Assembly: GCF_009796765.1 (NCBI RefSeq)
Contig: NZ_CP047023.1
Span: forward strand, 1,657,501-1,721,500
Source: Paraglaciecola sp. L3A3
GTDB lineage: Bacteria; Pseudomonadota; Gammaproteobacteria; Enterobacterales; Alteromonadaceae
Direction: 5' to 3'
DNA length: 64,000 nucleotides
The notes beneath the pieces were generated by a model. It was not told where the DNA came from and searched no databases. It saw nothing but the letters and a program-made list of their open reading frames with translations. A program made the translations under genes and the position numbers. Each line of letters starts with the position of its first letter. The stretch's first letter is position 1. Positions 1 to 64,000 of this stretch are shown here, in pieces.

Positions 1-62
1 GCTTAGGCGTCTTTTTTTATGTCTGAAACTCGGTATTAAATTACTCTACAAAACTTTGCATC

Positions 63-2036
63 TTAGCTAGGATCAAACACCTTAGTTAACGGGGTTAGAA
101 ATGACTCAAAGTTTTTCCATTGTTCTCTGGCATTAGCATTAATGGGTTGACGAACTTGTTCTGAACTAGGTGTTTTGATGGCGCGTTTAGTTTTATAAAA
201 CTGCAAGCAGCTTGTTTCAAAAGGTAGCTGACAAAAATCCAATAAACGCCTGACTTGTGTTTCTAGGTCTTCAATCACATCTTCATGTTGGACTCGTAAT
301 ACAAAACCTGGCAATACGCTGTCCCAGTGGTCCATTAGACTTTGATAAGACTGGTAGTAGTGGGCTAGGTTGTCTAAGTTATAAGAAAACTCCTGTCCCT
401 CAGCGAAGAGTTGTTTGTAGCCACTAAAACAACAGGCAATAGGTTCTCGTCTGGCATCTATAATTTTGGCGTTAGGTAAAATAGCTTTAATCAAACCTAT
501 ATGCATAAAGTTGTTTGGCATTTTGTCTATGAAAAATGGCGCGCCTTGGCGATAGGTTTGCGTTTCTTCAATAAATTGTTTGCCGAAACGAGCAAAGTAG
601 TCATGGTCTATATCATTAACTACCTTAGGGTAACCGCTTTTGTTACTGCTTAACCTAGCAGCTAGGCCTAAGATATTATGTAATTCCATAGTGCCGTCTA
701 CCATAGAGTGAGAGGCAAGTATTTGTTCTAAAAGTGTTGAGCCGGCTCTGGGTAAACCAACAATAAAAATAGGTGCCGGATCGGGATTCCCTAAATTTTC
801 ATGCGTACTAAAAAAATTCAGGTTGAATACTGACTTTTGCGCAGAAATTTGTTCGCTAAGTTTACCTTGAGAGTAATGAATGCGCTGGTTTTTAGCGCTA
901 TTCCCATATTGATAAAAACTAAACGCTTTTTCAAATTGTTTGTTATCTTCATAGGTTTTTGCCAACGCAAATTGTATGTGAACTTTGTCATCATGGTCGA
1001 GCTCAATCTTACTTAATTGATCTTGCATTAGTTCAAGTTCTTGCTCTGAAAATTGATAGGTTTTAGTGTTGGCTAAACTCCAATATGCATCGCCAAAGCT
1101 AGGCCGAATTTTGTAGGCTTGTTGATAAGCTGCTATTGCTTGTTTGATATCGCCGTTAGCTTTATATGCATGGCCGAGTAGTAATTGAATACCAGGCAAA
1201 TCGTTTCGAGCATTGAGGATATATTGATAAATTTTAATAGCGTCTTCTATTTCACCAATCCCCACCATGGCACTGGCTTTAGCTGCTAAGAATGGATGGC
1301 TGTCAGCATGTTTACCTAATAGAATTTCAGCCTGTTGTTTGGCCTGACTAAACTTTCCTAACTTAGATAGTAAATTTACAAATTCAGCTCTGGCGGTGGT
1401 AAATGTTGGATGAATTTCAACACAACTTTCTAATAAAAACTCGGCTTCATGGTAGAGCTTGAGCTGGATACCTATTTCTGCCAGCAGCAGCATGGCTTCT
1501 GCGTGATGTTTATGACTTTGCAAAAAGCGTCGGCAAACCGTATCTGCTAGTGCTAATTTTCCTTCATACATTAAGTCTCGCGCACCACGAATTTCGTTAG
1601 GCAAACTCGATAAGTATTGGACTTGTTTAATGGCATTATTTTGCCCTGCTGTTTGTCCTACTTCCGTAAATAAATGAATCAGCTGTTGCCAGCTAGACAA
1701 CAACGCAGGGTTTAACTTACTTGCTTTAACAAAAGCTTTGGTTGCGTTAATTTTATCTTCTACTTGCAAATATAAATATGCTCGTTCTTGGTGGGCTCGC
1801 GCATTTTCTGGTGCTAAAGGTATTAATTTATCAACAGTTTTACTCGCTTCTGATATTGCCCCTTTTACGCGTTGTGCGACTGCCAGCATATACAGTATTT
1901 CTATTTGTTGTTCGTCGTTTATTAAACTTTCTAAGGCTTGCTGGCAAAGGGAGATAGCTTTATCTGTATTACCAGATTGCAGTGCATATTTTATATCTTT
2001 CATTTTGATATCTTGTTCTTTAACGGTATTTTGCAA
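63..2036 (-). CDS. TPR-repeat sulfotransferase family protein
   Basis: A 657-residue protein with two parts. Residues about 10-400 are degenerate TPR helices, and about 420-650 is a sulfotransferase domain with the PAPS 5'-phosphosulfate loop near residues 428-440 (LPRAGSTLLEQIL). Family knowledge: such proteins transfer sulfate from PAPS to an unknown acceptor, and in marine Gammaproteobacteria they often sit beside a TonB-dependent receptor, as here. No signal peptide is visible, so it is probably cytoplasmic. The start is TTG, chosen because a GGGAG ribosome site lies 7 bases upstream and no ATG fits as well. It follows the receptor gene on the same strand but is separated from it by a hairpin with a T-tract. 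The acceptor substrate cannot be read from the sequence. Confidence 0.85.
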   Translation of the reverse strand: MQNTVKEQDIKMKDIKYALQSGNTDKAISLCQQALESLINDEQQIEILYMLAVAQRVKGAISEASKTVDKLIPLAPENARAHQERAYLYLQVEDKINATKAFVKASKLNPALLSSWQQLIHLFTEVGQTAGQNNAIKQVQYLSSLPNEIRGARDLMYEGKLALADTVCRRFLQSHKHHAEAMLLLAEIGIQLKLYHEAEFLLESCVEIHPTFTTARAEFVNLLSKLGKFSQAKQQAEILLGKHADSHPFLAAKASAMVGIGEIEDAIKIYQYILNARNDLPGIQLLLGHAYKANGDIKQAIAAYQQAYKIRPSFGDAYWSLANTKTYQFSEQELELMQDQLSKIELDHDDKVHIQFALAKTYEDNKQFEKAFSFYQYGNSAKNQRIHYSQGKLSEQISAQKSVFNLNFFSTHENLGNPDPAPIFIVGLPRAGSTLLEQILASHSMVDGTMELHNILGLAARLSSNKSGYPKVVNDIDHDYFARFGKQFIEETQTYRQGAPFFIDKMPNNFMHIGLIKAILPNAKIIDARREPIACCFSGYKQLFAEGQEFSYNLDNLAHYYQSYQSLMDHWDSVLPGFVLRVQHEDVIEDLETQVRRLLDFCQLPFETSCLQFYKTKRAIKTPSSEQVRQPINANAREQWKNFESFLTPLTKVFDPS

Positions 2037-2101
2037 CAGTTATCTCCCAGTGAGCGGTTTTCTAGTTAAAGCAGAGCCTAGCTCTGAGTTATTTTTATTG
2101 G

Positions 2102-2135
2102 AACAAAAAAGAAAGGCAAGCGTTTAGCTTGCCTT
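2102..2135 (-). terminator. Rho-independent terminator between receptor and sulfotransferase genes
   Basis: A 9-bp perfect stem (2113-2121 with 2127-2135) and a 5-base loop. Read on the minus strand it is followed by TCTTTTTTGTT. It lies just downstream of the TonB-dependent receptor and should reduce, or condition, read-through into the sulfotransferase gene. Confidence 0.75.
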
Positions 2136-2185
2136 CTTAATACTACTTATTTATCAAGGATGATTTAAGCAGTTTGTTGCTTATC

Positions 2186-4849
2186 TCAATAGAAATCGTA
2201 AGATAATCTCAAGCCCATTGTACGAGGACGGTTAGTCACAACCTTTGGTGTAAACTGCTGTGTATCAATATACAACACCGCACTTTCGTCAGTAAGGTTA
2301 TCTATATATAGCTCGGCTTTCCAATCGTCTTTGGTGATCCCAACAGAGACATTAGCAATTGCATAGCTTTCTTGAATGTAACGCCCACCTTGAAATACAT
2401 CGCCATTCGAGTCTGTGAATGAGGTGCCGTCATAAGTAGCTGCTTCATTTTGGATAGGCAAGCCAGAGCCAGTACCATAGATTAATTGAGTCGCGTCTTC
2501 GGTGACGTAGGCGTCCATGGCCATTCCGGCTAAACGATCACCCGTGTAGCTAATAGAACCATTTACATAACCTTCATAACCGTCGTCAAGTTCGAAGTAA
2601 TATCTAGCTCGCAGGTTACCAGAGAATTCAGCTGAGTATGGCAATTGTGCGCCAACGCCCGGTGCTATTCCCGCTAGTTCATCGTTGACACGAGTTAGTT
2701 CTGTATCTAGTAAACTAAAGGCCGCGTTGATCACTAAGTTATCTGTTGCTAACCAAGTAATATCTGCATCTAATCCTTTAATTTCGGCATCACCGACATT
2801 ATCAGTAAATACTAAAAAGCTGATGTTGGTTGGGTCATAACGAGATGTTTGTAGGTCGGTAATTTCAGAATAAAAAGCCGTGGCATTTATTCTTAAAATA
2901 CCATCTAAAAAGTCACCTTTCATGCCTAATTCAAAATTATCTAAGCTATCGGTAGTTGAATAAACCGGGATTCTGAATCCGTTAAATGCACCACTTTGAT
3001 TACTCGCAAGATCACCACCTTGGCGGTTGGTAACCGGAGGTCTAAATCCTTCTGAGTAAGTGGTAAATAACAAAATATCGTCATTCAGTTTGTAATCTAA
3101 CGAGGCTTTGAAGATAGTATCATCAACTGTTAATGTGCCGCTATCGTCTAATAAGCTTACGTCCAACTGGCCACTTTCAATAGCAGCTTGAAGCACCCCA
3201 GGGGCATCACCACTAGTTGCTAAGTCTAATTCTGCAGGATCTTGACTACCAAAAGCGCGGATCCTGCGGCTAACATCGGTACTGGTTGTTGAACCTTTAA
3301 AGGTGTCATCAATTTGATACCAACGAGCACCAAAAGTCGCGGTTAATTTGTCGGTAATATCGTATTCGACCTGACCAAATACTGCAATTTGTTCGATTGT
3401 GTGGGTCACATCATTGACAAAACTGATGCCTGGCTCGAATGGTCCACCGTCAGAGTTAATGCCTTCAGAGCCAGGTAGAAATTTACCTAAATCATTAAAA
3501 GCACTTAATTCTGTATTGGCAATATTGAATTGGCCAACTGTTTCAAGGTCTTGGTCATCATAGAAAATACCGGCAGTTAAACGCCATACATTGTCAGCAT
3601 CGGTATTAAATCTAAGTTCGTGAGTTATACGAGACGTGTCTGTTTGCTCTTTGTAGTATTTGGTGGGATCTAGGCAGGCTTCATCTTCTGGCGCAACGTT
3701 GCCATCATTAAAACTACCATAGCTACATACGTAGTAGGCTGAGAACAAACCGCCATTGGTATAACCTGTATAATCAATCGTCGAGCTGATTTCACGATTT
3801 AGATAACCACCAGTGTAAACGACTTCAAGTTTGTCTAAACGGCCTTCTAGAGTCCAAGTGGTGAGTCCGAACTCATCATCATTGTCTTCAGGAATAAAAC
3901 GGTTAACCGAGGTTTCACCTTCAAGGTTAGGATCGTAGGAAAATACACCTTCTGTCTCTAACGATTGGGCAGTGTGTTGTAGCAAAAACGACCAGTCGTT
4001 ATTGATCAAATACGATAAACCAAATCTAACTCCAGCGTAAACTGCATCGTTAGTATCATCTTCAACTAAACGGCCATTGGTTGGTGATTCGACAGGTGTA
4101 TTTTCTGGGTCGCTGAGTACGCCCCCAGATATTCTGTCAATCACAACTGCGCTACCTATGTAGCCACCTTCGCCAGGTTTATTGAGAATGTTATCGATCC
4201 AACCACCTTGCTTGTCATTGTAGGCTACTACGCGTAATGCTAGGCTATCGGTTGGGGTTATGTTGAAATAGGTTTCAACGGCATTACTCATTTCGCCGCC
4301 TTTAGTTGTACCTATATTCACATCCATGCCAGCTGAAAACCCTGAGTGATCAGGTTTTTTGCTGATCATTCGCACCGTACCAGACTGCGAGCTTGCACCG
4401 AATAATGTGCCTTGTGGGCCAGGTAATACCTCTACTCGTTCCATGTCGGCGGCGTAAACATCTAAGTTTCGGCCTTGCATAGAAACGGGTTGCTCGTCTA
4501 AGTAGAAGGCAACAGAGGGCTGTAAAGCTTGAACCGAGGACACAGATATGTTGGTTTGAGTGGTAGCGGCACCACGAATGTAAATTTCATTTTGGCCAGG
4601 GCCAGTGCCTTGGAATACAACGTTTGGTAGAAATTCTACATAGTCACTGAAACTTTCAACGCCCAGATTTTCAAGGGCTTGGCCATTTAATGCAGAAACT
4701 GATACAGGTACATCTTGTATCGACTCGCTTCTTTTAGTTGCTGTGACTTCTATAGTTTCGATTTGTGCTTTGGCTGGTTTAGTTTGTGCTATAGCAGGTG
4801 TGAATGCTAAGGCTGTGACTATGGCACAGCTAATTTTAGTTTTCTTCAT
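2186..4849 (-). CDS. TonB-dependent outer-membrane receptor
   Basis: An 887-residue protein with a Sec signal peptide (cleavage probably after Ala21, AIA-Q). A TonB-box-like segment IETIEVTATKR lies at residues 30-40, followed by a plug domain (about 40-165) with the usual GPQGTLFG motif, then a beta-barrel ending in an aromatic residue (SYDFY). It imports an unknown ligand across the outer membrane using TonB-ExbBD energy. Its substrate is not evident: the barrel is long, as in receptors for carbohydrates, sterols or other large organic ligands of the IQDVPVSVSALNG class, rather than in siderophore receptors with adjacent siderophore genes. The following gene encodes a TPR-sulfotransferase, a recurrent pairing in related bacteria. 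A 260-bp divergent intergenic region separates it from the BCCT transporter. Confidence 0.92.
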   Translation of the reverse strand: MKKTKISCAIVTALAFTPAIAQTKPAKAQIETIEVTATKRSESIQDVPVSVSALNGQALENLGVESFSDYVEFLPNVVFQGTGPGQNEIYIRGAATTQTNISVSSVQALQPSVAFYLDEQPVSMQGRNLDVYAADMERVEVLPGPQGTLFGASSQSGTVRMISKKPDHSGFSAGMDVNIGTTKGGEMSNAVETYFNITPTDSLALRVVAYNDKQGGWIDNILNKPGEGGYIGSAVVIDRISGGVLSDPENTPVESPTNGRLVEDDTNDAVYAGVRFGLSYLINNDWSFLLQHTAQSLETEGVFSYDPNLEGETSVNRFIPEDNDDEFGLTTWTLEGRLDKLEVVYTGGYLNREISSTIDYTGYTNGGLFSAYYVCSYGSFNDGNVAPEDEACLDPTKYYKEQTDTSRITHELRFNTDADNVWRLTAGIFYDDQDLETVGQFNIANTELSAFNDLGKFLPGSEGINSDGGPFEPGISFVNDVTHTIEQIAVFGQVEYDITDKLTATFGARWYQIDDTFKGSTTSTDVSRRIRAFGSQDPAELDLATSGDAPGVLQAAIESGQLDVSLLDDSGTLTVDDTIFKASLDYKLNDDILLFTTYSEGFRPPVTNRQGGDLASNQSGAFNGFRIPVYSTTDSLDNFELGMKGDFLDGILRINATAFYSEITDLQTSRYDPTNISFLVFTDNVGDAEIKGLDADITWLATDNLVINAAFSLLDTELTRVNDELAGIAPGVGAQLPYSAEFSGNLRARYYFELDDGYEGYVNGSISYTGDRLAGMAMDAYVTEDATQLIYGTGSGLPIQNEAATYDGTSFTDSNGDVFQGGRYIQESYAIANVSVGITKDDWKAELYIDNLTDESAVLYIDTQQFTPKVVTNRPRTMGLRLSYDFY

Positions 4850-5112
4850 ATGATGAGAGCCTTTTGGGCGTCTGCATGCAATGCCGAGGGGAGACGTTTT
4901 TAAATAGCCCCAATGCGTACAGTTTTAAATTCAGTACAATTATTGTTTGGCGTTAATAGTATAGCCGAATAAGCTATTGATTTCTTAACTTATTCCTTTT
5001 AGATGCGAAATTCTATACTTTAGTAGTGTGCTGTTTTCTGTCTGTATCAAAAATTTACATTTTGGGTTATATTATCTTTAAATACGCCCCTAAGTAGATT
5101 AGCTCTGTCTTT

Positions 5113-7074
5113 ATGAATCGTTTTGACCAACATCTAAATCGCCCTGTTTTTTACCTTTCTTCTCTCATTATTTTATTGCTTGTTTCATTCGCTTTAGTTA
5201 CACCTGATGTTGCTGATGTATTTTTTACTGACTTACAAAAAGCCATTATTGATAATGGCAGTTGGTTTTACGTGATTTCGGTAGCCGTTATTCTAACAAC
5301 AATATTGTATGTAGGATTTTCAAAGTTTGGTGAGATCCGCTTAGGACCAGACCACTGTAAACCTGAGTTTTCATTACCTACTTGGTTATCAATGCTATTT
5401 GCCGCTGGCATGGGAATAGGCCTGATGTTTTTTGGGGTGGCAGAGCCTGTGATGCATTTTTTGTCACCACCCACTGCAACACCAGGTACAACTGAAGCCG
5501 TAAGAGAAGCAATGAAAATGACCTTTTTCCATTGGGGGTTACATGCTTGGGCTATATATGCAATTGTTGGGTTAGTTTTAGCTTACTTTAGTTTTCGATT
5601 AGATTTACCACTTACCTTGCGCTCAGCTTTGTATCCCATTATTGGCGATAGAATTTACGGTTGGCCTGGTCATGTTGTCGATATCTTTGCGGTTGTTAGT
5701 ACTATTTTTGGTATTGCTACGTCTTTAGGTTTAGGCGCTGCACAAATAAACTCTGGTCTTAATTATTTGTTTGAGTTTGATGAATCTATAACCGTTCAGA
5801 TTTATTTAATGGTTGGTATTATTGCTATTGCCATTGTTTCAGTGGCTACTGGGCTTGACAAAGGTATACGCAGATTGTCAGAGCTAAATATGATTTTAGC
5901 TATCGCCTTGTTGTTATTTATTCTCATTTTAGGGCCCACGGTATTTCTATTAACCGCTTATGTGCAAAATACTGGCGCATACTTGTCAGACATTGTACGT
6001 AACACGTTTAACTTGTTTGCCTATGATAAAACCGATTGGATTGGTGGTTGGACTATTTTTTATTGGGGATGGTGGATAGCTTGGGCTCCTTTTGTTGGGC
6101 TATTTATCGCCCGTATTTCACGTGGGCGAACTATTAGAGAGTTTGTTATTGGGGTGTTGGTATTACCTACCGCTTTTACTCTATTCTGGATGACGGTTTT
6201 TGGTAATTCTGCTATTGATCTTATTTATACTCAAGGAGTTGATAAACTTGGTGAGATGGTAAGCAGTAACGCTCCAGTCGCGTTATTTGTGTTTTTAGAG
6301 AACTTTCCTTTTCAGCAATTACTTAACGGTATTGCCACCTTAATGGTTGTAGTGTTCTTTGTGACCTCGTGTGACTCAGGTGCTATGGTGGTGGACATGT
6401 TGTGTTCTCATGGTAAAAATAACACTCCAGTATGGCAACGAATTTATTGGGCTGTGGCAGTTGGCTTGGTATCCGCAATATTATTAACGGCAGGTGGCTT
6501 AAATGCACTGCAGACCATGACTATTGCATCTGCATTGCCATTCGCCATCATTCTATTATTGGCAATGGTAGGACTCATCAAAGCTTTAAGAGTCGAGACT
6601 CATAAAAAAGCTAGTTTAGCTATGAGCTTAATGCCATATCCAACTGATGCGGATGGCGGCTGGAAGGAAAGATTGTCGACTATTATTAGATTTCCTAATG
6701 GAAGCACAGTGCAAAAATTTCTTGATACTACAGTGCATCAGGCAATGGAGAATGTAAAAGCTGAATTGGCCAACAATCAAGTGGATTCAGAAATTATTAG
6801 TTCTGCCAGAAAGGTAAGCTTATGTGTACAACACGGCACTGAACATTCGTTTATTTTTGCTGTAAAGTGCGTTAAATATCAGCAACCAAGCTTTTCTCCA
6901 GACAATGAAGAATCAGCAGGTGATAGTGATGAACATAGTTATTATCGAGCTGAGGTGCATTTAGCTGAGGGTGGCCAAGATTACGACATCATGGGGTGGT
7001 CAAAGCAAGCTGTGATTAATGACATTATTGACCAATACCAGAAACACCAACATTTTTTACATCTATTACGTTAA
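5113..7074 (+). CDS. BCCT-family transporter (betaine/carnitine/choline type)
   Basis: A 653-residue inner-membrane transporter with about 12 hydrophobic segments and a soluble C-terminal tail of about 150 residues, a length like BetT. Signature sequences are GMGIGL (residues 99-104, in the unwound TM helix that binds substrate) and a tryptophan-rich stretch at about 313-327 followed by FIARISRGRTIREF. Family knowledge: a glycine at the fifth position of GMGIGL is typical of sodium-coupled members such as BetP, while proton-coupled BetT of E. coli has Asp there. This suggests Na+ coupling, consistent with a marine host. Likely substrates are glycine betaine, choline or DMSP, but the sequence does not decide. 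Transcribed alone, divergently from the receptor. No clear Shine-Dalgarno precedes the ATG. Confidence 0.9.
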   Translation: MNRFDQHLNRPVFYLSSLIILLLVSFALVTPDVADVFFTDLQKAIIDNGSWFYVISVAVILTTILYVGFSKFGEIRLGPDHCKPEFSLPTWLSMLFAAGMGIGLMFFGVAEPVMHFLSPPTATPGTTEAVREAMKMTFFHWGLHAWAIYAIVGLVLAYFSFRLDLPLTLRSALYPIIGDRIYGWPGHVVDIFAVVSTIFGIATSLGLGAAQINSGLNYLFEFDESITVQIYLMVGIIAIAIVSVATGLDKGIRRLSELNMILAIALLLFILILGPTVFLLTAYVQNTGAYLSDIVRNTFNLFAYDKTDWIGGWTIFYWGWWIAWAPFVGLFIARISRGRTIREFVIGVLVLPTAFTLFWMTVFGNSAIDLIYTQGVDKLGEMVSSNAPVALFVFLENFPFQQLLNGIATLMVVVFFVTSCDSGAMVVDMLCSHGKNNTPVWQRIYWAVAVGLVSAILLTAGGLNALQTMTIASALPFAIILLLAMVGLIKALRVETHKKASLAMSLMPYPTDADGGWKERLSTIIRFPNGSTVQKFLDTTVHQAMENVKAELANNQVDSEIISSARKVSLCVQHGTEHSFIFAVKCVKYQQPSFSPDNEESAGDSDEHSYYRAEVHLAEGGQDYDIMGWSKQAVINDIIDQYQKHQHFLHLLR

Positions 7075-7103
7075 TTAAAAAGAATGAGATTATTGCTATC
7101 AAT

Positions 7104-7129
7104 AGTATCGGCAAAATTTTGCCGGTACT
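7104..7129. terminator. Palindrome between convergent genes, possible terminator
   Basis: A 26-base near-perfect inverted repeat (13 bp per arm, one T/C mismatch that can pair as G-U in one orientation) centred on AAAATTTT. It lies between the convergent BCCT and GGDEF genes. No T-tract follows on either strand, so it may instead be a protein site or an mRNA-stabilising hairpin. Confidence 0.4.
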
Positions 7130-7152
7130 AGTTTACCGCTGCAAAACCTTAC

Positions 7153-8043
7153 CTAGGCAGCTTTAATACAGTTTTTACCAGTATTTTTGGCTTGATATAA
7201 AGCTTCATCTGCTCTGGAAAATATGGTGATTTGATTATCATTTTTTTGAAAAGTGGCTGCGCCGATACTACAAGAAATATTATGAGCTTTTAATAGAGGC
7301 TCTACTTCAATTGCTACACGAATCCGTTCAGCTATCAGGCTATTGGTTTGACTATCAGCTTCTGGCAACAAACAACAAAACTCATCACCACCAAAGCGAA
7401 AGGCAAAATCAGAATCCCGAAGGTGGTGAAGAATAGTTTTAGCGCAAGCGACTAGCACCTTGTCACCGATTTGATGACCGTGTGTATCATTCACTTGTTT
7501 AAAATTGTCCATATCAAGCATCAGTAAACCAAAAGAGTGATTATATCTTTTTGATTGGCTGACAATACGTACTATAGATTCTTCGTAACTTGCTCTATTA
7601 CCTAAAGATGTTAAAAAATCTTTCATTGCAAACTGTTTTATTTTTTGATGAGTCAAGGCATTTTTAAAAGGAAATGAAAAATGAATATGCATTTGTTGTA
7701 ACGATTGCCAACCTTTTAGCGACATAGGCTCAGCAAAGCTATATTTTATCGAGGCTAGGATGGAATTAGAATTCATACAATTCAGTGTTTTTGAGTAGTC
7801 ATTATTAAGTTCTATACCCAGTTCAATCAAATTATTCTGATACTGGATTTTTAACCCAGACAGTTGTAGGGTAGATTTTAATTGCTGATAAAAGAGATCA
7901 GCTAGTTCTGTTATATCTATAGTGGTCAGTAATTTTTGGATGAATTGATTGAGCTCCAATTGGCTTAAGCCTTGATTAGATTGCTCATGGGTGAAGAAGC
8001 TATTATTTATGGTTTCTTGATAAAACTGATTAAGCTGTTCCAC
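7153..8043 (-). CDS. Diguanylate cyclase (GGDEF domain)
   Basis: A 296-residue protein using the GTG start at 8043, preferred because AGGAG lies 6 bases upstream; an upstream TTG in frame has no such site. The C-terminal GGDEF domain (from about residue 140) has an intact GGDEF signature (218-222). An RxxD inhibitory site (RDSD, 209-212) sits exactly five residues before it, so it should make cyclic di-GMP from two GTP and be product-inhibited. The N-terminal 135 residues show no transmembrane helix and no sensor domain I recognise. Monocistronic, convergent with the BCCT gene. Confidence 0.9.
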   Translation of the reverse strand: MEQLNQFYQETINNSFFTHEQSNQGLSQLELNQFIQKLLTTIDITELADLFYQQLKSTLQLSGLKIQYQNNLIELGIELNNDYSKTLNCMNSNSILASIKYSFAEPMSLKGWQSLQQMHIHFSFPFKNALTHQKIKQFAMKDFLTSLGNRASYEESIVRIVSQSKRYNHSFGLLMLDMDNFKQVNDTHGHQIGDKVLVACAKTILHHLRDSDFAFRFGGDEFCCLLPEADSQTNSLIAERIRVAIEVEPLLKAHNISCSIGAATFQKNDNQITIFSRADEALYQAKNTGKNCIKAA

Positions 8044-8162
8044 TTTATTCTCCTGCCAAAAATATGACGAATTGCTATACAATATTGAATCTCTTTAAGT
8101 ACTCAGCAAATATTGTGCCGAATGGGATTAATTCAAAATTGACAAAGGATCGGTAAATCAAT

Positions 8163-10136
8163 ATGCATGGAAATCTAGGTAATATTCTCATTTTAATGTC
8201 TGTGGCTGTGATGGCTGTATGGCTATTCAAACGTATTAACTTACCTCCTATTTTAGCTTATTTATTTTGTGGGATTTTAGCTGGGCCTGATTTATTAGCT
8301 CTGTTCGAACATCCAGAAGATATGCAGAACTTTGCCGAGCTGGGTATTGTATTTTTATTATTTTCTTTAGGATTAGAGTTTTCTTTACCAAAAATGTTAG
8401 CAATGCGTCATTTGGTGTTTGGTGTTGGGTTAGGACAAATGCTCATTACCACCTTAGTTTTTATGTTGCTGTCATTATTCTTAGGATTTGATTATAAATC
8501 TGCATTAGTGATTGGTGGGATGGTGGCTTTATCATCAACCGCCATTGTTATTAAACAAACTAGTGATTTAGGTATTTTAAACACCCCCAGAGCGCAGATT
8601 GCTGTCAGTATATTGTTACTACAAGACTTAGCCGTTGTACCCTTACTTATCTTGGTTCCTTTATTAGCAAGTGATTCAGAGCAAAGTTTAGCTTTAGCTA
8701 TAACCTTTTCTTTTTTAAAAGGGCTACTTGTGATCGGCATTTTGTTAGCAGTGGGGAAATGGGTATTACCTAAGGTGTTTAGTGAAGTCGCCCGAACTCG
8801 TACCGATGAACTTTTTGTATTAACCACAATTATGGTTGCTCTGATGGCTGCCGGTTTAGCTTTTTCCTTGGGTTTATCCATGGCATTAGGGGCTTTCTTA
8901 GCGGGAATGATGCTAGGTGAAAGTCAATACAAACATCAATTAGAAGCAGATATTCGCCCGTTCAGAGATATTTTAATGGGCTTGTTTTTTATTACAATCG
9001 GTATGCGCCTAGAGGTGCATAATCTACCAGAGCAAATACACTGGGCTTTGTTAGGCTTGTTTTGCATCATAGTTCTGAAAGTTTTAATTATTCGTTTAGT
9101 TGCCTGGTTTTTCCGATTAGATGAAAAAGACTCTTGGGCAGCAGGGTTAAAACTTTGTCAAATGGGCGAATTTAGTTTTGTTTTAGCCGCATTGGCGGTT
9201 GATCATAATATTTTAACTTCACAACAAGGCTCGTTATTTTTAACCATAGGAGTGATGAGTATGGCTATCACACCTTGGTTAGTGGAAAAAAGTCCATTAT
9301 TTGCCAAATTCATAAGTCGAGATAATGGCCTTAAGGAAAATAATTTTGAACCTTTACCAGCACCGGATGAAGAGGTATCTGACCATGTGCTGATTTTTGG
9401 TTTTGGTCGGGTGGGCCAGTCTGTCAGTCGTTTGTTAAAAACAGAAGCTATCCCATATATGGTGGTAGATGCAGATCCAGTAAGGGTGCAAGAAAGCCGA
9501 AGTGCTGGCGAACCGGTATTTTTTGGAGATGTTAAACAGAAAGATATTTTACGGGCGGTCGGGATTGAGCGAGCTAAATTAGTATTAATTACCTTTGATC
9601 AACATGAAAAAGCTAAAAGTGTGATTGAATTGGTTTCTAGTTTATATCCAGCTCTGCCTATCGTGGTAAGAACCCGTAAAGATTATCGAATGGAAGAGTT
9701 ACTTGATTCTGGTGCCACACAAGTGGTGCCTGAAATTTTAGAAGGCAGTTTAATGTTAGTGACCCAAGTCATGCAGCTTTCAGGGGTACCTATGTCAAGA
9801 ATAATTAAACGTGTGCGCAAAGAGCGTAAAGGTCATTACGGTAACATGCATGGTTTTTTCCCTGGAGAAACGACCGAATTGGATTATGTTAAGAAAGACA
9901 AACTTGAATTTATGCATGCCGTCATTTTAACGTCTAATGCAGATGCTGTGGGTAAAGCCTTAGCCAATCTAGATTTTTCTGGTATGCAAATTTCTTTAAA
10001 AGGTTTGCGAAGAGACAACAAAGAACTGCCTACTCCTAATAAAGATACTATTTTAAAAGTGGGTGATGTATTAGTGATAACAGGTAAGCCTAGACGTGTT
10101 GAGCGTGCCGAACGAATTTTTCTCGAAGGTCCTTAA
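8163..10136 (+). CDS. CPA2-family monovalent cation:proton antiporter (KefB/KefC-like)
   Basis: A 657-residue protein. About 12-13 transmembrane helices (residues 5-380) form the CPA2 exchanger fold. A RCK-N (TrkA-N) nucleotide-binding domain begins near residue 400 with the GFGRVG loop at about 413-418, and a RCK-C (TrkA-C) domain follows (about 575-655). It should exchange K+ (or Na+) for protons across the inner membrane under control of a nucleotide ligand. Unlike the E. coli Kef systems there is no adjacent KefF/KefG-type oxidoreductase, and a TrkA-C domain is present, as in YbaL-type members, so glutathione gating is not assured. AAGGATC upstream of the ATG is a weakly spaced ribosome site. 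Confidence 0.88.
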   Translation: MHGNLGNILILMSVAVMAVWLFKRINLPPILAYLFCGILAGPDLLALFEHPEDMQNFAELGIVFLLFSLGLEFSLPKMLAMRHLVFGVGLGQMLITTLVFMLLSLFLGFDYKSALVIGGMVALSSTAIVIKQTSDLGILNTPRAQIAVSILLLQDLAVVPLLILVPLLASDSEQSLALAITFSFLKGLLVIGILLAVGKWVLPKVFSEVARTRTDELFVLTTIMVALMAAGLAFSLGLSMALGAFLAGMMLGESQYKHQLEADIRPFRDILMGLFFITIGMRLEVHNLPEQIHWALLGLFCIIVLKVLIIRLVAWFFRLDEKDSWAAGLKLCQMGEFSFVLAALAVDHNILTSQQGSLFLTIGVMSMAITPWLVEKSPLFAKFISRDNGLKENNFEPLPAPDEEVSDHVLIFGFGRVGQSVSRLLKTEAIPYMVVDADPVRVQESRSAGEPVFFGDVKQKDILRAVGIERAKLVLITFDQHEKAKSVIELVSSLYPALPIVVRTRKDYRMEELLDSGATQVVPEILEGSLMLVTQVMQLSGVPMSRIIKRVRKERKGHYGNMHGFFPGETTELDYVKKDKLEFMHAVILTSNADAVGKALANLDFSGMQISLKGLRRDNKELPTPNKDTILKVGDVLVITGKPRRVERAERIFLEGP

Positions 10137-10266
10137 ATTAAAGACGTGTCAGGCTACTTGTCTGTTTTATCTAACAGCCCCTAGAGCTTTCGCCCTTAAC
10201 GTTATAAACTAGGTGGCTCTTACCTCATTATAAGCGGATTTTTCCGTTAACACCCTAAGGAACAAT

Positions 10267-10728
10267 ATGATCAGTAACGACGTTTTAAGACGAGTTCGTT
10301 ATATTTTGGATTTCAACGATGCCAAGATGCTTGACGTTTTTGCCCAAGCAGACTATCCAGCTACCACAGAACAATTACATTCTTGGTTACGTAAAGAAGA
10401 TGATCCTGCATTTGTCGAAATTACTGATATTCAAATGTCATTATTTTTAAATGGTCTAATTAATCTCAAACGTGGTAAACGTGAAGGGGTAGAAGCGCCT
10501 GTAGAGCGAAGACTAACTAACAATATTATTTTCATGAAACTTAAAATTGCCTTTAATATGCAAGCAGAAGCTATTCTAGAAACGATGGAAGTCAGTGGGT
10601 TTAAGATTAGCAAACATGAATTAAGTGCATTATTTAGAAAACCAGAAAATCGTCAATACCGTTTGTGTAAAGATCAAATATTACGCAATTTTTTGACGGG
10701 TTTACAAAAACAAATGCGTGGTGAATAG
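10267..10728 (+). CDS. yehS: DUF1456 family protein YehS
   Basis: A 153-residue soluble protein built from two copies of the DUF1456 module. The first begins NDVLRRVRYILDFND, and the second begins near residue 80 (NNIIFMKLKIAFNM). Length and sequence match YehS-type proteins, which are widespread in Gammaproteobacteria and have no established function. AAGGA precedes the ATG at good spacing. It sits 130 bp after the antiporter gene and 24 bp before the next, exported-protein gene, so it may be cotranscribed with the latter. Confidence 0.85.
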   Translation: MISNDVLRRVRYILDFNDAKMLDVFAQADYPATTEQLHSWLRKEDDPAFVEITDIQMSLFLNGLINLKRGKREGVEAPVERRLTNNIIFMKLKIAFNMQAEAILETMEVSGFKISKHELSALFRKPENRQYRLCKDQILRNFLTGLQKQMRGE

Positions 10729-10752
10729 TTGTTTCTTAGAAAAGGGAACTTT

Positions 10753-11385
10753 ATGAAATTATATTTAAGCTTGATTTTATGCCTTTTTACTCTTCAAGTT
10801 TTGGCAAACCAAAAAGCTATGACTGAAGAAGGCGAAGTGGTGATATTGAGTGATAATGGAACTTGGGTGTATGAAGGGGGGAGAGCAACGAATTTGGTTG
10901 AAATACCCACTAACTCCAATACTTTTAGTAAACATATAAACTCAACTTTTACCTTAAAAAGTACCAAAACTAATTCTACTTTTGCCATCGATCCTAAAAA
11001 ATGGAAATTTAAAAAGAATGAAAATGGCCATGACGATGCAGAATATACCTTTCAATTAAAAGATGGTGATTTATATGCCATGGTTATATCTGAACAAGTT
11101 GAAATTGGTATAGAGGCTTTAGCTGAAATTGCCTTTGAAAACGCGAAAGGTGCAGCTCCTGATGCTAAGGTGGTGAAAAAAGAGTATCGAATGGTAAATG
11201 GTCATAAAGTTATTTATATGGAAATTGTCGGCACTATCCAAAGCATTAAATTTAAATATCTTGGTTATTACTTTTCGAATTCTTCAGGGTCGACCCAATA
11301 TCTGACTTACACAGGTACCAATCTAGAAACACAATATAAAACAGATATTAATAATTTTTTAAATGGATTTTCTGTCAATCCTTAA
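10753..11385 (+). CDS. Exported hypothetical protein, DUF3157-like N-terminus
   Basis: A 210-residue protein starting at the ATG at 10753, chosen because AAAGGGA lies just upstream and a clean signal peptide follows (LSLILCLFTLQVLA, cleavage before NQK). Just after it is EEGEVVILSDNGTWVYE, a motif typical of small periplasmic proteins annotated as DUF3157. The rest resembles a compact alpha/beta fold with no catalytic motif I can name. It probably resides in the periplasm. Located between yehS and a YoaK-type gene, all on the plus strand. Confidence 0.65.
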   Translation: MKLYLSLILCLFTLQVLANQKAMTEEGEVVILSDNGTWVYEGGRATNLVEIPTNSNTFSKHINSTFTLKSTKTNSTFAIDPKKWKFKKNENGHDDAEYTFQLKDGDLYAMVISEQVEIGIEALAEIAFENAKGAAPDAKVVKKEYRMVNGHKVIYMEIVGTIQSIKFKYLGYYFSNSSGSTQYLTYTGTNLETQYKTDINNFLNGFSVNP

Positions 11386-11437
11386 TTAGGAGACGGTAAT
11401 TTTTTATAATGGTTGAATAGATAACTAAGGGACTCAG

Positions 11438-12100
11438 GTGATTTCGAAATTACCCCGTTGGGTAGAATACGGTTCGTTTATTCTGGCTCTGGTTGCTGGT
11501 TTAGTTAATGCCATTGGTTTATTGGGGTTTAAACATCAATCAATTTCACATTTATCCGGTACTGCAACACTGGTTGGAACTGGATTTTTAAACTCAAGTT
11601 TTATCGATGTTTTACATTTAGCCTTAGTCCTTTTTAGTTTCTTAATCGGCTCTATGATTTCAGGTTACTTTTTATCAAGTGGCTCGTTAAAATTGGGTCG
11701 TAATTATAGTGGCCTTCTATATCTAGAAGGTGCTTTCTTGTTTATTTCAGTTTACTTTTTATCTAAAGATTCTGCCCATGGTCATTATTTTGCTTCAGCT
11801 GCTTGTGGTCTACAAAATGCGTTAGTGACTACCTTTAGTGGGGCTGTTATTCGTACCACACATGTCACAGGAATATTTACTGATCTTGGTATTATGTTAG
11901 GGGCAAAATTACGTGGTGAAGAGTTTGATAAAAGAAAAGCGTTATTGTTTTTGTTAATCATAGCTGGGTTTATTTCTGGTGGTACAGTCGGAGCATATTT
12001 ATTTACTTTGCTACAATTTCAGGGCTTGTTTATCCCTGCTGGAATTTGCTTATTGTTAGCCTTCTCATACTCTGTTTATAGCAGGAAAGCTCATCATTAG
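11438..12100 (+). CDS. YoaK/DUF1275-family inner-membrane protein
   Basis: A 220-residue protein with six predicted membrane segments. It carries family landmarks: an early VNAIGLLGF segment, SHLSGTAT at about residues 40-47, and a later RTTHVTGIFTDLG. Family knowledge: DUF1275 (YoaK) proteins are common membrane proteins of unknown transport function. The start codon is GTG, preceded by AAGGGAC. It closes the plus-strand run that begins with the antiporter and is convergent with cusA. Confidence 0.85.
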   Translation: MISKLPRWVEYGSFILALVAGLVNAIGLLGFKHQSISHLSGTATLVGTGFLNSSFIDVLHLALVLFSFLIGSMISGYFLSSGSLKLGRNYSGLLYLEGAFLFISVYFLSKDSAHGHYFASAACGLQNALVTTFSGAVIRTTHVTGIFTDLGIMLGAKLRGEEFDKRKALLFLLIIAGFISGGTVGAYLFTLLQFQGLFIPAGICLLLAFSYSVYSRKAHH

Positions 12101-12239
12101 TTTGTGAATTGTGTTTTGTAACTTTAATAAATACCCTCAATTTTGGCTATTTTTTACAATGTTATAGACATTTTTAAAGTATTCATACCAGGGCACCTCT
12201 CATTACGAATGGAGAAAAGTTGAAGTGCCCCTAGTGACT

Positions 12240-15200
12240 CTACATATTTGTCTGTAGACTTTTTATTGTTTGTTTTCGCCATAAAAAATAAACGGCCGGC
12301 ACTACAAATAGTGAAAGTATTAAAGCACTTGCCATACCTCCCACCATAGGAGCGGCAATACGACTCATTATTTCAGATCCTGTTCCGCTGCCATATAAAA
12401 CTGGCAATAATCCAATGATCACAGTGGCCACTGTCATAATGACGGGGCGAATACGGGCGCCAGCACCTGACAGTACACTATTGGCAAGTTGTTCATGGGT
12501 GATTGCCTTGGTATTTTGTTGCTGACTGTCAATTAAGCTTTGGTATGCCTGATTTAAGTAAACCAACATGATCACGCCTATTTCTACTGCCACACCTGCT
12601 AAAGCAATAAAGCCCACCCCAACCGCCACCGACAAATTAAAGCCCTCTATATATAACAAATATATCCCGCCAATCATGGCAAAAGGTAAGGTACAAATAA
12701 TAATGGCCACTTCGGTAAAACTGCGAAAGCTTAAATATAACAGCAGCATAATAATGGCTAATGTTAAGGGTAAAACATATTGCATTTTTTCACTGGCCCT
12801 TTGCATATATTCATATTGGCCAGCCCAGTTAAGGGTATAACCCTGAGGGAGGTCTAGTTCTTGTTTGAGTAATGATTTAGCCTGCTGAACATAATTTCCT
12901 ACGTCGATATTTTCAATGTCTATGAAGGTCCAACCATTTATTCGTGCATTTTCACTTTTAATTGCAGGAGGACCATCTTCAATCAGTATATCGGCTACAT
13001 CTGCCAAAGTGATATGTTGACCATTGGCTGTCACTATAGGCAACAGAGCCAGTTGTTCTGGTGAGTCTCGGTAACTTTGTGGATAACGCAAATTAATTGG
13101 ATATCGTTCTAAACCTTCCACTGACTGGCTGATGTTTTTGCCACCCACAGCACTGCTGATTATCTGTTGTACTTCAGCCATGTTCATCCCATATTTGGCT
13201 GCTTTAACTCGGTCGATGTTTATTTTTAAATAACGGCCACCTGCGACCCGCTCTGAATAAACCGAGGCCGAACCCGGTAGGTTTTTTAATATACGCTCAA
13301 TCTCTTGGCCTATTTGTTGGATCACAGCTAAATCGCTGCCCGCAATTTTAATACCTATGGGGGTTTTAATACCTGTGGCTAACATATCGATACGAGTTTT
13401 GATTGGCATCACCCAGCTATTGGATAAGCCGGGAAACTGTAATAAACCATCTAACTCTTCACGTATCTTGGTTTTAGTCATGCCTGCGCGCCATTCACTT
13501 TCAGGCTTAAATTGAATAAAGGTTTCAATCATAGTCAAAGGCGCTGGATCTGTGGCGGTATCAGCACGGCCTATTTTACCAAATACAGTTTTAACTTCAG
13601 GTACAGTGCGAATGAGCTTATCGGTTTGTTGCAATATTTCTCTGGCTTTACCTACAGATAGAGCCGCGTAGGTAGTAGGCATATACATTAAATCTCCCTC
13701 ATCTAAAGGTGGCATAAATTCAGTACCAATTTTAGTTAAAGGATAAAAACCTAATACACCTATTATGCTTGCCACCAGTAGAGTGGTTTTTGGAACACTT
13801 AAAACAAAGCGTAGGGCTGGTAAATACAAAGCTTTAAGTAAACGATTAATGGGATTTTTTTGTTCGCTGACAATTTTTCCGCGAATAAAAAATCCCATCA
13901 GTACCGGCACTAAGGTTACTGCAATACCTGCTGAAGCGGCCATGGCATAGGTCTTGGTATAGGCGAGGGGAGCGAACATTTTACCTTCTTGGGCTTCAAG
14001 GATAAAAACAGGTAAAAAACTGACAGTTATGATCAATAAACTAAAAAACAGTGCTGGGCCTACTTCGGTAGCGGCTTTACTCACTACTTGCCAACGATTT
14101 TCGTTGGTTAACTTGGTTTTCTCCATATGTTTATGCATATTTTCTATCATCACAATAGCCCCATCTGTCATAGCACCTATGGCAATCGCTATGCCTCCTA
14201 AGGACATGATATTGGCATTCACACCTTGCCAATACATGATGATAAATGACACTAATATTCCCAAGGGTAAGCTGACAATAGCCACCAATGATGAACGGAT
14301 ATGAAACAAAAATATTGCGCAGATCAGGCCGACTATTAATAACTCTTCAGCTAATTTTGACCATAAATTATTCACGGCATTGTCGATTAGCTCTGAACGA
14401 TCGTAAACCGGCACTATTTCTACGCCATCAGGTAAACTCATTTTGAGCTCATCTAATTTGGTTTTCACTCCTTCTATGGTTTGCCGTGCATTTTCAGCAA
14501 AACGCATGACCACTATGCCACCAGTCACTTCTCCCTGACCATTTAGTTCAGCTATGCCTCTGCGCATTTGTGGGCCTAAAGTTATATCTGCTACATCAGC
14601 TAACAGTAGAGGGGTACCTTGATTATTTGCCCCTAGAGTAATAGCTGCTAAGTCTGCAATATTTTCAATATAACCATTGGTATTGACCATATATTCAGCT
14701 TCGGCCATTTCTATCACCGAAGCGCCCACTTCTTGATTGCCTTGTTTAATTGCCCTTTGTATATGTTGCAAGGGAATGTTGTAAGCCCGTAATTTATTGG
14801 GATCGACTACTACTTGGTATTGTTTAACCATCCCCCCAATAGAGGCCACTTCTGACACGCCTGCTACAGTTTGTAATTCAAACTTTAACAACCAATCTTG
14901 CAGGCTACGTAATTGGCTAATGTCGTGTTTGCCTGTGCGGTCAACCAAGGCATATAAATACACCCAGCCAACCCCAGTGGCATCTGGACCCAGTTGCGGT
15001 TTAGCGGCCGCGGGTAAATTAGCCGACACTTGAGATAAATACTCTAAAACACGGCTTCTGGCCCAGTACATATCGGTTTTGTCTTCAAAAATAACGTAGA
15101 CGTAAGAGTCGCCAAAAAATGAAAAACCTCTAACCGTTTTAGCTCCAGGTACTGATAACATGGCGCTTGTTAAAGGATAGGTTACTTGGTCTTCTACTAC

Positions 15201-15377
15201 TTTGGGTGATTGCCCCGGGTAACTGGTTTTGATAATAACCTGTACATCAGATAAATCAGGAATGGCATCTACAGGTGTGTTTTTTAATGACAACAAGCCT
15301 GCACCAATCACAATACAAGTTATCAATAATACAAAAAAACGGTTGTTGATAGACCAACGAATAATGTGTGAAATCAT
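12240..15377 (-). CDS. cusA: Copper/silver efflux RND pump CusA
   Basis: A 1045-residue heavy-metal RND pump that exports Cu(I)/Ag(I) from periplasm and cytoplasm through a CusCBA tripartite channel, powered by the proton gradient. It has 12 transmembrane helices with two large periplasmic loops. The TM4 proton-relay region (GAMTDGAIVMIEN) is intact. The methionine triad of E. coli CusA (M573, M623, M672) appears as M566, M616 and M665 with identical 50/49 spacing, arguing for Cu(I)/Ag(I) rather than Zn/Co specificity. It abuts the cusB stop codon with no gap, so the genes are translationally coupled as the last members of the operon. Confidence 0.94.
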   Translation of the reverse strand: MISHIIRWSINNRFFVLLITCIVIGAGLLSLKNTPVDAIPDLSDVQVIIKTSYPGQSPKVVEDQVTYPLTSAMLSVPGAKTVRGFSFFGDSYVYVIFEDKTDMYWARSRVLEYLSQVSANLPAAAKPQLGPDATGVGWVYLYALVDRTGKHDISQLRSLQDWLLKFELQTVAGVSEVASIGGMVKQYQVVVDPNKLRAYNIPLQHIQRAIKQGNQEVGASVIEMAEAEYMVNTNGYIENIADLAAITLGANNQGTPLLLADVADITLGPQMRRGIAELNGQGEVTGGIVVMRFAENARQTIEGVKTKLDELKMSLPDGVEIVPVYDRSELIDNAVNNLWSKLAEELLIVGLICAIFLFHIRSSLVAIVSLPLGILVSFIIMYWQGVNANIMSLGGIAIAIGAMTDGAIVMIENMHKHMEKTKLTNENRWQVVSKAATEVGPALFFSLLIITVSFLPVFILEAQEGKMFAPLAYTKTYAMAASAGIAVTLVPVLMGFFIRGKIVSEQKNPINRLLKALYLPALRFVLSVPKTTLLVASIIGVLGFYPLTKIGTEFMPPLDEGDLMYMPTTYAALSVGKAREILQQTDKLIRTVPEVKTVFGKIGRADTATDPAPLTMIETFIQFKPESEWRAGMTKTKIREELDGLLQFPGLSNSWVMPIKTRIDMLATGIKTPIGIKIAGSDLAVIQQIGQEIERILKNLPGSASVYSERVAGGRYLKINIDRVKAAKYGMNMAEVQQIISSAVGGKNISQSVEGLERYPINLRYPQSYRDSPEQLALLPIVTANGQHITLADVADILIEDGPPAIKSENARINGWTFIDIENIDVGNYVQQAKSLLKQELDLPQGYTLNWAGQYEYMQRASEKMQYVLPLTLAIIMLLLYLSFRSFTEVAIIICTLPFAMIGGIYLLYIEGFNLSVAVGVGFIALAGVAVEIGVIMLVYLNQAYQSLIDSQQQNTKAITHEQLANSVLSGAGARIRPVIMTVATVIIGLLPVLYGSGTGSEIMSRIAAPMVGGMASALILSLFVVPAVYFLWRKQTIKSLQTNM

Positions 15378-16946
15378 TTATTGTTCCTCTTGGCCGCTAA
15401 TTTGATAAGCCACTATGACAAACTCACCTTGCTGAATTTCGAAAGTAAAATGTATCGATTGGCCCTGAGATAAGGGGGCTAAAGCAAGTGAGTCGTCTAG
15501 ATGAAAATCCATAGTGGCAGCGGGCCGACCCCATTTTTCGATCGCTTCTCGACTGATATTTATGCTGCGGATGTCTGCTGTTATACTATTGATCACGCCC
15601 ATTACACTGGCTGATTGTATTGTCGCTGGTGGCATATCCGTTTTGGACTCTATAGACATATTTGGCATATTTGGCATATGTTGCATATCACTCATGTTAT
15701 CCATTTCACTCATATCATCCATTTTCGACATGCGTTTAAAGTCCGAGTCAATGCTGCTTTCTGAATCCAATAAAAACTGGCCAGACACCACCACCTGATC
15801 TTCTGCTGTTAAGCCGGATAAAATTTGTGCTTGTTTATGGGTGACTTGGCCTAATGTCACGGCCACTGATTTGAATTGGGGTTGCTGTTGATCTTCTGTT
15901 AATACTAGTACCACTCTGTTTTGTTTACCTGTGCGGATTACTGCTTGTCTTGGCACTAATAAGCTAGGTTGTGATTGTTTCGTTTTGATTTGCACTTGGC
16001 CAAACATATTGGCTTTTAGTTGTTGCTCAGAATTGTCAAAACGTAAGCGAGCTCGGATTGTTCTATTAACAGGATTTAAACTTGGATATATATAGTCGAC
16101 TGTTCCTTGCCATTGCTGACCAGGGAATGCGGCAAGAGTCATGTTTGCAGCAAGTTCATTTTTTAAAAATGAGGCTTGGTTTTCATGTACTTCTACTTCA
16201 ACCCATATTTCAGTTAAATCAGCTATCGTCATCAAGGGATTACCCGGTTGGATAAAAGCGCCTTGTTTAATATTTAATTGCTCAATCACTCCTGATTGAG
16301 GAGCATAAAAAGTGATCTTGTTGAGTGGTTTTTTGGCAGTTTCTAAAGACTGAATAGTCGATTCAGAAACTTGTAGAGTGAGTAACTTTTGTTTTGCTGC
16401 CTTAATTAAGTCGTTATTTTTTCTTTTTAGCGCCAGTAAATAATCTTGTTGGGCATTAACTAATACAGGGGAATACAAGGTATATAGGGCTTGCCCTTTA
16501 GTGACTGCCTGGCCTTGGTATTTAACATGGAGTTGTTCTACCCAACCTTCCACTCTAGGATTAATAAAAACTAATTTGTCTTGGTTATATTGTAGATAAC
16601 CTGCAGCATCTATATTTAATGCTAATCTAGCCAACTTAACTTTTGCCGTGCGCACGCCTAAATTATTCACCACCGATGGACTAATGCTCACCGTGCCTGC
16701 ACTGGTGTTATTGTTTTGAGGGTAAACAGGTATCAATTCCATGCCCATAGGTGAAAGCCCAGGTTTATCTCGGCGGTAGTTTTTGTCCATAGGCGCCACC
16801 CAATATAAAGGGGCTGAAGCATCGGCAGCATTATCCTGATTTTTGCTGTCAGGCTTGGTTGTCTCTGGGATAAATTGCTTGGCCACTATGTAGGTCAAAA
16901 CCGTGCCAGTGATTAAACCTATTATCAAACTTTGATAATTTTTCAT
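15378..16946 (-). CDS. cusB: Copper efflux adaptor CusB with C-terminal CusF-like domain
   Basis: A 522-residue membrane-fusion protein. It comprises an N-terminal anchor helix, a heavy-metal-binding segment near residues 48-75 (KPGLSPMGMELIPVY), then the barrel-sandwich, alpha-hairpin and beta-barrel regions (about 95-400). After these come a methionine-rich linker (about 410-440, many DM/NM repeats) and a CusF-like OB-fold of about 70 residues at the C-terminus. It links CusA to the outer-membrane channel and loads metal. Oddity: in the CusF-like part, the histidine and first methionine that bind Cu(I) in E. coli CusF seem replaced (region KWGRPAATMDF keeps one Met), so this domain may not bind copper the classical way. 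The stop of cusC overlaps its ATG by one base. Confidence 0.92.
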   Translation of the reverse strand: MKNYQSLIIGLITGTVLTYIVAKQFIPETTKPDSKNQDNAADASAPLYWVAPMDKNYRRDKPGLSPMGMELIPVYPQNNNTSAGTVSISPSVVNNLGVRTAKVKLARLALNIDAAGYLQYNQDKLVFINPRVEGWVEQLHVKYQGQAVTKGQALYTLYSPVLVNAQQDYLLALKRKNNDLIKAAKQKLLTLQVSESTIQSLETAKKPLNKITFYAPQSGVIEQLNIKQGAFIQPGNPLMTIADLTEIWVEVEVHENQASFLKNELAANMTLAAFPGQQWQGTVDYIYPSLNPVNRTIRARLRFDNSEQQLKANMFGQVQIKTKQSQPSLLVPRQAVIRTGKQNRVVLVLTEDQQQPQFKSVAVTLGQVTHKQAQILSGLTAEDQVVVSGQFLLDSESSIDSDFKRMSKMDDMSEMDNMSDMQHMPNMPNMSIESKTDMPPATIQSASVMGVINSITADIRSINISREAIEKWGRPAATMDFHLDDSLALAPLSQGQSIHFTFEIQQGEFVIVAYQISGQEEQ

Positions 16947-18292
16947 TAGTTAACCTCTCTGTCGTTTTGTGAACTGGCATGTCCCAGTAAATAGGCTAGA
17001 TGTGCCTGAGTTTTTAGTGTTTGTTTGCTAATGTTTATCATCTCAACGTGTGCATCATGTTGCTTAATTTGGGCTTCAATAACCTCTACTAACTGGCCAT
17101 CATTTTGGCTAAAAGCAGCAAGGGCGGCTTTATGTTGCGCTTCTAATTGGGGAATAATATTTTGTTTATACCCCTGATATCTTTGCTCTAAATTGATTGA
17201 TTGTTTGTATAGAGTGTTCACTTGGCCTAACATTTTTTTGATCAGTAATCGTTTTTCGGTTTCGATAGATCTGGCTTGGTAGCTGGCTGCAGCGACTTCA
17301 TTATCATTCCTTTGATTAGAAAACAGTGGCAACTCCACTTTAATCCCCACAGAGAAAAAATCAGCTCGGCTACCAGTAAATGGATCATCATCGCGATAAG
17401 CATAACTTGCGCTTACTCCCCATAAAGGCTGGTACTTTTGTTTCGCTAAATCTACCGCGCTGACTTTGGCTTTTATTTGTTGTTGTATGGCTAAAACAGC
17501 AGGATGTTGACTGAGTAGATCTGCTAATTGATGTATTTGTTGTGTGGCCAAAATATCTGTTAAGTGATTAGGGAACTTGGTTATTTCAGGCCATGCTTTG
17601 CTGTCTGCAAGCTTAATGTTCGACTCAGGTAACCAACGACTTAATTGAGCTAAAGCGGTATCAAGTTGCTGCTGCATTTTCAGAGAGTGGTCATCTATTA
17701 AGGCTAACTTTATTCTAGCTTGAAGAATATCTTGCTGTTGACTGTTGCCTTGAGTCGATGTGTAGCTGGCATTAATGGTTTCGATCAATTGTTCGAACAA
17801 GGGGCGGTCTTTAGCAATATGATTAATCGCCTGTTGCGCAGCAAATGCATCTAAGTATAACTGTGAAACTGTTAGTTCGAGTTCAGCGAGTCTATTTTTT
17901 CTGAGTAGAGGATGTTGAGCGGCAAGTTGATTATATTGTTTTTGTTTAAGCTGGCGACTGGCACCTCGGGTAAAGTTTTGGCTAATGGCAAGCTTAAATT
18001 GGCTCATCGGTTCCTGGGAAAAGTCGAAACCATCGGTTGGTAAATTAAGTAAATCTACTGATATGGATGGATCCGGTAAAGAGTCAGACGCTTCCCCTGT
18101 GGCTAATAATGCTCGCTCGGTTAATTCGCTGCCTTTTAGCCAAACATCATCTTGTTTGGCCAGCTTTATGGCTGTGGGTAACGTGAGATTTGCCCAACTG
18201 GAATTAGATAAAAATAACAGGCTAAATAAGCTCAAGCTTATGAGCTTTGAGCGGTCGATAAATATAGTTTTGCGGTCAACTAATAAGTGCAT
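16946..18292 (-). CDS. cusC: TolC-family outer-membrane channel CusC
   Basis: A 448-residue outer-membrane efflux protein with a signal-peptide-like segment (LISLSLFSLLFLSNSSWA, residues about 17-34) and two repeats of the OEP coiled-coil/barrel fold. It is the outer-membrane exit duct of the Cus pump and is identified as CusC by its place directly before cusB and cusA. Unlike E. coli CusC there is no lipobox, so it is probably not lipidated. AGGG sits upstream of the ATG. About 155 bp separates it from the Cys-rich gene upstream on the same strand. Confidence 0.85.
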   Translation of the reverse strand: MHLLVDRKTIFIDRSKLISLSLFSLLFLSNSSWANLTLPTAIKLAKQDDVWLKGSELTERALLATGEASDSLPDPSISVDLLNLPTDGFDFSQEPMSQFKLAISQNFTRGASRQLKQKQYNQLAAQHPLLRKNRLAELELTVSQLYLDAFAAQQAINHIAKDRPLFEQLIETINASYTSTQGNSQQQDILQARIKLALIDDHSLKMQQQLDTALAQLSRWLPESNIKLADSKAWPEITKFPNHLTDILATQQIHQLADLLSQHPAVLAIQQQIKAKVSAVDLAKQKYQPLWGVSASYAYRDDDPFTGSRADFFSVGIKVELPLFSNQRNDNEVAAASYQARSIETEKRLLIKKMLGQVNTLYKQSINLEQRYQGYKQNIIPQLEAQHKAALAAFSQNDGQLVEVIEAQIKQHDAHVEMINISKQTLKTQAHLAYLLGHASSQNDREVN

Positions 18293-18447
18293 AATGATGC
18301 CCTATGACAATCAAATAAAATGAGTATTCACATTGCGAGATTAGTTATTGGCTAAAACACTCACGCAAGATACTGAAGACAATCGATCCTAGGTCTATAT
18401 TGCAGATAAAATTGCAAGGGTTAAAAATTAGACGGATCTAGATTGGG

Positions 18448-18795
18448 TTATGCCAATATGGGAGGTTTGCGTAAATTTAGAGGGTAAATTTCTGGGAGTA
18501 ATAGATGATAACTATTGATAGCTGGCGATTTGCTAGGCTGATTGATTATAGCTAGCAGGTTGATAATAGCTGCAGAACCGCAAGCCGTATCTAGACAGAC
18601 ACAGGTGTCACTGTCTTGGGTGTCGCAGCAGTCCATATTCATACAATCATCTTCTTGCATATCCATCTCTTCAGTCATCATATGTTTTTCTTCTGCATCA
18701 GTATGCTCTGCAGAACAGAGTACTTGCACAGATGCAAATGATTGATTAATCAAGATGCAAAACATTAAACAAATTGTGAGTAAATTAATTTTCAT
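18448..18795 (-). CDS. Small Cys/Met/His-rich exported protein heading the cus operon
   Basis: A 115-residue protein with a Sec signal peptide (LLTICLMFCILINQSFA, residues 4-20). The mature part of about 50 residues is packed with metal-ligand residues: runs such as HMMTEEMDMQEDDCMNMDCC and further cysteines (DTCVCLDTACG). A hydrophobic stretch and a proline-rich tail ending PPILA follow. It resembles the CopL/DUF2946-type small proteins found next to copper genes, but I cannot assign a family firmly. It is the first gene before cusC on the same strand, so a periplasmic copper-binding or copper-sensing role is inferred. Confidence 0.65.
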   Translation of the reverse strand: MKINLLTICLMFCILINQSFASVQVLCSAEHTDAEEKHMMTEEMDMQEDDCMNMDCCDTQDSDTCVCLDTACGSAAIINLLAIINQPSKSPAINSYHLLLPEIYPLNLRKPPILA

Positions 18796-18835
18796 TTATA
18801 CCCAAGCTGATTGACTGCTAATAATGAGATATTGA

Positions 18836-18851
18836 TCACATATGAATGTGA
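18836..18851. promoter_or_regulatory. 16-bp inverted repeat upstream of the cus cluster
   Basis: TCACAT-N4-ATGTGA, a perfect 6-bp inverted repeat 41 bp upstream of the start of the Cys-rich gene and 34 bp after the end of xseA. It may be an operator for the cus promoter. It does not match the CueR or CusR boxes of E. coli, and the order is the reverse of a CRP site. Confidence 0.35.
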
Positions 18852-18884
18852 GTAGTTTACCTATATTTTGTTGTTAACACTATC

Positions 18885-20234
18885 CTATTGTTCATTAGAC
18901 TGGCTAACGGTACTTTTTATTTCACCATCCACAAAACGACTAACAATGTCATCACCAACATCTATTTGTTTGACGCTTTTTATAATTTCGCCTTGCTTAA
19001 AGCTGATGTTGTAGCCTCGCGACAAGGTGGCGAGTGGGCTGACCGTATCTAATAAATGGCTATTATTTGCTAACTGTTGTTGTTTTTTCAATAACAATTG
19101 CTGACAGTTTTTATTTAACTTGTCTTGTAGTTCAAGCAATGTTTGCTGGTGGGTTTGCAAACGTTTATTAGGAGATGCAAGAAATAAACGACTTTCAAGG
19201 TGCTGTTGCTGTTGTTTGTTTTGCTCAAAGTTACGTTTAAAGACAAATGTGAGTTTATCTTGCAGTTGATCTAAGTATTGATACTTTTGTTGCAATTGTT
19301 TTTGTGGATGATTTTTTAATAAAGCTTGGGTTAAAACTTGATGTTGATGCATTAATGTTTGTTGATTGGCTTTATAACCTTTAACCAGTTTATGTTCTAA
19401 AGTGGCTATTTTAGTCATAAGCTCAGACTGATCTTTGCTAATCAACTCTGCCGCCGCTGATGGAGTAGGGGCACGTAAATCGGCGACAAAGTCGGCAATG
19501 CTCATATCTACTTCATGACCAACAGCACTGACTATGGGTAAATGAGAATTGAAAATGGTTCTGGCTACTGTTTCATCATTAAAACACCATAAGTCTTCTA
19601 ACGAGCCACCACCTCGCCCAACAATCAATATTTCTACTTCATTTCTTTGATTGGCTATATTAATGGCATTACATATTTGCGCTGGGGCTGCGTCACCTTG
19701 CACTTGAGTTGGGTAAATAACCACTTGAATGGCTGGATTTCGTCGTTTTAATACCGTCAATATATCGTGTAGTGCTGCACCTGTGGCTGAAGTGACTATC
19801 CCCACTTTTAAAATTTGTATTGGAATAGCTTGTTTATGCTCGGTGGCAAACAAACCTTCATAGGCCAGTTGTTGTTTTAATTTTTCAAATTGTGCTTTTA
19901 GTTGCCCTTCACCTTCAGGTTCAAGGTGTTCAACAATTAATTGATAGTCACCTCTGGGTTCATACAAACCTATATTGGCCCTGACTAATACTTTGTCACC
20001 CTCTTTTGGCTTTTGTATTACTCGGCGATTGGCTCCCTTAAACATGGCTGCTTTTACTTGAGCACGATTGTCTTTCAAGGTGAAATACCAATGACCTGAT
20101 GCCGCCGCGACAAAATTTGATATTTCAGCGGATAACCATATTTGACCAATTTCCGCTTCCAATACTGAACGAGCTAAGCTGTTTAGTTTGCTGACGGTAA
20201 GAATATTTTTTGAATGAGATAAAGTGTTAAACAT
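18885..20234 (-). CDS. xseA: Exodeoxyribonuclease VII large subunit
   Basis: A 449-residue protein. It comprises an N-terminal OB fold (residues about 10-105, VSKLNSLARSVLEAEIGQIW), a catalytic core with the GRGGGSLEDLWCFNDE motif near residues 207-222, and a long glutamine-rich coiled coil (about 270-400). With XseB it degrades single-stranded DNA to short oligonucleotides. Length matches E. coli XseA (456). It is divergent from guaB, an arrangement conserved in many Gammaproteobacteria. xseB is not in the neighbourhood. Confidence 0.95.
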   Translation of the reverse strand: MFNTLSHSKNILTVSKLNSLARSVLEAEIGQIWLSAEISNFVAAASGHWYFTLKDNRAQVKAAMFKGANRRVIQKPKEGDKVLVRANIGLYEPRGDYQLIVEHLEPEGEGQLKAQFEKLKQQLAYEGLFATEHKQAIPIQILKVGIVTSATGAALHDILTVLKRRNPAIQVVIYPTQVQGDAAPAQICNAINIANQRNEVEILIVGRGGGSLEDLWCFNDETVARTIFNSHLPIVSAVGHEVDMSIADFVADLRAPTPSAAAELISKDQSELMTKIATLEHKLVKGYKANQQTLMHQHQVLTQALLKNHPQKQLQQKYQYLDQLQDKLTFVFKRNFEQNKQQQQHLESRLFLASPNKRLQTHQQTLLELQDKLNKNCQQLLLKKQQQLANNSHLLDTVSPLATLSRGYNISFKQGEIIKSVKQIDVGDDIVSRFVDGEIKSTVSQSNEQ

Positions 20235-20329
20235 TGAAGAACAATAGATGAATAAAATGTAATTATTGCCAGTTTAACTGATTTTATTTGCTTCTAGGTA
20301 AAAATCTGCGAGTTAAAGTAGATAAAAAC

Positions 20330-20370
20330 TAGACTGAAATGAACAAATCCTCTAGAATTGCGCCGCAATT
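20330..20370 (+). promoter_or_regulatory. guaB promoter with GC-rich discriminator and palindrome
   Basis: TAGACT (20330-20335), 17 bases, TAGAAT (20353-20358), then the GC-rich discriminator TGCGCCGC. A 15-base perfect palindrome AATTGCG-C-CGCAATT (20356-20370) overlaps the -10 and start-site region. GC-rich discriminators are a known mark of ppGpp (stringent) control, as for guaB of E. coli. The palindrome could also be a repressor site. Confidence 0.5.
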
Positions 20371-20397
20371 AAAACCCCCATTTATAGGTGATATTGC

Positions 20398-21867
20398 ATG
20401 TTAAGGATCGCTAAAGAAGCCCTTACGTTTGACGATGTATTGTTAGTGCCAGGACACTCAACTGTCCTCCCTCATACCGCAAGTCTAAAAACTAGACTTA
20501 CCCGCGGAGTCGACCTAAATATCCCTCTTATATCAGCCGCTATGGACACTGTATCCGAAGCGCGCTTAGCTATTGCTTTAGCGCAAGAAGGCGGAATTGG
20601 TTTCATTCATAAAAACATGACCCCTGAACAACAGGCCGAACACGTGCGTATAGTTAAAAAATACGAAAGTGGTGTGGTGAAGGATCCTGTCACTGTATTG
20701 CCTAGTGCTACAGTAGGCGAGATTAATTCATTAAGTAAGAAGCATGGATTTTCAGGTTTTCCTGTGGTCGACGAAGATAATAATCTTGTAGGTATAGTGA
20801 CAGGACGTGATTTACGTTTTGAAAATAGCCTAGAAAAACCTATTACTAGTGTGATGACGGTGAAGAGTGATCTAGTTACAGTGAAAGAAGGTGCGCCTTC
20901 TGATCAAGTGTTAACTTTAATGCATGAACATCGCATCGAAAAAATCTTAGTAGTAGATGACGCCTTTAAATTAACCGGCATGATCACAGTTAAAGATTTT
21001 CAAAAAGCTGAGAGTAAACCAAATGCTTGTAAAGATGAATTAGGTCGTTTGCGAGTCGGTGCTGCTGTTAGTGTTGGAGCAGGGACAGACGAACGGATTA
21101 AGGCTCTAGTTGAAGCTGGCGTTGATGTATTACTTATTGATACTTCTCATGGTCATTCTCAAGGTGTGATTGATCGAGTGAAAAAAGTTCGTGCGGATTA
21201 TCCAGATGTACAGCTTATTGCGGGTAATGTGGCAACAGGTGAAGGGGCTAAAGCTTTAGCTGATGCTGGTGTTGATGCGGTTAAAGTAGGTATCGGCCCT
21301 GGTTCAATTTGTACTACTCGTATTGTTACAGGTTGTGGAGTTCCGCAAATTACGGCTATTTCAGATGCTGTTGATGCACTTGAAGGTACGGGGGTTCCTG
21401 TTATTGCTGATGGCGGAATTCGTTTCTCTGGTGATATAGCCAAAGCATTAGTCGCAGGAGCAAGTTCTGTGATGGTTGGTAGTATGTTAGCAGGTACAGA
21501 AGAAGCACCAGGCGAAGTTGAATTGTATCAAGGTCGTTATTATAAATCTTACCGTGGTATGGGTTCTCTAGGTGCTATGGATCAAAGTAATGGTTCATCT
21601 GACCGTTATTTCCAAGATAGTAAAAGTGCTGAAAAATTAGTGCCAGAAGGTATTGAAGGACGTGTGGCCTATAAAGGACCTATAGCTAATATTATCCATC
21701 AACAAATGGGCGGTTTACGTTCTGCTATGGGCTTGACAGGTTCTGCTACTATAGAAGAACTTCGTACTAAACCTCAATTTGTTAAGGTGACAGCTGCAGG
21801 TATGGGTGAGTCTCACGTACACGATGTGAGTATTACTAAAGAAGCACCTAATTACCGATTAGGCTAA
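20398..21867 (+). CDS. guaB: Inosine-5'-monophosphate dehydrogenase
   Basis: A 489-residue enzyme oxidising IMP to XMP with NAD+, the committed step of GMP synthesis. The barrel is split by two CBS domains (residues about 95-205). The catalytic cysteine is C305 in GSICTTR, the same number as in E. coli, and the flap motif (RGMGSLGAM) is present. AGGTGA stands before the ATG. It is followed 88 bp later by guaA, giving the classical guaBA operon with an intervening hairpin. Confidence 0.98.
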
Positions 21868-21903
21868 CTTTATTAGTAGTTTGGCCTGTCATTTTCATTT
21901 TAT

Positions 21904-21927
21904 GGCTTAGGTTCTGCAACCTAAGCC
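21904..21927 (+). terminator. Hairpin between guaB and guaA
   Basis: A 10-bp perfect stem with the 4-base loop CTGC, followed by CATTTTCC. The T-tract is short, so it may be a partial terminator or an mRNA-processing hairpin that sets guaB versus guaA levels rather than a full stop. Confidence 0.45.
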
Positions 21928-21955
21928 CATTTTCCAAATTTATAAGAGTAACCAG

Positions 21956-23533
21956 ATGAGCATAGATATTCATGACCAACGTATTTTGATCCTAGATTTT
22001 GGATCTCAATATACCCAATTGATCGCACGTCGAATTAGAGAAATTGGAGTGTATTGTGAATTATGGGCTTGGGATGTCAGCGAAGAACAGATCCGCGCCT
22101 TTAATCCTAACGGGATTATCTTATCTGGTGGCCCTGAATCTGTGCATGCAGATGATTCACCTAGAGCCCCACAGTATGTGTTTGATGCTGGCGTGCCCGT
22201 TTTAGGTATTTGTTATGGTATGCAAACCATGGCAGAGCAGTTAGGCGGAGCGGTACAAAGTTCTAACCTAAAAGAGTTTGGTTATGCACAAGTTGAAGTA
22301 ACAGGTGAAATGGCCTTATTTGCTAATATAGAAGATCATGTCAGTGAAAATGGCAATGCATTATTAGATGTGTGGATGAGCCATGGCGACAAAGTGAGTG
22401 CTGCCCCTGCTGGTTTTAGAACCACTGCTAAAACAGACAGTTGTCCCTTTGCTGCTTTTGCTAATGATGAAAAGAAATTCTACGGCGTGCAATTCCATCC
22501 TGAAGTCACTCACACTCGTCAAGGTCAACGTATTTTGTCGCAATTTGTGTTGGATGTATGTGGTTGTAAAAAATTATGGACTCCGGCAGCTATTATTGAA
22601 GATGCCATTGCCAAAATGAAAAAACAAATAGGCAATGACCAAGTTATTTTGGGCTTGTCTGGTGGTGTTGATTCGTCTGTCGTCGCTATGTTGTTACACA
22701 GAGCAATTGGCAAAAACTTGACCTGTGTTTTTGTTGATAACGGTTTGTTACGTTTGAATGAAGGCCAGCAAGTGATGGATATGTTTGGCGATCATTTTGG
22801 TCTGAATATCCGTAAAATTGAAGCGGAAGCCAGATTTTTAGATGCCATGGCTGGAGAATCTGAGCCAGAAGCTAAACGTAAAATCATCGGCCGAGTATTT
22901 GTTGAAGTATTTGACGAAGAGTCTAAAAAATTAGTTGATGCTAAATGGTTGGCACAAGGCACTATTTATCCTGATGTAATCGAATCAGCTGCTTCAGCCA
23001 CAGGTAAAGCACATGTGATTAAATCTCACCATAATGTTGGTGGTTTACCCGACGATATGGAAATGGGGTTAGTTGAGCCTTTACGTGAATTGTTTAAAGA
23101 CGAAGTACGCAAGATAGGCTTAGAGTTAGGTTTACCTTACGATATGTTATACCGACACCCGTTCCCTGGACCAGGTCTAGGGGTACGTGTTTTAGGTGAA
23201 GTGAAAAAAGAATATTGCGATTTATTACGCAGAGCTGACGCAATTTTTATTGAAGAATTACATGCTGCAGATTTATACAATAAAGTCAGCCAAGCTTTTA
23301 CTGTGTTTTTGCCAGTTAAATCTGTCGGTGTTATGGGGGATATGCGCAAATATGACTGGGTTGTCTCTTTACGTGCAGTCGAAACTATAGATTTTATGAC
23401 GGCTCATTGGGCGCATTTACCTTATGATTTCTTAGGTAAAGTGTCGAATCGGATCATCAATGAAATAGATGGTATTTCCCGCGTGGTTTATGATATTTCA
23501 GGTAAGCCGCCTGCCACTATTGAGTGGGAATAA
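21956..23533 (+). CDS. guaA: GMP synthase (glutamine-hydrolysing)
   Basis: A 525-residue enzyme aminating XMP to GMP with ATP and glutamine. The class I glutamine amidotransferase domain has the nucleophile C86 (GICYGMQ) and the His/Glu pair in FHPEVTH. The ATP-pyrophosphatase domain starts near residue 205 with the P-loop [10 protein letters not shown], and the C-terminal dimerisation domain ends KPPATIEWE, as in E. coli. AAGAG precedes the ATG. Second gene of guaBA. Confidence 0.98.
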
Positions 23534-23576
23534 CTATCTGTAGCTAAGAGTCTGTTGAGGAGGTCTGCATAACCTT

Positions 23577-24038
23577 ATGAGTGATATTGTAATAAGAACT
23601 GCTGTGGAAGCAGATTTACCTTTACTAAAAGGATTTGAGCAAAAAATTATTGCTACTGAACGTCCGTTTAATGAATGTTTGAAGGCTGAAACTTTTTGTT
23701 ATTATGATTTAGCTGCCTTAATGGATTCTGCATCTTCTACCGTTATGGTAGCAGAACTTGCAGGTGAGGTTATTGCTTCTGGTTATGGGCGAGTACGTGA
23801 ATCAAAACGTCACTTAACTCATGACCAACATATTTATCTTGGCTGTATGTATGTAACTGAAGAACATAGAGGTAAGGGGATTAATCAGTTAGTGATTAGG
23901 TCCCTTATTAATTGGGGGAAGGAGCGAGGCTTCACTGATTTTTATCTAGAAGCTTATGCTCAAAATGAGGCCGCCACTCGCTCTTATAAAAAACTTGGCT
24001 TTGAGCCTTCTTTGGTTGAGTTAAAGTTATGCTTGTAA
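23577..24038 (+). CDS. GNAT-family N-acetyltransferase
   Basis: A 153-residue single-domain GNAT acetyltransferase. The acetyl-CoA-binding motif A is visible at about residues 90-105 (VTEEHRGKGINQLVI), followed by LEAYAQNEAATRSYKKLGF. It transfers an acetyl group from acetyl-CoA to an unidentified amine. GAGGAGG lies 14 bases before the ATG. It starts 43 bp after guaA and may be read through from the gua operon. The substrate cannot be inferred. Confidence 0.85.
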   Translation: MSDIVIRTAVEADLPLLKGFEQKIIATERPFNECLKAETFCYYDLAALMDSASSTVMVAELAGEVIASGYGRVRESKRHLTHDQHIYLGCMYVTEEHRGKGINQLVIRSLINWGKERGFTDFYLEAYAQNEAATRSYKKLGFEPSLVELKLCL

Positions 24039-24074
24039 TTTCTTACTATTTTTTTATTTAGGTGTACAAACTAC

Positions 24075-24626
24075 ATGGCTCTTAAGCCTACAATTTATAA
24101 ATTTAAAATTTCTTTATCTGATCTAAATCATGATCACTTTGATAGCCTTAATCTAACCGTTGCCCAACACCCTTCTGAGACTCTTGCCCGTATGATGGCT
24201 AGAATCCTAGCCTTTTGTTTACATGCTTATCAAGATCAAGACAGTTTATTGGCCTTTACTAAGGGCTTAAGCTCAGTTGAAGAACCTGATATTTGGCTTA
24301 AAGGTCTAGATGATCAATTACATATGTGGATTGATTTAGGTGAACCTGCTTTTGAACGTATGAAAAAAGCCACTCGCTTAGCTAAGTCTACTTATGTATA
24401 CAGTTTTAATTCAAAATCTGATGTGTGGTGGAAACAGTCACAGGCACAATTTTCAGCTTTAAAATTAACTGTGACTCAGTTTAATTGGGATGAAATCCAA
24501 CAATTGACTAAATTAGTCAATCGTACGGTAGACTTATCAGTGACTTTGAGCGGAGAGTCAGCATTCGTAGCAGGCTCTGATGAGCAGGTTGAAATTAATT
24601 GGCAAGTGTTGCAGTCAATTAATTAA
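24075..24626 (+). CDS. yaeQ: YaeQ family protein
   Basis: A 183-residue protein matching the YaeQ family along its length: MALKPTIYKFKISLSD at the N-terminus, HPSETLARMMARILAF near residue 33 and DIWLKGLDDQLHMWIDLGEP. YaeQ has a PD-(D/E)xK-nuclease-like fold. In E. coli it was linked to suppression of RfaH loss, but a biochemical activity is not established. It follows the GNAT gene by 36 bp on the same strand. Confidence 0.92.
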   Translation: MALKPTIYKFKISLSDLNHDHFDSLNLTVAQHPSETLARMMARILAFCLHAYQDQDSLLAFTKGLSSVEEPDIWLKGLDDQLHMWIDLGEPAFERMKKATRLAKSTYVYSFNSKSDVWWKQSQAQFSALKLTVTQFNWDEIQQLTKLVNRTVDLSVTLSGESAFVAGSDEQVEINWQVLQSIN

Positions 24627-24739
24627 CAAATTATTTACTTAATAAAACAGAGCCGACCTTTATGAAAGCGTTTGCCGAATTTGGTATTTGTCGGCACAAT
24701 ACTTAACTGTAATTTTACAAAGACTATTCGTTACCTTCA

Positions 24740-25867
24740 ATGACAAGCAAGTTTGATTCTATTCGTCCCTATGATGACGCCGATTTACCCGTTGTTTTAA
24801 ATAAACTTTTTAATAATAAGGAATTTATTGCGAGTTTAGTGGCATTTAAGTTTGCTGCGTGGCCGAAATTTTTTCGACCTGTATTAGCTTTTATTACTAG
24901 GCAGTACATATTAAAACAAATGGCAGGAGTGAAAACCTTAAGAGGGTTTTTACATTTAGTTGAGCCCTATATGGAAAGGATGATAAACACCACAACTGAT
25001 TCGTTTACCGTCAGTGGTATTAATAATTTAGATTTATCTCAGGCTTGTTTGTTTATTAGCAATCATAGGGATATAGCCCTTGATCCTGCTTTTGTTAATT
25101 GGGCATTACACGTCAATGGTCAAGATACCGTGCGAATTGCGGTAGGCGATAACTTACTTAAAAAGGAGTGGGTTGCCGATCTGATTCGTTTAAACAAATG
25201 CTTCATTGTGAAACGCTCTGCTACCGATAGAAGAGAGAAATTAGCTGCTGCTAAATTGCTTAGTGAGTATATCGAATTTACTCTAAATAATGATCAACAA
25301 CATATTTGGATTGCGCAAAAAGAAGGGCGTGCTAAAGACGGACATGATCAGACTAACCCTGCTATTATTTCTATGTTTACTCTGAATAAGCCAAAAACAG
25401 TAGAGTTTGCAGATTATCTCAAAACCTTACGTATTGTGCCTGTGTCAATCTCTTATGAATTCGACCCTTGTGATATTAGTAAAGCGAGAGAGTTACAGCA
25501 GCTTGAAGAAGAAGGTTGTTACAATAAACCAGATAACGAAGACGTACAAAGTATAGTGCGCGGCATTACTGGGCAAAAAGGACGAGTCCATCTGCATTTT
25601 GGTGAACAGCTGACTGGCGACTTTGACAATGCCAAACAAGTCGCTGAACACTTAGATCATGCAATACTTGATGGTTATAAAAGTTTTTCTACAGGGCCTA
25701 TATCGGCAAAAATGTTAGACAGTAATCTGGCCATTACGATAGATGATGGCGAAGCTAAAATAGCCAAGGAATATCTAAATAGGCGCTTACAGAAACTCAC
25801 AGAGCAAGAGCAGGTTAAGTTATTGTCTATGTATGCAGCATCTTATTTAAAACAACAGGCGTACTAG
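24740..25867 (+). CDS. PlsC-like glycerophospholipid acyltransferase
   Basis: A 375-residue acyltransferase-domain protein (COG0204-like). The catalytic block reads SNHRDIALDPAF with N108-H109, so the His-Asp spacing is HX5D to the distal Asp instead of the usual HX4D. A related NHRDI..D block occurs in acyltransferases of Bacteroidetes and some Alteromonadales. A second block contains EGRAKDGHDQ (about 200-209). Predicted to acylate a lysophospholipid or other lipid at the inner membrane. No clear transmembrane helix besides an amphipathic N-terminus. Monocistronic, 113 bp after yaeQ. Confidence 0.75.
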   Translation: MTSKFDSIRPYDDADLPVVLNKLFNNKEFIASLVAFKFAAWPKFFRPVLAFITRQYILKQMAGVKTLRGFLHLVEPYMERMINTTTDSFTVSGINNLDLSQACLFISNHRDIALDPAFVNWALHVNGQDTVRIAVGDNLLKKEWVADLIRLNKCFIVKRSATDRREKLAAAKLLSEYIEFTLNNDQQHIWIAQKEGRAKDGHDQTNPAIISMFTLNKPKTVEFADYLKTLRIVPVSISYEFDPCDISKARELQQLEEEGCYNKPDNEDVQSIVRGITGQKGRVHLHFGEQLTGDFDNAKQVAEHLDHAILDGYKSFSTGPISAKMLDSNLAITIDDGEAKIAKEYLNRRLQKLTEQEQVKLLSMYAASYLKQQAY

Positions 25868-26017
25868 GTTTAGTAGGGAGCAAATTTGAGAGCTAGTGTT
25901 ATTATCATCTAAGCTCTCGAAGGCAGAAAATCCAATTCGTATTGAATGATCTGATAAACATTTTTCATTGCTAAAAATACAAGTTGACCACAACCGAAGT
26001 TTAACCTTCAAACAACT

Positions 26018-26260
26018 TTAAGCTGCGTCATCTTTTTTTAAGTCGTTAAATTGACGGTGAAGATCATATTTTTCATCAGTGACAATTTTTTCGAGGGTTT
26101 CAACACGTTCTCTTAGTGCAATCACTTCTAATTCAAGTTGGCTAGCTTGGTTATCTTTTTCAATGTCCTTTTTGTTTTTCTTTTTTCCTTTGGGTCCGTT
26201 AACCAGTTCTACTATTGCCCAGCAAGATATAGCTACGATGGCGATTGCTGTCATATTCAT
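26018..26260 (-). CDS. Small PspB-like membrane protein
   Basis: An 80-residue protein starting at the ATG at 26260, chosen because AGAGGA lies 8-9 bases upstream and the longer reading adds only a lysine-rich, non-homologous extension. It has one N-terminal transmembrane helix (TAIAIVAISCWAIVELV), a basic lysine cluster, then a coiled coil (about 36-75) containing LRERVETLEKIVTD. This layout and the coiled-coil motif resemble phage-shock protein B and its relatives in Alteromonadales, but no pspA or pspC is adjacent. Function is inferred only as envelope-associated. Confidence 0.65.
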   Translation of the reverse strand: MNMTAIAIVAISCWAIVELVNGPKGKKKNKKDIEKDNQASQLELEVIALRERVETLEKIVTDEKYDLHRQFNDLKKDDAA

Positions 26261-26407
26261 ATTTGTGTTCCTCTTTTTCTTGTCTCTAATTATAAAAAGT
26301 TTATGCTTATGTTTGATATTTATCAAATAGCAAATATCTTACCAAAATTTAAATGTCCTATTTATCAAGTAGATAGCCATATAAATAGACAGTGATTTGT
26401 TTCTGGG

Positions 26408-26445
26408 TTGGTTAAATTAACCAATTAAATGATGAAATTAACCAA
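26408..26445. promoter_or_regulatory. Putative operator with three TTAACCAA half-sites
   Basis: A perfect 17-bp palindrome TTGGTTAA-A-TTAACCAA (26408-26424), followed 13 bases later by a third half-site TTAACCAA (26438-26445). It lies in the divergent gap between the PspB-like gene and tadA, 26 bp before the tadA start. The bound regulator is unknown. Confidence 0.5.
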
Positions 26446-26464
26446 GTTATCAAAAAAATAGTGA

Positions 26465-27120
<656 letters not shown>

Positions 27121-27262
27121 TTAAATCTCCTTTGTTTTGATAATAGACAAATGATGAATATAAAAAGTTTCATCAAGATCAAAAATAAAGTAGAAATATG
27201 ACCAGAATGTGACAACAATTAAACTTATTGATTTATTTTTGTACTAAATTTGTTTTAAATAC

Positions 27263-28693
27263 TTATTCTTTGGCTGTTAACTCTGCAGCTTGTAACTCTT
27301 CTGCTGGTAATTCTTCAATTGGCTCAAGGATAGGCTCTTCAAGCATTTCTGGTCGTTGTTCCTTTAACCAAACCAGGGTGTCGTAGTAACGACGAATATT
27401 ATCTACATATGTGACTGCTTCATGCCCTCTGGCATAGCCGTAGCGAGTAGTTTTATAATATTTTTTCTGTCTCAATTGTAATAATCGAATTTTAACGTCT
27501 ACCCACATGTCGGGATTTGCCCCTTGTCGATCAGTTAACACCCTAGCATCTTCTAGATGACCTAAACCAATATTGTAGGCCGCTAAGGCAAACCAGACAC
27601 TATCTGGCGGTTGAATACGATCAGGTATCCGACTTAGAATATTGGCTAAGTAATCAGAGCCACCTCTAATACTTTGTTCAGGATCAAGTCGGGATTCAAT
27701 GCCTAAATCTTTTGCGGTACCTAGGGTCAACATCATCATGCCTCTGACCCCAGTGACAGATTTGGCATGTGGTTTCCAGTGACTTTCTTGATAACTCATA
27801 GCAGCGAGTAATCGCCAGTCTAAATCACCTGCGTATTGTTCAAACCAAGCTTGGTATTTAGGCAATACATTATTCACCGCTTTAATGAATTCACGGGTGT
27901 CTACATAATTGAATTTTCTAACATGGCCAAAATATTTATCTTCAAGGGCCGCTAAAATGCCATTATTTTGAATGATACCAAAATATTCAATTAGTGCTGC
28001 AAGTAGGGAATCATCTTGTTCTTTATTCACAGCCCAAGCAATGTCTTGCTCTGGGCTGATGGAAAAGCCAATCGCCAATTCTGGATGTCGTCGACGCATT
28101 AAAGCCAAAACATTAGAATCGGCCACTGTGTAATCGAGTTCGTTATTTAATACTTGTTCAAGTAACTCTTCGACATCTTTATCATCTGTTTGTTGCCAGC
28201 TAAGTTGTGGAGTGGTTTGTTGTATACGTGTTAAAGATTCATTGTGGCTGCCACCTGCAATGACGACTAGTTCTCCTGCTAAATCTTCGGCTTTTCTGGG
28301 CCAGGTATTACCTTGCTTAAACACCAGCTTTTCACTGGCTTTTTGGTATGCAGGGCCAAATTTAAAGGACTGATAGCGTTCTGGGCTAACACTTATCCCC
28401 GCTGCGATTAGATCTAGGTGTTGGTTTTTTAACTGCGGAAACAGTTCGTTAAGATTGTAATAGGGAAATACTTCTAGTTTCACGCCTAAGTAATCGGCAA
28501 AACCATTGGCTAGTTCATATTCGAACCCTACTGGACCAGAGGCGCCATTATAGTAAGTGGTCACACCATAAGTCGTACCTACTTTTAGTACGCCTGAATC
28601 TAATACTTCTCCTAAGCTTGATGCTTGTTTTGTATCGTTACAACCACTAAGCAAAAATATGGAGAGCAGTAACCAAGTTTGCAGTCGGATAAT
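27263..28693 (-). CDS. mltF: Membrane-bound lytic transglycosylase MltF
   Basis: A protein of about 476 residues: lipoprotein signal, a periplasmic solute-binding-like domain (about 30-260), then a lytic transglycosylase (SLT) domain with catalytic Glu about residue 303 in YQESHW, followed by VTGVRGMMML. It cleaves murein to 1,6-anhydro products at the outer membrane. The start is unusual. The only standard start near the lipobox (TTG at 28654) would leave just MLSGC, whereas an ATT at 28693-28691 with GAGG five bases upstream gives a complete signal IIRLQTWLLLSIFLLSGC. I therefore extend the gene to that ATT codon; a sequencing error or frameshift is the alternative. Confidence 0.85.
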   Translation of the reverse strand: MIRLQTWLLLSIFLLSGCNDTKQASSLGEVLDSGVLKVGTTYGVTTYYNGASGPVGFEYELANGFADYLGVKLEVFPYYNLNELFPQLKNQHLDLIAAGISVSPERYQSFKFGPAYQKASEKLVFKQGNTWPRKAEDLAGELVVIAGGSHNESLTRIQQTTPQLSWQQTDDKDVEELLEQVLNNELDYTVADSNVLALMRRRHPELAIGFSISPEQDIAWAVNKEQDDSLLAALIEYFGIIQNNGILAALEDKYFGHVRKFNYVDTREFIKAVNNVLPKYQAWFEQYAGDLDWRLLAAMSYQESHWKPHAKSVTGVRGMMMLTLGTAKDLGIESRLDPEQSIRGGSDYLANILSRIPDRIQPPDSVWFALAAYNIGLGHLEDARVLTDRQGANPDMWVDVKIRLLQLRQKKYYKTTRYGYARGHEAVTYVDNIRRYYDTLVWLKEQRPEMLEEPILEPIEELPAEELQAAELTAKE

Positions 28694-28842
28694 GTGTGCC
28701 TCATCAATTTTGATTGCCCATTGTGACTAAAATCTATTAAATCATCCAGTTCTTTAAGCGTGTTATCACTATCCAGAATGGAAAGTTATGGATTGATATT
28801 GTTATTAGAACAAATAAAACTCATTTATATAAATATGTACGC

Positions 28843-28871
28843 TTATCAATTTGATCAAATTACCCTATAAT
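28843..28871 (+). promoter_or_regulatory. Probable purL promoter
   Basis: TTATCA (28843-28848), 17 bases, TATAAT (28866-28871). The -10 box is perfect and the -35 matches 4 of 6. It predicts a leader of about 70 bases before the purL ATG. No PurR-like operator is visible. Confidence 0.5.
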
Positions 28872-28899
28872 TCGCCGCTAAAATCCCCCCGAATAATTG

Positions 28900-28928
28900 A
28901 TTGGCTAAAATAATAAATTTTAACCAAT
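28900..28928 (+). promoter_or_regulatory. Inverted repeat in the purL leader
   Basis: Arms of 12 bp (28900-28911 and 28917-28928) with one mismatch that can pair as G-U, and a 5-base loop AATAA. It sits between the predicted transcription start and the ribosome site. It could be a leader hairpin or a repressor site. It is not a known purine riboswitch. Confidence 0.3.
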
Positions 28929-28950
28929 TCTGCTACAAGGTGATGACATA

Positions 28951-31900
28951 ATGTTAGTGCTTCGCGGTACGCCTGCTTTATCTGATTTTCGTGTAAATAA
29001 ATGTCTTGCTCAGTTTGCTGATAATGGACTTCCTGTAACTGGCATTTATGCCGAATATGTTCACTTTGCAAAAGTGCTAAGTCCGTTGACGGATGAGCAA
29101 AGCCAAGTGTTATCTAAGCTGCTTACCTACGGGCCGTCGATCCAAGAACATCAGCCTCAAGGCTTATTATTATTGGTGACACCAAGACCTGGCACAATTT
29201 CGCCATGGTCTTCTAAATCTACTGATATTGCGCACAACTGTGGGTTAACGTCTGTACAACGTTTAGAACGTGGTATTGCCTATTATGTTCAAGCCGATGC
29301 ATTAAGCTCAGAGCAATTATCTCAAGTGAAATCCTTGTTACACGACCGCATGACAGAAGTGGTGTTAGCTGAACTCAGTGAAGCTAATAGCTTATTTGTT
29401 CAAGGTGAACCTAGCCCCCTGACTTCGGTAAAAATGCTTGAAGAAGGCAAACAAGCTTTAGAACAAGCCAATATCCGTTTGGGCTTAGCACTTGCTGATG
29501 ACGAAGTGGATTATTTATTTGAGAACTTTACACGTTTGGGACGTAATCCAAATGACGTAGAGTTGTATATGTTTGCTCAAGCCAACTCAGAACATTGTCG
29601 TCACAAAATCTTTAATGCAGATTGGACTATAGACGGCCAAGTACAACCTAAATCATTGTTCAAAATGATTAAAAACACCTTTGAACAATGTGGTGAAAAT
29701 GTTCACTCAGCATACAAAGATAACGCGGCCGTTATGGAAGGCAGTTTTGCCGGACGTTTTTTCCCCACTGCTGATACCAATGAATATACCTATCACCATG
29801 AAGATATCGATATCTTAATGAAGGTTGAAACTCACAATCACCCAACTGCTATTGCGCCATTTTCAGGAGCTGCAACTGGGTCTGGTGGTGAGATACGTGA
29901 CGAAGGGGCTACTGGTCGTGGTTCTAAACCCAAAGCTGGTTTAGTGGGATTTTCTGTTTCTAACTTGCGTATCCCTGGTTTTCAACAACCTTGGGAAACA
30001 GATTTTGGTAAACCTGCACGTATCGTTAGTGCTTATGACATCATGGTTGATGGTCCTTTAGGTGGCGCTGCATTTAACAATGAATTTGGTCGCCCTAGTA
30101 TTCTTGGTTATTTCCGTACTTACGAACAAAAAGTTAATAGCTTTAATGGTGAAGAAGTTAGGGGATATCACAAACCTATTATGTTAGCCGGTGGTTTAGG
30201 TAACATTCGTAAACAACATATTCAAAAAGGTGAAATTACTGTCGGTGCAAAACTTATTGCCCTTGGTGGTCCGGCGATGAATATAGGTTTAGGTGGTGGT
30301 GCCGCATCTTCTATGGCATCCGGCCAATCTAACGAAGATTTAGATTTTGCTTCGGTACAACGAGGTAATCCAGAAATGGAACGTCGTTGCCAAGAAGTCA
30401 TCGACAAATGTTGGCAGTTAGGCGATAACAACCCGATTCAATTTATTCATGATGTGGGCGCGGGTGGTTTATCTAACGCTTTTCCAGAACTCGTCAGCGA
30501 TGCTGGTAGAGGTGGTCGTTTTGAATTACGTAAAGTGGCAAATGATGAGCCGGGTATGTCACCGCTTGAAGTGTGGTGTAACGAATCTCAAGAACGTTAT
30601 GTGATGTCGGTTGCACCAGAAAACATGCCAGTATTCGAAGAAATTTGTCGTCGTGAAAGAGCTTTGTTTGCGGTTGTAGGTGAAGCGACAGCAGAAGAAC
30701 ACTTAACCCTAAGTGATAGTCATTTTGGCAATAATCCTATCGATATGCCATTAGATGTATTGTTAGGTAAAACCCCTAAAATGCATCGTGATGTTGAATC
30801 TAAACAGTTAGATACCTCTGCAGTCGATACCAGTGTGATGGATATAGCTGAAGCGGCAGAACGTATTTTAAGTTTGCCTACTGTGGCTGAAAAAACATTC
30901 TTGATTACTATAGGTGACCGCTCGGTGACGGGTATGGTTGCTCGTGATCAGATGGTTGGCCCATGGCAAGTCCCTGTTGCCGATGTTGCGGTTACCGCCA
31001 GTGCTTATGATACTTATCAAGGTGAAGCCATGGCTTTGGGGGAACGAACTCCTATTGCTTTGATTAACTATGCTGCGTCTGCTCGTATGGCGGTGGGTGA
31101 GTCACTAACCAATATCGCAGCCGCTGATATTGGCGATCTGAAACGTATTAATTTATCTGCAAACTGGATGTCGGCAGCCGGTCACCCGGGGGAAGATGCT
31201 GGTCTTTATGAAGCCGTTAAAGCTGTGGGAGAAGAGTTGTGTCCTGCCTTAGATATTACTATACCAGTGGGCAAAGATTCTATGTCGATGAAAACCACTT
31301 GGCAAGATGATGGTGTTGAAAAGTCGGTGACTTCACCGTTATCACTTGTAATTACTGCATTTGGTGCAGTGAAAGATATTCGTAAAACCTTGACTCCAGA
31401 ATTAAATACTAAAGTGGCTAATACAGAATTGTTATTACTTGATTTAGGCCAAGGTCAAAACCGTTTAGGTGCCTCTTGTTTAGCTCAGGTGTATCAACAA
31501 CTAGGTAACCAAGCTCCAGACGTCGATTCAGCTCCTTTGTTGAAAGGTTTCTTTTTAGCTATTCAGCAATTAGTGAATGAAAAAATATTATTGGCCTACC
31601 ACGATCGTTCTGATGGTGGTTTATTCGCCACATTAGTAGAAATGGCATTTGCGGGGAAAACTGGTCTAGATATTAACCTTGATACACTAACCGGAGCGGC
31701 TATCGATTCGTTATACAACGAAGAGTTAGGGGCTGTGGTACAAATTGCGTCAAGTAACAAAGATAAAGTGTTAGCTATTTTGGCTGAGCATGGCTTGCAA
31801 GATATCGTGCATAAAATTGGTGGTTTAAATAGCACAGATCAGATTGTGTTTTCGCAAAATGGCCAAGTAGTGTTAGAAAATAGCCGAGTGTTTTATCGTC

Positions 31901-32841
31901 AAACTTGGGCACAAACTACTCGCCACATGCAGAAGTTAAGAGATAATCCTGATTGTGCCGAACAAGAACATCAAGCCAAAGCTGATGCTGCCGATCCTGG
32001 TTTACATGCTGCATTAACTTTTGATGTGACTGAAGACGTTGCTGCGCCTTATATTGCTAAAGGTGCTGCACCAAGAATGGCGATATTAAGAGAGCAGGGA
32101 GTTAACTCTCACGTTGAAATGGCTGCTGCCTTTGACCGCGCTGGTTTTAATGCTATCGATGTACATATGAGTGACATATTATCAGGTAAACAATCTTTAG
32201 AAGACTTTAAAGGTTTAGTGGCTTGTGGTGGTTTCTCTTACGGTGACGTTTTAGGTGCCGGTGAAGGTTGGGCGAAATCTATTTTGTTTAACAACCAAGC
32301 TCGTGACCAATTTGCAGAGTTCTTTGCCCGCAATGATTCATTTTCATTAGGGGTATGTAATGGTTGCCAAATGTTGTCTAACCTTAAATCTTTGATCCCT
32401 GGTGCTGAATTATGGCCACATTTTGTGACTAATCAATCTGAGCGTTTCGAAGCTCGTGTGGCTATGTTAGAAGTAAAAGAGTCTAAGTCTGTGTTCTTTA
32501 ATGGTATGCAAGGCTCTCGTATGCCTATCGCTGTTTCTCATGGAGAAGGTCGCGCTGAGTTTACTTCTGAGCAAGGTGCTGTAAATGCCTTACAAAACAC
32601 AGCAGTTGCTTTACAGTATGTAGATAACTACGGCAAAGTCACTCAACAATACCCGGCTAATCCGAATGGTTCACCTTTGGGGATCGCTGGTTTAACCAGT
32701 ACTGATGGTCGTGCCACTATTATGATGCCGCACCCTGAAAGGGTATTCAGAACCGTTGCTAATTCATGGCATCCTGAAGATTGGCAAGAAGATGGTGCGT
32801 GGATGAGAATGTTTAGAAATGCTCGAGTTTATCTAGGCTAA
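28951..32841 (+). CDS. purL: Phosphoribosylformylglycinamidine synthase (large single-chain form)
   Basis: A 1296-residue enzyme of purine synthesis converting FGAR, glutamine and ATP to FGAM. It contains an N-terminal PurS-like domain, the two duplicated AIR-synthase-like halves of the FGAM synthetase ([19 protein letters not shown] motif near 290), and a C-terminal glutaminase domain with nucleophile C1136 (GVCNGC) and the MPHPER His/Glu motif. The length equals that of E. coli PurL (1295). AAGGTGATG precedes the ATG. Transcribed alone, divergent from mltF and closed by a strong terminator. Confidence 0.98.
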
Positions 32842-32868
32842 GCTGTTAAATTTATCATTCGATTAATG

Positions 32869-32900
32869 AATAGGGCGTTATCTAAATAACGCCCTATTTT
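32869..32900 (+). terminator. Rho-independent terminator of purL
   Basis: A 12-bp perfect stem (32869-32880 with 32887-32898), 6-base loop and a run of T. It lies 28 bp after the purL stop. Confidence 0.85.
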
Positions 32901-33011
32901 TATGTTAATTTACAAAAAATTCACATGTCAAGTGAGTTAATCAATGTTTTTAATGAATATATAATAAATCCCTTGTACATCAGCTAAATAGTGATTAATA
33001 TATTTTCATTG

Positions 33012-33041
33012 TTGACAAGGACTGTTACGTCTGCATATAAG
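33012..33041 (+). promoter_or_regulatory. Strong sigma-70 promoter for a small gene
   Basis: Perfect TTGACA (33012-33017), 18 bases, TATAAG (33036-33041). It points at the 45-residue reading frame 67 bp downstream, supporting it as a real gene. Confidence 0.6.
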
Positions 33042-33107
33042 CCATTCACGGAAGATTAGACAATCTACTTAATTAACTTAATAAAAGTAAAATAATAAGA
33101 GACGCTA

Positions 33108-33245
33108 ATGAATCGTTCAAGTAAAGGTTTTGGTTTAGCTGGAGTATTGGCTACCGTTATTTTTCTAATTGTTGCCGCTCTAATGAGTGCTTCCGCCACA
33201 TCCTCCGACTTGCCTCAACAAACAACAAGCTCTAACAATCAGTAA
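33108..33245 (+). CDS. Small single-span membrane or secreted protein, 45 residues
   Basis: A 45-codon gene. It has a short basic N-terminus (MNRSSKGFG), one hydrophobic helix (LAGVLATVIFLIVAALMSASA) and a polar Ser/Thr/Gln/Asn tail. It may be a single-pass inner-membrane peptide, or a signal peptide with a tiny mature part cleaved after ASA. AAGAGA stands 5 bases before the ATG, and a good promoter lies upstream. No family recognised. It is convergent with smrA, 31 bp away. Confidence 0.5.
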   Translation: MNRSSKGFGLAGVLATVIFLIVAALMSASATSSDLPQQTTSSNNQ

Positions 33246-33276
33246 TATAGTTAGAGCATGTTAAGTACACTATTGT

Positions 33277-33864
33277 TTATCTCGACTGGTACAACTCTCT
33301 GTTATGAGATTTTTGCTGCTGATTTTTCTTAAGTAATACATACACAGCGCTATTGCCTCCGTGATTTAATAAAGCGGTATGATAAGCAATCACTTCTGGC
33401 ATTTGTGTTAGCCATTTGTTGACATAACTTTTCAAGAATCCAGCAAATGGTTTACTGTGTAAACCTAAACCGTGTTTGATTAAAATACTTCTATCGCCTG
33501 TTTGGTGGCTATTTAATATGTGGGTGAATAAACGACTTCTGGCTTGCTCAAATTTTAAATTTTGTAAGTTAACTACGGAATCTATTTTGTACTTACCTAG
33601 GCGTAAGTTCTTAAACACGCCATCTTGGATCCCGTCTTGTTTAAAACTCAAATGGTCATAGGGGTCTACAGGTTCAACATTTTCAACACTGAGATAATTA
33701 TTTATTCGTTGAAGATCGGCTTCGATAGCTTTTCTTTTCAGTTGTTTGGCTAAACTGTTACTGGTCTGAATAGTCTGTACTACATTAGTATTTTTAAGAG
33801 GCACGACATCTTTAAATTCATTAAAAAAGTCATCGAATTCGGTTGAAGAAAAATTACTTTTCAT
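33277..33864 (-). CDS. smrA: Smr-domain endonuclease SmrA
   Basis: A 195-residue protein matching SmrA (YdaL) of E. coli in layout. The N-terminal segment is F.DVVPL, the middle contains DGIQDGVFKNLRLGKY, and the C-terminal Smr domain (about residues 95-185) has the KHGLGLHSKP loop where the family has HGKG. Smr domains nick nucleic acids; the biological substrate of SmrA is not settled. TAGGAG precedes the ATG at good spacing. Single gene, divergent from the M1 aminopeptidase. Confidence 0.9.
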   Translation of the reverse strand: MKSNFSSTEFDDFFNEFKDVVPLKNTNVVQTIQTSNSLAKQLKRKAIEADLQRINNYLSVENVEPVDPYDHLSFKQDGIQDGVFKNLRLGKYKIDSVVNLQNLKFEQARSRLFTHILNSHQTGDRSILIKHGLGLHSKPFAGFLKSYVNKWLTQMPEVIAYHTALLNHGGNSAVYVLLKKNQQQKSHNRELYQSR

Positions 33865-33981
33865 TGCTAGCTCCTAATCACTCTATGTTTATACTTATTT
33901 GATTTAGATTACCTTTGAATAGAAAGTGTGACTCCTTATATGGCACAATTTAAAAAGCTATTATCCTTACAGGAAATAAAA

Positions 33982-35892
33982 ATGACAATAAAAACCCTAT
34001 TTTCCAGTGTGTTAATTTTAATTTTAATTTTTAGTACTGCTTGTTCCAAAAATATTATTACCGAAGAAAATAAACCTTCTGTTGCAACCGAGCAACGGGT
34101 AATAAAAACTAACGTTGAACCAATCCAAGTAGGGGTTGATTATCATTCTTTTGCTAATCCTGATGTTTTTAGAGTGACACACTTAACCCTGGATTTAGAA
34201 GTAAACTTCACCGATAAAGTGTTACAAGGTACTGCAAAATTAGATTTTGCTAAAGTAGACAAACTAGGTACAGAACTAGTACTTGATACTCGAGATCTTA
34301 GTATTAAAAAAATCACTGCTAATGGGCAGACTCTAGATTATAAATTGACCCCACAAGACTCTTTTTTAGGAGCCGCTTTAAGCATAAACATACCAAATGA
34401 AGTCAATAGTGTAACCATTGAATATCATACTTCGCCACTAGCTTCGGGAATACAGTGGTTAACACCTGCGCAAACAGCAGGTAAAAAGCAGCCATTTTTG
34501 TTTACTCAAGCACAAGCTATTCATGCCCGTAGTTTTATCCCTTTACAGGATTCTCCACAAGTAAGAATGACCTATGAGGCGATCATACGTACTCCAAAAG
34601 ACTTGATAGCTGTAATGAGTGCATCTAATGAGCCTGATCCAGAACGTGATGGTATTTATGAATTTTCTATGCCACAACCTATCCCATCTTATTTAATCGC
34701 TTTAGCTGTGGGAGATTTACATTTTAAAGCTATGGGGCAACGAACTGGGGTATATGCTGAAAAAGGAATTTTACAAGCTGCGGCTCAAGAGTTTGAAGAT
34801 ACCGAATCTATGCTCATTGCTACTGAGGAAAAGTTTGGCCCTTATAGTTGGGATCGTTATGACCTATTAATATTACCGCCGTCATTTCCTTTTGGCGGTA
34901 TGGAAAATCCTCGTTTATCTTTTATTACGCCCACAGTGATTGCCGGTGATAAGAGTTTAGTGTCGTTAATCGCCCATGAGTTAGCCCACTCTTGGTCGGG
35001 TAATACAGTGACCAATGCCACTTGGCGCGATTTATGGTTGAACGAAGGGTTTACCACCTATTTAACTTATCGCATTATGCAAATGGTCTACGGCGATAAT
35101 CGTTATGCGATGGAATCTGTCTTGGGACGACAAGATCTACAAAACGATCTAGATAATCTAGCTGCTGAAGATCAAATTTTAGCGATTGATTTAAGGGGCA
35201 GGGATCCTGATGAGGTGTTCAGTAGTATTCCTTACGAGAAGGGGGCGTTGTTTTTACAAGAGCTAGAGCAAAAAGTAGGGCGAGATAATTTCGATCGGTT
35301 TTTATTAAGTTATTTTAACGAGTTTGCTTTTCAAAGTATTAGTAGCGACGAATTTGTCGAATATTTAGAGAAAACCTTACTTAAAGACTATTCTGACAAA
35401 TTGTCGCTATCCCGTATCAATGAGTGGATTTTTCAATCAGGTATTCCAAATAATGCTCCTGTACCACAATCAACTGCTTTTACTGAAATAGACAAGGTAA
35501 GAGCTGATTGGTTAGTAGGTAAAATAAAAGCTAGTGAAATAGATAGTCAAGATTGGGTAGTACATCAATGGTTATACTTTTTAAATAATATGCCAGAAAA
35601 GTTAAGCCAACAGCAGTTAACTGAGTTAGATCTGGCTTTTAAATTAACCCAAAGTCATAATAATGAAATTGCTCATAGCTGGTTATTAATGAGTGTCAAA
35701 AATTGGTATCAACCAGCATTCCAACGGCTACATAATTATTTAACCACTATTGGTCGAAATAAACTGGTTAAACCTTTGTATAAAGCTTTGTCTGAAACGG
35801 TAGAAGGTAAAATGGCGAGAAAAGCGTTTGCCCAAGCAAAAGACAGTTATCACCCTCTTACGGTAAAAGCGAATGAGGACTTTGTTGAGTAA
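33982..35892 (+). CDS. M1-family zinc aminopeptidase, lipoprotein
   Basis: A 636-residue metallopeptidase of the leukotriene-A4-hydrolase-like M1 subgroup. It starts at the ATG at 33982, because AGGAA lies upstream and a lipoprotein signal follows at once (VLILILIFSTAC). Family features are the exopeptidase motif GGMEN and the zinc site HELAH (H332, H336) with E355 19 residues on (WLNEGFTTY). A helical C-terminal domain completes the LTA4H-like architecture. It should trim N-terminal residues from peptides in the periplasm or at the envelope. Monocistronic with a downstream bidirectional terminator. Confidence 0.93.
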   Translation: MTIKTLFSSVLILILIFSTACSKNIITEENKPSVATEQRVIKTNVEPIQVGVDYHSFANPDVFRVTHLTLDLEVNFTDKVLQGTAKLDFAKVDKLGTELVLDTRDLSIKKITANGQTLDYKLTPQDSFLGAALSINIPNEVNSVTIEYHTSPLASGIQWLTPAQTAGKKQPFLFTQAQAIHARSFIPLQDSPQVRMTYEAIIRTPKDLIAVMSASNEPDPERDGIYEFSMPQPIPSYLIALAVGDLHFKAMGQRTGVYAEKGILQAAAQEFEDTESMLIATEEKFGPYSWDRYDLLILPPSFPFGGMENPRLSFITPTVIAGDKSLVSLIAHELAHSWSGNTVTNATWRDLWLNEGFTTYLTYRIMQMVYGDNRYAMESVLGRQDLQNDLDNLAAEDQILAIDLRGRDPDEVFSSIPYEKGALFLQELEQKVGRDNFDRFLLSYFNEFAFQSISSDEFVEYLEKTLLKDYSDKLSLSRINEWIFQSGIPNNAPVPQSTAFTEIDKVRADWLVGKIKASEIDSQDWVVHQWLYFLNNMPEKLSQQQLTELDLAFKLTQSHNNEIAHSWLLMSVKNWYQPAFQRLHNYLTTIGRNKLVKPLYKALSETVEGKMARKAFAQAKDSYHPLTVKANEDFVE

Positions 35893-35911
35893 TTGGAACC
35901 TAATTTGCAAA

Positions 35912-35942
35912 AAAATCCGATGACCAGAGGTCATCGGATTTT
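35912..35942. terminator. Bidirectional terminator
   Basis: A 14-bp perfect stem (35912-35925 with 35929-35942), 3-base loop AGA, with A/T runs on both sides. It lies between the convergent aminopeptidase and kelch genes and can serve both. Confidence 0.8.
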
Positions 35943-35968
35943 AATATTCACAGCACCGACAGGCTAAA

Positions 35969-37279
35969 CTAATGACTACTGAGCATACTGCTTATCTTTT
36001 TGTCCCCATTGTAGGTAATGCTTATTTGTGCTGTATCTCCAGCGTTTGTCCCTGTATGTTCGATAATTACTGGTAAGCTGCCGTTAATATCCACTAACTT
36101 AAAATCTAGATCACTTTTAATTTTGAATTTATCACTATCTTTACCACTAATAGTGACGCTGCTAATAAAGCTGGCGGTATTTCCAGCTGAATTCTGTATA
36201 ACTATTTTTTGGTTAGCGCCAGCAGTTATGGATATGCTGACTGGAATATTAAGAGTTGATGAAACTAACTTTTCGCCAGCAGGGGAATCTTGGTTAAATA
36301 CTTCCATGTTTTTTTGACTGCCACCACCACGTATTGGTGAGCCCCCAGCAATATAAATACCTTTTCCAGAGACAATGGTTTGGGTTCCATGTCTGGGGTA
36401 ATGCATATCAGGTTTGCGAGACCAAGTATGATTAATGGTATTGTAAGCCTCGACGCGTTTGTATGCGGGTCCTGATTTTTCTCCTTCGCCACCCATCACT
36501 AATAGTTCGTTATTAAAAACGGCAATACCGGGTGCAGCCCTTGGTGTGGGTAAATCAGCAGCTAATGAAGACCAAGTTTTCGTATCAAAATTGTATGTAT
36601 TTACTTTTTTTACAAGCGGTGTGAATACTCCGCCTTGTCCGCCCGACAACCGGCCACCGGCAGCGTATAATTTATTGTCTATTACTGCCGCAAAAAAATG
36701 GTCTCTTGCGTTAGGAGCGTTTTCAAGCACTGTCCATGTATTGTTTGTTGGGTCATATTCATCGAACCAATTAACATATCCACCGTTGTGTCCTATGGTA
36801 TTACCGCCAACAAGATAAAATTTATCTTTATAGACCACTAGGCCTGCGCCACCTCTTCGACGATTTTCTGGTATTTCTGGTCCTTGTATCCATTTTTGAC
36901 TAGGTGGGTGATAGAGCCAAATATTGTCTTCAGGTATCTCTTTAGGAAAACTATTGGTTTTAAATGAACCAATTACCCAAATAAAACCTTTATAAGTGGT
37001 TGCTTGAAAATGGTTAAACTCTTTTGGAGCCAAGCCCCCTGTACTCCAACTATCGGTTTTATAATCGTAGACATCTAGTTTTTTAGCTGATTCTCTGCCA
37101 CCAAACATAATAAATTTTTCACCAGCTTGTACAAATGAACATTCATGGCGCGGTGTATAATTCTCGTTTTCGTTTTTATCAATCCATTGTTCAGTGGTTT
37201 CTGCACAACTCAACGACGACATTACACAAAGGGAAATAACAAAGGTATTTTTAAGGGAAAGATTTATTATATTTTTCAT
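35969..37279 (-). CDS. Exported kelch-repeat beta-propeller protein
   Basis: A 436-residue protein. An N-terminal signal (TFVISLCVMSSLSCA) is followed by about six kelch repeats (residues about 40-320), recognisable by the recurring GG...Y and W spacing (e.g. FIMFGGRES, YLVGGNTIG, YAAGGRLSGGQGG, YIAGGSPIRGGG). A beta-sandwich-like C-terminal domain of about 100 residues follows. It is exported to periplasm or surface and may bind carbohydrate or act as a mutarotase- or oxidase-like propeller, but no catalytic residues can be named. A Cys in the signal region (LSCAE) could make it a lipoprotein, though LSC-A is an imperfect lipobox. Confidence 0.8.
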   Translation of the reverse strand: MKNIINLSLKNTFVISLCVMSSLSCAETTEQWIDKNENENYTPRHECSFVQAGEKFIMFGGRESAKKLDVYDYKTDSWSTGGLAPKEFNHFQATTYKGFIWVIGSFKTNSFPKEIPEDNIWLYHPPSQKWIQGPEIPENRRRGGAGLVVYKDKFYLVGGNTIGHNGGYVNWFDEYDPTNNTWTVLENAPNARDHFFAAVIDNKLYAAGGRLSGGQGGVFTPLVKKVNTYNFDTKTWSSLAADLPTPRAAPGIAVFNNELLVMGGEGEKSGPAYKRVEAYNTINHTWSRKPDMHYPRHGTQTIVSGKGIYIAGGSPIRGGGSQKNMEVFNQDSPAGEKLVSSTLNIPVSISITAGANQKIVIQNSAGNTASFISSVTISGKDSDKFKIKSDLDFKLVDINGSLPVIIEHTGTNAGDTAQISITYNGDKKISSMLSSH

Positions 37280-37474
37280 TGGCCTCTACAAATTATATGA
37301 CAAAATAATTTTCACATTAAGTGATATAGTAAATGCTTGTCAATATAACTTAGTGCATCAGACTAAAGAACCTGTTTCCCAGCCAGTCTGCCCTGACTAT
37401 ATGCACATTTAATCACTATTTTATGTAGGATTCATTGAATAGAATAACGATAGATATTTTTATTAGGCAATAAA

Positions 37475-37503
37475 AAAACGCCGGTTCAATGAACCGGCGT
37501 TTT
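37475..37503. terminator. Terminator downstream of bfd
   Basis: A 13-bp perfect stem (37475-37487 with 37491-37503), 3-base loop. On the minus strand it is followed by a T-run of seven counting stem ends. It closes the bfd transcript, and its symmetry makes it potentially bidirectional. Confidence 0.85.
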
Positions 37504-37521
37504 AGTCAAAAATTTACTTGA

Positions 37522-37716
37522 TTAACAGACTTCTTTAAATAAAGATTCGTCATATATTGTGGTGTCGATAATAGTTTGTGCTAGTTGTACACATTTTCCA
37601 CATTGAGAGCCTACACCTAGTTTACTTTTAAGTTCACGCATATTACCCACACCGTCTTCTAAAACAGTCTGTTTAATCATTTTATCTGTGATGCCGTGGC
37701 ATAAGCAAACGTACAT
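37522..37716 (-). CDS. bfd: Bacterioferritin-associated ferredoxin
   Basis: A 64-residue [2Fe-2S] protein. The four cluster cysteines appear as C4-L-C6 (VCLCHG) and C39-x-x-C42 (QCGKC) in a BFD-like fold. Family knowledge: Bfd donates electrons to bacterioferritin to release stored iron when iron is scarce. No bfr gene lies in the window. A Fur-like palindrome sits about 31 bp upstream of the ATG, consistent with iron repression. Transcribed alone, divergent from the peroxiredoxin. Confidence 0.93.
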   Translation of the reverse strand: MYVCLCHGITDKMIKQTVLEDGVGNMRELKSKLGVGSQCGKCVQLAQTIIDTTIYDESLFKEVC

Positions 37717-37746
37717 AAATAACCCTAGTAATCTTGATGTAAATAA

Positions 37747-37761
37747 GAATAATTGTTATTC
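37747..37761 (-). promoter_or_regulatory. Fur-box-like operator upstream of bfd
   Basis: GAATAAT-T-GTTATTC, a 7-1-7 inverted repeat with one mismatched pair, similar to the Fur core TGATAAT-N-ATTATCA. Its position 31 bp before the bfd start fits repression by iron-loaded Fur. Confidence 0.55.
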
Positions 37762-37950
37762 ACATGAAGATCAAGTGTTTGATCGTATTATTAGTGTACA
37801 TATAAAAAAATTAATCAAAATATTTGGACCTGAAGCATTGTTTTTTGCTTATCTGTACTTATATGTCTAAATTGATGTTTAATAAATTAATCCCGTTGCA
37901 GGGGATGTATCTTCCCTTGCTATTTTAATCATAACGAGTCGGAGAAGTTC

Positions 37951-38556
37951 ATGAGTGTATTAGTTAGTCGTCCAGCACCAGATTTTACTGCTGCAGCAGT
38001 ACTAGGAAGTGGTGAAATTGTAGATAGTTTTACTCTAAGCGAAGCCATTAAAGGTAAAGCAGCAGTATTGTTTTTCTACCCACTTGATTTCACATTTGTA
38101 TGTCCTTCAGAGTTAATCGCATTTGATAAGCGTTATGCTGAATTTCAAAAACGTGGTGTAGAAGTTATTGGTGTTTCTATCGATTCTCAATTTAGCCATA
38201 ACGCATGGCGTAACACTGCCATCAATGATGGTGGTATTGGCCCAGTTAAGTACACATTAGTGGCTGACGTTAAACACGATATTTGCCAAGCATATGATGT
38301 TGAACATCCTGACGCAGGTGTGGCTTTCCGTGGTTCTTTCTTAATTGATGCTAACGGTATCGTTCGTCACCAAGTAGTGAATGATTTACCTCTAGGTCGT
38401 AATATTGATGAAATGTTACGTATGGTAGATGCATTAAACTTCCATGAAGAGCACGGTGAAGTTTGTCCTGCTGGTTGGCAAGAAGGTTCTAAAGGTATGG
38501 ACGCTAGCCCTGCAGGCGTAGCGAGCTACCTAGCGGAGAATGCTGACAAACTATAA
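37951..38556 (+). CDS. Typical 2-Cys peroxiredoxin (AhpC/Prx1 type)
   Basis: A 201-residue thiol peroxidase reducing H2O2 and organic hydroperoxides. The peroxidatic Cys is in FTFVCPSE (about residue 51) and the resolving Cys in GEVCPAGW (about 171). A GGIG insertion (NDGGIGPVKY) resembles the GGLG loop of overoxidation-sensitive eukaryotic-like Prx1 enzymes, which differ from E. coli AhpC; no ahpF is adjacent, so thioredoxin is the likely reductant. GTCGGAGAAG precedes the ATG. A strong shared terminator follows. Confidence 0.93.
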   Translation: MSVLVSRPAPDFTAAAVLGSGEIVDSFTLSEAIKGKAAVLFFYPLDFTFVCPSELIAFDKRYAEFQKRGVEVIGVSIDSQFSHNAWRNTAINDGGIGPVKYTLVADVKHDICQAYDVEHPDAGVAFRGSFLIDANGIVRHQVVNDLPLGRNIDEMLRMVDALNFHEEHGEVCPAGWQEGSKGMDASPAGVASYLAENADKL

Positions 38557-38574
38557 TTGTCAGATATCATAAAC

Positions 38575-38606
38575 AAAAAAACCGCAAAGTAATTTGCGGT
38601 TTTTTT
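38575..38606. terminator. Bidirectional terminator between peroxiredoxin and rnt
   Basis: A 14-bp perfect stem (38575-38588 with 38593-38606), 4-base loop GTAA, flanked by A-run and T-run. It serves the two convergent genes. Confidence 0.85.
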
Positions 38607-38628
38607 ATATCTGTTTTTGACTAAAAAA

Positions 38629-39255
38629 TTAATTATGTGCGTCTAGTCCACCGAAACTTTGCCATTTGTTCAAAATATAACAAAATAACTCAGCGGTTTT
38701 TTCTGTGTCATATAAAGCTGAGTGTGCTTCATTTTGATCAAACGCTATGCCAGCTGCCATACAAGCTTTAACTAATACAGTTTGCCCTAAAGCCAAACCA
38801 GATAAGGTAGTGGTATCAAAAGAAACAAATGGGTGGAAAGGGCTACGCTTGATATGACTACGTTCAATAGCTGCGTTGACAAATCCTTGATCAAACGCCG
38901 CATTATGGGCCACTATCACTGAACGTTGGCAATCTGCTTCTTTTTGTTCTTTACGTATTTTTTTACATAAATCTTTCATTACCTCAGTTTCATCTAAAGC
39001 ACCACGTAGAGCACAATATGGATCAATACCATTAAAATCTAAAGCTGATTTTTCTAGATTTGCACCTTCAAACGGAACAACATGGTAATGAAAGGTTTTA
39101 TCTGGGTAAAAGAAACCATTGTCATCCATTTTAGTGGTAACGGCGGCAATCTCTAACAATGCGTCTGTTTTTGCATTAAACCCTGCGGTTTCAACATCAA
39201 TAACAACAGGGAAGTACCCTCTGAAACGATTTTTTAATTTAAATGATTCGGACAT
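38629..39255 (-). CDS. rnt: Ribonuclease T
   Basis: A 208-residue DEDDh exonuclease that trims the 3' ends of tRNAs and other stable RNAs. Exo I has IDVETAGF (catalytic D and E), exo [11 protein letters not shown], exo [13 protein letters not shown]. Family length is about 215. It is divergent from motY, a neighbourhood I recall as conserved in Vibrio, Shewanella and Alteromonas. Confidence 0.95.
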
Positions 39256-39388
39256 GTAAACCTAACAACTATTCAATTACCGTGATTATCGCAAGGTTCT
39301 ATTTCAGTAGCTAGGGTAAATGTTATCTTGTTACTTGTTTCATCGACAGATATTGCAAATAATACTGCAATAAATACTTATCAAAGGT

Positions 39389-39415
39389 TAAGATAATTCA
39401 AGCTGTTGTCGATAA
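39389..39415 (+). promoter_or_regulatory. Sigma-28 (FliA) promoter of motY
   Basis: TAAG (39389-39392), 15 bases, GTCGATAA (39408-39415), against the sigma-28 consensus TAAA-N15-GCCGATAA (3 of 4 and 7 of 8). The start codon of motY is 28 bp downstream. Late flagellar (class 4) control of motY is known in Vibrio. Confidence 0.6.
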
Positions 39416-39442
39416 AGACAAAGAAGCGGGGGCTACTTTTTT

Positions 39443-40321
39443 ATGATTAAGTGTATTTTAAGATATTTCATGTGTGTTGCTTTGCTAGCAATGTCATTCG
39501 TCAGTGCGGCTGCACTACGACAATATGCCGCAAAAGTAGAAGACTCCAGTTGGCAACTTAAAGATAAAAATCGCTTACAGTGTACGCTTAGCCATGATTT
39601 GCCAGGATACGGTGAAGCCATGTTTAGCAGTTTTGCATCTAAGCAACTTAACATGGAATTTGAATTAGACATGTTACGTTTGCCTAAGTCTTATGGGGTA
39701 GCGGCTGTTTATGCGGTACCACCAAAATGGATGCCTGGGCAAATGCAGCGAACCATTGCCGATATGACTATTCGTAAACAATACAATGGTGATCTGCCTG
39801 AACAAGCTGCTTGGACCATGTTGTCTGAATTAGAAAAAGGTTTCTGGCCAACTATTTATTATCAAGATTGGTACAATAAATACGATAGAGTATCAGTAGG
39901 GTTAAACGCCAGTAACTTTGCTGTCCCTTATCAAGCATTTGCAGAATGCGTATCTAACTTATTGCCTTACAGCTTTCAAGATATTGCCTACACCACCTTA
40001 ACCTATCAGTTTAATAATACGGTGTTGACTAAATACTCACAAAAACGTTTAGCCATGATTGGTGAATATTTAAAAGAAGATACCGATTTAGAATTAGTCT
40101 TGTTGGACGGTTATACCGATAGTTACGGTAACAGGTCGGTGAATAAAGAAGTGTCAATTCGCCGCGCTGTAGAAATTAAAGATTTTTTCCGCTCCATGGG
40201 AGTTGCCCCTGAACGTATCGCTGTTACAGGCCACGGTGAGAGACGGCATATTTCACCAAATACCAATGATACCTCACGGGCAATGAACCGTAGGGTAGTG
40301 ATTAGGATGTCTAAACCTTAG
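39443..40321 (+). CDS. motY: Sodium-driven flagellar motor protein MotY
   Basis: A 292-residue exported protein. The signal peptide (CVALLAMSFVSAAA) is followed by a MotY-specific N-terminal beta domain (about 25-170, with LSELEKG and YQDWYNKYDR blocks matching Vibrio MotY). A C-terminal OmpA-like peptidoglycan-binding domain (about 185-290, DGYTDSYGNRSVN and NRRVVI) follows. It forms the T ring that anchors PomAB stators in sodium-driven polar flagella. It is preceded by a sigma-28-like promoter. No other flagellar genes are in the window. Confidence 0.93.
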   Translation: MIKCILRYFMCVALLAMSFVSAAALRQYAAKVEDSSWQLKDKNRLQCTLSHDLPGYGEAMFSSFASKQLNMEFELDMLRLPKSYGVAAVYAVPPKWMPGQMQRTIADMTIRKQYNGDLPEQAAWTMLSELEKGFWPTIYYQDWYNKYDRVSVGLNASNFAVPYQAFAECVSNLLPYSFQDIAYTTLTYQFNNTVLTKYSQKRLAMIGEYLKEDTDLELVLLDGYTDSYGNRSVNKEVSIRRAVEIKDFFRSMGVAPERIAVTGHGERRHISPNTNDTSRAMNRRVVIRMSKP

Positions 40322-40741
40322 GCTGAAGGTAGTAGCTTTTTATATGCTATGCGCGGGTAATTCAAAAGCATGTGCTTCGCACATAAGTCATGGCTGCGCC
40401 ACTAAAGCAGAATAAAGCAGAGTAGGGCAGGCTTAGCAGCGTGAAGCAGTAGGTAGAAGCTAGTAAATAGATCGAAGTAAAATATATCACTTAAATTTGT
40501 CGCTACAGTGTTAAATTATCTCTCCTTGTTGTCTTCCCTAGCGTCATCCGCTGTTTCCTATTAAGAATTGTTATGATGGCTGTCCAGATAAGACTTAAAA
40601 AGAATGGATTCCTGCTAACGACATGTAGGAATGGCTAATTTTTAAGTTAGCAGTAGACTTACCCCTCATACAGATCCGCCATTTATTTCAAATACAAATT
40701 CCATTAGCATGAACAATTTTAATAAATATATGGGCAGGGTC
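40322..40741. other. Gene-free left part of the accessory island
   Basis: No convincing coding frame. It contains a stretch rich in AAGCAG/GAAGC words (about 40410-40460) and one copy of a dispersed hairpin repeat (40597-40650). I see no tRNA or promoter of note. Confidence 0.5.
40597..40650 (+). repeat. Dispersed hairpin repeat, copy 1
   Basis: An intact copy of a sequence of about 54 bp containing the imperfect inverted repeat ATTCCT...AGGAAT around CTAACGACATG, ending in TTTTTAAGTTAG. A second copy starts at 41795 and is split by the IS256-family element. Similar sequences recur in Alteromonadales genomes in my memory, but this was not searched. Confidence 0.6.
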
Positions 40742-41010
40742 TTATACCAATCCACATTGATAATTGATCTCTCAGAATGCATCCAGCGGTTTTTGAACAA
40801 GGCGTCGGTGTGCAGGAATGGTTGTTCCCTTTCAAATACCGAGAACGCAGGGCAAAAGCCGCTGGGGCATTCCTTTCAGGCGAGTTTTAAATGCGCTTAC
40901 TCTGTGTTGCTCGAACTCAAAAGAGGCCCACTATTCATTCGTTCAAGCGTCTTGATTAAGCGCATTTAAACTCTCGCTGAGTGGGCACTTATCAATACGG
41001 ATTGGTATTA
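40742..41010. mobile_element. MITE-like inverted-repeat element (263 bp)
   Basis: Terminal inverted repeats of 19 bp (40745-40763 and 40989-41007, 17 of 19 matching; outer end TACCAATCC) bound a 263-bp segment. The trinucleotide TTA is directly repeated on both sides (40742-40744, 41008-41010), a possible target duplication. Inside, a second inverted repeat pairs sequence near 40882-40901 (AAATGCGCTTA) with its complement near 40956-40976. There is no transposase, so it would need a partner element elsewhere. Confidence 0.6.
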
Positions 41011-41086
41011 TGTCTAACAAGGTGATTATTCTACACACACATAGTGCCGTTTAATTACTAACTAGCTATTTGATTAGAGGATATTT

Positions 41087-41503
41087 ATGCCAGTGAAGTT
41101 AAAAGATATTGAGTGGGCAATTGAATTCGTGTCTTCTGGATTAGGCGATAATGAGGCGTACATCAGTTTAGATACTGGTGAAATATATTATATTGATGAT
41201 GCAATGGAAGAACCGATACCAGATGATCTCTATACCAGTAATAGATATCTAATGTTTCCTAGCAAACAAGAGCTAGACTTAGGAAAACGTTTGGCTCTTA
41301 GTTTTATTGCCGAGGAGACCCCTGAAAAACTAGAGCTCGGCTACGATATTTTTAGTCGCCGGGGCGCATATGCAAAATTCAAGACCCTTTTAGAATCAAC
41401 GGGTAAGCTAGAAAGTTGGTACGCATACGAAGAAGCTGCGTTAAAGCGTGCCGCAATGCAATGGTGTCAAGATAATGATGTCGAATTTGACACCGACATA
41501 TAA
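41087..41503 (+). CDS. UPF0158 family protein
   Basis: A 138-residue soluble protein matching UPF0158: a substrate-like opening (LDTGEIYYIDD), a central helical part with FSRRGAYAKFKTLLESTGKLESWYAYEEAALKRAA divided over residues 85-120, and an acidic end. Function unknown for the family. It lies between the MITE-like element and the TIGR02450 gene, within an island of mobile sequences, with AGAGGATATTT before the ATG. Confidence 0.8.
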   Translation: MPVKLKDIEWAIEFVSSGLGDNEAYISLDTGEIYYIDDAMEEPIPDDLYTSNRYLMFPSKQELDLGKRLALSFIAEETPEKLELGYDIFSRRGAYAKFKTLLESTGKLESWYAYEEAALKRAAMQWCQDNDVEFDTDI

Positions 41504-41574
41504 CCGGCTAGCCGGTGATTTAATTTAAAATGATCGTAGTCGTTTTTATTAGTTAATTTATCAAAAGGTCTGCC

Positions 41575-41790
41575 ATGAATAATATTAATCCGAAAAAGTT
41601 GCTCAATAGTAAATGGACTGCGGTGGAGCCTTTGAACAAAGAGAAGCACTTTTTAGTGTCTGACATTGAGTTTGATGAAGAGGGAATTGTTGTTTTATGT
41701 TCTATCGAGGCTATTATGTCAAAACTCTGTATTTTGATAGATTGGCGTGATTTAAAAGATGAAACTAAATGGATTTTTGGCTGGAAATAA
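41575..41790 (+). CDS. TIGR02450 family Trp-rich small protein
   Basis: A 71-residue protein with the features of TIGR02450: NPKKLLNSKWTAVEPLNKEKHF at the start (split here as N-terminal and KEKHFLV blocks), IDWRDLKD, and the end W..GWK. Family function is unknown. It is complete, ends shortly before the repeat disrupted by the insertion sequence, and may form a pair with the UPF0158 gene 71 bp upstream. Confidence 0.75.
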   Translation: MNNINPKKLLNSKWTAVEPLNKEKHFLVSDIEFDEEGIVVLCSIEAIMSKLCILIDWRDLKDETKWIFGWK

Positions 41791-41794
41791 GTAT

Positions 41795-41842
41795 AAAAGA
41801 ATGGATTCCTACTAACGACATGCAAGAATGACGACTTTTTAA
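41795..41842 (+). repeat. Dispersed hairpin repeat, copy 2, interrupted by the IS
   Basis: The 5' part (41795-41842) matches copy 1 (40597-40650). The missing 3' part (GTTAG...) resumes at 43164, immediately after the insertion sequence and its duplicated CTTTTTAA. The element therefore landed inside this repeat. Confidence 0.65.
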
Positions 41843-43155
41843 GAGCCTGTAACATACTTTGTGTAACTGCCTATCATAATTTACTCTAAGCAGAGTTTAA
41901 GGATAGGCAATGAAAATGAATAAAGAATTAGAAGCGTTTGCTAAAGAAGCAGCGAAAGGTATTAAAACCCCTCAAGATTTAAATGAGTTTAGTCAGATGC
42001 TCAAAAAAATCACGGTCGAAGCAGCATTGAATGCGGAGATGGATGAGCATTTAGGCTATGGCAAACATGAAAAATCAGCTGTCAGCAATAGCCGTAATGG
42101 TAAAACTAGTAAGCGCATAAAGACCGAGGACGGTGAGTTTGAGCTTGATACTCCTCGTGATAGAGATGGCTCTTTTGCGCCTCAGCTTGTCAAAAAACAA
42201 CAAACTCGTTTTACCTCAATGGATGAAAAAATCCTATGGTTATACGCTAAAGGCATGAGTACCCGTGAAATTGTCGAAGCATTTGATGAATGGTACGGTG
42301 CAGAAATATCTCCCACCTTGGTATCAAGAGTCGCCAATGCCGTCATTGACGAAATCACTGAATGGCAGGCTCGGCCACTGGATACCGTTTATCCAATCGT
42401 TTATATGGACTGCATTGTCATTAAAGTACGCCAAGATAATAGGGTGATGAATAAATCTATCTTCTTAGCCTTGGGTATCAATCTAGACGGGCACAAAACC
42501 TTGTTGGGCATGTGGATAGCTGAGAACGAGGGAGCCAAGTTCTGGTTAAACGTCCTCACGGAATTACAAACCCGTGGAGTAAAAGATATCTTTATCGCTT
42601 GTGTCGATGGCCTAAAAGGCTTTCCAGAGGCCATAAATGCAGTGTTCCCTCAAACACAGGTTCAGCTCTGTATCGTACATATGGTGCGTAATTCGTTAAG
42701 GTTTGTGCCTTGGAAAGATTACAAAATCGTGACCACTGAACTGAAAAAGGTTTACCAAGCCAACACTGAGGATGAAGCCTTACTTGAGCTGCAGCGTTTT
42801 GGCGAAACCTGGGATGACAAATATCCACAAATCAGCAAGTCGTGGCATGCTAATTGGCACAATCTCAATACAATATTTAAGTACCCTAGCGATATACGTA
42901 AAGTAATTTACACCACTAATGCAATCGAATCACTTAACAGCGTCATTCGAAAAGCGTTGAAGAAGCGGAAAGTATTTCCCAATGATGATTCAGCTAAGAA
43001 AATGGTGTACCTGGCTATTATGGATGCATCTAAAAAATGGACCATGCCGATCCAAAACTGGCGTCAGGCAATGATCCGATTTATGATTGAGTTCGAGTCT
43101 AGACTCGAAGGACATATTTAACTAATGGCAGTTACACAGAATCTGTTACATCCTC
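41843..43155 (+). mobile_element. IS256-family insertion sequence (1313 bp)
   Basis: The element is bounded by 29-bp imperfect terminal inverted repeats (41843-41871 and 43127-43155, 24 of 29 matching, inner end GTGTAACTGCC). It is flanked by an 8-bp direct repeat CTTTTTAA (41835-41842 and 43156-43163), the duplication size expected for IS256. One complete transposase gene fills it. Structure and reading frame are intact, so it may be recent and active. Confidence 0.92.
41910..43121 (+). CDS. IS256-family (mutator-type) transposase
   Basis: A 403-residue DDE transposase. The mutator signature is clear: N-terminal DEHLGYGKHE, first catalytic Asp in YMDCIVIKV, second in ACVDGLKGFPEAI, and the Glu in TTNAIESLNSVIRK. 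It has full family length with no frameshift. It catalyses copy-out movement of the surrounding element, whose ends lie 67 bp before its start and 34 bp after its stop. Confidence 0.96.
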   Translation: MKMNKELEAFAKEAAKGIKTPQDLNEFSQMLKKITVEAALNAEMDEHLGYGKHEKSAVSNSRNGKTSKRIKTEDGEFELDTPRDRDGSFAPQLVKKQQTRFTSMDEKILWLYAKGMSTREIVEAFDEWYGAEISPTLVSRVANAVIDEITEWQARPLDTVYPIVYMDCIVIKVRQDNRVMNKSIFLALGINLDGHKTLLGMWIAENEGAKFWLNVLTELQTRGVKDIFIACVDGLKGFPEAINAVFPQTQVQLCIVHMVRNSLRFVPWKDYKIVTTELKKVYQANTEDEALLELQRFGETWDDKYPQISKSWHANWHNLNTIFKYPSDIRKVIYTTNAIESLNSVIRKALKKRKVFPNDDSAKKMVYLAIMDASKKWTMPIQNWRQAMIRFMIEFESRLEGHI

Positions 43156-43163
43156 CTTTTTAA

Positions 43164-43420
43164 GTTAGGTATTATTAGTTTTTTCTCTGTGGTGAATAGC
43201 TTTTCGCTTTTTCTGTAATCTTTTTCTCGTTGCTCGTATCTTCTAATCACTACTTTTTCTGCTTCAGGCTGCCACATTCTGCTTAGTCTGCAATACTCTG
43301 TATTTTATATTTAATCATCAGGTCTTATATATAACTTAAATTAGCCTCACGGATGTATACAATTAACAATAAATGCGAAATAATGTAACAAATATCTAAA
43401 AAGAACATAGGTGTGTATTA
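43164..43420. other. Gene-free stretch between the IS and the beta-helix gene
   Basis: It begins with the 3' remnant of hairpin repeat copy 2. A T/C-rich stretch (43180-43300) follows whose complement is rich in AAGCAGAA words, resembling the left-island stretch at 40410-40460 in opposite orientation. No gene is visible; it should hold the promoter of the beta-helix gene. Confidence 0.4.
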
Positions 43421-45484
43421 ATGTTTAAAATCAAAAGAATCCAAGGTCAGTTATTTTGTGGATTGCTTTTTTCTTCACTTGCGCTGTCTTTATCAGTAAA
43501 TGCCAAAACACTTTATGTGGCGACTGATGGTGATGATAGTAATGATGGGCAAATGGCATCGCCGCTTGCCACGTTTTCTCAGGCTAATAGCTTATTAGAA
43601 GCGGGAGATACGTTAATTATAAAAGCTGGGGTGTATCGTCAAACATTACAAGTGAGTAAAAGTGGTAATGAACAATCACCCATATTAATTAAAGCTGAAG
43701 ATAACGCAGAAGTGATTATTCGTGGTACAGAGCCTGTGAGTGGTTGGTCTGTGTATCAAGGTAATATCTATCAAGCCAATGTGAATAGTGAAATAGAAGA
43801 AGCCTTTCGCCAGCTGTATCATAAAGATGAAATTATGGATATTGCTCGCTGGCCGAATAATACAGATGGCGATTTATATACCATTGATGCCGCTCCGTTA
43901 TCAGGCAAAGGTACTGTATCAAGTGTCAATGCCGACAATATTCCAGACTCTGATTTAACTGGCGGTTACATTTGGTATTTAGGTGCTCACTCTGGTGCCA
44001 GTTGGACTCGTCAAATTTCAAGCTCTACTACGGACTCGGTTTCGTTTACTGCTATAGACGATACTAAATGGCCTTTTAATCCACATGCTCCTACTATTCA
44101 ACGTCACGATAACTTTGGACGCTTTTTTGTATTTGGAAAATTAGCCTTACTCGATCATAAAAACGAATGGTTTTATGATGCAGAACAACAAATTATCTAT
44201 TTGCAAACAGCAGATGGCCAAGCGCCAGCAGACAACGAAGTGGAAATTGCTAGCAGGCAAAACGCCGTCATATTAGATGGCCAATATATTTCCATTGAAG
44301 GCTTAGAAATATTCGGGGCCAATGTCCGAGTTAATGGTAATAACAACACGATTAAAAATAATAAGATATACCATGGCCTAGAACGTATGGATGATTTAAC
44401 TAATTCATCTGCACAAGTTGGTGATGGTTCAATCAACGTATTAGGTACCCATACGACAATTACAGATAACGTGATTGAACATGGATCATTGAATGGTATT
44501 TTTGTCGCAGGTTGGTCTGGTCGTGGTCAATATGTGCATATTGAAAACAATACCATTCAGTATTTTGATACTTTGGGAATTCATGCTAGTCCTCTTAGAG
44601 TCAATGCCAATGATGCCACTATATTACGTAATACAGTGGCTTACACTGGTAGAGATGGAGTGTTTTTACCTAGTCAGAATAGTGAACTAGGATATAACGA
44701 CGTGTCTCGCGTAGGGCTGATTAATAATGATGGCGGTGTATTTTATACCGTAGGCAATGATGACAACAAAAATACCCGTATTCATCACAACTGGTTTCAT
44801 GATTCGGTCGGTCCTAGTTATGCCGATGGCCGTACCGCTGGTATATATTTAGATAACAACAGTAAAGGTTACCAAGTTGATCATAATGTGGTGTGGAATG
44901 TCACTTGGGCGGGAGTTCAATTAAATTGGGCTAACTGGAACAATAATATTTATCACAATACTATTATCAATGCTGGTCAAGCAATGGGCGAATGGGTAAA
45001 TGGCTATACACGTCAAGATAATCGTGTATGGAATAACTACACCAACGTGGGGGATTGGCTAGTTGATCCGGCATATGATCTCGACAGCAACTTAATTGAA
45101 ACTGAACAAGCCCAACTCATTGATCCTGAGCAATTGGATTTTATGCCTCTTGATACCTCACTATTAATCGATCAAGGGCGCACAATTGATGACTTTGAAA
45201 AACCGTTCGCAGGGCCTTCTCCCGATATTGGAGCCTATGAATTAGGTGGTGTTAAATGGACTGCCGGTGTGAATGCTATTTTAGATGATTGTACAGAATG
45301 TCAAAGTAACCCTGATGCAGATCCTGTAGTCGAACCTGCTCCAGAGCCTACGACACCAGAACCCACAACACCAGAACCCACAACACCAAGCACTGATAAT
45401 TCATCTGGTGGTGGTAGTTTTGGTTTTAGTTTAATCGGTTTAGCCTTGTGCCGCTTATTTTGGACACGCAGAAAATCTTGCTAA
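43421..45484 (+). CDS. Secreted right-handed beta-helix protein with GlyGly-CTERM tail
   Basis: A 687-residue exported protein. The signal peptide (cleavage after VNA, about residue 28) is followed by a DUF1565-like opening (LYVATDGDDSNDG). A right-handed parallel beta-helix (about 120-530) shows recurrent N-x-I...N-x-I rungs such as NNTIKNNKIYHG and NNNIYHNTII. A low-complexity TPEPT linker (about 640-660) follows, then a GlyGly-CTERM tail (SGGGSFGFSLIGLALC, then RRKS). The fold is that of polysaccharide lyases and related glycan enzymes, but catalytic residues were not identified. The tail is a rhombosortase-processed sorting signal. It stands alone next to the IS. Confidence 0.8.
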   Translation: MFKIKRIQGQLFCGLLFSSLALSLSVNAKTLYVATDGDDSNDGQMASPLATFSQANSLLEAGDTLIIKAGVYRQTLQVSKSGNEQSPILIKAEDNAEVIIRGTEPVSGWSVYQGNIYQANVNSEIEEAFRQLYHKDEIMDIARWPNNTDGDLYTIDAAPLSGKGTVSSVNADNIPDSDLTGGYIWYLGAHSGASWTRQISSSTTDSVSFTAIDDTKWPFNPHAPTIQRHDNFGRFFVFGKLALLDHKNEWFYDAEQQIIYLQTADGQAPADNEVEIASRQNAVILDGQYISIEGLEIFGANVRVNGNNNTIKNNKIYHGLERMDDLTNSSAQVGDGSINVLGTHTTITDNVIEHGSLNGIFVAGWSGRGQYVHIENNTIQYFDTLGIHASPLRVNANDATILRNTVAYTGRDGVFLPSQNSELGYNDVSRVGLINNDGGVFYTVGNDDNKNTRIHHNWFHDSVGPSYADGRTAGIYLDNNSKGYQVDHNVVWNVTWAGVQLNWANWNNNIYHNTIINAGQAMGEWVNGYTRQDNRVWNNYTNVGDWLVDPAYDLDSNLIETEQAQLIDPEQLDFMPLDTSLLIDQGRTIDDFEKPFAGPSPDIGAYELGGVKWTAGVNAILDDCTECQSNPDADPVVEPAPEPTTPEPTTPEPTTPSTDNSSGGGSFGFSLIGLALCRLFWTRRKSC

Positions 45485-45505
45485 AAAAGAGTTAACTTTA
45501 AATAA

Positions 45506-45536
45506 AACAGGCGACCAATAGTTCGCCTGTTGTTTT
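45506..45536 (+). terminator. Terminator of the beta-helix gene
   Basis: A 9-bp stem (45506-45514 with 45523-45531), followed by GTTTTT. It lies 22 bp after the stop codon. Confidence 0.8.
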
Positions 45537-45578
45537 TGTCCCCATGTAGCTTGAGTCAGCTCCATTCTGTATTTAACC

Positions 45579-46109
45579 TTAGCTAGCTTTTTTATCTAAG
45601 CCCAAAAGGTGGTCAAGAGATAGTTTTCCTGGGCCATGGGCAGTGATGACCATTAGTGCCACAAACCACCAAACAGCTGGGTTCCACCAGTGATCCCATT
45701 CAGGGAATACCGCAAGCTGAATAAACAATGTCATGCCTATTAGTCCTAAAGCACCGAGCCTAGAAAATATACCTAGTATCAACATCACAGGTAATAACAC
45801 TTCAACTACACCGGCGACAATTGCTAGCTTTTCTATGACAAATACAGTGAATGAACCTTCGGTATAATCCAATGTATTGGCGTCACATAATAAAAGAGCA
45901 CCTTCTCGAACAGGGTCTGGACAAAAGAATTCATATAAAAACAAATCATATTTTTCTTCGTTAAAATCCATAAAACCATTCCACTTGCTCAGGCCAGACG
46001 CTAGAAAAACTTTTGCGGTTAGCAGGCGTACAAATAACAATGATAAATCGCCAAAAAACAAGGTGAATTTTTTGCTAAGTGTTTGATATAGATTAATGAT
46101 TAATTTCAT
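45579..46109 (-). CDS. bufD: DoxX-family membrane protein of the bufferin operon
   Basis: A 176-residue DoxX-type inner-membrane protein with four hydrophobic helices (VRLLTAKVFLASGLSKW near residue 25, later LIGMTLFIQLAVFPEWDHWW). Family knowledge: DoxX proteins close bufferin operons and may handle electron transfer or export steps. Its start overlaps the preceding stop by one base (TAATG), so it is translationally coupled. It is the last gene of the operon. Confidence 0.8.
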   Translation of the reverse strand: MKLIINLYQTLSKKFTLFFGDLSLLFVRLLTAKVFLASGLSKWNGFMDFNEEKYDLFLYEFFCPDPVREGALLLCDANTLDYTEGSFTVFVIEKLAIVAGVVEVLLPVMLILGIFSRLGALGLIGMTLFIQLAVFPEWDHWWNPAVWWFVALMVITAHGPGKLSLDHLLGLDKKAS

Positions 46110-46861
46110 TAGAGAGTAATTTCCATGAGTAAATTATTAGCTATTAGTTGTGAAAATACGCTACTTATATCTAATTCACCTGTTGTTAACGCAGCCTCTG
46201 CAGATTCAATTAGTGTATTGGCTAAATGGATATTCGAAATGAAGGTCCATTCTGGTAAGGATAGTACTCGATGAAATATCTGCCCAGAATTACGCCATAA
46301 AATAGTATATTCTGCTTGTTGTTCAATAACCTGTGGTTCAGTGAGTACACCATTTTTTAACATAGACCAAACTTCAGTCACGGCCGATTTATTTTGTAAT
46401 AGTCGTACACTCGCGCCTAAGGCAAATCTTTTAGATTCAATGTCTTCTAGCCAGGAGCTAACTACTTCGTCTGTTGGCGGCACTTGGTCCGTTGCAAAGT
46501 AACACTCATGCCAAGCAAGATCTAAACTTGCTAAGTCAGCTGCATACTCTAATTCAGGGGCTTGTTGTCGAAAATGTTCACCTATAAAATCCGCCATTAA
46601 TTCACCGTACTCTGCTAGCACACTGGTTTTGGGAATATATTTCTGTGAATATTGTCGAGCCAGCATTTTAAAATAGTCTTCACCAAGTAAATTAACGCAA
46701 CTTGGATATTTACGTTTCAGTATGTCTATACATGCAGAAAAGTAGGTGTTTCTGTAGATGAGTAAACGCTCTTGATCTCCCTCATGTGGCAAAAATGATT
46801 GTGTTTGTTGATGTTCACCATGTTTTAGGTAATGTTCAAACCATGCATAGAAGTCAGGCAT
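46109..46861 (-). CDS. bufC: DUF2063 partner protein of the MNIO enzyme (BufC-type)
   Basis: A 250-residue protein. The N-terminal DUF2063 region (about 5-95) carries RLLIYRNTYFSACIDILKRKYP and AEYGELMADFIGEHF; the remainder is a domain common to these partners. In RiPP systems with DUF692 oxidases, DUF2063 proteins recognise the precursor peptide and pair with the enzyme (older annotations call them putative DNA-binding). It starts directly at the bufB stop, with no gap. Confidence 0.82.
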   Translation of the reverse strand: MPDFYAWFEHYLKHGEHQQTQSFLPHEGDQERLLIYRNTYFSACIDILKRKYPSCVNLLGEDYFKMLARQYSQKYIPKTSVLAEYGELMADFIGEHFRQQAPELEYAADLASLDLAWHECYFATDQVPPTDEVVSSWLEDIESKRFALGASVRLLQNKSAVTEVWSMLKNGVLTEPQVIEQQAEYTILWRNSGQIFHRVLSLPEWTFISNIHLANTLIESAEAALTTGELDISSVFSQLIANNLLMEITL

Positions 46862-47704
46862 TTAGTTTTCTTTTGAGCAATGATGAATAAAGTTTGCGGC
46901 GGTTTGTCTTTCGGCCATTAATTCAGCGAAGCTAGGCAAGTCTGAATCTCGTTCTATCAATACCGGTTTAGGACCACTTTTTTGTAACACGTATTGTAAT
47001 AACTGCCAAACTTGTACTGCAACTGCGCAATCGTGTGAATCAATTAATAAGTCGGCTTGAATTGGGTCCTTTGAATGTCCGGCTACATGGATCTCACTCA
47101 CCACATTGAGATCCAGAGTATTGATATATGTATTTGGGTCAATGTTCACATTCGCTGCACTAATAAAAAGGTTGTTCACATCCAGTAGCAAAGAACATTG
47201 TGTTCTATGGGCTAACTCCATTAAAAAGTCAGCTTCGTCTATATCAGACGGTAAGCGAATATAATTAGCCGGGTTTTCTATGGCAATGCTGCGCTGCAAG
47301 GTATCTTGAACTTGCATGACATTGTCAGAAACTGTTTTTAGCGTTTGCTGGGTAAGGGGAATGGGCAGTAAATTATTGAAAAATTGTTCATCTGTAGCTG
47401 ACCAAGCTAAATGCTCAGAAAACGAGGCAATAGGTAAAATATCACACAGCTTCTTTAAACGTTGTAAATGTTGTTTATCTACTGATTTAGGGCCTGCTAA
47501 AGACGCCCCAACACCATGCACACTTAATGGATACCTGCTGGCTATTTCTTTTAATGCGGCGAGGCGAGGGCCTCCATCAATTAGGTAATTCTCGGCATGG
47601 ACTTCAAACCATAACCCTTCAACGACGGCACTAGGCACATCGTTGAAGTACTCTGGTTTTAGACTGACACCTGCATTGTGTGGCAAACTAAAGCTAGATT
47701 TCAC
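46862..47704 (-). CDS. bufB: DUF692-family multinuclear iron oxidase (MNIO, BufB-type)
   Basis: A 280-residue TIM-barrel iron enzyme. Conserved DUF692 blocks are visible: AGVSLKPEYF, WFEVHAENYL, SVHGVGASL, SEHLAWS, IENPANYI, LLDVNNLF, HVAGHS and ERDSDLPSF. Family knowledge: MNIOs oxidise cysteines of a precursor peptide using two or three iron atoms, and in bufferins they form thiooxazole-type heterocycles. The gene starts 12 bp after the precursor gene stop, fitting coupled expression with its substrate. Confidence 0.88.
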   Translation of the reverse strand: MKSSFSLPHNAGVSLKPEYFNDVPSAVVEGLWFEVHAENYLIDGGPRLAALKEIASRYPLSVHGVGASLAGPKSVDKQHLQRLKKLCDILPIASFSEHLAWSATDEQFFNNLLPIPLTQQTLKTVSDNVMQVQDTLQRSIAIENPANYIRLPSDIDEADFLMELAHRTQCSLLLDVNNLFISAANVNIDPNTYINTLDLNVVSEIHVAGHSKDPIQADLLIDSHDCAVAVQVWQLLQYVLQKSGPKPVLIERDSDLPSFAELMAERQTAANFIHHCSKEN

Positions 47705-47716
47705 TGTTGTTCAATA

Positions 47717-48070
47717 TTAAACAATGGGTTTGGTGGATGCGCTGCCATTAGGCGTGACAATAAACTCACACGAACCTTTAGGAGCGTATGTCCAAGCATC
47801 ACCTTGGAAATCTTTAGTAGAGGTTCCTTCACAACTCGTGCCTGGGCCTGCTTTACAATCATTATCGCCAGCTAGTGCAATGCCATAACATTTATCTTTG
47901 CGACCCCTAAGTCTTTTACCTTCTTTCCATTCAGAAACGGCTTTAGTGATCTCAGCTGATGCACCTTCAGCAACAGTTAACTGCGCATTAGGTTTAGCTA
48001 GAGCACTTTGTGTGACTGCTAATGTACAACCTACTGCTAGGGCTAATTTTATACCTTGTTTGTTTATCAT
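47717..48070 (-). CDS. bufA: Bufferin-type precursor peptide (DUF2282)
   Basis: A 117-residue precursor starting at the ATG at 48070 with GGAG nearby; a longer in-frame start would add a non-signal extension. A Sec signal ([17 protein letters not shown]) precedes a mature part with four cysteines in the DUF2282 pattern ([24 protein letters not shown]). Family knowledge: after modification by the MNIO enzyme such peptides bind copper in the periplasm and protect cells from it; the two central cysteines are the expected modification sites. First gene of the operon bufA-bufB-bufC-bufD. Confidence 0.85.
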
Positions 48071-48620
48071 GTTTATTACTCCACTATTTATTAACGAAAT
48101 TAACGTAAATTTTTGTCTAAAACTTATTGGATGATTTGTAAATAAATCTAGTTCATTTCCAACTATCAATAAAAGACCTGATAAGACAATTTAATATTTC
48201 AAAAAATTTAATTTTGTGGGAATTTTAGTGGAAGAAAACTCTTGAGCAGTTTGTTATTTCAGTGTCACTGGAAGACAAATACTTTACTCTTAATGTCAGC
48301 TGTGTTGGTTTTTATCTGCAATATTCTTATTCATCCTGCACTATTTTGTTTCATTTTACTTTGCTGTGCATTTTTTTGGTGCGTTTCTGTCTGTTTATGC
48401 ATGTTCAACCATTATTCAACCGTGTTTTTACTTAACCCTGATTACTTTATTATATTCATTATTGTGAATAACCTGATGGTGGATAAGCGTTACAGGGTGA
48501 TGACGAAATAACTGAAGCATATAAAGGCGATGTGGAACAAGGATTGCTGATGAAGAACGATAATAATTACTAAATGATAAAAATACTCAATGCTAAGTCT
48601 TTGGGCATATTTTTAGTGAA
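48071..48620. other. Divergent intergenic region between bufA and the NIT-ANTAR gene
   Basis: About 550 bp, AT-rich, no convincing gene; a hydrophobic reading frame at 48242-48511 looks like random translation. It must hold the bufA promoter (near 48090-48180) and the promoter of the NIT-ANTAR gene. I could not pick convincing -35/-10 boxes or a known operator. Confidence 0.4.
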
Positions 48621-49952
48621 GTGATAGTGTTTAATCAATATGGAATTCCTTTTATGCCATCAAATAAAGGTATTACAAAGCGTTTTCTGTATGCCGCTAA
48701 AGTTGCAGAATTAGAAACCTTACAACAGTTGTCAAATAACTGTGTATTGGTTTGTCTGGTGTGCAGAGTGATCCACGATTTACAAAAAGAAAGAGGGGTG
48801 AATAATGTTTATTTAGCCTCATCTGGCCTGCATTATACTCAGCGTCGTATTTCGCAAATCACCTCTAGCGAAACCGTGATTAAAGAATTAACCGATTTAT
48901 TGCATGATAATTATTTAAGTAATGATAAAAATGTGCATCACTACCGTTTGTTACATAACATATCCTTAGCGCTACAAGGGATTGAAAATATAGGGTTATT
49001 ACGACACCATGTTAAGAATCATGATATTAGTGTACTTAAGTCAACTCAAGCTTATTGCCGACTTATTTCGGCTTTATTGAATATAGTGTTTGAAGCGGCT
49101 GATATTGCAAGTAATCCCACTATTTCTAGACAATTAGTTGCATTATTTAATTTTATTCAAGGTAAAGAATATGCAGGTCAAGAACGAGCTTGGGGGGCTG
49201 TGGGCTTTGCTGAAACAAGCTTTGCTACCGAGTTATGTCTGAAGCTTCGTTTATTACAAGAAAAACAAAATACCTCTTTTCAGTTATTTATGGAATTTGC
49301 CGACAAACCTTATTTAGAACTGTGGGAAAAACTTTGCCAAAGCAATACAACGTCAGAAGTGTTGCAACTGAGAAAGATGATTGAAAAATTAACCGAAGGT
49401 GAGCGAGTATGTTCAGATATTAGCGAAGTCTGGTATGAAAGAACCACAAATCGTATTGATGAAATGTATAGCATTGAACATGAGTTGACTAATTTTCTGT
49501 TGCTAAGTGCTGAGCAAAATGTCAAAGACGCCGAGGCTGAAATCTCTGACTATAATAAAAAAGTGGATACCTTAGTCGTTAATAATTCATCTGTTTCTAG
49601 TTTGTTGTATAACCTTCATCTGCCGAATTTACAGAATAGTTTTGAATCGCAAAATGAAGACGATTTAGGCGCTGTGTCGACTTACGATAGTTTTACTGGG
49701 CACAAATCATTATTTGAATTGTTAAAGAGTCAAGCTGAACGAATTGACAAAATAAAACATGAGTTAGAGTTAAGTCAAAAAGCTTTGCACGAGCAGCAGG
49801 TTATTAGTCGAGCGAAAGCGCTATTAATAGACAAACTTTCTCTGAGTGAAGATCAAGCTCACCGTAAATTACAAACTACTGCTATGGAGCAAAACTTAAG
49901 TGTTTTTACCGTGGCAACAAAAGCGATTAAGGCCATGCAGGCTCAAGCTTAA
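48621..49952 (+). CDS. NIT-domain antiterminator with ANTAR RNA-binding domain (NasR-like)
   Basis: A 443-residue regulator. The N-terminal NIT sensor domain is all-helical (about 40-290) with the hallmark HDLQKERGVNNVYLASSG, and the C-terminal ANTAR domain (about 375-440) has AKALLIDKLSLSEDQAHRKLQ and the AM.QNLS.F..A pattern. NasR of Klebsiella binds nitrate or nitrite and then a leader-RNA hairpin to prevent termination of the nitrate-assimilation operon. Here no nas gene or target leader lies nearby, so its target is elsewhere. The start is GTG at 48621; an ATG at 48654 is an alternative. Confidence 0.85.
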   Translation: MIVFNQYGIPFMPSNKGITKRFLYAAKVAELETLQQLSNNCVLVCLVCRVIHDLQKERGVNNVYLASSGLHYTQRRISQITSSETVIKELTDLLHDNYLSNDKNVHHYRLLHNISLALQGIENIGLLRHHVKNHDISVLKSTQAYCRLISALLNIVFEAADIASNPTISRQLVALFNFIQGKEYAGQERAWGAVGFAETSFATELCLKLRLLQEKQNTSFQLFMEFADKPYLELWEKLCQSNTTSEVLQLRKMIEKLTEGERVCSDISEVWYERTTNRIDEMYSIEHELTNFLLLSAEQNVKDAEAEISDYNKKVDTLVVNNSSVSSLLYNLHLPNLQNSFESQNEDDLGAVSTYDSFTGHKSLFELLKSQAERIDKIKHELELSQKALHEQQVISRAKALLIDKLSLSEDQAHRKLQTTAMEQNLSVFTVATKAIKAMQAQA

Positions 49953-49987
49953 ACAATTAACAACCGAAAATTAAAAGGCTAAATATT

Positions 49988-50269
49988 ATGAAAGCGTCAT
50001 TAATTAAATTATTTACTCCCTTACTGCAGCAATTTGACAATAATGAAGAGCCTGCTAATTATAAGGAATCACACAGAACCGCGTTAAAAGTGATGGGAGT
50101 GCTGTTTTGGTTTTTGTCCTGCGGGGCTATTGTGACCGGGTATTACGCCGGCAGTATGATTAGTGCCTTTGTTCCAGTATTGGCTTTTTTCTGTGTTGGT
50201 TTGGTTGCCTTAGTGATTGGTGGTCTTGGCTCAAATGGCGCAGTAGCAAAAATATGGGGCACTAATTAG
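49988..50269 (+). CDS. Small two-span membrane protein
   Basis: A 93-residue protein with a charged N-terminal segment (about 1-30) and two hydrophobic helices (VMGVLFWFLSCGAIVTGYYAG, MISAFVPVLAFFCVGLVALVIG). It starts 35 bp after the NIT-ANTAR gene and is probably cotranscribed. I do not recognise a family. Coupling to nitrate or nitrite physiology is only inferred from position. No clear Shine-Dalgarno beyond AAAGG near 49974. Confidence 0.65.
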   Translation: MKASLIKLFTPLLQQFDNNEEPANYKESHRTALKVMGVLFWFLSCGAIVTGYYAGSMISAFVPVLAFFCVGLVALVIGGLGSNGAVAKIWGTN

Positions 50270-50286
50270 TCTGCCTTACTCTGCCC

Positions 50287-51270
50287 TTATCTGTTTTCAT
50301 CTAAATATTTCACTACTGTATCTGGAAAATCACTGAATACGCCGTCTACTTTGAGTTGTTTAAATAAGATATCTAGTAGTTGATTTGCACTGATGTTTTT
50401 AGGTAGATCATCTTGCCTAAAAGTGTAGGGGTGTACTGTTAAGCCGGCTTGATGGGCTTGTTTTACTAAACCTGTTGCTTGCATAGTCTTGTGATCAAAA
50501 ATTTGCGGGATCCATGGACCAATACCTTGGGCAACTTTGGCTATTTCAGCTAAACCTTCGGTCGTTTTTAAATACTCATAATCTGTAGGGGATTCGAGCC
50601 AGTCGTTTTCGGCAATTAGTTGTACTATTTTAAGTTTTGCGCCTAGTTTATTGCGTAATCTTTGGGTTTCAGCGAAATCAAAACATTGCAGGTAGATAGC
50701 TTTGTTTGGGTCATCTAACTGACGTTGACGTAATACAATGAGTACTAGTTTACTAATATCGACACCTTGTTGTTTATGCCAAGCGGGTGATTTTATTTCG
50801 GGGTAAAAGCCTATGTTTTTATCAAACTGACGGTTCAGTTGTTGAATCAGCTCAATTTGTTGTTCAAAAGTGGTTATTTGAAACTTGCCTGTACCTTGAT
50901 AACGATTGGAAAATACTTGTTTACCCAAGAGGTCATGCCTTTCATATACCGTTAATTTTCTAAGCTCAGCTAAAGTGAAGTCTAACGCGTAATAACGTCC
51001 ATCTGCACGTTTTCTGCTGGGGTATTGTTGGGCAACGTTAGTTACAGTATCTAAGTGAATATCGTGTAACACCACTAATTGATTGTCTTTTGTTACCACT
51101 AAATCTTGTTCAATAAAATCTGCATTTTGTGCAAAAGCCAGCACTGCAGATTCCATTGTATGTTCGGGTAAATAACCTGGGGCGCCTCGGTGGGCTATGA
51201 CTAACGGTTTGGCAATACTCATTTGACTCATAGTTACTAGCATAATTAAGCTAAGGATTAATTTACCCAT
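50287..51270 (-). CDS. glpQ: Periplasmic glycerophosphodiester phosphodiesterase
   Basis: A 327-residue GDPD enzyme with a signal peptide (LILSLIMLVTMSQMSIA) and the catalytic motifs AHRGAPGYLPEHT (His, Arg), FIEQDLV (Glu, Asp) and VLHDIHLD (His). It hydrolyses glycerophosphodiesters to glycerol-3-phosphate and alcohol in the periplasm, as GlpQ does in E. coli, whose length (about 358) is similar. It lies 27 bp downstream of gloA and is probably its operon partner, an unusual pairing. No glpT is nearby. Confidence 0.9.
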   Translation of the reverse strand: MGKLILSLIMLVTMSQMSIAKPLVIAHRGAPGYLPEHTMESAVLAFAQNADFIEQDLVVTKDNQLVVLHDIHLDTVTNVAQQYPSRKRADGRYYALDFTLAELRKLTVYERHDLLGKQVFSNRYQGTGKFQITTFEQQIELIQQLNRQFDKNIGFYPEIKSPAWHKQQGVDISKLVLIVLRQRQLDDPNKAIYLQCFDFAETQRLRNKLGAKLKIVQLIAENDWLESPTDYEYLKTTEGLAEIAKVAQGIGPWIPQIFDHKTMQATGLVKQAHQAGLTVHPYTFRQDDLPKNISANQLLDILFKQLKVDGVFSDFPDTVVKYLDENR

Positions 51271-51297
51271 GTTATCTCTTTATTCTTTTTTAATATA

Positions 51298-51678
51298 TTA
51301 GTCTTGGATCAGTTCAATCGCATAACCGTCAGGATCGCGGACAAAAGCTATGATGGTATCACCACCCAATACTGGACCGGGTTTGCGATAAACATCACCA
51401 CCTTGGGCTTCAATTTTTTCACAGACTGAATAGATATTGTCTACACCTAAGGCTAAATGACCAAATGCATTGCCCATATTATATTCTGTTGTGCCCCAGT
51501 TGTAGGTTAATTCGATAACACTGTTATCAGATTCAGCACCGTAACCTACAAAAGCGAGTGTATATTTGTATTCAGTATTTTCACTTTGTCTAAGCAGTTT
51601 CATACCCATAATTTCAGTATAAAAATCAATGGATTTTTGTAGGTCTGTAACCCTAAGCATAGTGTGTAATAAGCGCAT
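51298..51678 (-). CDS. gloA: Glyoxalase I (lactoylglutathione lyase)
   Basis: A 126-residue metalloenzyme converting the hemithioacetal of methylglyoxal and glutathione to S-lactoylglutathione. All four metal ligands of E. coli GloA (H5, E56, H74, E122) fall at the same positions. The glyoxalase fold is complete and the family length is matched. An unusual set of alternating CATAATAG half-sites begins 8 bp upstream of its start, suggesting tight regulation. It is followed 27 bp later by glpQ on the same strand. Confidence 0.95.
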
Positions 51679-51685
51679 GTTTTGT

Positions 51686-51727
51686 GTCCATAATAGATAA
51701 ATATATTTTCTATTATGGACATAATAG
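51686..51727 (-). promoter_or_regulatory. Alternating three-half-site operator upstream of gloA
   Basis: The octamer CATAATAG occurs at 51689-51696 and 51720-51727, with its complement CTATTATG at 51710-51717. The outer pair forms a 12-bp perfect inverted repeat (51686-51697 with 51709-51720). The inner pair forms an 18-bp palindrome (51710-51727, two central bases). This is the pattern of a dimeric repressor or redox regulator with two overlapping sites. It is 8-50 bp upstream of the gloA start and likely covers its promoter. Confidence 0.6.
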
Positions 51728-51806
51728 GGTAAAGATATAATGCTTTTATGACAAAAATTTGATTAATCGCTAAATTAATTTCCTAAGGGGACTGCTAAAC
51801 ATTGGA

Positions 51807-52349
51807 TTAACAGCTGAGCGCTGTGCCTGCAGTGTTTTCGTTAACACCGTCTTTATTACTATCAGTGCTCATTTTCACTCTGCCCTGTAATGTAATAGAC
51901 AATGAGCGGGCATATTCTGCTTGTTTATCTTTATGGCAAAGTAAAATTTCTGTGGCGATACCCGCTTCACCTGTTTCTTCAAAGGTTAATACCACTGCTG
52001 GACCTGTCATGATATTGGTATTTGAAACGGCAGGAATACTAACCAGTAACTCTTCTGCGGCTCCTCGTTCATTATTATCATCGTCGTCGATGAAAACCAT
52101 CTTTGCATCATTCCAATCAGTGGTACAATTGGTGTAATCTTTTGATGGGCAGATTGTGACTATAGTTTGTTCATCTATTGCTTGGTGGCGGGCAAATTGG
52201 ATCACTGAACTTATTTCATTGATTTCCGCTACAATACGATTTTTAATTAATATACTTTGAATGCTTGGTCCAACCGAAGTTAAAATGATGGTTAATATTG
52301 CAAGACTGATCATTAATTCAACGAGTGTTACGCCGTTTTGATGTTTCAC
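51807..52349 (-). CDS. Type IV pseudopilin (GspH/FimT family)
   Basis: A 180-residue prepilin-like protein. After MKHQNG the processing site is G-V, followed by TLVELMISLAILTI with the conserved Glu at mature position 5 and a long hydrophobic helix. The remainder matches the FimT/GspH minor-pilin domain (IQFARHQAIDEQ, then Cys pairs including ICPSKDYTNC). A short DSNKDGVNEN stretch looks like a calcium loop. It uses a GTG start with TTGGAG upstream. It stands without pilV/pilW-type neighbours. Confidence 0.85.
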   Translation of the reverse strand: MKHQNGVTLVELMISLAILTIILTSVGPSIQSILIKNRIVAEINEISSVIQFARHQAIDEQTIVTICPSKDYTNCTTDWNDAKMVFIDDDDNNERGAAEELLVSIPAVSNTNIMTGPAVVLTFEETGEAGIATEILLCHKDKQAEYARSLSITLQGRVKMSTDSNKDGVNENTAGTALSC

Positions 52350-52484
52350 GTTTTTAGCTCCAATTTTAGAATTCTGAATATAAACTAATTGCGTAACGGC
52401 TTAAGTATAAATTATCAGTAATGGGTCAACGGCTATATACATAACTATAGTGTGTTTAATGTAACGAATGTTTTGAGAGAAGAT

Positions 52485-53315
52485 ATGCACAGTCAAACTG
52501 TAATTGAAGAAATGCGAGTATTACCAGAAATAAACGTAGAGTTTGAAGTGGCACGAAGAGTGGATTTTATTAAATCTCAATTACTTAATAGCCAAATGAA
52601 AACCTTAGTATTAGGTATCAGTGGTGGCATTGACTCTTGTGCTTTGGGACGTTTAGCTCAATTGGCTGTGAACGAACTGAACCAAGACGCTAATAAAGGT
52701 TATCAATTTGTTGCGGTACGTTTACCCTATCAGGTGCAAGCAGACGAGGCCGATGCTCAAGCATCTATTGATTTTATTCAGCCGAGCCAAAGTTTGACAG
52801 TTAACGTGCAACCAGGGGCTGATGGGATAGACCAGCAAACTATTTTAGCTGTCAGCAATGCCGGTTTATTAGCTGACAATGCAAGCAGACAAGATTTTGT
52901 CAAAGGTAATGTAAAAGCCAGAACCCGTATGGTAATTCAATACCAAGTGGCAGGTTTGTTAGATGGCTTAGTTTTAGGTACAGATCACTCAGCCGAAAAT
53001 ATTACTGGTTTCTTTACTAAATATGGTGATGGAGCTTGTGATTTGGCTCCTTTATTTGGCTTAAACAAACGTCAAGTTAGACAAATAGCCAGTCATTTAG
53101 GTGCGCCAACTCATGTGGTTACTAAAGCGCCTACAGCTGATTTAGAGTCTCTATCACCGCAAAAATCAGATGAAGCTGCATTAGGCTTAACTTATGATCA
53201 AATTGATGACTTTTTGGAAGGCAAAGCTGTTTCCCATGAGGTATCAGAAAAACTTGTTGATATTTTTGTCAAGACTCAACATAAACGTGTTCCGATTCCT
53301 ACTATTTACGATTGA
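52485..53315 (+). CDS. nadE: NAD+ synthetase (ammonia-dependent)
   Basis: A 276-residue ATP-pyrophosphatase converting deamido-NAD+ to NAD+ with ammonia. The P-loop [10 protein letters not shown] and [18 protein letters not shown] block are clear, and the C-terminus ends [11 protein letters not shown] chose the ATG at 52485 rather than the in-frame GTG at 52452, because AGAGAAGAT stands before it and the resulting length equals that of E. coli NadE (275). There is no glutaminase domain. It is followed 18 bp later by glnB and is likely cotranscribed. Confidence 0.95.
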
Positions 53316-53324
53316 TATCAATAA

Positions 53325-53672
<348 letters not shown>

Positions 53673-53811
53673 CTGGTAGCGCTCAAAAACCTGTATGTTT
53701 CATAAAATTAACTAGGGCGTCTATTTTTCGCCCCTTAATTTTTGGCAAACTTTAGGGTAACTACATTGTTTATCTAGCCATATACGTAAAAATTGATAGC
53801 CAAAGTTAGGA

Positions 53812-54225
53812 TCAATAATTTCGCCCAATTATTTTCTCATTATAGTAAAAAGTACTACCTTTAGTTTTATCTACATGTACCAATAAATTATCTCCATCAC
53901 TAATATCCGGAAATATACCTGCTAATAAAGGCAACCATTTATCAACTTGTTCTGCCGACAGTTGTAATTTTTGCCATTCTTGTTGTGTTTGTTCGACTAG
54001 TTCTAGGCTTTCTATGTTACGTAGATAATTGATTTGTAATACTTGCGGATAGACATTTTCTTGGTATAAACCACTTGGGTTATAAAAAGTAGCATCATAA
54101 ATATCCCAAAATAATATTTTTAACTTACCTTGGCCAACTAATTTTAGGTTTTCAGTGGGGTTGGCCATTGCGAGTGGCAGATTACATATAGCGAGTAAAC
54201 TAATTATTAATAATGGATATTTCAT
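53812..54225 (-). CDS. Chalcone-isomerase-like exported protein, apparently frameshifted at its C-terminus
   Basis: A 137-residue protein starting at the ATG at 54225, where a signal peptide begins (LLIISLLAICNLPLAMA). The mature part resembles the chalcone isomerase-like family (VGQGKLKILFWDIYDATFY, LVEQTQQEWQKLQ). The frame stops at 53812 after IIGRNY. One base upstream, however, the other frame reads GEIIDPNFGYQFLRIWLDK and on to a TAG at 53721, exactly the family's C-terminal pattern. A single extra G in the run at 53824-53826 explains it. The gene may be truncated, a pseudogene, or a sequencing error. Function unknown for bacterial members. Confidence 0.7.
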   Translation of the reverse strand: MKYPLLIISLLAICNLPLAMANPTENLKLVGQGKLKILFWDIYDATFYNPSGLYQENVYPQVLQINYLRNIESLELVEQTQQEWQKLQLSAEQVDKWLPLLAGIFPDISDGDNLLVHVDKTKGSTFYYNEKIIGRNY

Positions 54226-54275
54226 AGAGATAAGTACTTTTCGTAGTGTAATAAGTATTACTACGTTGCAGACAC

Positions 54276-54303
54276 AAAAAACGCGCATTAAAGCGCGTTT
54301 TTT
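54276..54303 (-). terminator. Terminator of the chalcone-isomerase/bamD region
   Basis: An 11-bp stem (54276-54286 with 54293-54303) and a 6-base loop, with A/T runs on both sides. It lies 28 bp downstream of bamD on the minus strand and ends that transcript before the next gene. Confidence 0.75.
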
Positions 54304-54330
54304 ATTGGAATTGTTTTAATAAAAAGATGA

Positions 54331-55104
54331 TTAACTAATAAAACTACTATTGGGATAGTTAAGTTTTAGGGTTTTCATGGCATTATTTTTCAGTTCGTCC
54401 AGTTTTAATTGGTCGTAGCATTCCACCATTATCTCTAATGCTTCTTGTACATGATTAGTGTCGAAGTAATTTTCAATCACGTATCTACCTCTATTGGCAG
54501 CAGCTACATAAGCTTCTCTGCGCATATAGTATCTAGCGATAGCAATTTCATATTTAGCCAAACGACTTTTAATATGCAACATACGTTTTTGTGCATCGGC
54601 AGCGTATTTACTGTCTGGGTAGGTTTCAATTAGACGACGGAAATCGTTAAATGCATCCCTAGAATTACTAGGATCTCTATCTGAACGATCTATACCTACT
54701 AGTTCTTGAAATAGATTGTTGTCTACTTCCATGTTGGTTAAACCACGCATATAAATAGCGTAATCTACGTCAGAATGATTAGGATTAAGACGCACAAAAC
54801 GGTCAATAATAGCTAACCCTTCTTGTGTTTTCCCCGTTTTGTAGTAACCATAAATTAAATCAAGTTGCACTTGATTTGAATGGGGCCCAAAAGGAAAACG
54901 TGAATCCAAAGAACTGAGGATTTCTGTTGCGGCACTAAAATTACCCGCTTTCATTTTTTCTTTAGCGTCTTGGTATAAACCTTGAACACCTTTATTTTTA
55001 AGAATTAAATCAGTATCTTCGTCTTTAGGAGCTGACGAACAACCGACTAATACGGCTAGTACACTGGTGAATAAAATGTTTCTAAATTTGATTTTATTGA
55101 TCAT
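54331..55104 (-). CDS. bamD: Outer-membrane assembly lipoprotein BamD
   Basis: A 257-residue lipoprotein of the BAM complex that inserts beta-barrel proteins into the outer membrane. The start is the ATG at 55104, since AAGAG stands before it and the lipobox LVGC follows a typical signal. After Cys20 come five TPR-like repeats (e.g. AKEKMKAGNFSAATEILSSL). Length matches E. coli BamD (245). It is divergent from rluD, an arrangement conserved in Gammaproteobacteria. Confidence 0.95.
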   Translation of the reverse strand: MINKIKFRNILFTSVLAVLVGCSSAPKDEDTDLILKNKGVQGLYQDAKEKMKAGNFSAATEILSSLDSRFPFGPHSNQVQLDLIYGYYKTGKTQEGLAIIDRFVRLNPNHSDVDYAIYMRGLTNMEVDNNLFQELVGIDRSDRDPSNSRDAFNDFRRLIETYPDSKYAADAQKRMLHIKSRLAKYEIAIARYYMRREAYVAAANRGRYVIENYFDTNHVQEALEIMVECYDQLKLDELKNNAMKTLKLNYPNSSFIS

Positions 55105-55277
55105 ATTGCTCTTAATTTCTCTCATTTCTTAATTCGATCGGTTTTGTATGATTCATTAGCATGAAAAATCCGTTAGAATAGTCATTTACCTAATCGATAA
55201 TTACAATGCATTCTACCCTAGCATATAGGGCTATGCACATATAAATCGTCACGAAACACATTCAGGATGTTCTAAGC

Positions 55278-56261
55278 ATGTCTACCCCACATGAAAAAAT
55301 ACAATTACAGGCAAGTGTGCCGGAAAATTTACTCGGCAAAAGGTTAGATCAAGCTTTGGCCGAAATGTTCCCTGATTATTCAAGATCTCGCATAAAAGAA
55401 TGGATTTTAGCGGATAGCGTGAAAGTTGATGGTGAAATTTTAAACAAACCACGAGAAAAACTAGTGGGTGATGAGTTCATTGAAATTAACGCAGAGATTG
55501 AAACTCAGGTTCAACATAAAGCCCAACAGATAGAATTAAATATAGTTTATGAAGACGAACATATATTAGTGATCAACAAACCAACAAATTTAGTTGTACA
55601 TCCAGGTGCAGGTAATGGCGATGGTACAGTATTAAATGCGTTGTTAAATCATGCTCCCGAAATCGCTAATGTGCCTAGAGCCGGTATAGTGCATCGTTTA
55701 GATAAAGATACCACTGGGCTTATGGTGGTGGCTAAAACTATTCCTGCGCAAACTCACTTGGTGGAGCAACTACAAGCTAGAGAAATTAGCCGTGAGTATG
55801 AAGCTGTGGTGATTGGCACTATGGTGGCTGGTGGTACTGTGGATGCACCTATTGGTCGTCATCCAACCAAAAGAACTAATATGGCGGTAAGAGAGTCGGG
55901 TAAACCTGCTGTCACTCATTATCGTGTGAAAGAAAAATTTCGTGCTCATACCTACGTCAGGCTCAAACTTGAATCGGGTAGAACCCATCAAATTCGTGTG
56001 CATATGTCTCACCTGAGGTACCCTTTAGTGGGGGATCCCGCATATGGTGGTCGTCCTAGATTACCTAAGGCCAGTAGTGAAGCCATGATTGACATGTTGA
56101 GGTCATTCAAAAGACAAGCCTTACATGCTATTCAGTTAGAATTAACACATCCTGTCACTGGCGAGTGGATGAGCTGGCAGGCGCCTCTACCTGATGATTT
56201 TGCCGAATTATTAACTGTGTTACGAGATGACAAGTCTATACATGGCACAGGTGAAGTGTAG
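55278..56261 (+). CDS. rluD: 23S rRNA pseudouridine synthase RluD
   Basis: A 327-residue enzyme modifying U1911, U1915 and U1917 of 23S rRNA. An N-terminal S4 domain (about 18-75) precedes the catalytic domain with the Asp in HRLDKDTTGL (about residue 140) and a GAGNGDGTVLNALL block. Length equals E. coli RluD (326). It is followed after 6 bp by pgeF, a conserved operon pair. Confidence 0.96.
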   Translation: MSTPHEKIQLQASVPENLLGKRLDQALAEMFPDYSRSRIKEWILADSVKVDGEILNKPREKLVGDEFIEINAEIETQVQHKAQQIELNIVYEDEHILVINKPTNLVVHPGAGNGDGTVLNALLNHAPEIANVPRAGIVHRLDKDTTGLMVVAKTIPAQTHLVEQLQAREISREYEAVVIGTMVAGGTVDAPIGRHPTKRTNMAVRESGKPAVTHYRVKEKFRAHTYVRLKLESGRTHQIRVHMSHLRYPLVGDPAYGGRPRLPKASSEAMIDMLRSFKRQALHAIQLELTHPVTGEWMSWQAPLPDDFAELLTVLRDDKSIHGTGEV

Positions 56262-56267
56262 ATACTG

Positions 56268-57050
56268 ATGTCAACATTTGATTTGTTACAGCCATCATCA
56301 TTTATTGTACCTAACTGGTCGGCAGCAAAAAATATCACGGCTTTTACCACCACTAGATTAGGTGGTTTAAGTCATGAACCCTATGCAAGTTTAAACCTTG
56401 GTCAACATGTGGGTGATGATCCTTTACTAGTAGCAAACAACCGTCAACGTCTACCCAATTGGCAAAACTTTTTTTGGTTAAAACAAACCCACAGTACCAT
56501 TTGTTTAGCTGTTGATGAGATAGATAATAATTTGAGTGGCACTCTTGAAGGGGATGCCTGTTTTTCAACAAAAGCAAAACAGGTTTGTGCTGTGATGACG
56601 GCTGACTGCTTACCCATTTTGTTATGTGACAAAGCGGGTACTACAGTCGCTGCGGTTCATGCTGGTTGGCGCGGTTTAGCAGATGGCGTGATAGAAAATA
56701 CTATCCTTAAAATGAAGCTACCTACAGGTAACTTAATGGCATGGATGGGGCCGGCAATTAGTCAAACATTTTTTGAAGTGGGCGAAGACGTTAAACAAAT
56801 TTTTAGCCAATATCCCCAAGCATTTAAAACCAATCAACTTAGCTCTGAAAAAAAATATTATGCTGATCTTTATTTTATTGCTAAGCAAAAATTGTTGGCT
56901 TTAGGGGTACAAGATATAAGTGGTGGTAATTATTGTACTTATGAGCAAGAAACGCATTTTTTCTCTCATCGTCGAGCCTGCCATCAACAAGATCCAATTA
57001 ATACACCAGCAACGACCGGTCGTATGGTCAGTGCAATTTATTTCGAATAA
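56268..57050 (+). CDS. pgeF: Purine nucleoside phosphorylase / YfiH (PgeF) family protein
   Basis: A 260-residue member of the YfiH/LACC1 family. Zinc/copper-site motifs are visible: LKQTHS (His near residue 71), TADCLPILL (Cys), VHAGWRG (His) and the final FFSHRR. Family knowledge: such proteins act on purine nucleosides, are linked to peptidoglycan editing in E. coli, and are often labelled polyphenol oxidase. The ATG follows rluD by 6 bp. It ends 99 bp before clpB. Confidence 0.9.
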   Translation: MSTFDLLQPSSFIVPNWSAAKNITAFTTTRLGGLSHEPYASLNLGQHVGDDPLLVANNRQRLPNWQNFFWLKQTHSTICLAVDEIDNNLSGTLEGDACFSTKAKQVCAVMTADCLPILLCDKAGTTVAAVHAGWRGLADGVIENTILKMKLPTGNLMAWMGPAISQTFFEVGEDVKQIFSQYPQAFKTNQLSSEKKYYADLYFIAKQKLLALGVQDISGGNYCTYEQETHFFSHRRACHQQDPINTPATTGRMVSAIYFE

Positions 57051-57087
57051 ATAACCCTATTTTTTATAATGTTTTTATACTCTGCTA

Positions 57088-57116
57088 TTGAACCGTTGAA
57101 AAAACGTACCCATAAC
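57088..57116 (+). promoter_or_regulatory. Sigma-32-like promoter of clpB
   Basis: TTGAAC (57088-57093), 15 bases, CCCATAAC (57109-57116), compared with the heat-shock consensus CTTGAAA-N11-16-CCCATNT. The -10 matches well, the -35 partly. clpB is a sigma-32 gene in E. coli, so this is plausible. Confidence 0.45.
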
Positions 57117-57149
57117 AGTGGTATAGAAATAATTCATTAAGGTAGGATC

Positions 57150-59720
57150 ATGCGATTAGATAAATTTACCAGCAAGTTTCAAATGGCGCTTTCTGACGCT
57201 CAGTCTTTAGCATTAGGTCGTGACCATCAATATATAGAGCCAGTACATTTAATGACGGCTTTATTGAATCAACAAGGTGGTTCAGTTAGATCACTTTTTG
57301 ACCAAGCTAATGTCAATGTTAATAGTTTTCGTTCTGCGTTATCTGAAGCGGTGGAAAGACTTCCTAGAGTTGAAGGTACAGGTGGTGAGGTTCAGTTAGG
57401 CAAAAGTACAGTTGTGTTACTTAACTTAAGTGACAAGTTGGCTCAGAAACGCAAAGATGAATACATAACCTCTGAAGTATTTGTGTTGGCCGCTTTACAA
57501 GATAAAGGCACATTAGGGGATATTCTGAAACAACTAGGTGCTGATGAACAAAAAATTGAAGGCGCCATTGAAAACATGCGTGGCGGACAAAAAGTAACTG
57601 ACCCCAATGCAGAAGATGTTCGTCAAGCCTTGGATAAGTTCACCACAGATTTAACTGAACTTGCCGAGCAGGGCAAACTCGATCCTGTGATCGGCCGGGA
57701 TGATGAAATTCGTCGTACCATACAAGTGTTACAGCGTCGTACGAAAAATAATCCAGTTTTAATTGGTGAACCTGGTGTAGGGAAAACCGCAATTGCTGAA
57801 GGTTTGGCTCAACGAATTATCAATTCTGAAGTACCAGAAGGGTTAAAAAATAAACGAGTCTTATCCTTAGATATGGGCGCGTTAATCGCAGGCGCTAAGT
57901 TTAGAGGGGAATTTGAAGAACGCCTAAAAGCTGTACTGAATGAGCTGAGCAAAGAAGAAGGCCGAGTAATTTTATTCATTGATGAGCTGCACACTATGGT
58001 GGGTGCTGGTAAAGGTGAAGGGGCGATGGATGCAGGCAATATGCTCAAACCCGCATTAGCAAGAGGTGAGTTGCATTGTGTAGGCGCGACAACCTTAGAT
58101 GAGTACCGACAATTCATCGAAAAAGATGCGGCATTAGAGCGTCGTTTTCAAAAAGTATTGGTTGATCAACCTAGTGTAGAAGACACCATAGCTATTTTAC
58201 GTGGTCTAAAAGAACGTTATGAATTACATCACTCGGTTGAGATAACCGATCCGGCTATTGTTGCTGCTGCGTCATTATCCCATCGCTATATTAGTGATAG
58301 GCAATTACCCGATAAAGCCATTGATTTAATAGATGAGGCGGCTTCTAGCATTCGTTTACAAATGGATTCTAAGCCAGAAGATATGGATAAACTCGAACGA
58401 CGAATTATCCAACTTAAATTAGAAGAACAAGCCTTAGCTAAAGAAAAAGATGAAGCCAGTCATAAACGATTAGAAGCTATTGAACTGGAGCGTGAACAAG
58501 CTGAAATTAAATTCTCAGATTTTGAGAAAATTTGGAATGCAGAAAAGACAGCTGTACAAGGCACACAGAACATTCGTTCTGAATTGGAACAAGCTAAACT
58601 CGATTTAGAAATTGCACGAAGAGCATCTGATTTAAGCCGTATGTCTGAATTACAGTACGGACGTATTCCAGAGCTTGAAGCTAAACTTGAATTAGCTTCT
58701 GAGTCAGAAACACAAGAAACAACTTTGTTAAAAAATAAAGTAACCGAAAACGAAATCGCTGATGTGTTATCTCGTTGGACAGGTATCCCTGTTTCAAAAA
58801 TGTTGGAAGGTGAAAAAGCCAAATTGTTGTCGATGGAAAGTGCTTTACACGAAAGAGTGGTAGGCCAGAGTGAGGCTGTGATTTCTGTGTCTAATGCGAT
58901 ACGTCGGTCTCGGGCGGGATTGTCTGATCCTAATAGACCTATAGGCTCTTTCTTGTTCTTGGGACCTACAGGTGTGGGTAAAACAGAATTATGTAAAACA
59001 TTAGCTAACTTTTTGTTTGATACTCAAGATGCCATCGTACGTATTGATATGTCTGAGTTTATGGAAAAACATTCAGTTTCTCGTTTAGTGGGCGCACCTC
59101 CTGGATATGTTGGCTATGAAGAAGGTGGATATTTAACCGAAGCAGTAAGACGTAAACCATATTCAGTGATATTGCTAGACGAAGTAGAAAAAGCCCACCC
59201 CGATGTGTTTAATATTTTGCTGCAAGTATTAGATGATGGTCGTTTGACAGACGGGCAAGGTAGAACTGTCGATTTTAAAAATACTGTGATTATTATGACC
59301 TCAAACTTAGGCTCAGATATCATTCAGGAAGCTAGCCAAAAAAATAATTATGCAGAGTTGAAAGGGTTAGTTATGGGCGTGGTGGGTGAACATTTTAGAC
59401 CTGAATTTTTAAATAGGGTCGATGATATTGTGGTGTTCCATCCATTAGGAAAAGAACAAATCACTTCTATCGCAAAAATCCAATTGGCTACCTTACGAGA
59501 TCGCTTATTAGAAAAAGGTTATACCTTAGAAATGAGTGATGCTGCCTTAGATAAATTGGCAGATGCTGGGTTTGATCCTGTTTATGGTGCTAGACCACTC
59601 AAACGGGCAATTCAAACCGAAATTGAAAACCCCTTAGCACAAAAAATATTGTCGGGTAATTTATTACAAGACAGTCATATTAAGATAGATGCAGATGAAA
59701 ATGGTTTAGTGATTTCATAA
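57150..59720 (+). CDS. clpB: ATP-dependent disaggregase ClpB
   Basis: An 856-residue AAA+ chaperone. It contains an N-terminal repeat domain (1-145), NBD1 with [13 protein letters not shown] (about residue 205), a long middle coiled coil (about 405-525) and NBD2 with [11 protein letters not shown] (about 606). The C-terminal D2 small domain is complete. It resolubilises aggregates with DnaK. Length equals E. coli ClpB (857). AAGGTAGGAT precedes the ATG. Confidence 0.97.
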
Positions 59721-59754
59721 ACTTTGAATCACATTTTTATTAAGGTTTTCATTT

Positions 59755-59784
59755 AAAAATACCGCTAACGTTAGCGGTATTTTT
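59755..59784. terminator. Bidirectional terminator between clpB and the TPR gene
   Basis: A 12-bp perfect stem (59755-59766 with 59773-59784), 6-base loop AACGTT and a T-run on the plus strand. It serves the two convergent genes. Confidence 0.85.
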
Positions 59785-59819
59785 TTATTGATTATGATAA
59801 GTACAGTGCTAACTCTCTG

Positions 59820-62609
59820 TTATTCTATTTGTTCTAATAGAGCTTGTGCTTTTACTCGATTATAAAATGGGCGTTTAACATTAACCGCTTTATTCAGCTC
59901 ACTTTTAGCTTCTTCAAGTCTATCAAGTTTAATTAAGCTATAGCCCAGATGGTAACGTATTTCTGGGTCATTTGAATCTCTAGCAAAAGCTCTTCTAAGT
60001 ATGTCTAAACCTTCTTCATGTCGATTTTGTAAAATTAGAACCCAGCCATAAGTATCTAAAATTCTGGCGCTATTAGTGTTCAATTTCATAGCTTGTTTTA
60101 TGTAATCGGCACTTTTATCTAAATCACTTTCTATATTCATGACCGCCAATTTATTTAAAACCTCGGCTCGATTAATTAGTTCTTCAGCCTGGAGTAGTTC
60201 TTCATATAATTCAATTGAACGAGCAAAGTTCTGTTGGATATAGTGATACTGAGCAAGTATATTTTTAGCAAGGACATTATTAGGCGAGGCTTGCAAAACC
60301 TTTTCAGCTTCTAAAACAAAATTAGCACTTTGAATACCCTGTATATCCATTTCATAAAGTACTATTAATGCTTGATGAAAGTTAGGACTAAGTTTAAGAG
60401 CTTGATGTAAATAATCACTTGCGTTTAATGAACCTTCTTTAGAATTTACGTATAAGGCTTCAACGAACCAAAAGTTAGGATTGTTTTGGTTTTGAGTTCT
60501 TATTGAGTTTAATATTATTTTTGCTTGTTCAAAATCTTGCTTAGTTATCAATAGTTTTACTTTATCTAAAATAATAAAAGTATTATTTGTTGTTAGATTT
60601 TCGGCCCTTTCTAGAGAATGTATTGCGGCATCATATTGCTCAATATTACGTTGTAATCGACTAAGCGAAATTAGAGTCTCTACTGACAAATCATCAAACT
60701 GTGTAATTATTCTCAAAATATCTATTAACTCATCACGCTTATTTTGTTGCGATAAAGCTTGTGCTTTGAGTAAGAGGTATTCAGAGTTATCAAAGTTATC
60801 TGCTAGTAAACGATTAAGCTGGTATAACGTTTGGTCAAATTTACCTTGACTATAATAAAGCTCAGCCAGTTGACTTTGGGCATACTGATTTCGAGGGTTT
60901 ATCAGAATAATGTCACGATATAAGTCGATTGCTTCTTGTGTTTTACTCTGTATGGTCAAGTTGTGTGCTTTGAGTAATAAAGTTTGAGAGTGTTTAGGTG
61001 AAACTACCAATAAACTTTCTATAATTTCATTCGAACGCTCAATCTCTTTTTTGCGGCTGTAAATAGACGCTAAATTAAACTTAGCTGGAAAGAGTTTGGG
61101 GTTGGCTTTTAATGCCATTTCTATTGTATTGATAGCTTCATCTAATTTTTCCATACGGATCAAGATTCCCGCTTTTAGATTCAGAAACTCAGCCTCATTT
61201 GGGTATAACTCAAGCAATGCTTGCGCACCTTGCAGGGCTTCTTCCGGTTTTTTAGCTTGAAGTTTTAACATGCTGTAAGTGAACAAAAATGTCGCGTTTG
61301 TTTTATTCTTATTAAAGCTGTTATCGAGTATTTTTAAGGCTTCTTGTTGTTTTCCTCTGACCATCATCAGTTTGATTTTGAAAAGCTCTAACCTAGGGTG
61401 TCCTTGGTAAGTTTTGTCTAGAACATCGGTTAGGTCTTGTGCTTTAAAAGCTCTGTTCAGTTTGATAAATAGTTCACCTAACATTAAGGCTGAGTCTAAA
61501 TTTTCGACTAACGTATCTTGGTGTTTTTCGAGTAAAAGTAGTGCTTGCTTATCTTGCTGTGTCATTAAATATGTGCGAGCAAGTAACATCACCGCTTTCA
61601 TGTCACTAGGATTTTTATAAAGGTATTTGGCAAAATTGCTAGTCGCCTGCTCTGCATTGCCATGAAAAAACGCAGTCAAACCACTGATATAAAGTAATTC
61701 GGGTTGTGCAGCAATAAACTCGGGTGATAAGCTGGCCATAATTTCATTTAGCTTTTGCAGCCTTTCATTCGTTAGCAACTTTGATTTGTCTCTACTTTCG
61801 ATCCAACTATTGAGCAAGATAGCCAGTGGATCGTTTGGCGTTTTCTCTATAATTTCTTCTACAAAAGCACGAGCGCTTTCAAAATCGTTACTTTCTAAAT
61901 AAATATCGGCCAATTTACGCAGGGTGACGGGGTCATCACTTTTAAGTTTAAGAGACTGCTGGAGATCATCAATTGCTTGTTCTAATTTTCCTTGGGATTT
62001 CGCTAATTCTCCTTTTAGCCTCCATGTTGTGGGATCTAATTCAGAGATGTTTAAAGCTCTGGAAATATAACCTTCAGCAGAATCTAATTTGTTTGAAAAT
62101 ATAGCAATAGATGCCAACCCATTTAAAGACATTTGATGCTCAGGAGTAATAGCAAGGCTATTTTGATAGGCTTCTGTAGCACAATCTAGTTTTTGTAAAC
62201 GCATACAAGCACTAGCACGAATCTGCAGCCACTGTACCTTATCTTCTCCTGCTAGTTTTTCGGTGTAATTTAGTGTCAGTATATCGGCATACTTATTTTG
62301 AAATAATAAGGCATTCCCTAGAGGCTCAGCGATTAAATTGATATCAGCCCCTTGTTGCAAAGCTTCATAAAATTCTGTTTCAGCGGCAGACAAATATCCC
62401 TGGATCAATAATATTTTGCCCATTAGTATTTTTGCAGCTAAGTGGTCAACATCATTTTGTAAGCTGTTTTTTAAATGGATAAAGGCTTCGTCATATTGCT
62501 GAGAATTATAGGAGGAGAGGGCTTTTTCATAGTCATTGCTTGACTCAGCTAATGTGTTGAAAGAACAAAACACACACAGTAATGAAATGGCAAATATTTT
62601 ATAACGCAT
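59820..62609 (-). CDS. PrsT-like TPR-repeat protein of a PEP-CTERM system
   Basis: A 929-residue exported TPR protein. A signal peptide (SLLCVFCSFNTLA) is followed by about 20 tandem TPR units over the rest of the chain (typical A..LN.LA.. and G....A.... pairs). Length and composition resemble PrsT, a TPR protein found with PEP-CTERM/exosortase genes; none of the other prs or exosortase genes lie in the window. It sits directly downstream of a PEP-CTERM-like protein gene on the same strand, supporting that link. Its role in surface-protein export is inferred. Confidence 0.78.
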   Translation of the reverse strand: MRYKIFAISLLCVFCSFNTLAESSNDYEKALSSYNSQQYDEAFIHLKNSLQNDVDHLAAKILMGKILLIQGYLSAAETEFYEALQQGADINLIAEPLGNALLFQNKYADILTLNYTEKLAGEDKVQWLQIRASACMRLQKLDCATEAYQNSLAITPEHQMSLNGLASIAIFSNKLDSAEGYISRALNISELDPTTWRLKGELAKSQGKLEQAIDDLQQSLKLKSDDPVTLRKLADIYLESNDFESARAFVEEIIEKTPNDPLAILLNSWIESRDKSKLLTNERLQKLNEIMASLSPEFIAAQPELLYISGLTAFFHGNAEQATSNFAKYLYKNPSDMKAVMLLARTYLMTQQDKQALLLLEKHQDTLVENLDSALMLGELFIKLNRAFKAQDLTDVLDKTYQGHPRLELFKIKLMMVRGKQQEALKILDNSFNKNKTNATFLFTYSMLKLQAKKPEEALQGAQALLELYPNEAEFLNLKAGILIRMEKLDEAINTIEMALKANPKLFPAKFNLASIYSRKKEIERSNEIIESLLVVSPKHSQTLLLKAHNLTIQSKTQEAIDLYRDIILINPRNQYAQSQLAELYYSQGKFDQTLYQLNRLLADNFDNSEYLLLKAQALSQQNKRDELIDILRIITQFDDLSVETLISLSRLQRNIEQYDAAIHSLERAENLTTNNTFIILDKVKLLITKQDFEQAKIILNSIRTQNQNNPNFWFVEALYVNSKEGSLNASDYLHQALKLSPNFHQALIVLYEMDIQGIQSANFVLEAEKVLQASPNNVLAKNILAQYHYIQQNFARSIELYEELLQAEELINRAEVLNKLAVMNIESDLDKSADYIKQAMKLNTNSARILDTYGWVLILQNRHEEGLDILRRAFARDSNDPEIRYHLGYSLIKLDRLEEAKSELNKAVNVKRPFYNRVKAQALLEQIE

Positions 62610-62658
62610 ATGAAGTTGGTTTCACAGTTAAAATGGGAATATATAGATAGTTTGAACA

Positions 62659-62684
62659 AAAAAGGCGGCATAAGCCACCTTTTT
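62659..62684 (-). terminator. Terminator of the surface-protein gene
   Basis: An 11-bp stem (62659-62669 with 62674-62684, one G-U pair on the minus strand), 4-base loop and T-run. It lies 20 bp downstream of the PEP-CTERM-like gene and before the TPR gene on the minus strand, so it may partly separate them. Confidence 0.7.
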
Positions 62685-62703
62685 GCTTTTATACTGGGTA
62701 ATT

Positions 62704-63552
62704 TTATTTTGCTTTACGTCGGCGTAACGCGATTAGTCCACCACCTAATAATAATACTGCAAATGAATTTGGTGCATTTACGTTATCCGTTGGGGGAGTG
62801 GTTTCTTTAACAAAACCGATAGACGCTAGTTTAAATGAGTCGTCTTTTGTAGTGAATCCACTTACATAACCAAAAGCAGTATTATATGCACCCACTAACC
62901 AATATTGAGCGGCTTGGGTTGTTGTAAAATCTGATTTATATACTCCAGCTGCGGCATTGATGCTGAAAGATCCTTTGTCTACTAATGACGAACTGCCATT
63001 AATATTTGACCAGGTTTTATTGCCACTGGTTAAATCAGTAATGTTATTTAAGCCTACTGCTGTTACTTGTTGGTTATTTGTAGAGCCTAACCAGCTGAAT
63101 GTTGCGCCAGATAGTGAAACTGCTTCAGAAAACGAAAATAAAAGCATATCGTAATCGGCTGCACTTCCTTGATTATCAATCGTGTGGGCATTGGCATGAT
63201 TATCAAAGTTATTTTCATCATCATTTAAAATACCATAACCAACTTCACCATTACTTAACCAAGGTCCTGCGATATCAGCGCTTTCTATTATATCGTCGCT
63301 GCCACCACCACCAGTGTCAGACCATGCTGATACTTTAATTGATACACCGTCAACCATAAAACCACCAGAAGTACCTGTGCCACTAGAGACATTACTACCG
63401 CCATTACAGGTACCTTGGTATAAATCATATGTGTTTGCTCCGGCCCAAGTATCACCTAATGTAGCAGCTGAACCAGCTGTACAACTAGCATATACTGAAT
63501 TGGTAAATCCAAGAGCAGCACCAATTAGTATTATTTTATTAAGTAGTTTCAT
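62704..63552 (-). CDS. PEP-CTERM-like exosortase-dependent surface protein
   Basis: A 282-residue exported protein. The signal peptide (IILIGAALGFTNSVYA) is followed by a Gly/Ser/Asn/Asp-rich secreted domain. The C-terminus is a sorting signal with N-A-P replacing the usual PEP (VNAPNSF), a hydrophobic helix (AVLLLGGGLIAL) and a basic tail RRRKAK. Such tails are cut by exosortases. The exact family (XDP-type exosortase-dependent surface proteins) is not certain. A sigma-54-type promoter lies upstream. GAGG sits before the ATG, and it is next to the PrsT-like gene. Confidence 0.8.
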   Translation of the reverse strand: MKLLNKIILIGAALGFTNSVYASCTAGSAATLGDTWAGANTYDLYQGTCNGGSNVSSGTGTSGGFMVDGVSIKVSAWSDTGGGGSDDIIESADIAGPWLSNGEVGYGILNDDENNFDNHANAHTIDNQGSAADYDMLLFSFSEAVSLSGATFSWLGSTNNQQVTAVGLNNITDLTSGNKTWSNINGSSSLVDKGSFSINAAAGVYKSDFTTTQAAQYWLVGAYNTAFGYVSGFTTKDDSFKLASIGFVKETTPPTDNVNAPNSFAVLLLGGGLIALRRRKAK

Positions 63553-63624
63553 CTTTTTTCCTCACGAATTATAATAGAGTATTTTAAAATACCGCTAAAT
63601 TTGTCACTTCCTAATACATATTAA

Positions 63625-63639
63625 TGCAATGTTCAGGCC
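63625..63639 (-). promoter_or_regulatory. Sigma-54 (-24/-12) promoter of the PEP-CTERM-like gene
   Basis: On the minus strand GGCCTGAACATTGCA gives GG, 10 bases, GC, with TTGCA at -12 exactly as in the sigma-54 consensus TGGCACG-N4-TTGCA. The predicted start is about 60 bp before the ATG at 63552. Family knowledge: PEP-CTERM systems carry PrsK/PrsR, whose regulator PrsR acts on sigma-54 promoters. Confidence 0.6.
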
Positions 63640-63706
63640 TTTTATTTTAAATGCTTATTTATCAAAGGTTTGTGTGTTTTATTTATTTATAATATTTTCT
63701 TTGTGT

Positions 63707-63729
63707 AAAAAAATATGACATATTTTTTT
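63707..63729. repeat. A/T inverted repeat
   Basis: Eleven bases AAAAAAATATG and their exact complement surround a single A. It may be a protein-binding site or a fortuitous A/T palindrome. It lies about 80 bp upstream of the sigma-54 promoter, where an activator could bind. Confidence 0.35.
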
Positions 63730-63988
63730 TGGCTTGTATCTTTTTTTACTCACTAACAGCCAATTTTATAGTAAATAAAGGGTAACTACTGTATGGGGCC
63801 CTGAACATGGGTATTGAAATTGATTCCTTAAAAATGTTGTATTGAACCTTTCATGGTTGTTTTATATCCACTCAACTGTATTTTAAGTAGATTGTTTTGC
63901 TTGTATTTGTATTCGTTCTTTTCTGAATTTTTGCTGTTGAAGGGATAGGGTTATGGTATATTTGCTGCAAATTATTAGGAGAATGTAA

Positions 63989-64000
63989 ATGACTGAACAA
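63989..64000 (+). CDS. Start of a gene running off the window
   Basis: ATG followed by three codons (M-T-E-Q) with AGGAG seven bases before it. Only the first 12 bases are present, so no function can be named. Confidence 0.5.

Follow-up and report, generated by a model that had tools for sequence, protein, structure and literature searches.

Does the four-gene operon on the minus strand of Paraglaciecola sp. L3A3 code for an ordinary bufferin, one of a large and recently recognised class of copper-handling peptides, or for a peptide that departs from the class in its sequence and perhaps in its modification? An earlier note on this DNA, made from its letters, had proposed both a complete bufferin-type operon and a variant core. 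Here the operon is analysed within a window of 64 kb, the whole stretch of DNA examined, and compared with related loci in other bacteria.

Gene content and family assignment

The operon runs in the order precursor, MNIO, DUF2063 protein and DoxX protein with gaps of 12, 0 and -1 bases, and its reading frames and spacings are those the earlier note had described for four coupled genes.

47717..48070, minus strand: bufA1, DUF2282 bufferin precursor, 117 aa, ATG at 48070 with GGAG ahead of the start
46862..47704, minus strand: bufB, MNIO (DUF692) bufferin maturase, 280 aa, GTG start
46109..46861, minus strand: bufC, RRE-type DUF2063 protein that partners the MNIO, 250 aa
45579..46109, minus strand: doxX, DoxX membrane protein, 176 aa
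45506..45531, no strand assigned: terminator-like 9-pair stem in the gap that separates doxX from its convergent neighbour, T-rich on both sides

The precursor (74.2 bits against Pfam PF10048, DUF2282) and the MNIO (300.3 bits against MbnB_TglH_ChrH) score above their Pfam cut-offs, as do the DUF2063 protein (62.9 bits against PF09836, cut-off 27.2) and the DoxX protein (44.9 bits against PF07681, cut-off 23.6). The MNIO also matches NCBIfam MNIO_BufB (NF050167), which places it in the bufferin-maturase family, with a score near the cut-off (328 versus 310 bits) and close to the bottom among the matches above it. BufC falls below the cut-off of NCBIfam HvfC (NF050145; 34 versus 142 bits) and DoxX below that of HvfX (NF050144; 38 versus 80 bits). 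The genome, a single contig of 5.31 Mb, holds one DUF2282 match and two MNIO matches. A search with the precursor returned 546 proteins at E <= 0.001, of which the best 120 were listed; the top homologue, from an uncultured Paraglaciecola, is 92% identical, and several near homologues carry the name BufA1 family bufferin-type metallophore.

The core of a bufferin cluster is described as precursor, MNIO, DUF2063 and DoxX in the available text of PMC12452194. The same four families stand in the same order as in L3A3 in the Buf1 cluster CC3254-CC3257 of Caulobacter vibrioides, with 93, 280, 254 and 150 aa versus 117, 280, 250 and 176 aa in L3A3 (PMC3511200, available part). Only the precursor and DoxX are clearly longer in L3A3, a difference in keeping with the pre-core segment and the loop of DoxX described below. 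The A-B-C-DoxX order recurs in 19 of the 20 distinct loci of the long-segment type that have DoxX in reach, with L076 as the exception.

The assignment of the L3A3 operon to a complete Buf1 bufferin cluster, a published kind, is well supported by these comparisons, and the earlier reading of a complete bufferin-type operon stands on the Pfam and NCBIfam matches, the BufA1-named homologues, the Cys spacing and the MNIO site columns. As a bufferin operon the cluster is ordinary; mildly novel are its subtype features and a promoter-like element that it shares with a second locus. Taken whole, with the proposed thiooxazole, copper and ECF mechanism included, the Buf1-type reading is in our judgement very likely correct. 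The terminator-like stem is weak, since the region holds three such sites versus a shuffle mean of 2.3, and Rfam at gathering scores gave no match between 45000 and 50500.

The precursor and its core

The precursor divides into four parts.

47996..48070, minus strand: putative Sec-type signal peptide, residues 1-25, ending at about the ALA, read by eye
47891..47995, minus strand: 35-residue pre-core segment, residues 26-60 (KPN.QL...), the mark of the subtype, from alignments and from loci with and without it
47768..47890, minus strand: core, bounded by Cys61 and Cys101, with Cys72 and Cys80 as its central pair
47720..47767, minus strand: C-terminal tail of 16 residues with a TPxGxxS motif

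The putative signal peptide shows to the eye a charged start, a hydrophobic stretch and an ALA end, and it holds an additional, fifth Cys. Alignment confirmed the DUF2282 precursor with four cysteines that had been proposed, at residues 61, 72, 80 and 101. In Buf1 the two central Cys are modified and the outer two form a disulfide, and the signal peptide is given as a leader in preliminary terms (PMC12452194, available part); for HvfA this leader role is supported (PMC13419390, available part).

The Cys spacing of 10/7/20 is common to all 121 peptides formed by the query and the best 120 of its 546 homologues, and EG follows the third Cys in 108 of them, a set that is biased because it is made up of nearest relatives. 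Among 24 peptides of the wider order, the spacing is 10/7/20 in 11, 10/8/20 in 8 and 10/6/20 in 5. For the DUF2282 family, 116 four-Cys peptides were taken from loci L001-L142 (119 hits, 3 of them not parsed), a sample that includes the L3A3 peptide twice and one collection picked by core patterns. The pair after the third Cys in these is AG in 76, EG in 18, QG in 13, SG in 6, AA in 2 and TG in 1. Therefore, CEG is a minority form within DUF2282 and not a unique one (18 of 116, versus 108 of 121 in near relatives). The claim that this centre puts the core off the consensus accordingly holds for the family at large and fails among the nearest relatives, where CEG is the norm. The long Ser/Thr/Pro-rich tail had to be given up: 6 of its 16 residues are S, T or P, and the length is ordinary for homologues (15-21 residues). 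Within the tail, P107 and G109 are invariant across 72 sequences and S112 is kept in at least 90%.

A pre-core segment and a DoxX loop mark a subtype

The variant features of the L3A3 locus lie outside the CEG centre and the tail, in parts that the earlier note had left unmentioned. By sequence comparison, the L3A3 peptide is of a subtype with a conserved 35-residue pre-core segment and a partner DoxX with a C-x11-C loop.

45885..45923, minus strand: DoxX C-x11-C loop CPDPVREGALLLC, Cys63 and Cys75, present in 120 of the 120 homologues listed (best 120 of 360)

The distance from signal peptide to first Cys, which depends on an approximate cleavage site, is 3-15 residues in 72 of 76 AG peptides and at least 23 in 17 of 18 EG peptides. 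Sorted by motif, 27 loci are long and 95 short; 6 of the long ones are repeat fetches of the same place, leaving 21 distinct, and the short set includes at least one duplicate (L149 = L016). With duplicates included, the neighbour of the third Cys is E in 22, Q in 4 and A in 1 of the long loci, versus A in 80, Q in 8, S in 4, E in 2 and T in 1 of the short ones.

Among loci in which a DoxX was found, the strict loop motif is present in 18 of 20 distinct long loci versus none of 60 short ones. A looser motif raises the long count to 19 of 20, as the loop of L071 differs in its letters; L077 is without the loop. In one of the 60 short loci, L118, the stop-to-stop DoxX frame contains a match to the loose pattern. 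A class-wide search with the DoxX protein matched 59 of 369 genomes, with a high score only in the L3A3 genome and G351, and the held-out locus of G351 (L180) combines a long CEG precursor with the DoxX loop. Of the 30 loci drawn from this search, L179 has a loose Cys pattern that is not the loop motif, and no Cys pattern was seen in the remaining 27.

BufA1 operons of Paraglaciecola, Aliiglaciecola, Neptunomonas, Marinomonas and Arenicella resemble that of L3A3 in having both long segment and C-x11-C loop, and differ from it by sequence divergence. A structure model of the precursor places a helix at residues 39-49 (pLDDT 83 for blocks 31-50), and the model of DoxX is mostly helical (mean pLDDT 87.1). 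A literature search for BufA1 together with DoxX returned no paper; an earlier description of the subtype is possible in supplements and most subscription papers, which lay outside the scope of the search.

The BufB enzyme and the descent of the subtype

Twelve MNIO site columns were aligned over 20 long-segment BufB rows, one per locus. Ten do not vary across the 20 rows, 18 rows keep the N of DVNN, and the second H of H-x-AGH is H in 9, F in 9 and Y in 2 (H in 58 of 84 short rows). All 12 are present in L3A3 BufB. Which of these columns bind iron is our assumption, with an alignment to 3BWW in support. An apparent loss of iron ligands in long BufB, picked up by regular expressions (HG and EH, 8 and 7 of 20), was rejected, as the alignment has both histidines in 20 of 20.

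The suggestion in the earlier note of a variant modification, drawn from CEG and the tail, finds no footing here, since the neighbour of the third Cys varies (A, E, Q, S, T), the four Cys and nearly all of the checked MNIO site columns are conserved, and the tail is ordinary. A modification of the cysteines other than the thiooxazole pattern would suit the distinct BufB clade (see below), the E after the third Cys, a minority in DUF2282, and the one MNIO site column that varies within the clade. It is nonetheless improbable, as the spacing of the four Cys and almost every site column of the enzyme are conserved and as DUF2282 peptides are described as having little conservation around the Cys and 5-thiooxazoles in all characterised cases (captophorin paper, PMC12668002, available part).

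The BufB tree was built on 131 of 138 rows, after removal of 6 duplicates and a single short row; three identical pairs remain. It places 19 of the 20 long rows in one clade (support 99/91, with a bootstrap that had not settled), and the row outside belongs to L077, the long locus without the DoxX loop. Given that single clade, the pairing of segment and loop points to one shared ancestry, not to independent or repeated co-evolution. L3A3 BufB clusters with those of G052, G009 and Aliiglaciecola, and those of G008 and G012, from the same genus, cluster with Neptunomonas. Two lineages within one genus suggest transfer.

A transposase-like frame, which we take to be of the IS256 type, lies at 41910-43121 on the plus strand, about 2.5 kb from the operon end, and is possibly tied to the patchy distribution of the operon. 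Of 22 genomes of the genus, 5 have a DUF2282 match, one of them partial. This patchiness, the two BufB lineages in one genus and the transposase-like gene nearby would all be expected of a decaying or silent acquisition. We give that explanation very little credence, because the four frames are open and tightly spaced, key residues are conserved and the promoter-like element is kept; a functional bufferin operon is preferred.

A promoter-like element shared with a second locus

Upstream of bufA1 lies a short element, also absent from the earlier note, that was first derived by eye from long bufferin loci as TGAAATWT-N15-GGTCT.

48174..48201, minus strand: ECF-type promoter-like element TGAAAT-N17-GGTCT, exact match, 103 bases to the bufA1 ATG

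Its TGAAAT-N17-GGTCT form resembles ECF promoters. In the L3A3 window the element occurs exactly once, and at no more than one mismatch there are 2 matches versus 0.28 expected. Of the 7 distinct long loci from Alteromonadaceae, 5 carry it exactly, G052 with one mismatch and G048 not at all. Allowing one mismatch, 14 of 121 upstream regions (duplicates included) match, 11 of them long (6 distinct) and 3 short, against a background of 65 in 4000 random equal-length stretches of the window. Among named loci, the exact element is present in 1 of 14 long (L063, Alteromonadaceae) and 0 of 65 short ones, and the Neptunomonas and Marinomonas loci showed no copy of it, as is the case for nearly all loci outside Alteromonadaceae. 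A near form, TGAAAT-N17-GGTTT, stands upstream of the DUF2282 genes of L018 and L024, two short-type loci within the order, and therefore the regulation may reach beyond the subtype.

The genome holds a second captophorin-type locus (L148:6138-8193), about 229 kb before the window, with an EGKCG-repeat precursor of 116 aa, an MNIO and a DUF2063 protein. Operons of this EGKCG/oxazolin (captophorin) kind resemble the L3A3 bufferin operon in their MNIO and DUF2063 genes, the signal-like start of the precursor and the same upstream element, whereas their precursor is of repeat type, their MNIO is distant (30% identity) and the own-genome copy has no DoxX beside it. An MNIO of the EGKCG-locus type (E < 1e-130) is found in 21 of 22 genus genomes. 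Thirty MNIO loci of relatives were surveyed, 25 with a precursor and enough upstream sequence and 5 without a precursor. The element precedes the EGKCG (oxazolin-type) precursor gene at no more than one mismatch in 24 of the 25, exactly in 20; random stretches of 200 bases drawn from these loci match in 124 of 5000 cases. The 25 are related, with matches in 16 of 16 from the same genus and 8 of 9 from other genera of the family. In the own-genome copy a one-mismatch element starts 88 bases ahead of the ATG. Two elements at fixed spacing are thus kept upstream of related genes, with base counts from 28 of 30 sites. The upstream element is a probable ECF-type stress promoter, shared with the EGKCG peptide of the same genome, and gives a regulon hypothesis, open to test, that would join two captophorin families within a single genome.

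In the available part of PMC3511200, chromate and cadmium switch on the Caulobacter operon by way of the ECF factor sigma-F, and in that of PMC7907618, a Haemophilus influenzae operon with a DoxX-like protein, studied with hypochlorite, is under the ECF factor RpoE2. Unlike Caulobacter, with its SigF/NrsF regulation, the L3A3 genome gave no NrsF. Of its 20 sigma-like matches, some of which are response regulators by reading, none lies within about 1.5 kb of an exact copy of the element. A one-mismatch element lies near two, L188 and L196; for L196 the site comes after both the sigma gene and the gene that follows it. The sigma gene of L186 has an H-x3-C-x2-C protein behind it. A scan for sigma-70 promoters fell below chance (4 found versus a shuffle mean of 10.4). 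A literature search for the promoter letters with an ECF sigma factor returned no paper; an earlier description is possible in supplements and most subscription papers, which were outside its scope.

Proposed mechanism and the role of DoxX

By analogy with Caulobacter and Haemophilus, an ECF sigma factor would read TGAAAT-N17-GGTCT under metal or envelope stress. Through the signal peptide, and in the subtype possibly through the 35-residue segment as well, BufC would hold the precursor, while the iron enzyme BufB would convert the central Cys72 and Cys80 to 5-thiooxazoles. The peptide would then be exported by Sec, form the Cys61-Cys101 disulfide and bind copper in the periplasm. DoxX, here in the C-x11-C form that accompanies long-segment precursors, may assist in the inner membrane. 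The thiooxazole chemistry, the regulation and the action of DoxX are drawn by extension from related systems, and copper chelation or buffering is likewise the presumed function of the L3A3 peptide.

It is conceivable, if rather unlikely, that the main job of this bufferin concerns instead a metal other than copper (gold, chromium, cadmium) or oxidative injury to the envelope. The chromate and cadmium induction in Caulobacter and the hypochlorite context in H. influenzae lend themselves to such a role, as does the GIG operon of Legionella, induced by gold and copper (PMC5413113). The published peptides of the class, however, bind copper (PMC12452194, PMC12668002, available parts), and copper is the preferred metal.

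The extra parts that precursor and DoxX have inherited together offer a way into the function of DoxX. In 12 short-type loci (L080, L086, L089, L090, L091, L093, L094, L095, L103, L118, L137 and L138), doxX comes immediately after bufA, and bufB and bufC stand behind it on the opposite strand. The long-type L076 likewise has bufA then doxX, and its stretch of 5.3 kb has no bufB or bufC. This arrangement of bufA and doxX favours a link between peptide and DoxX inside and outside the subtype. PMC7907618 (available part) cites a mycobacterial DoxX-like protein that forms a complex acting as thiol oxidoreductase, and HvfX is termed yet uncharacterised (PMC13419390, available part).

Bringing these strands together, we tentatively propose, as a model with a limited chance of being right in full, that the peptide and DoxX of this marine subtype are a working pair. 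The loop, presumed to lie on the outer face of the inner membrane, would handle the outer disulfide or take copper in a quinone-linked thiol/copper relay, and the partly helical segment would dock to DoxX or BufBC. The bufferin and the oxazolin-type peptide would together make up a single copper-stress regulon, controlled by one ECF sigma factor. The DoxX relay within this model is itself conjectural.

Neighbouring genes

Elsewhere in the window, three genes at 12240-18292 on the minus strand read as a CusABC-type heavy-metal efflux look-alike, with a small Cys/Met-rich, exported-looking protein upstream of them (18448-18795). Convergent with doxX is a gene for a right-handed beta-helix protein (43421-45484, plus strand) with a weak match to chondroitinase B and a C-terminal tail, Ser/Gly followed by hydrophobic residues, that looks like a sorting signal. 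Divergent from bufA, with about 550 bases between, a NIT and ANTAR protein of the nitrate-sensing antiterminator type is encoded at 48621-49952 on the plus strand. Among the other loci compared, that of Microbulbifer rhizosphaerae (L140), in whose stretch no MNIO was found, has two genes for DUF2282 precursors, separated by about 2.5 kb, together with a DoxX gene.
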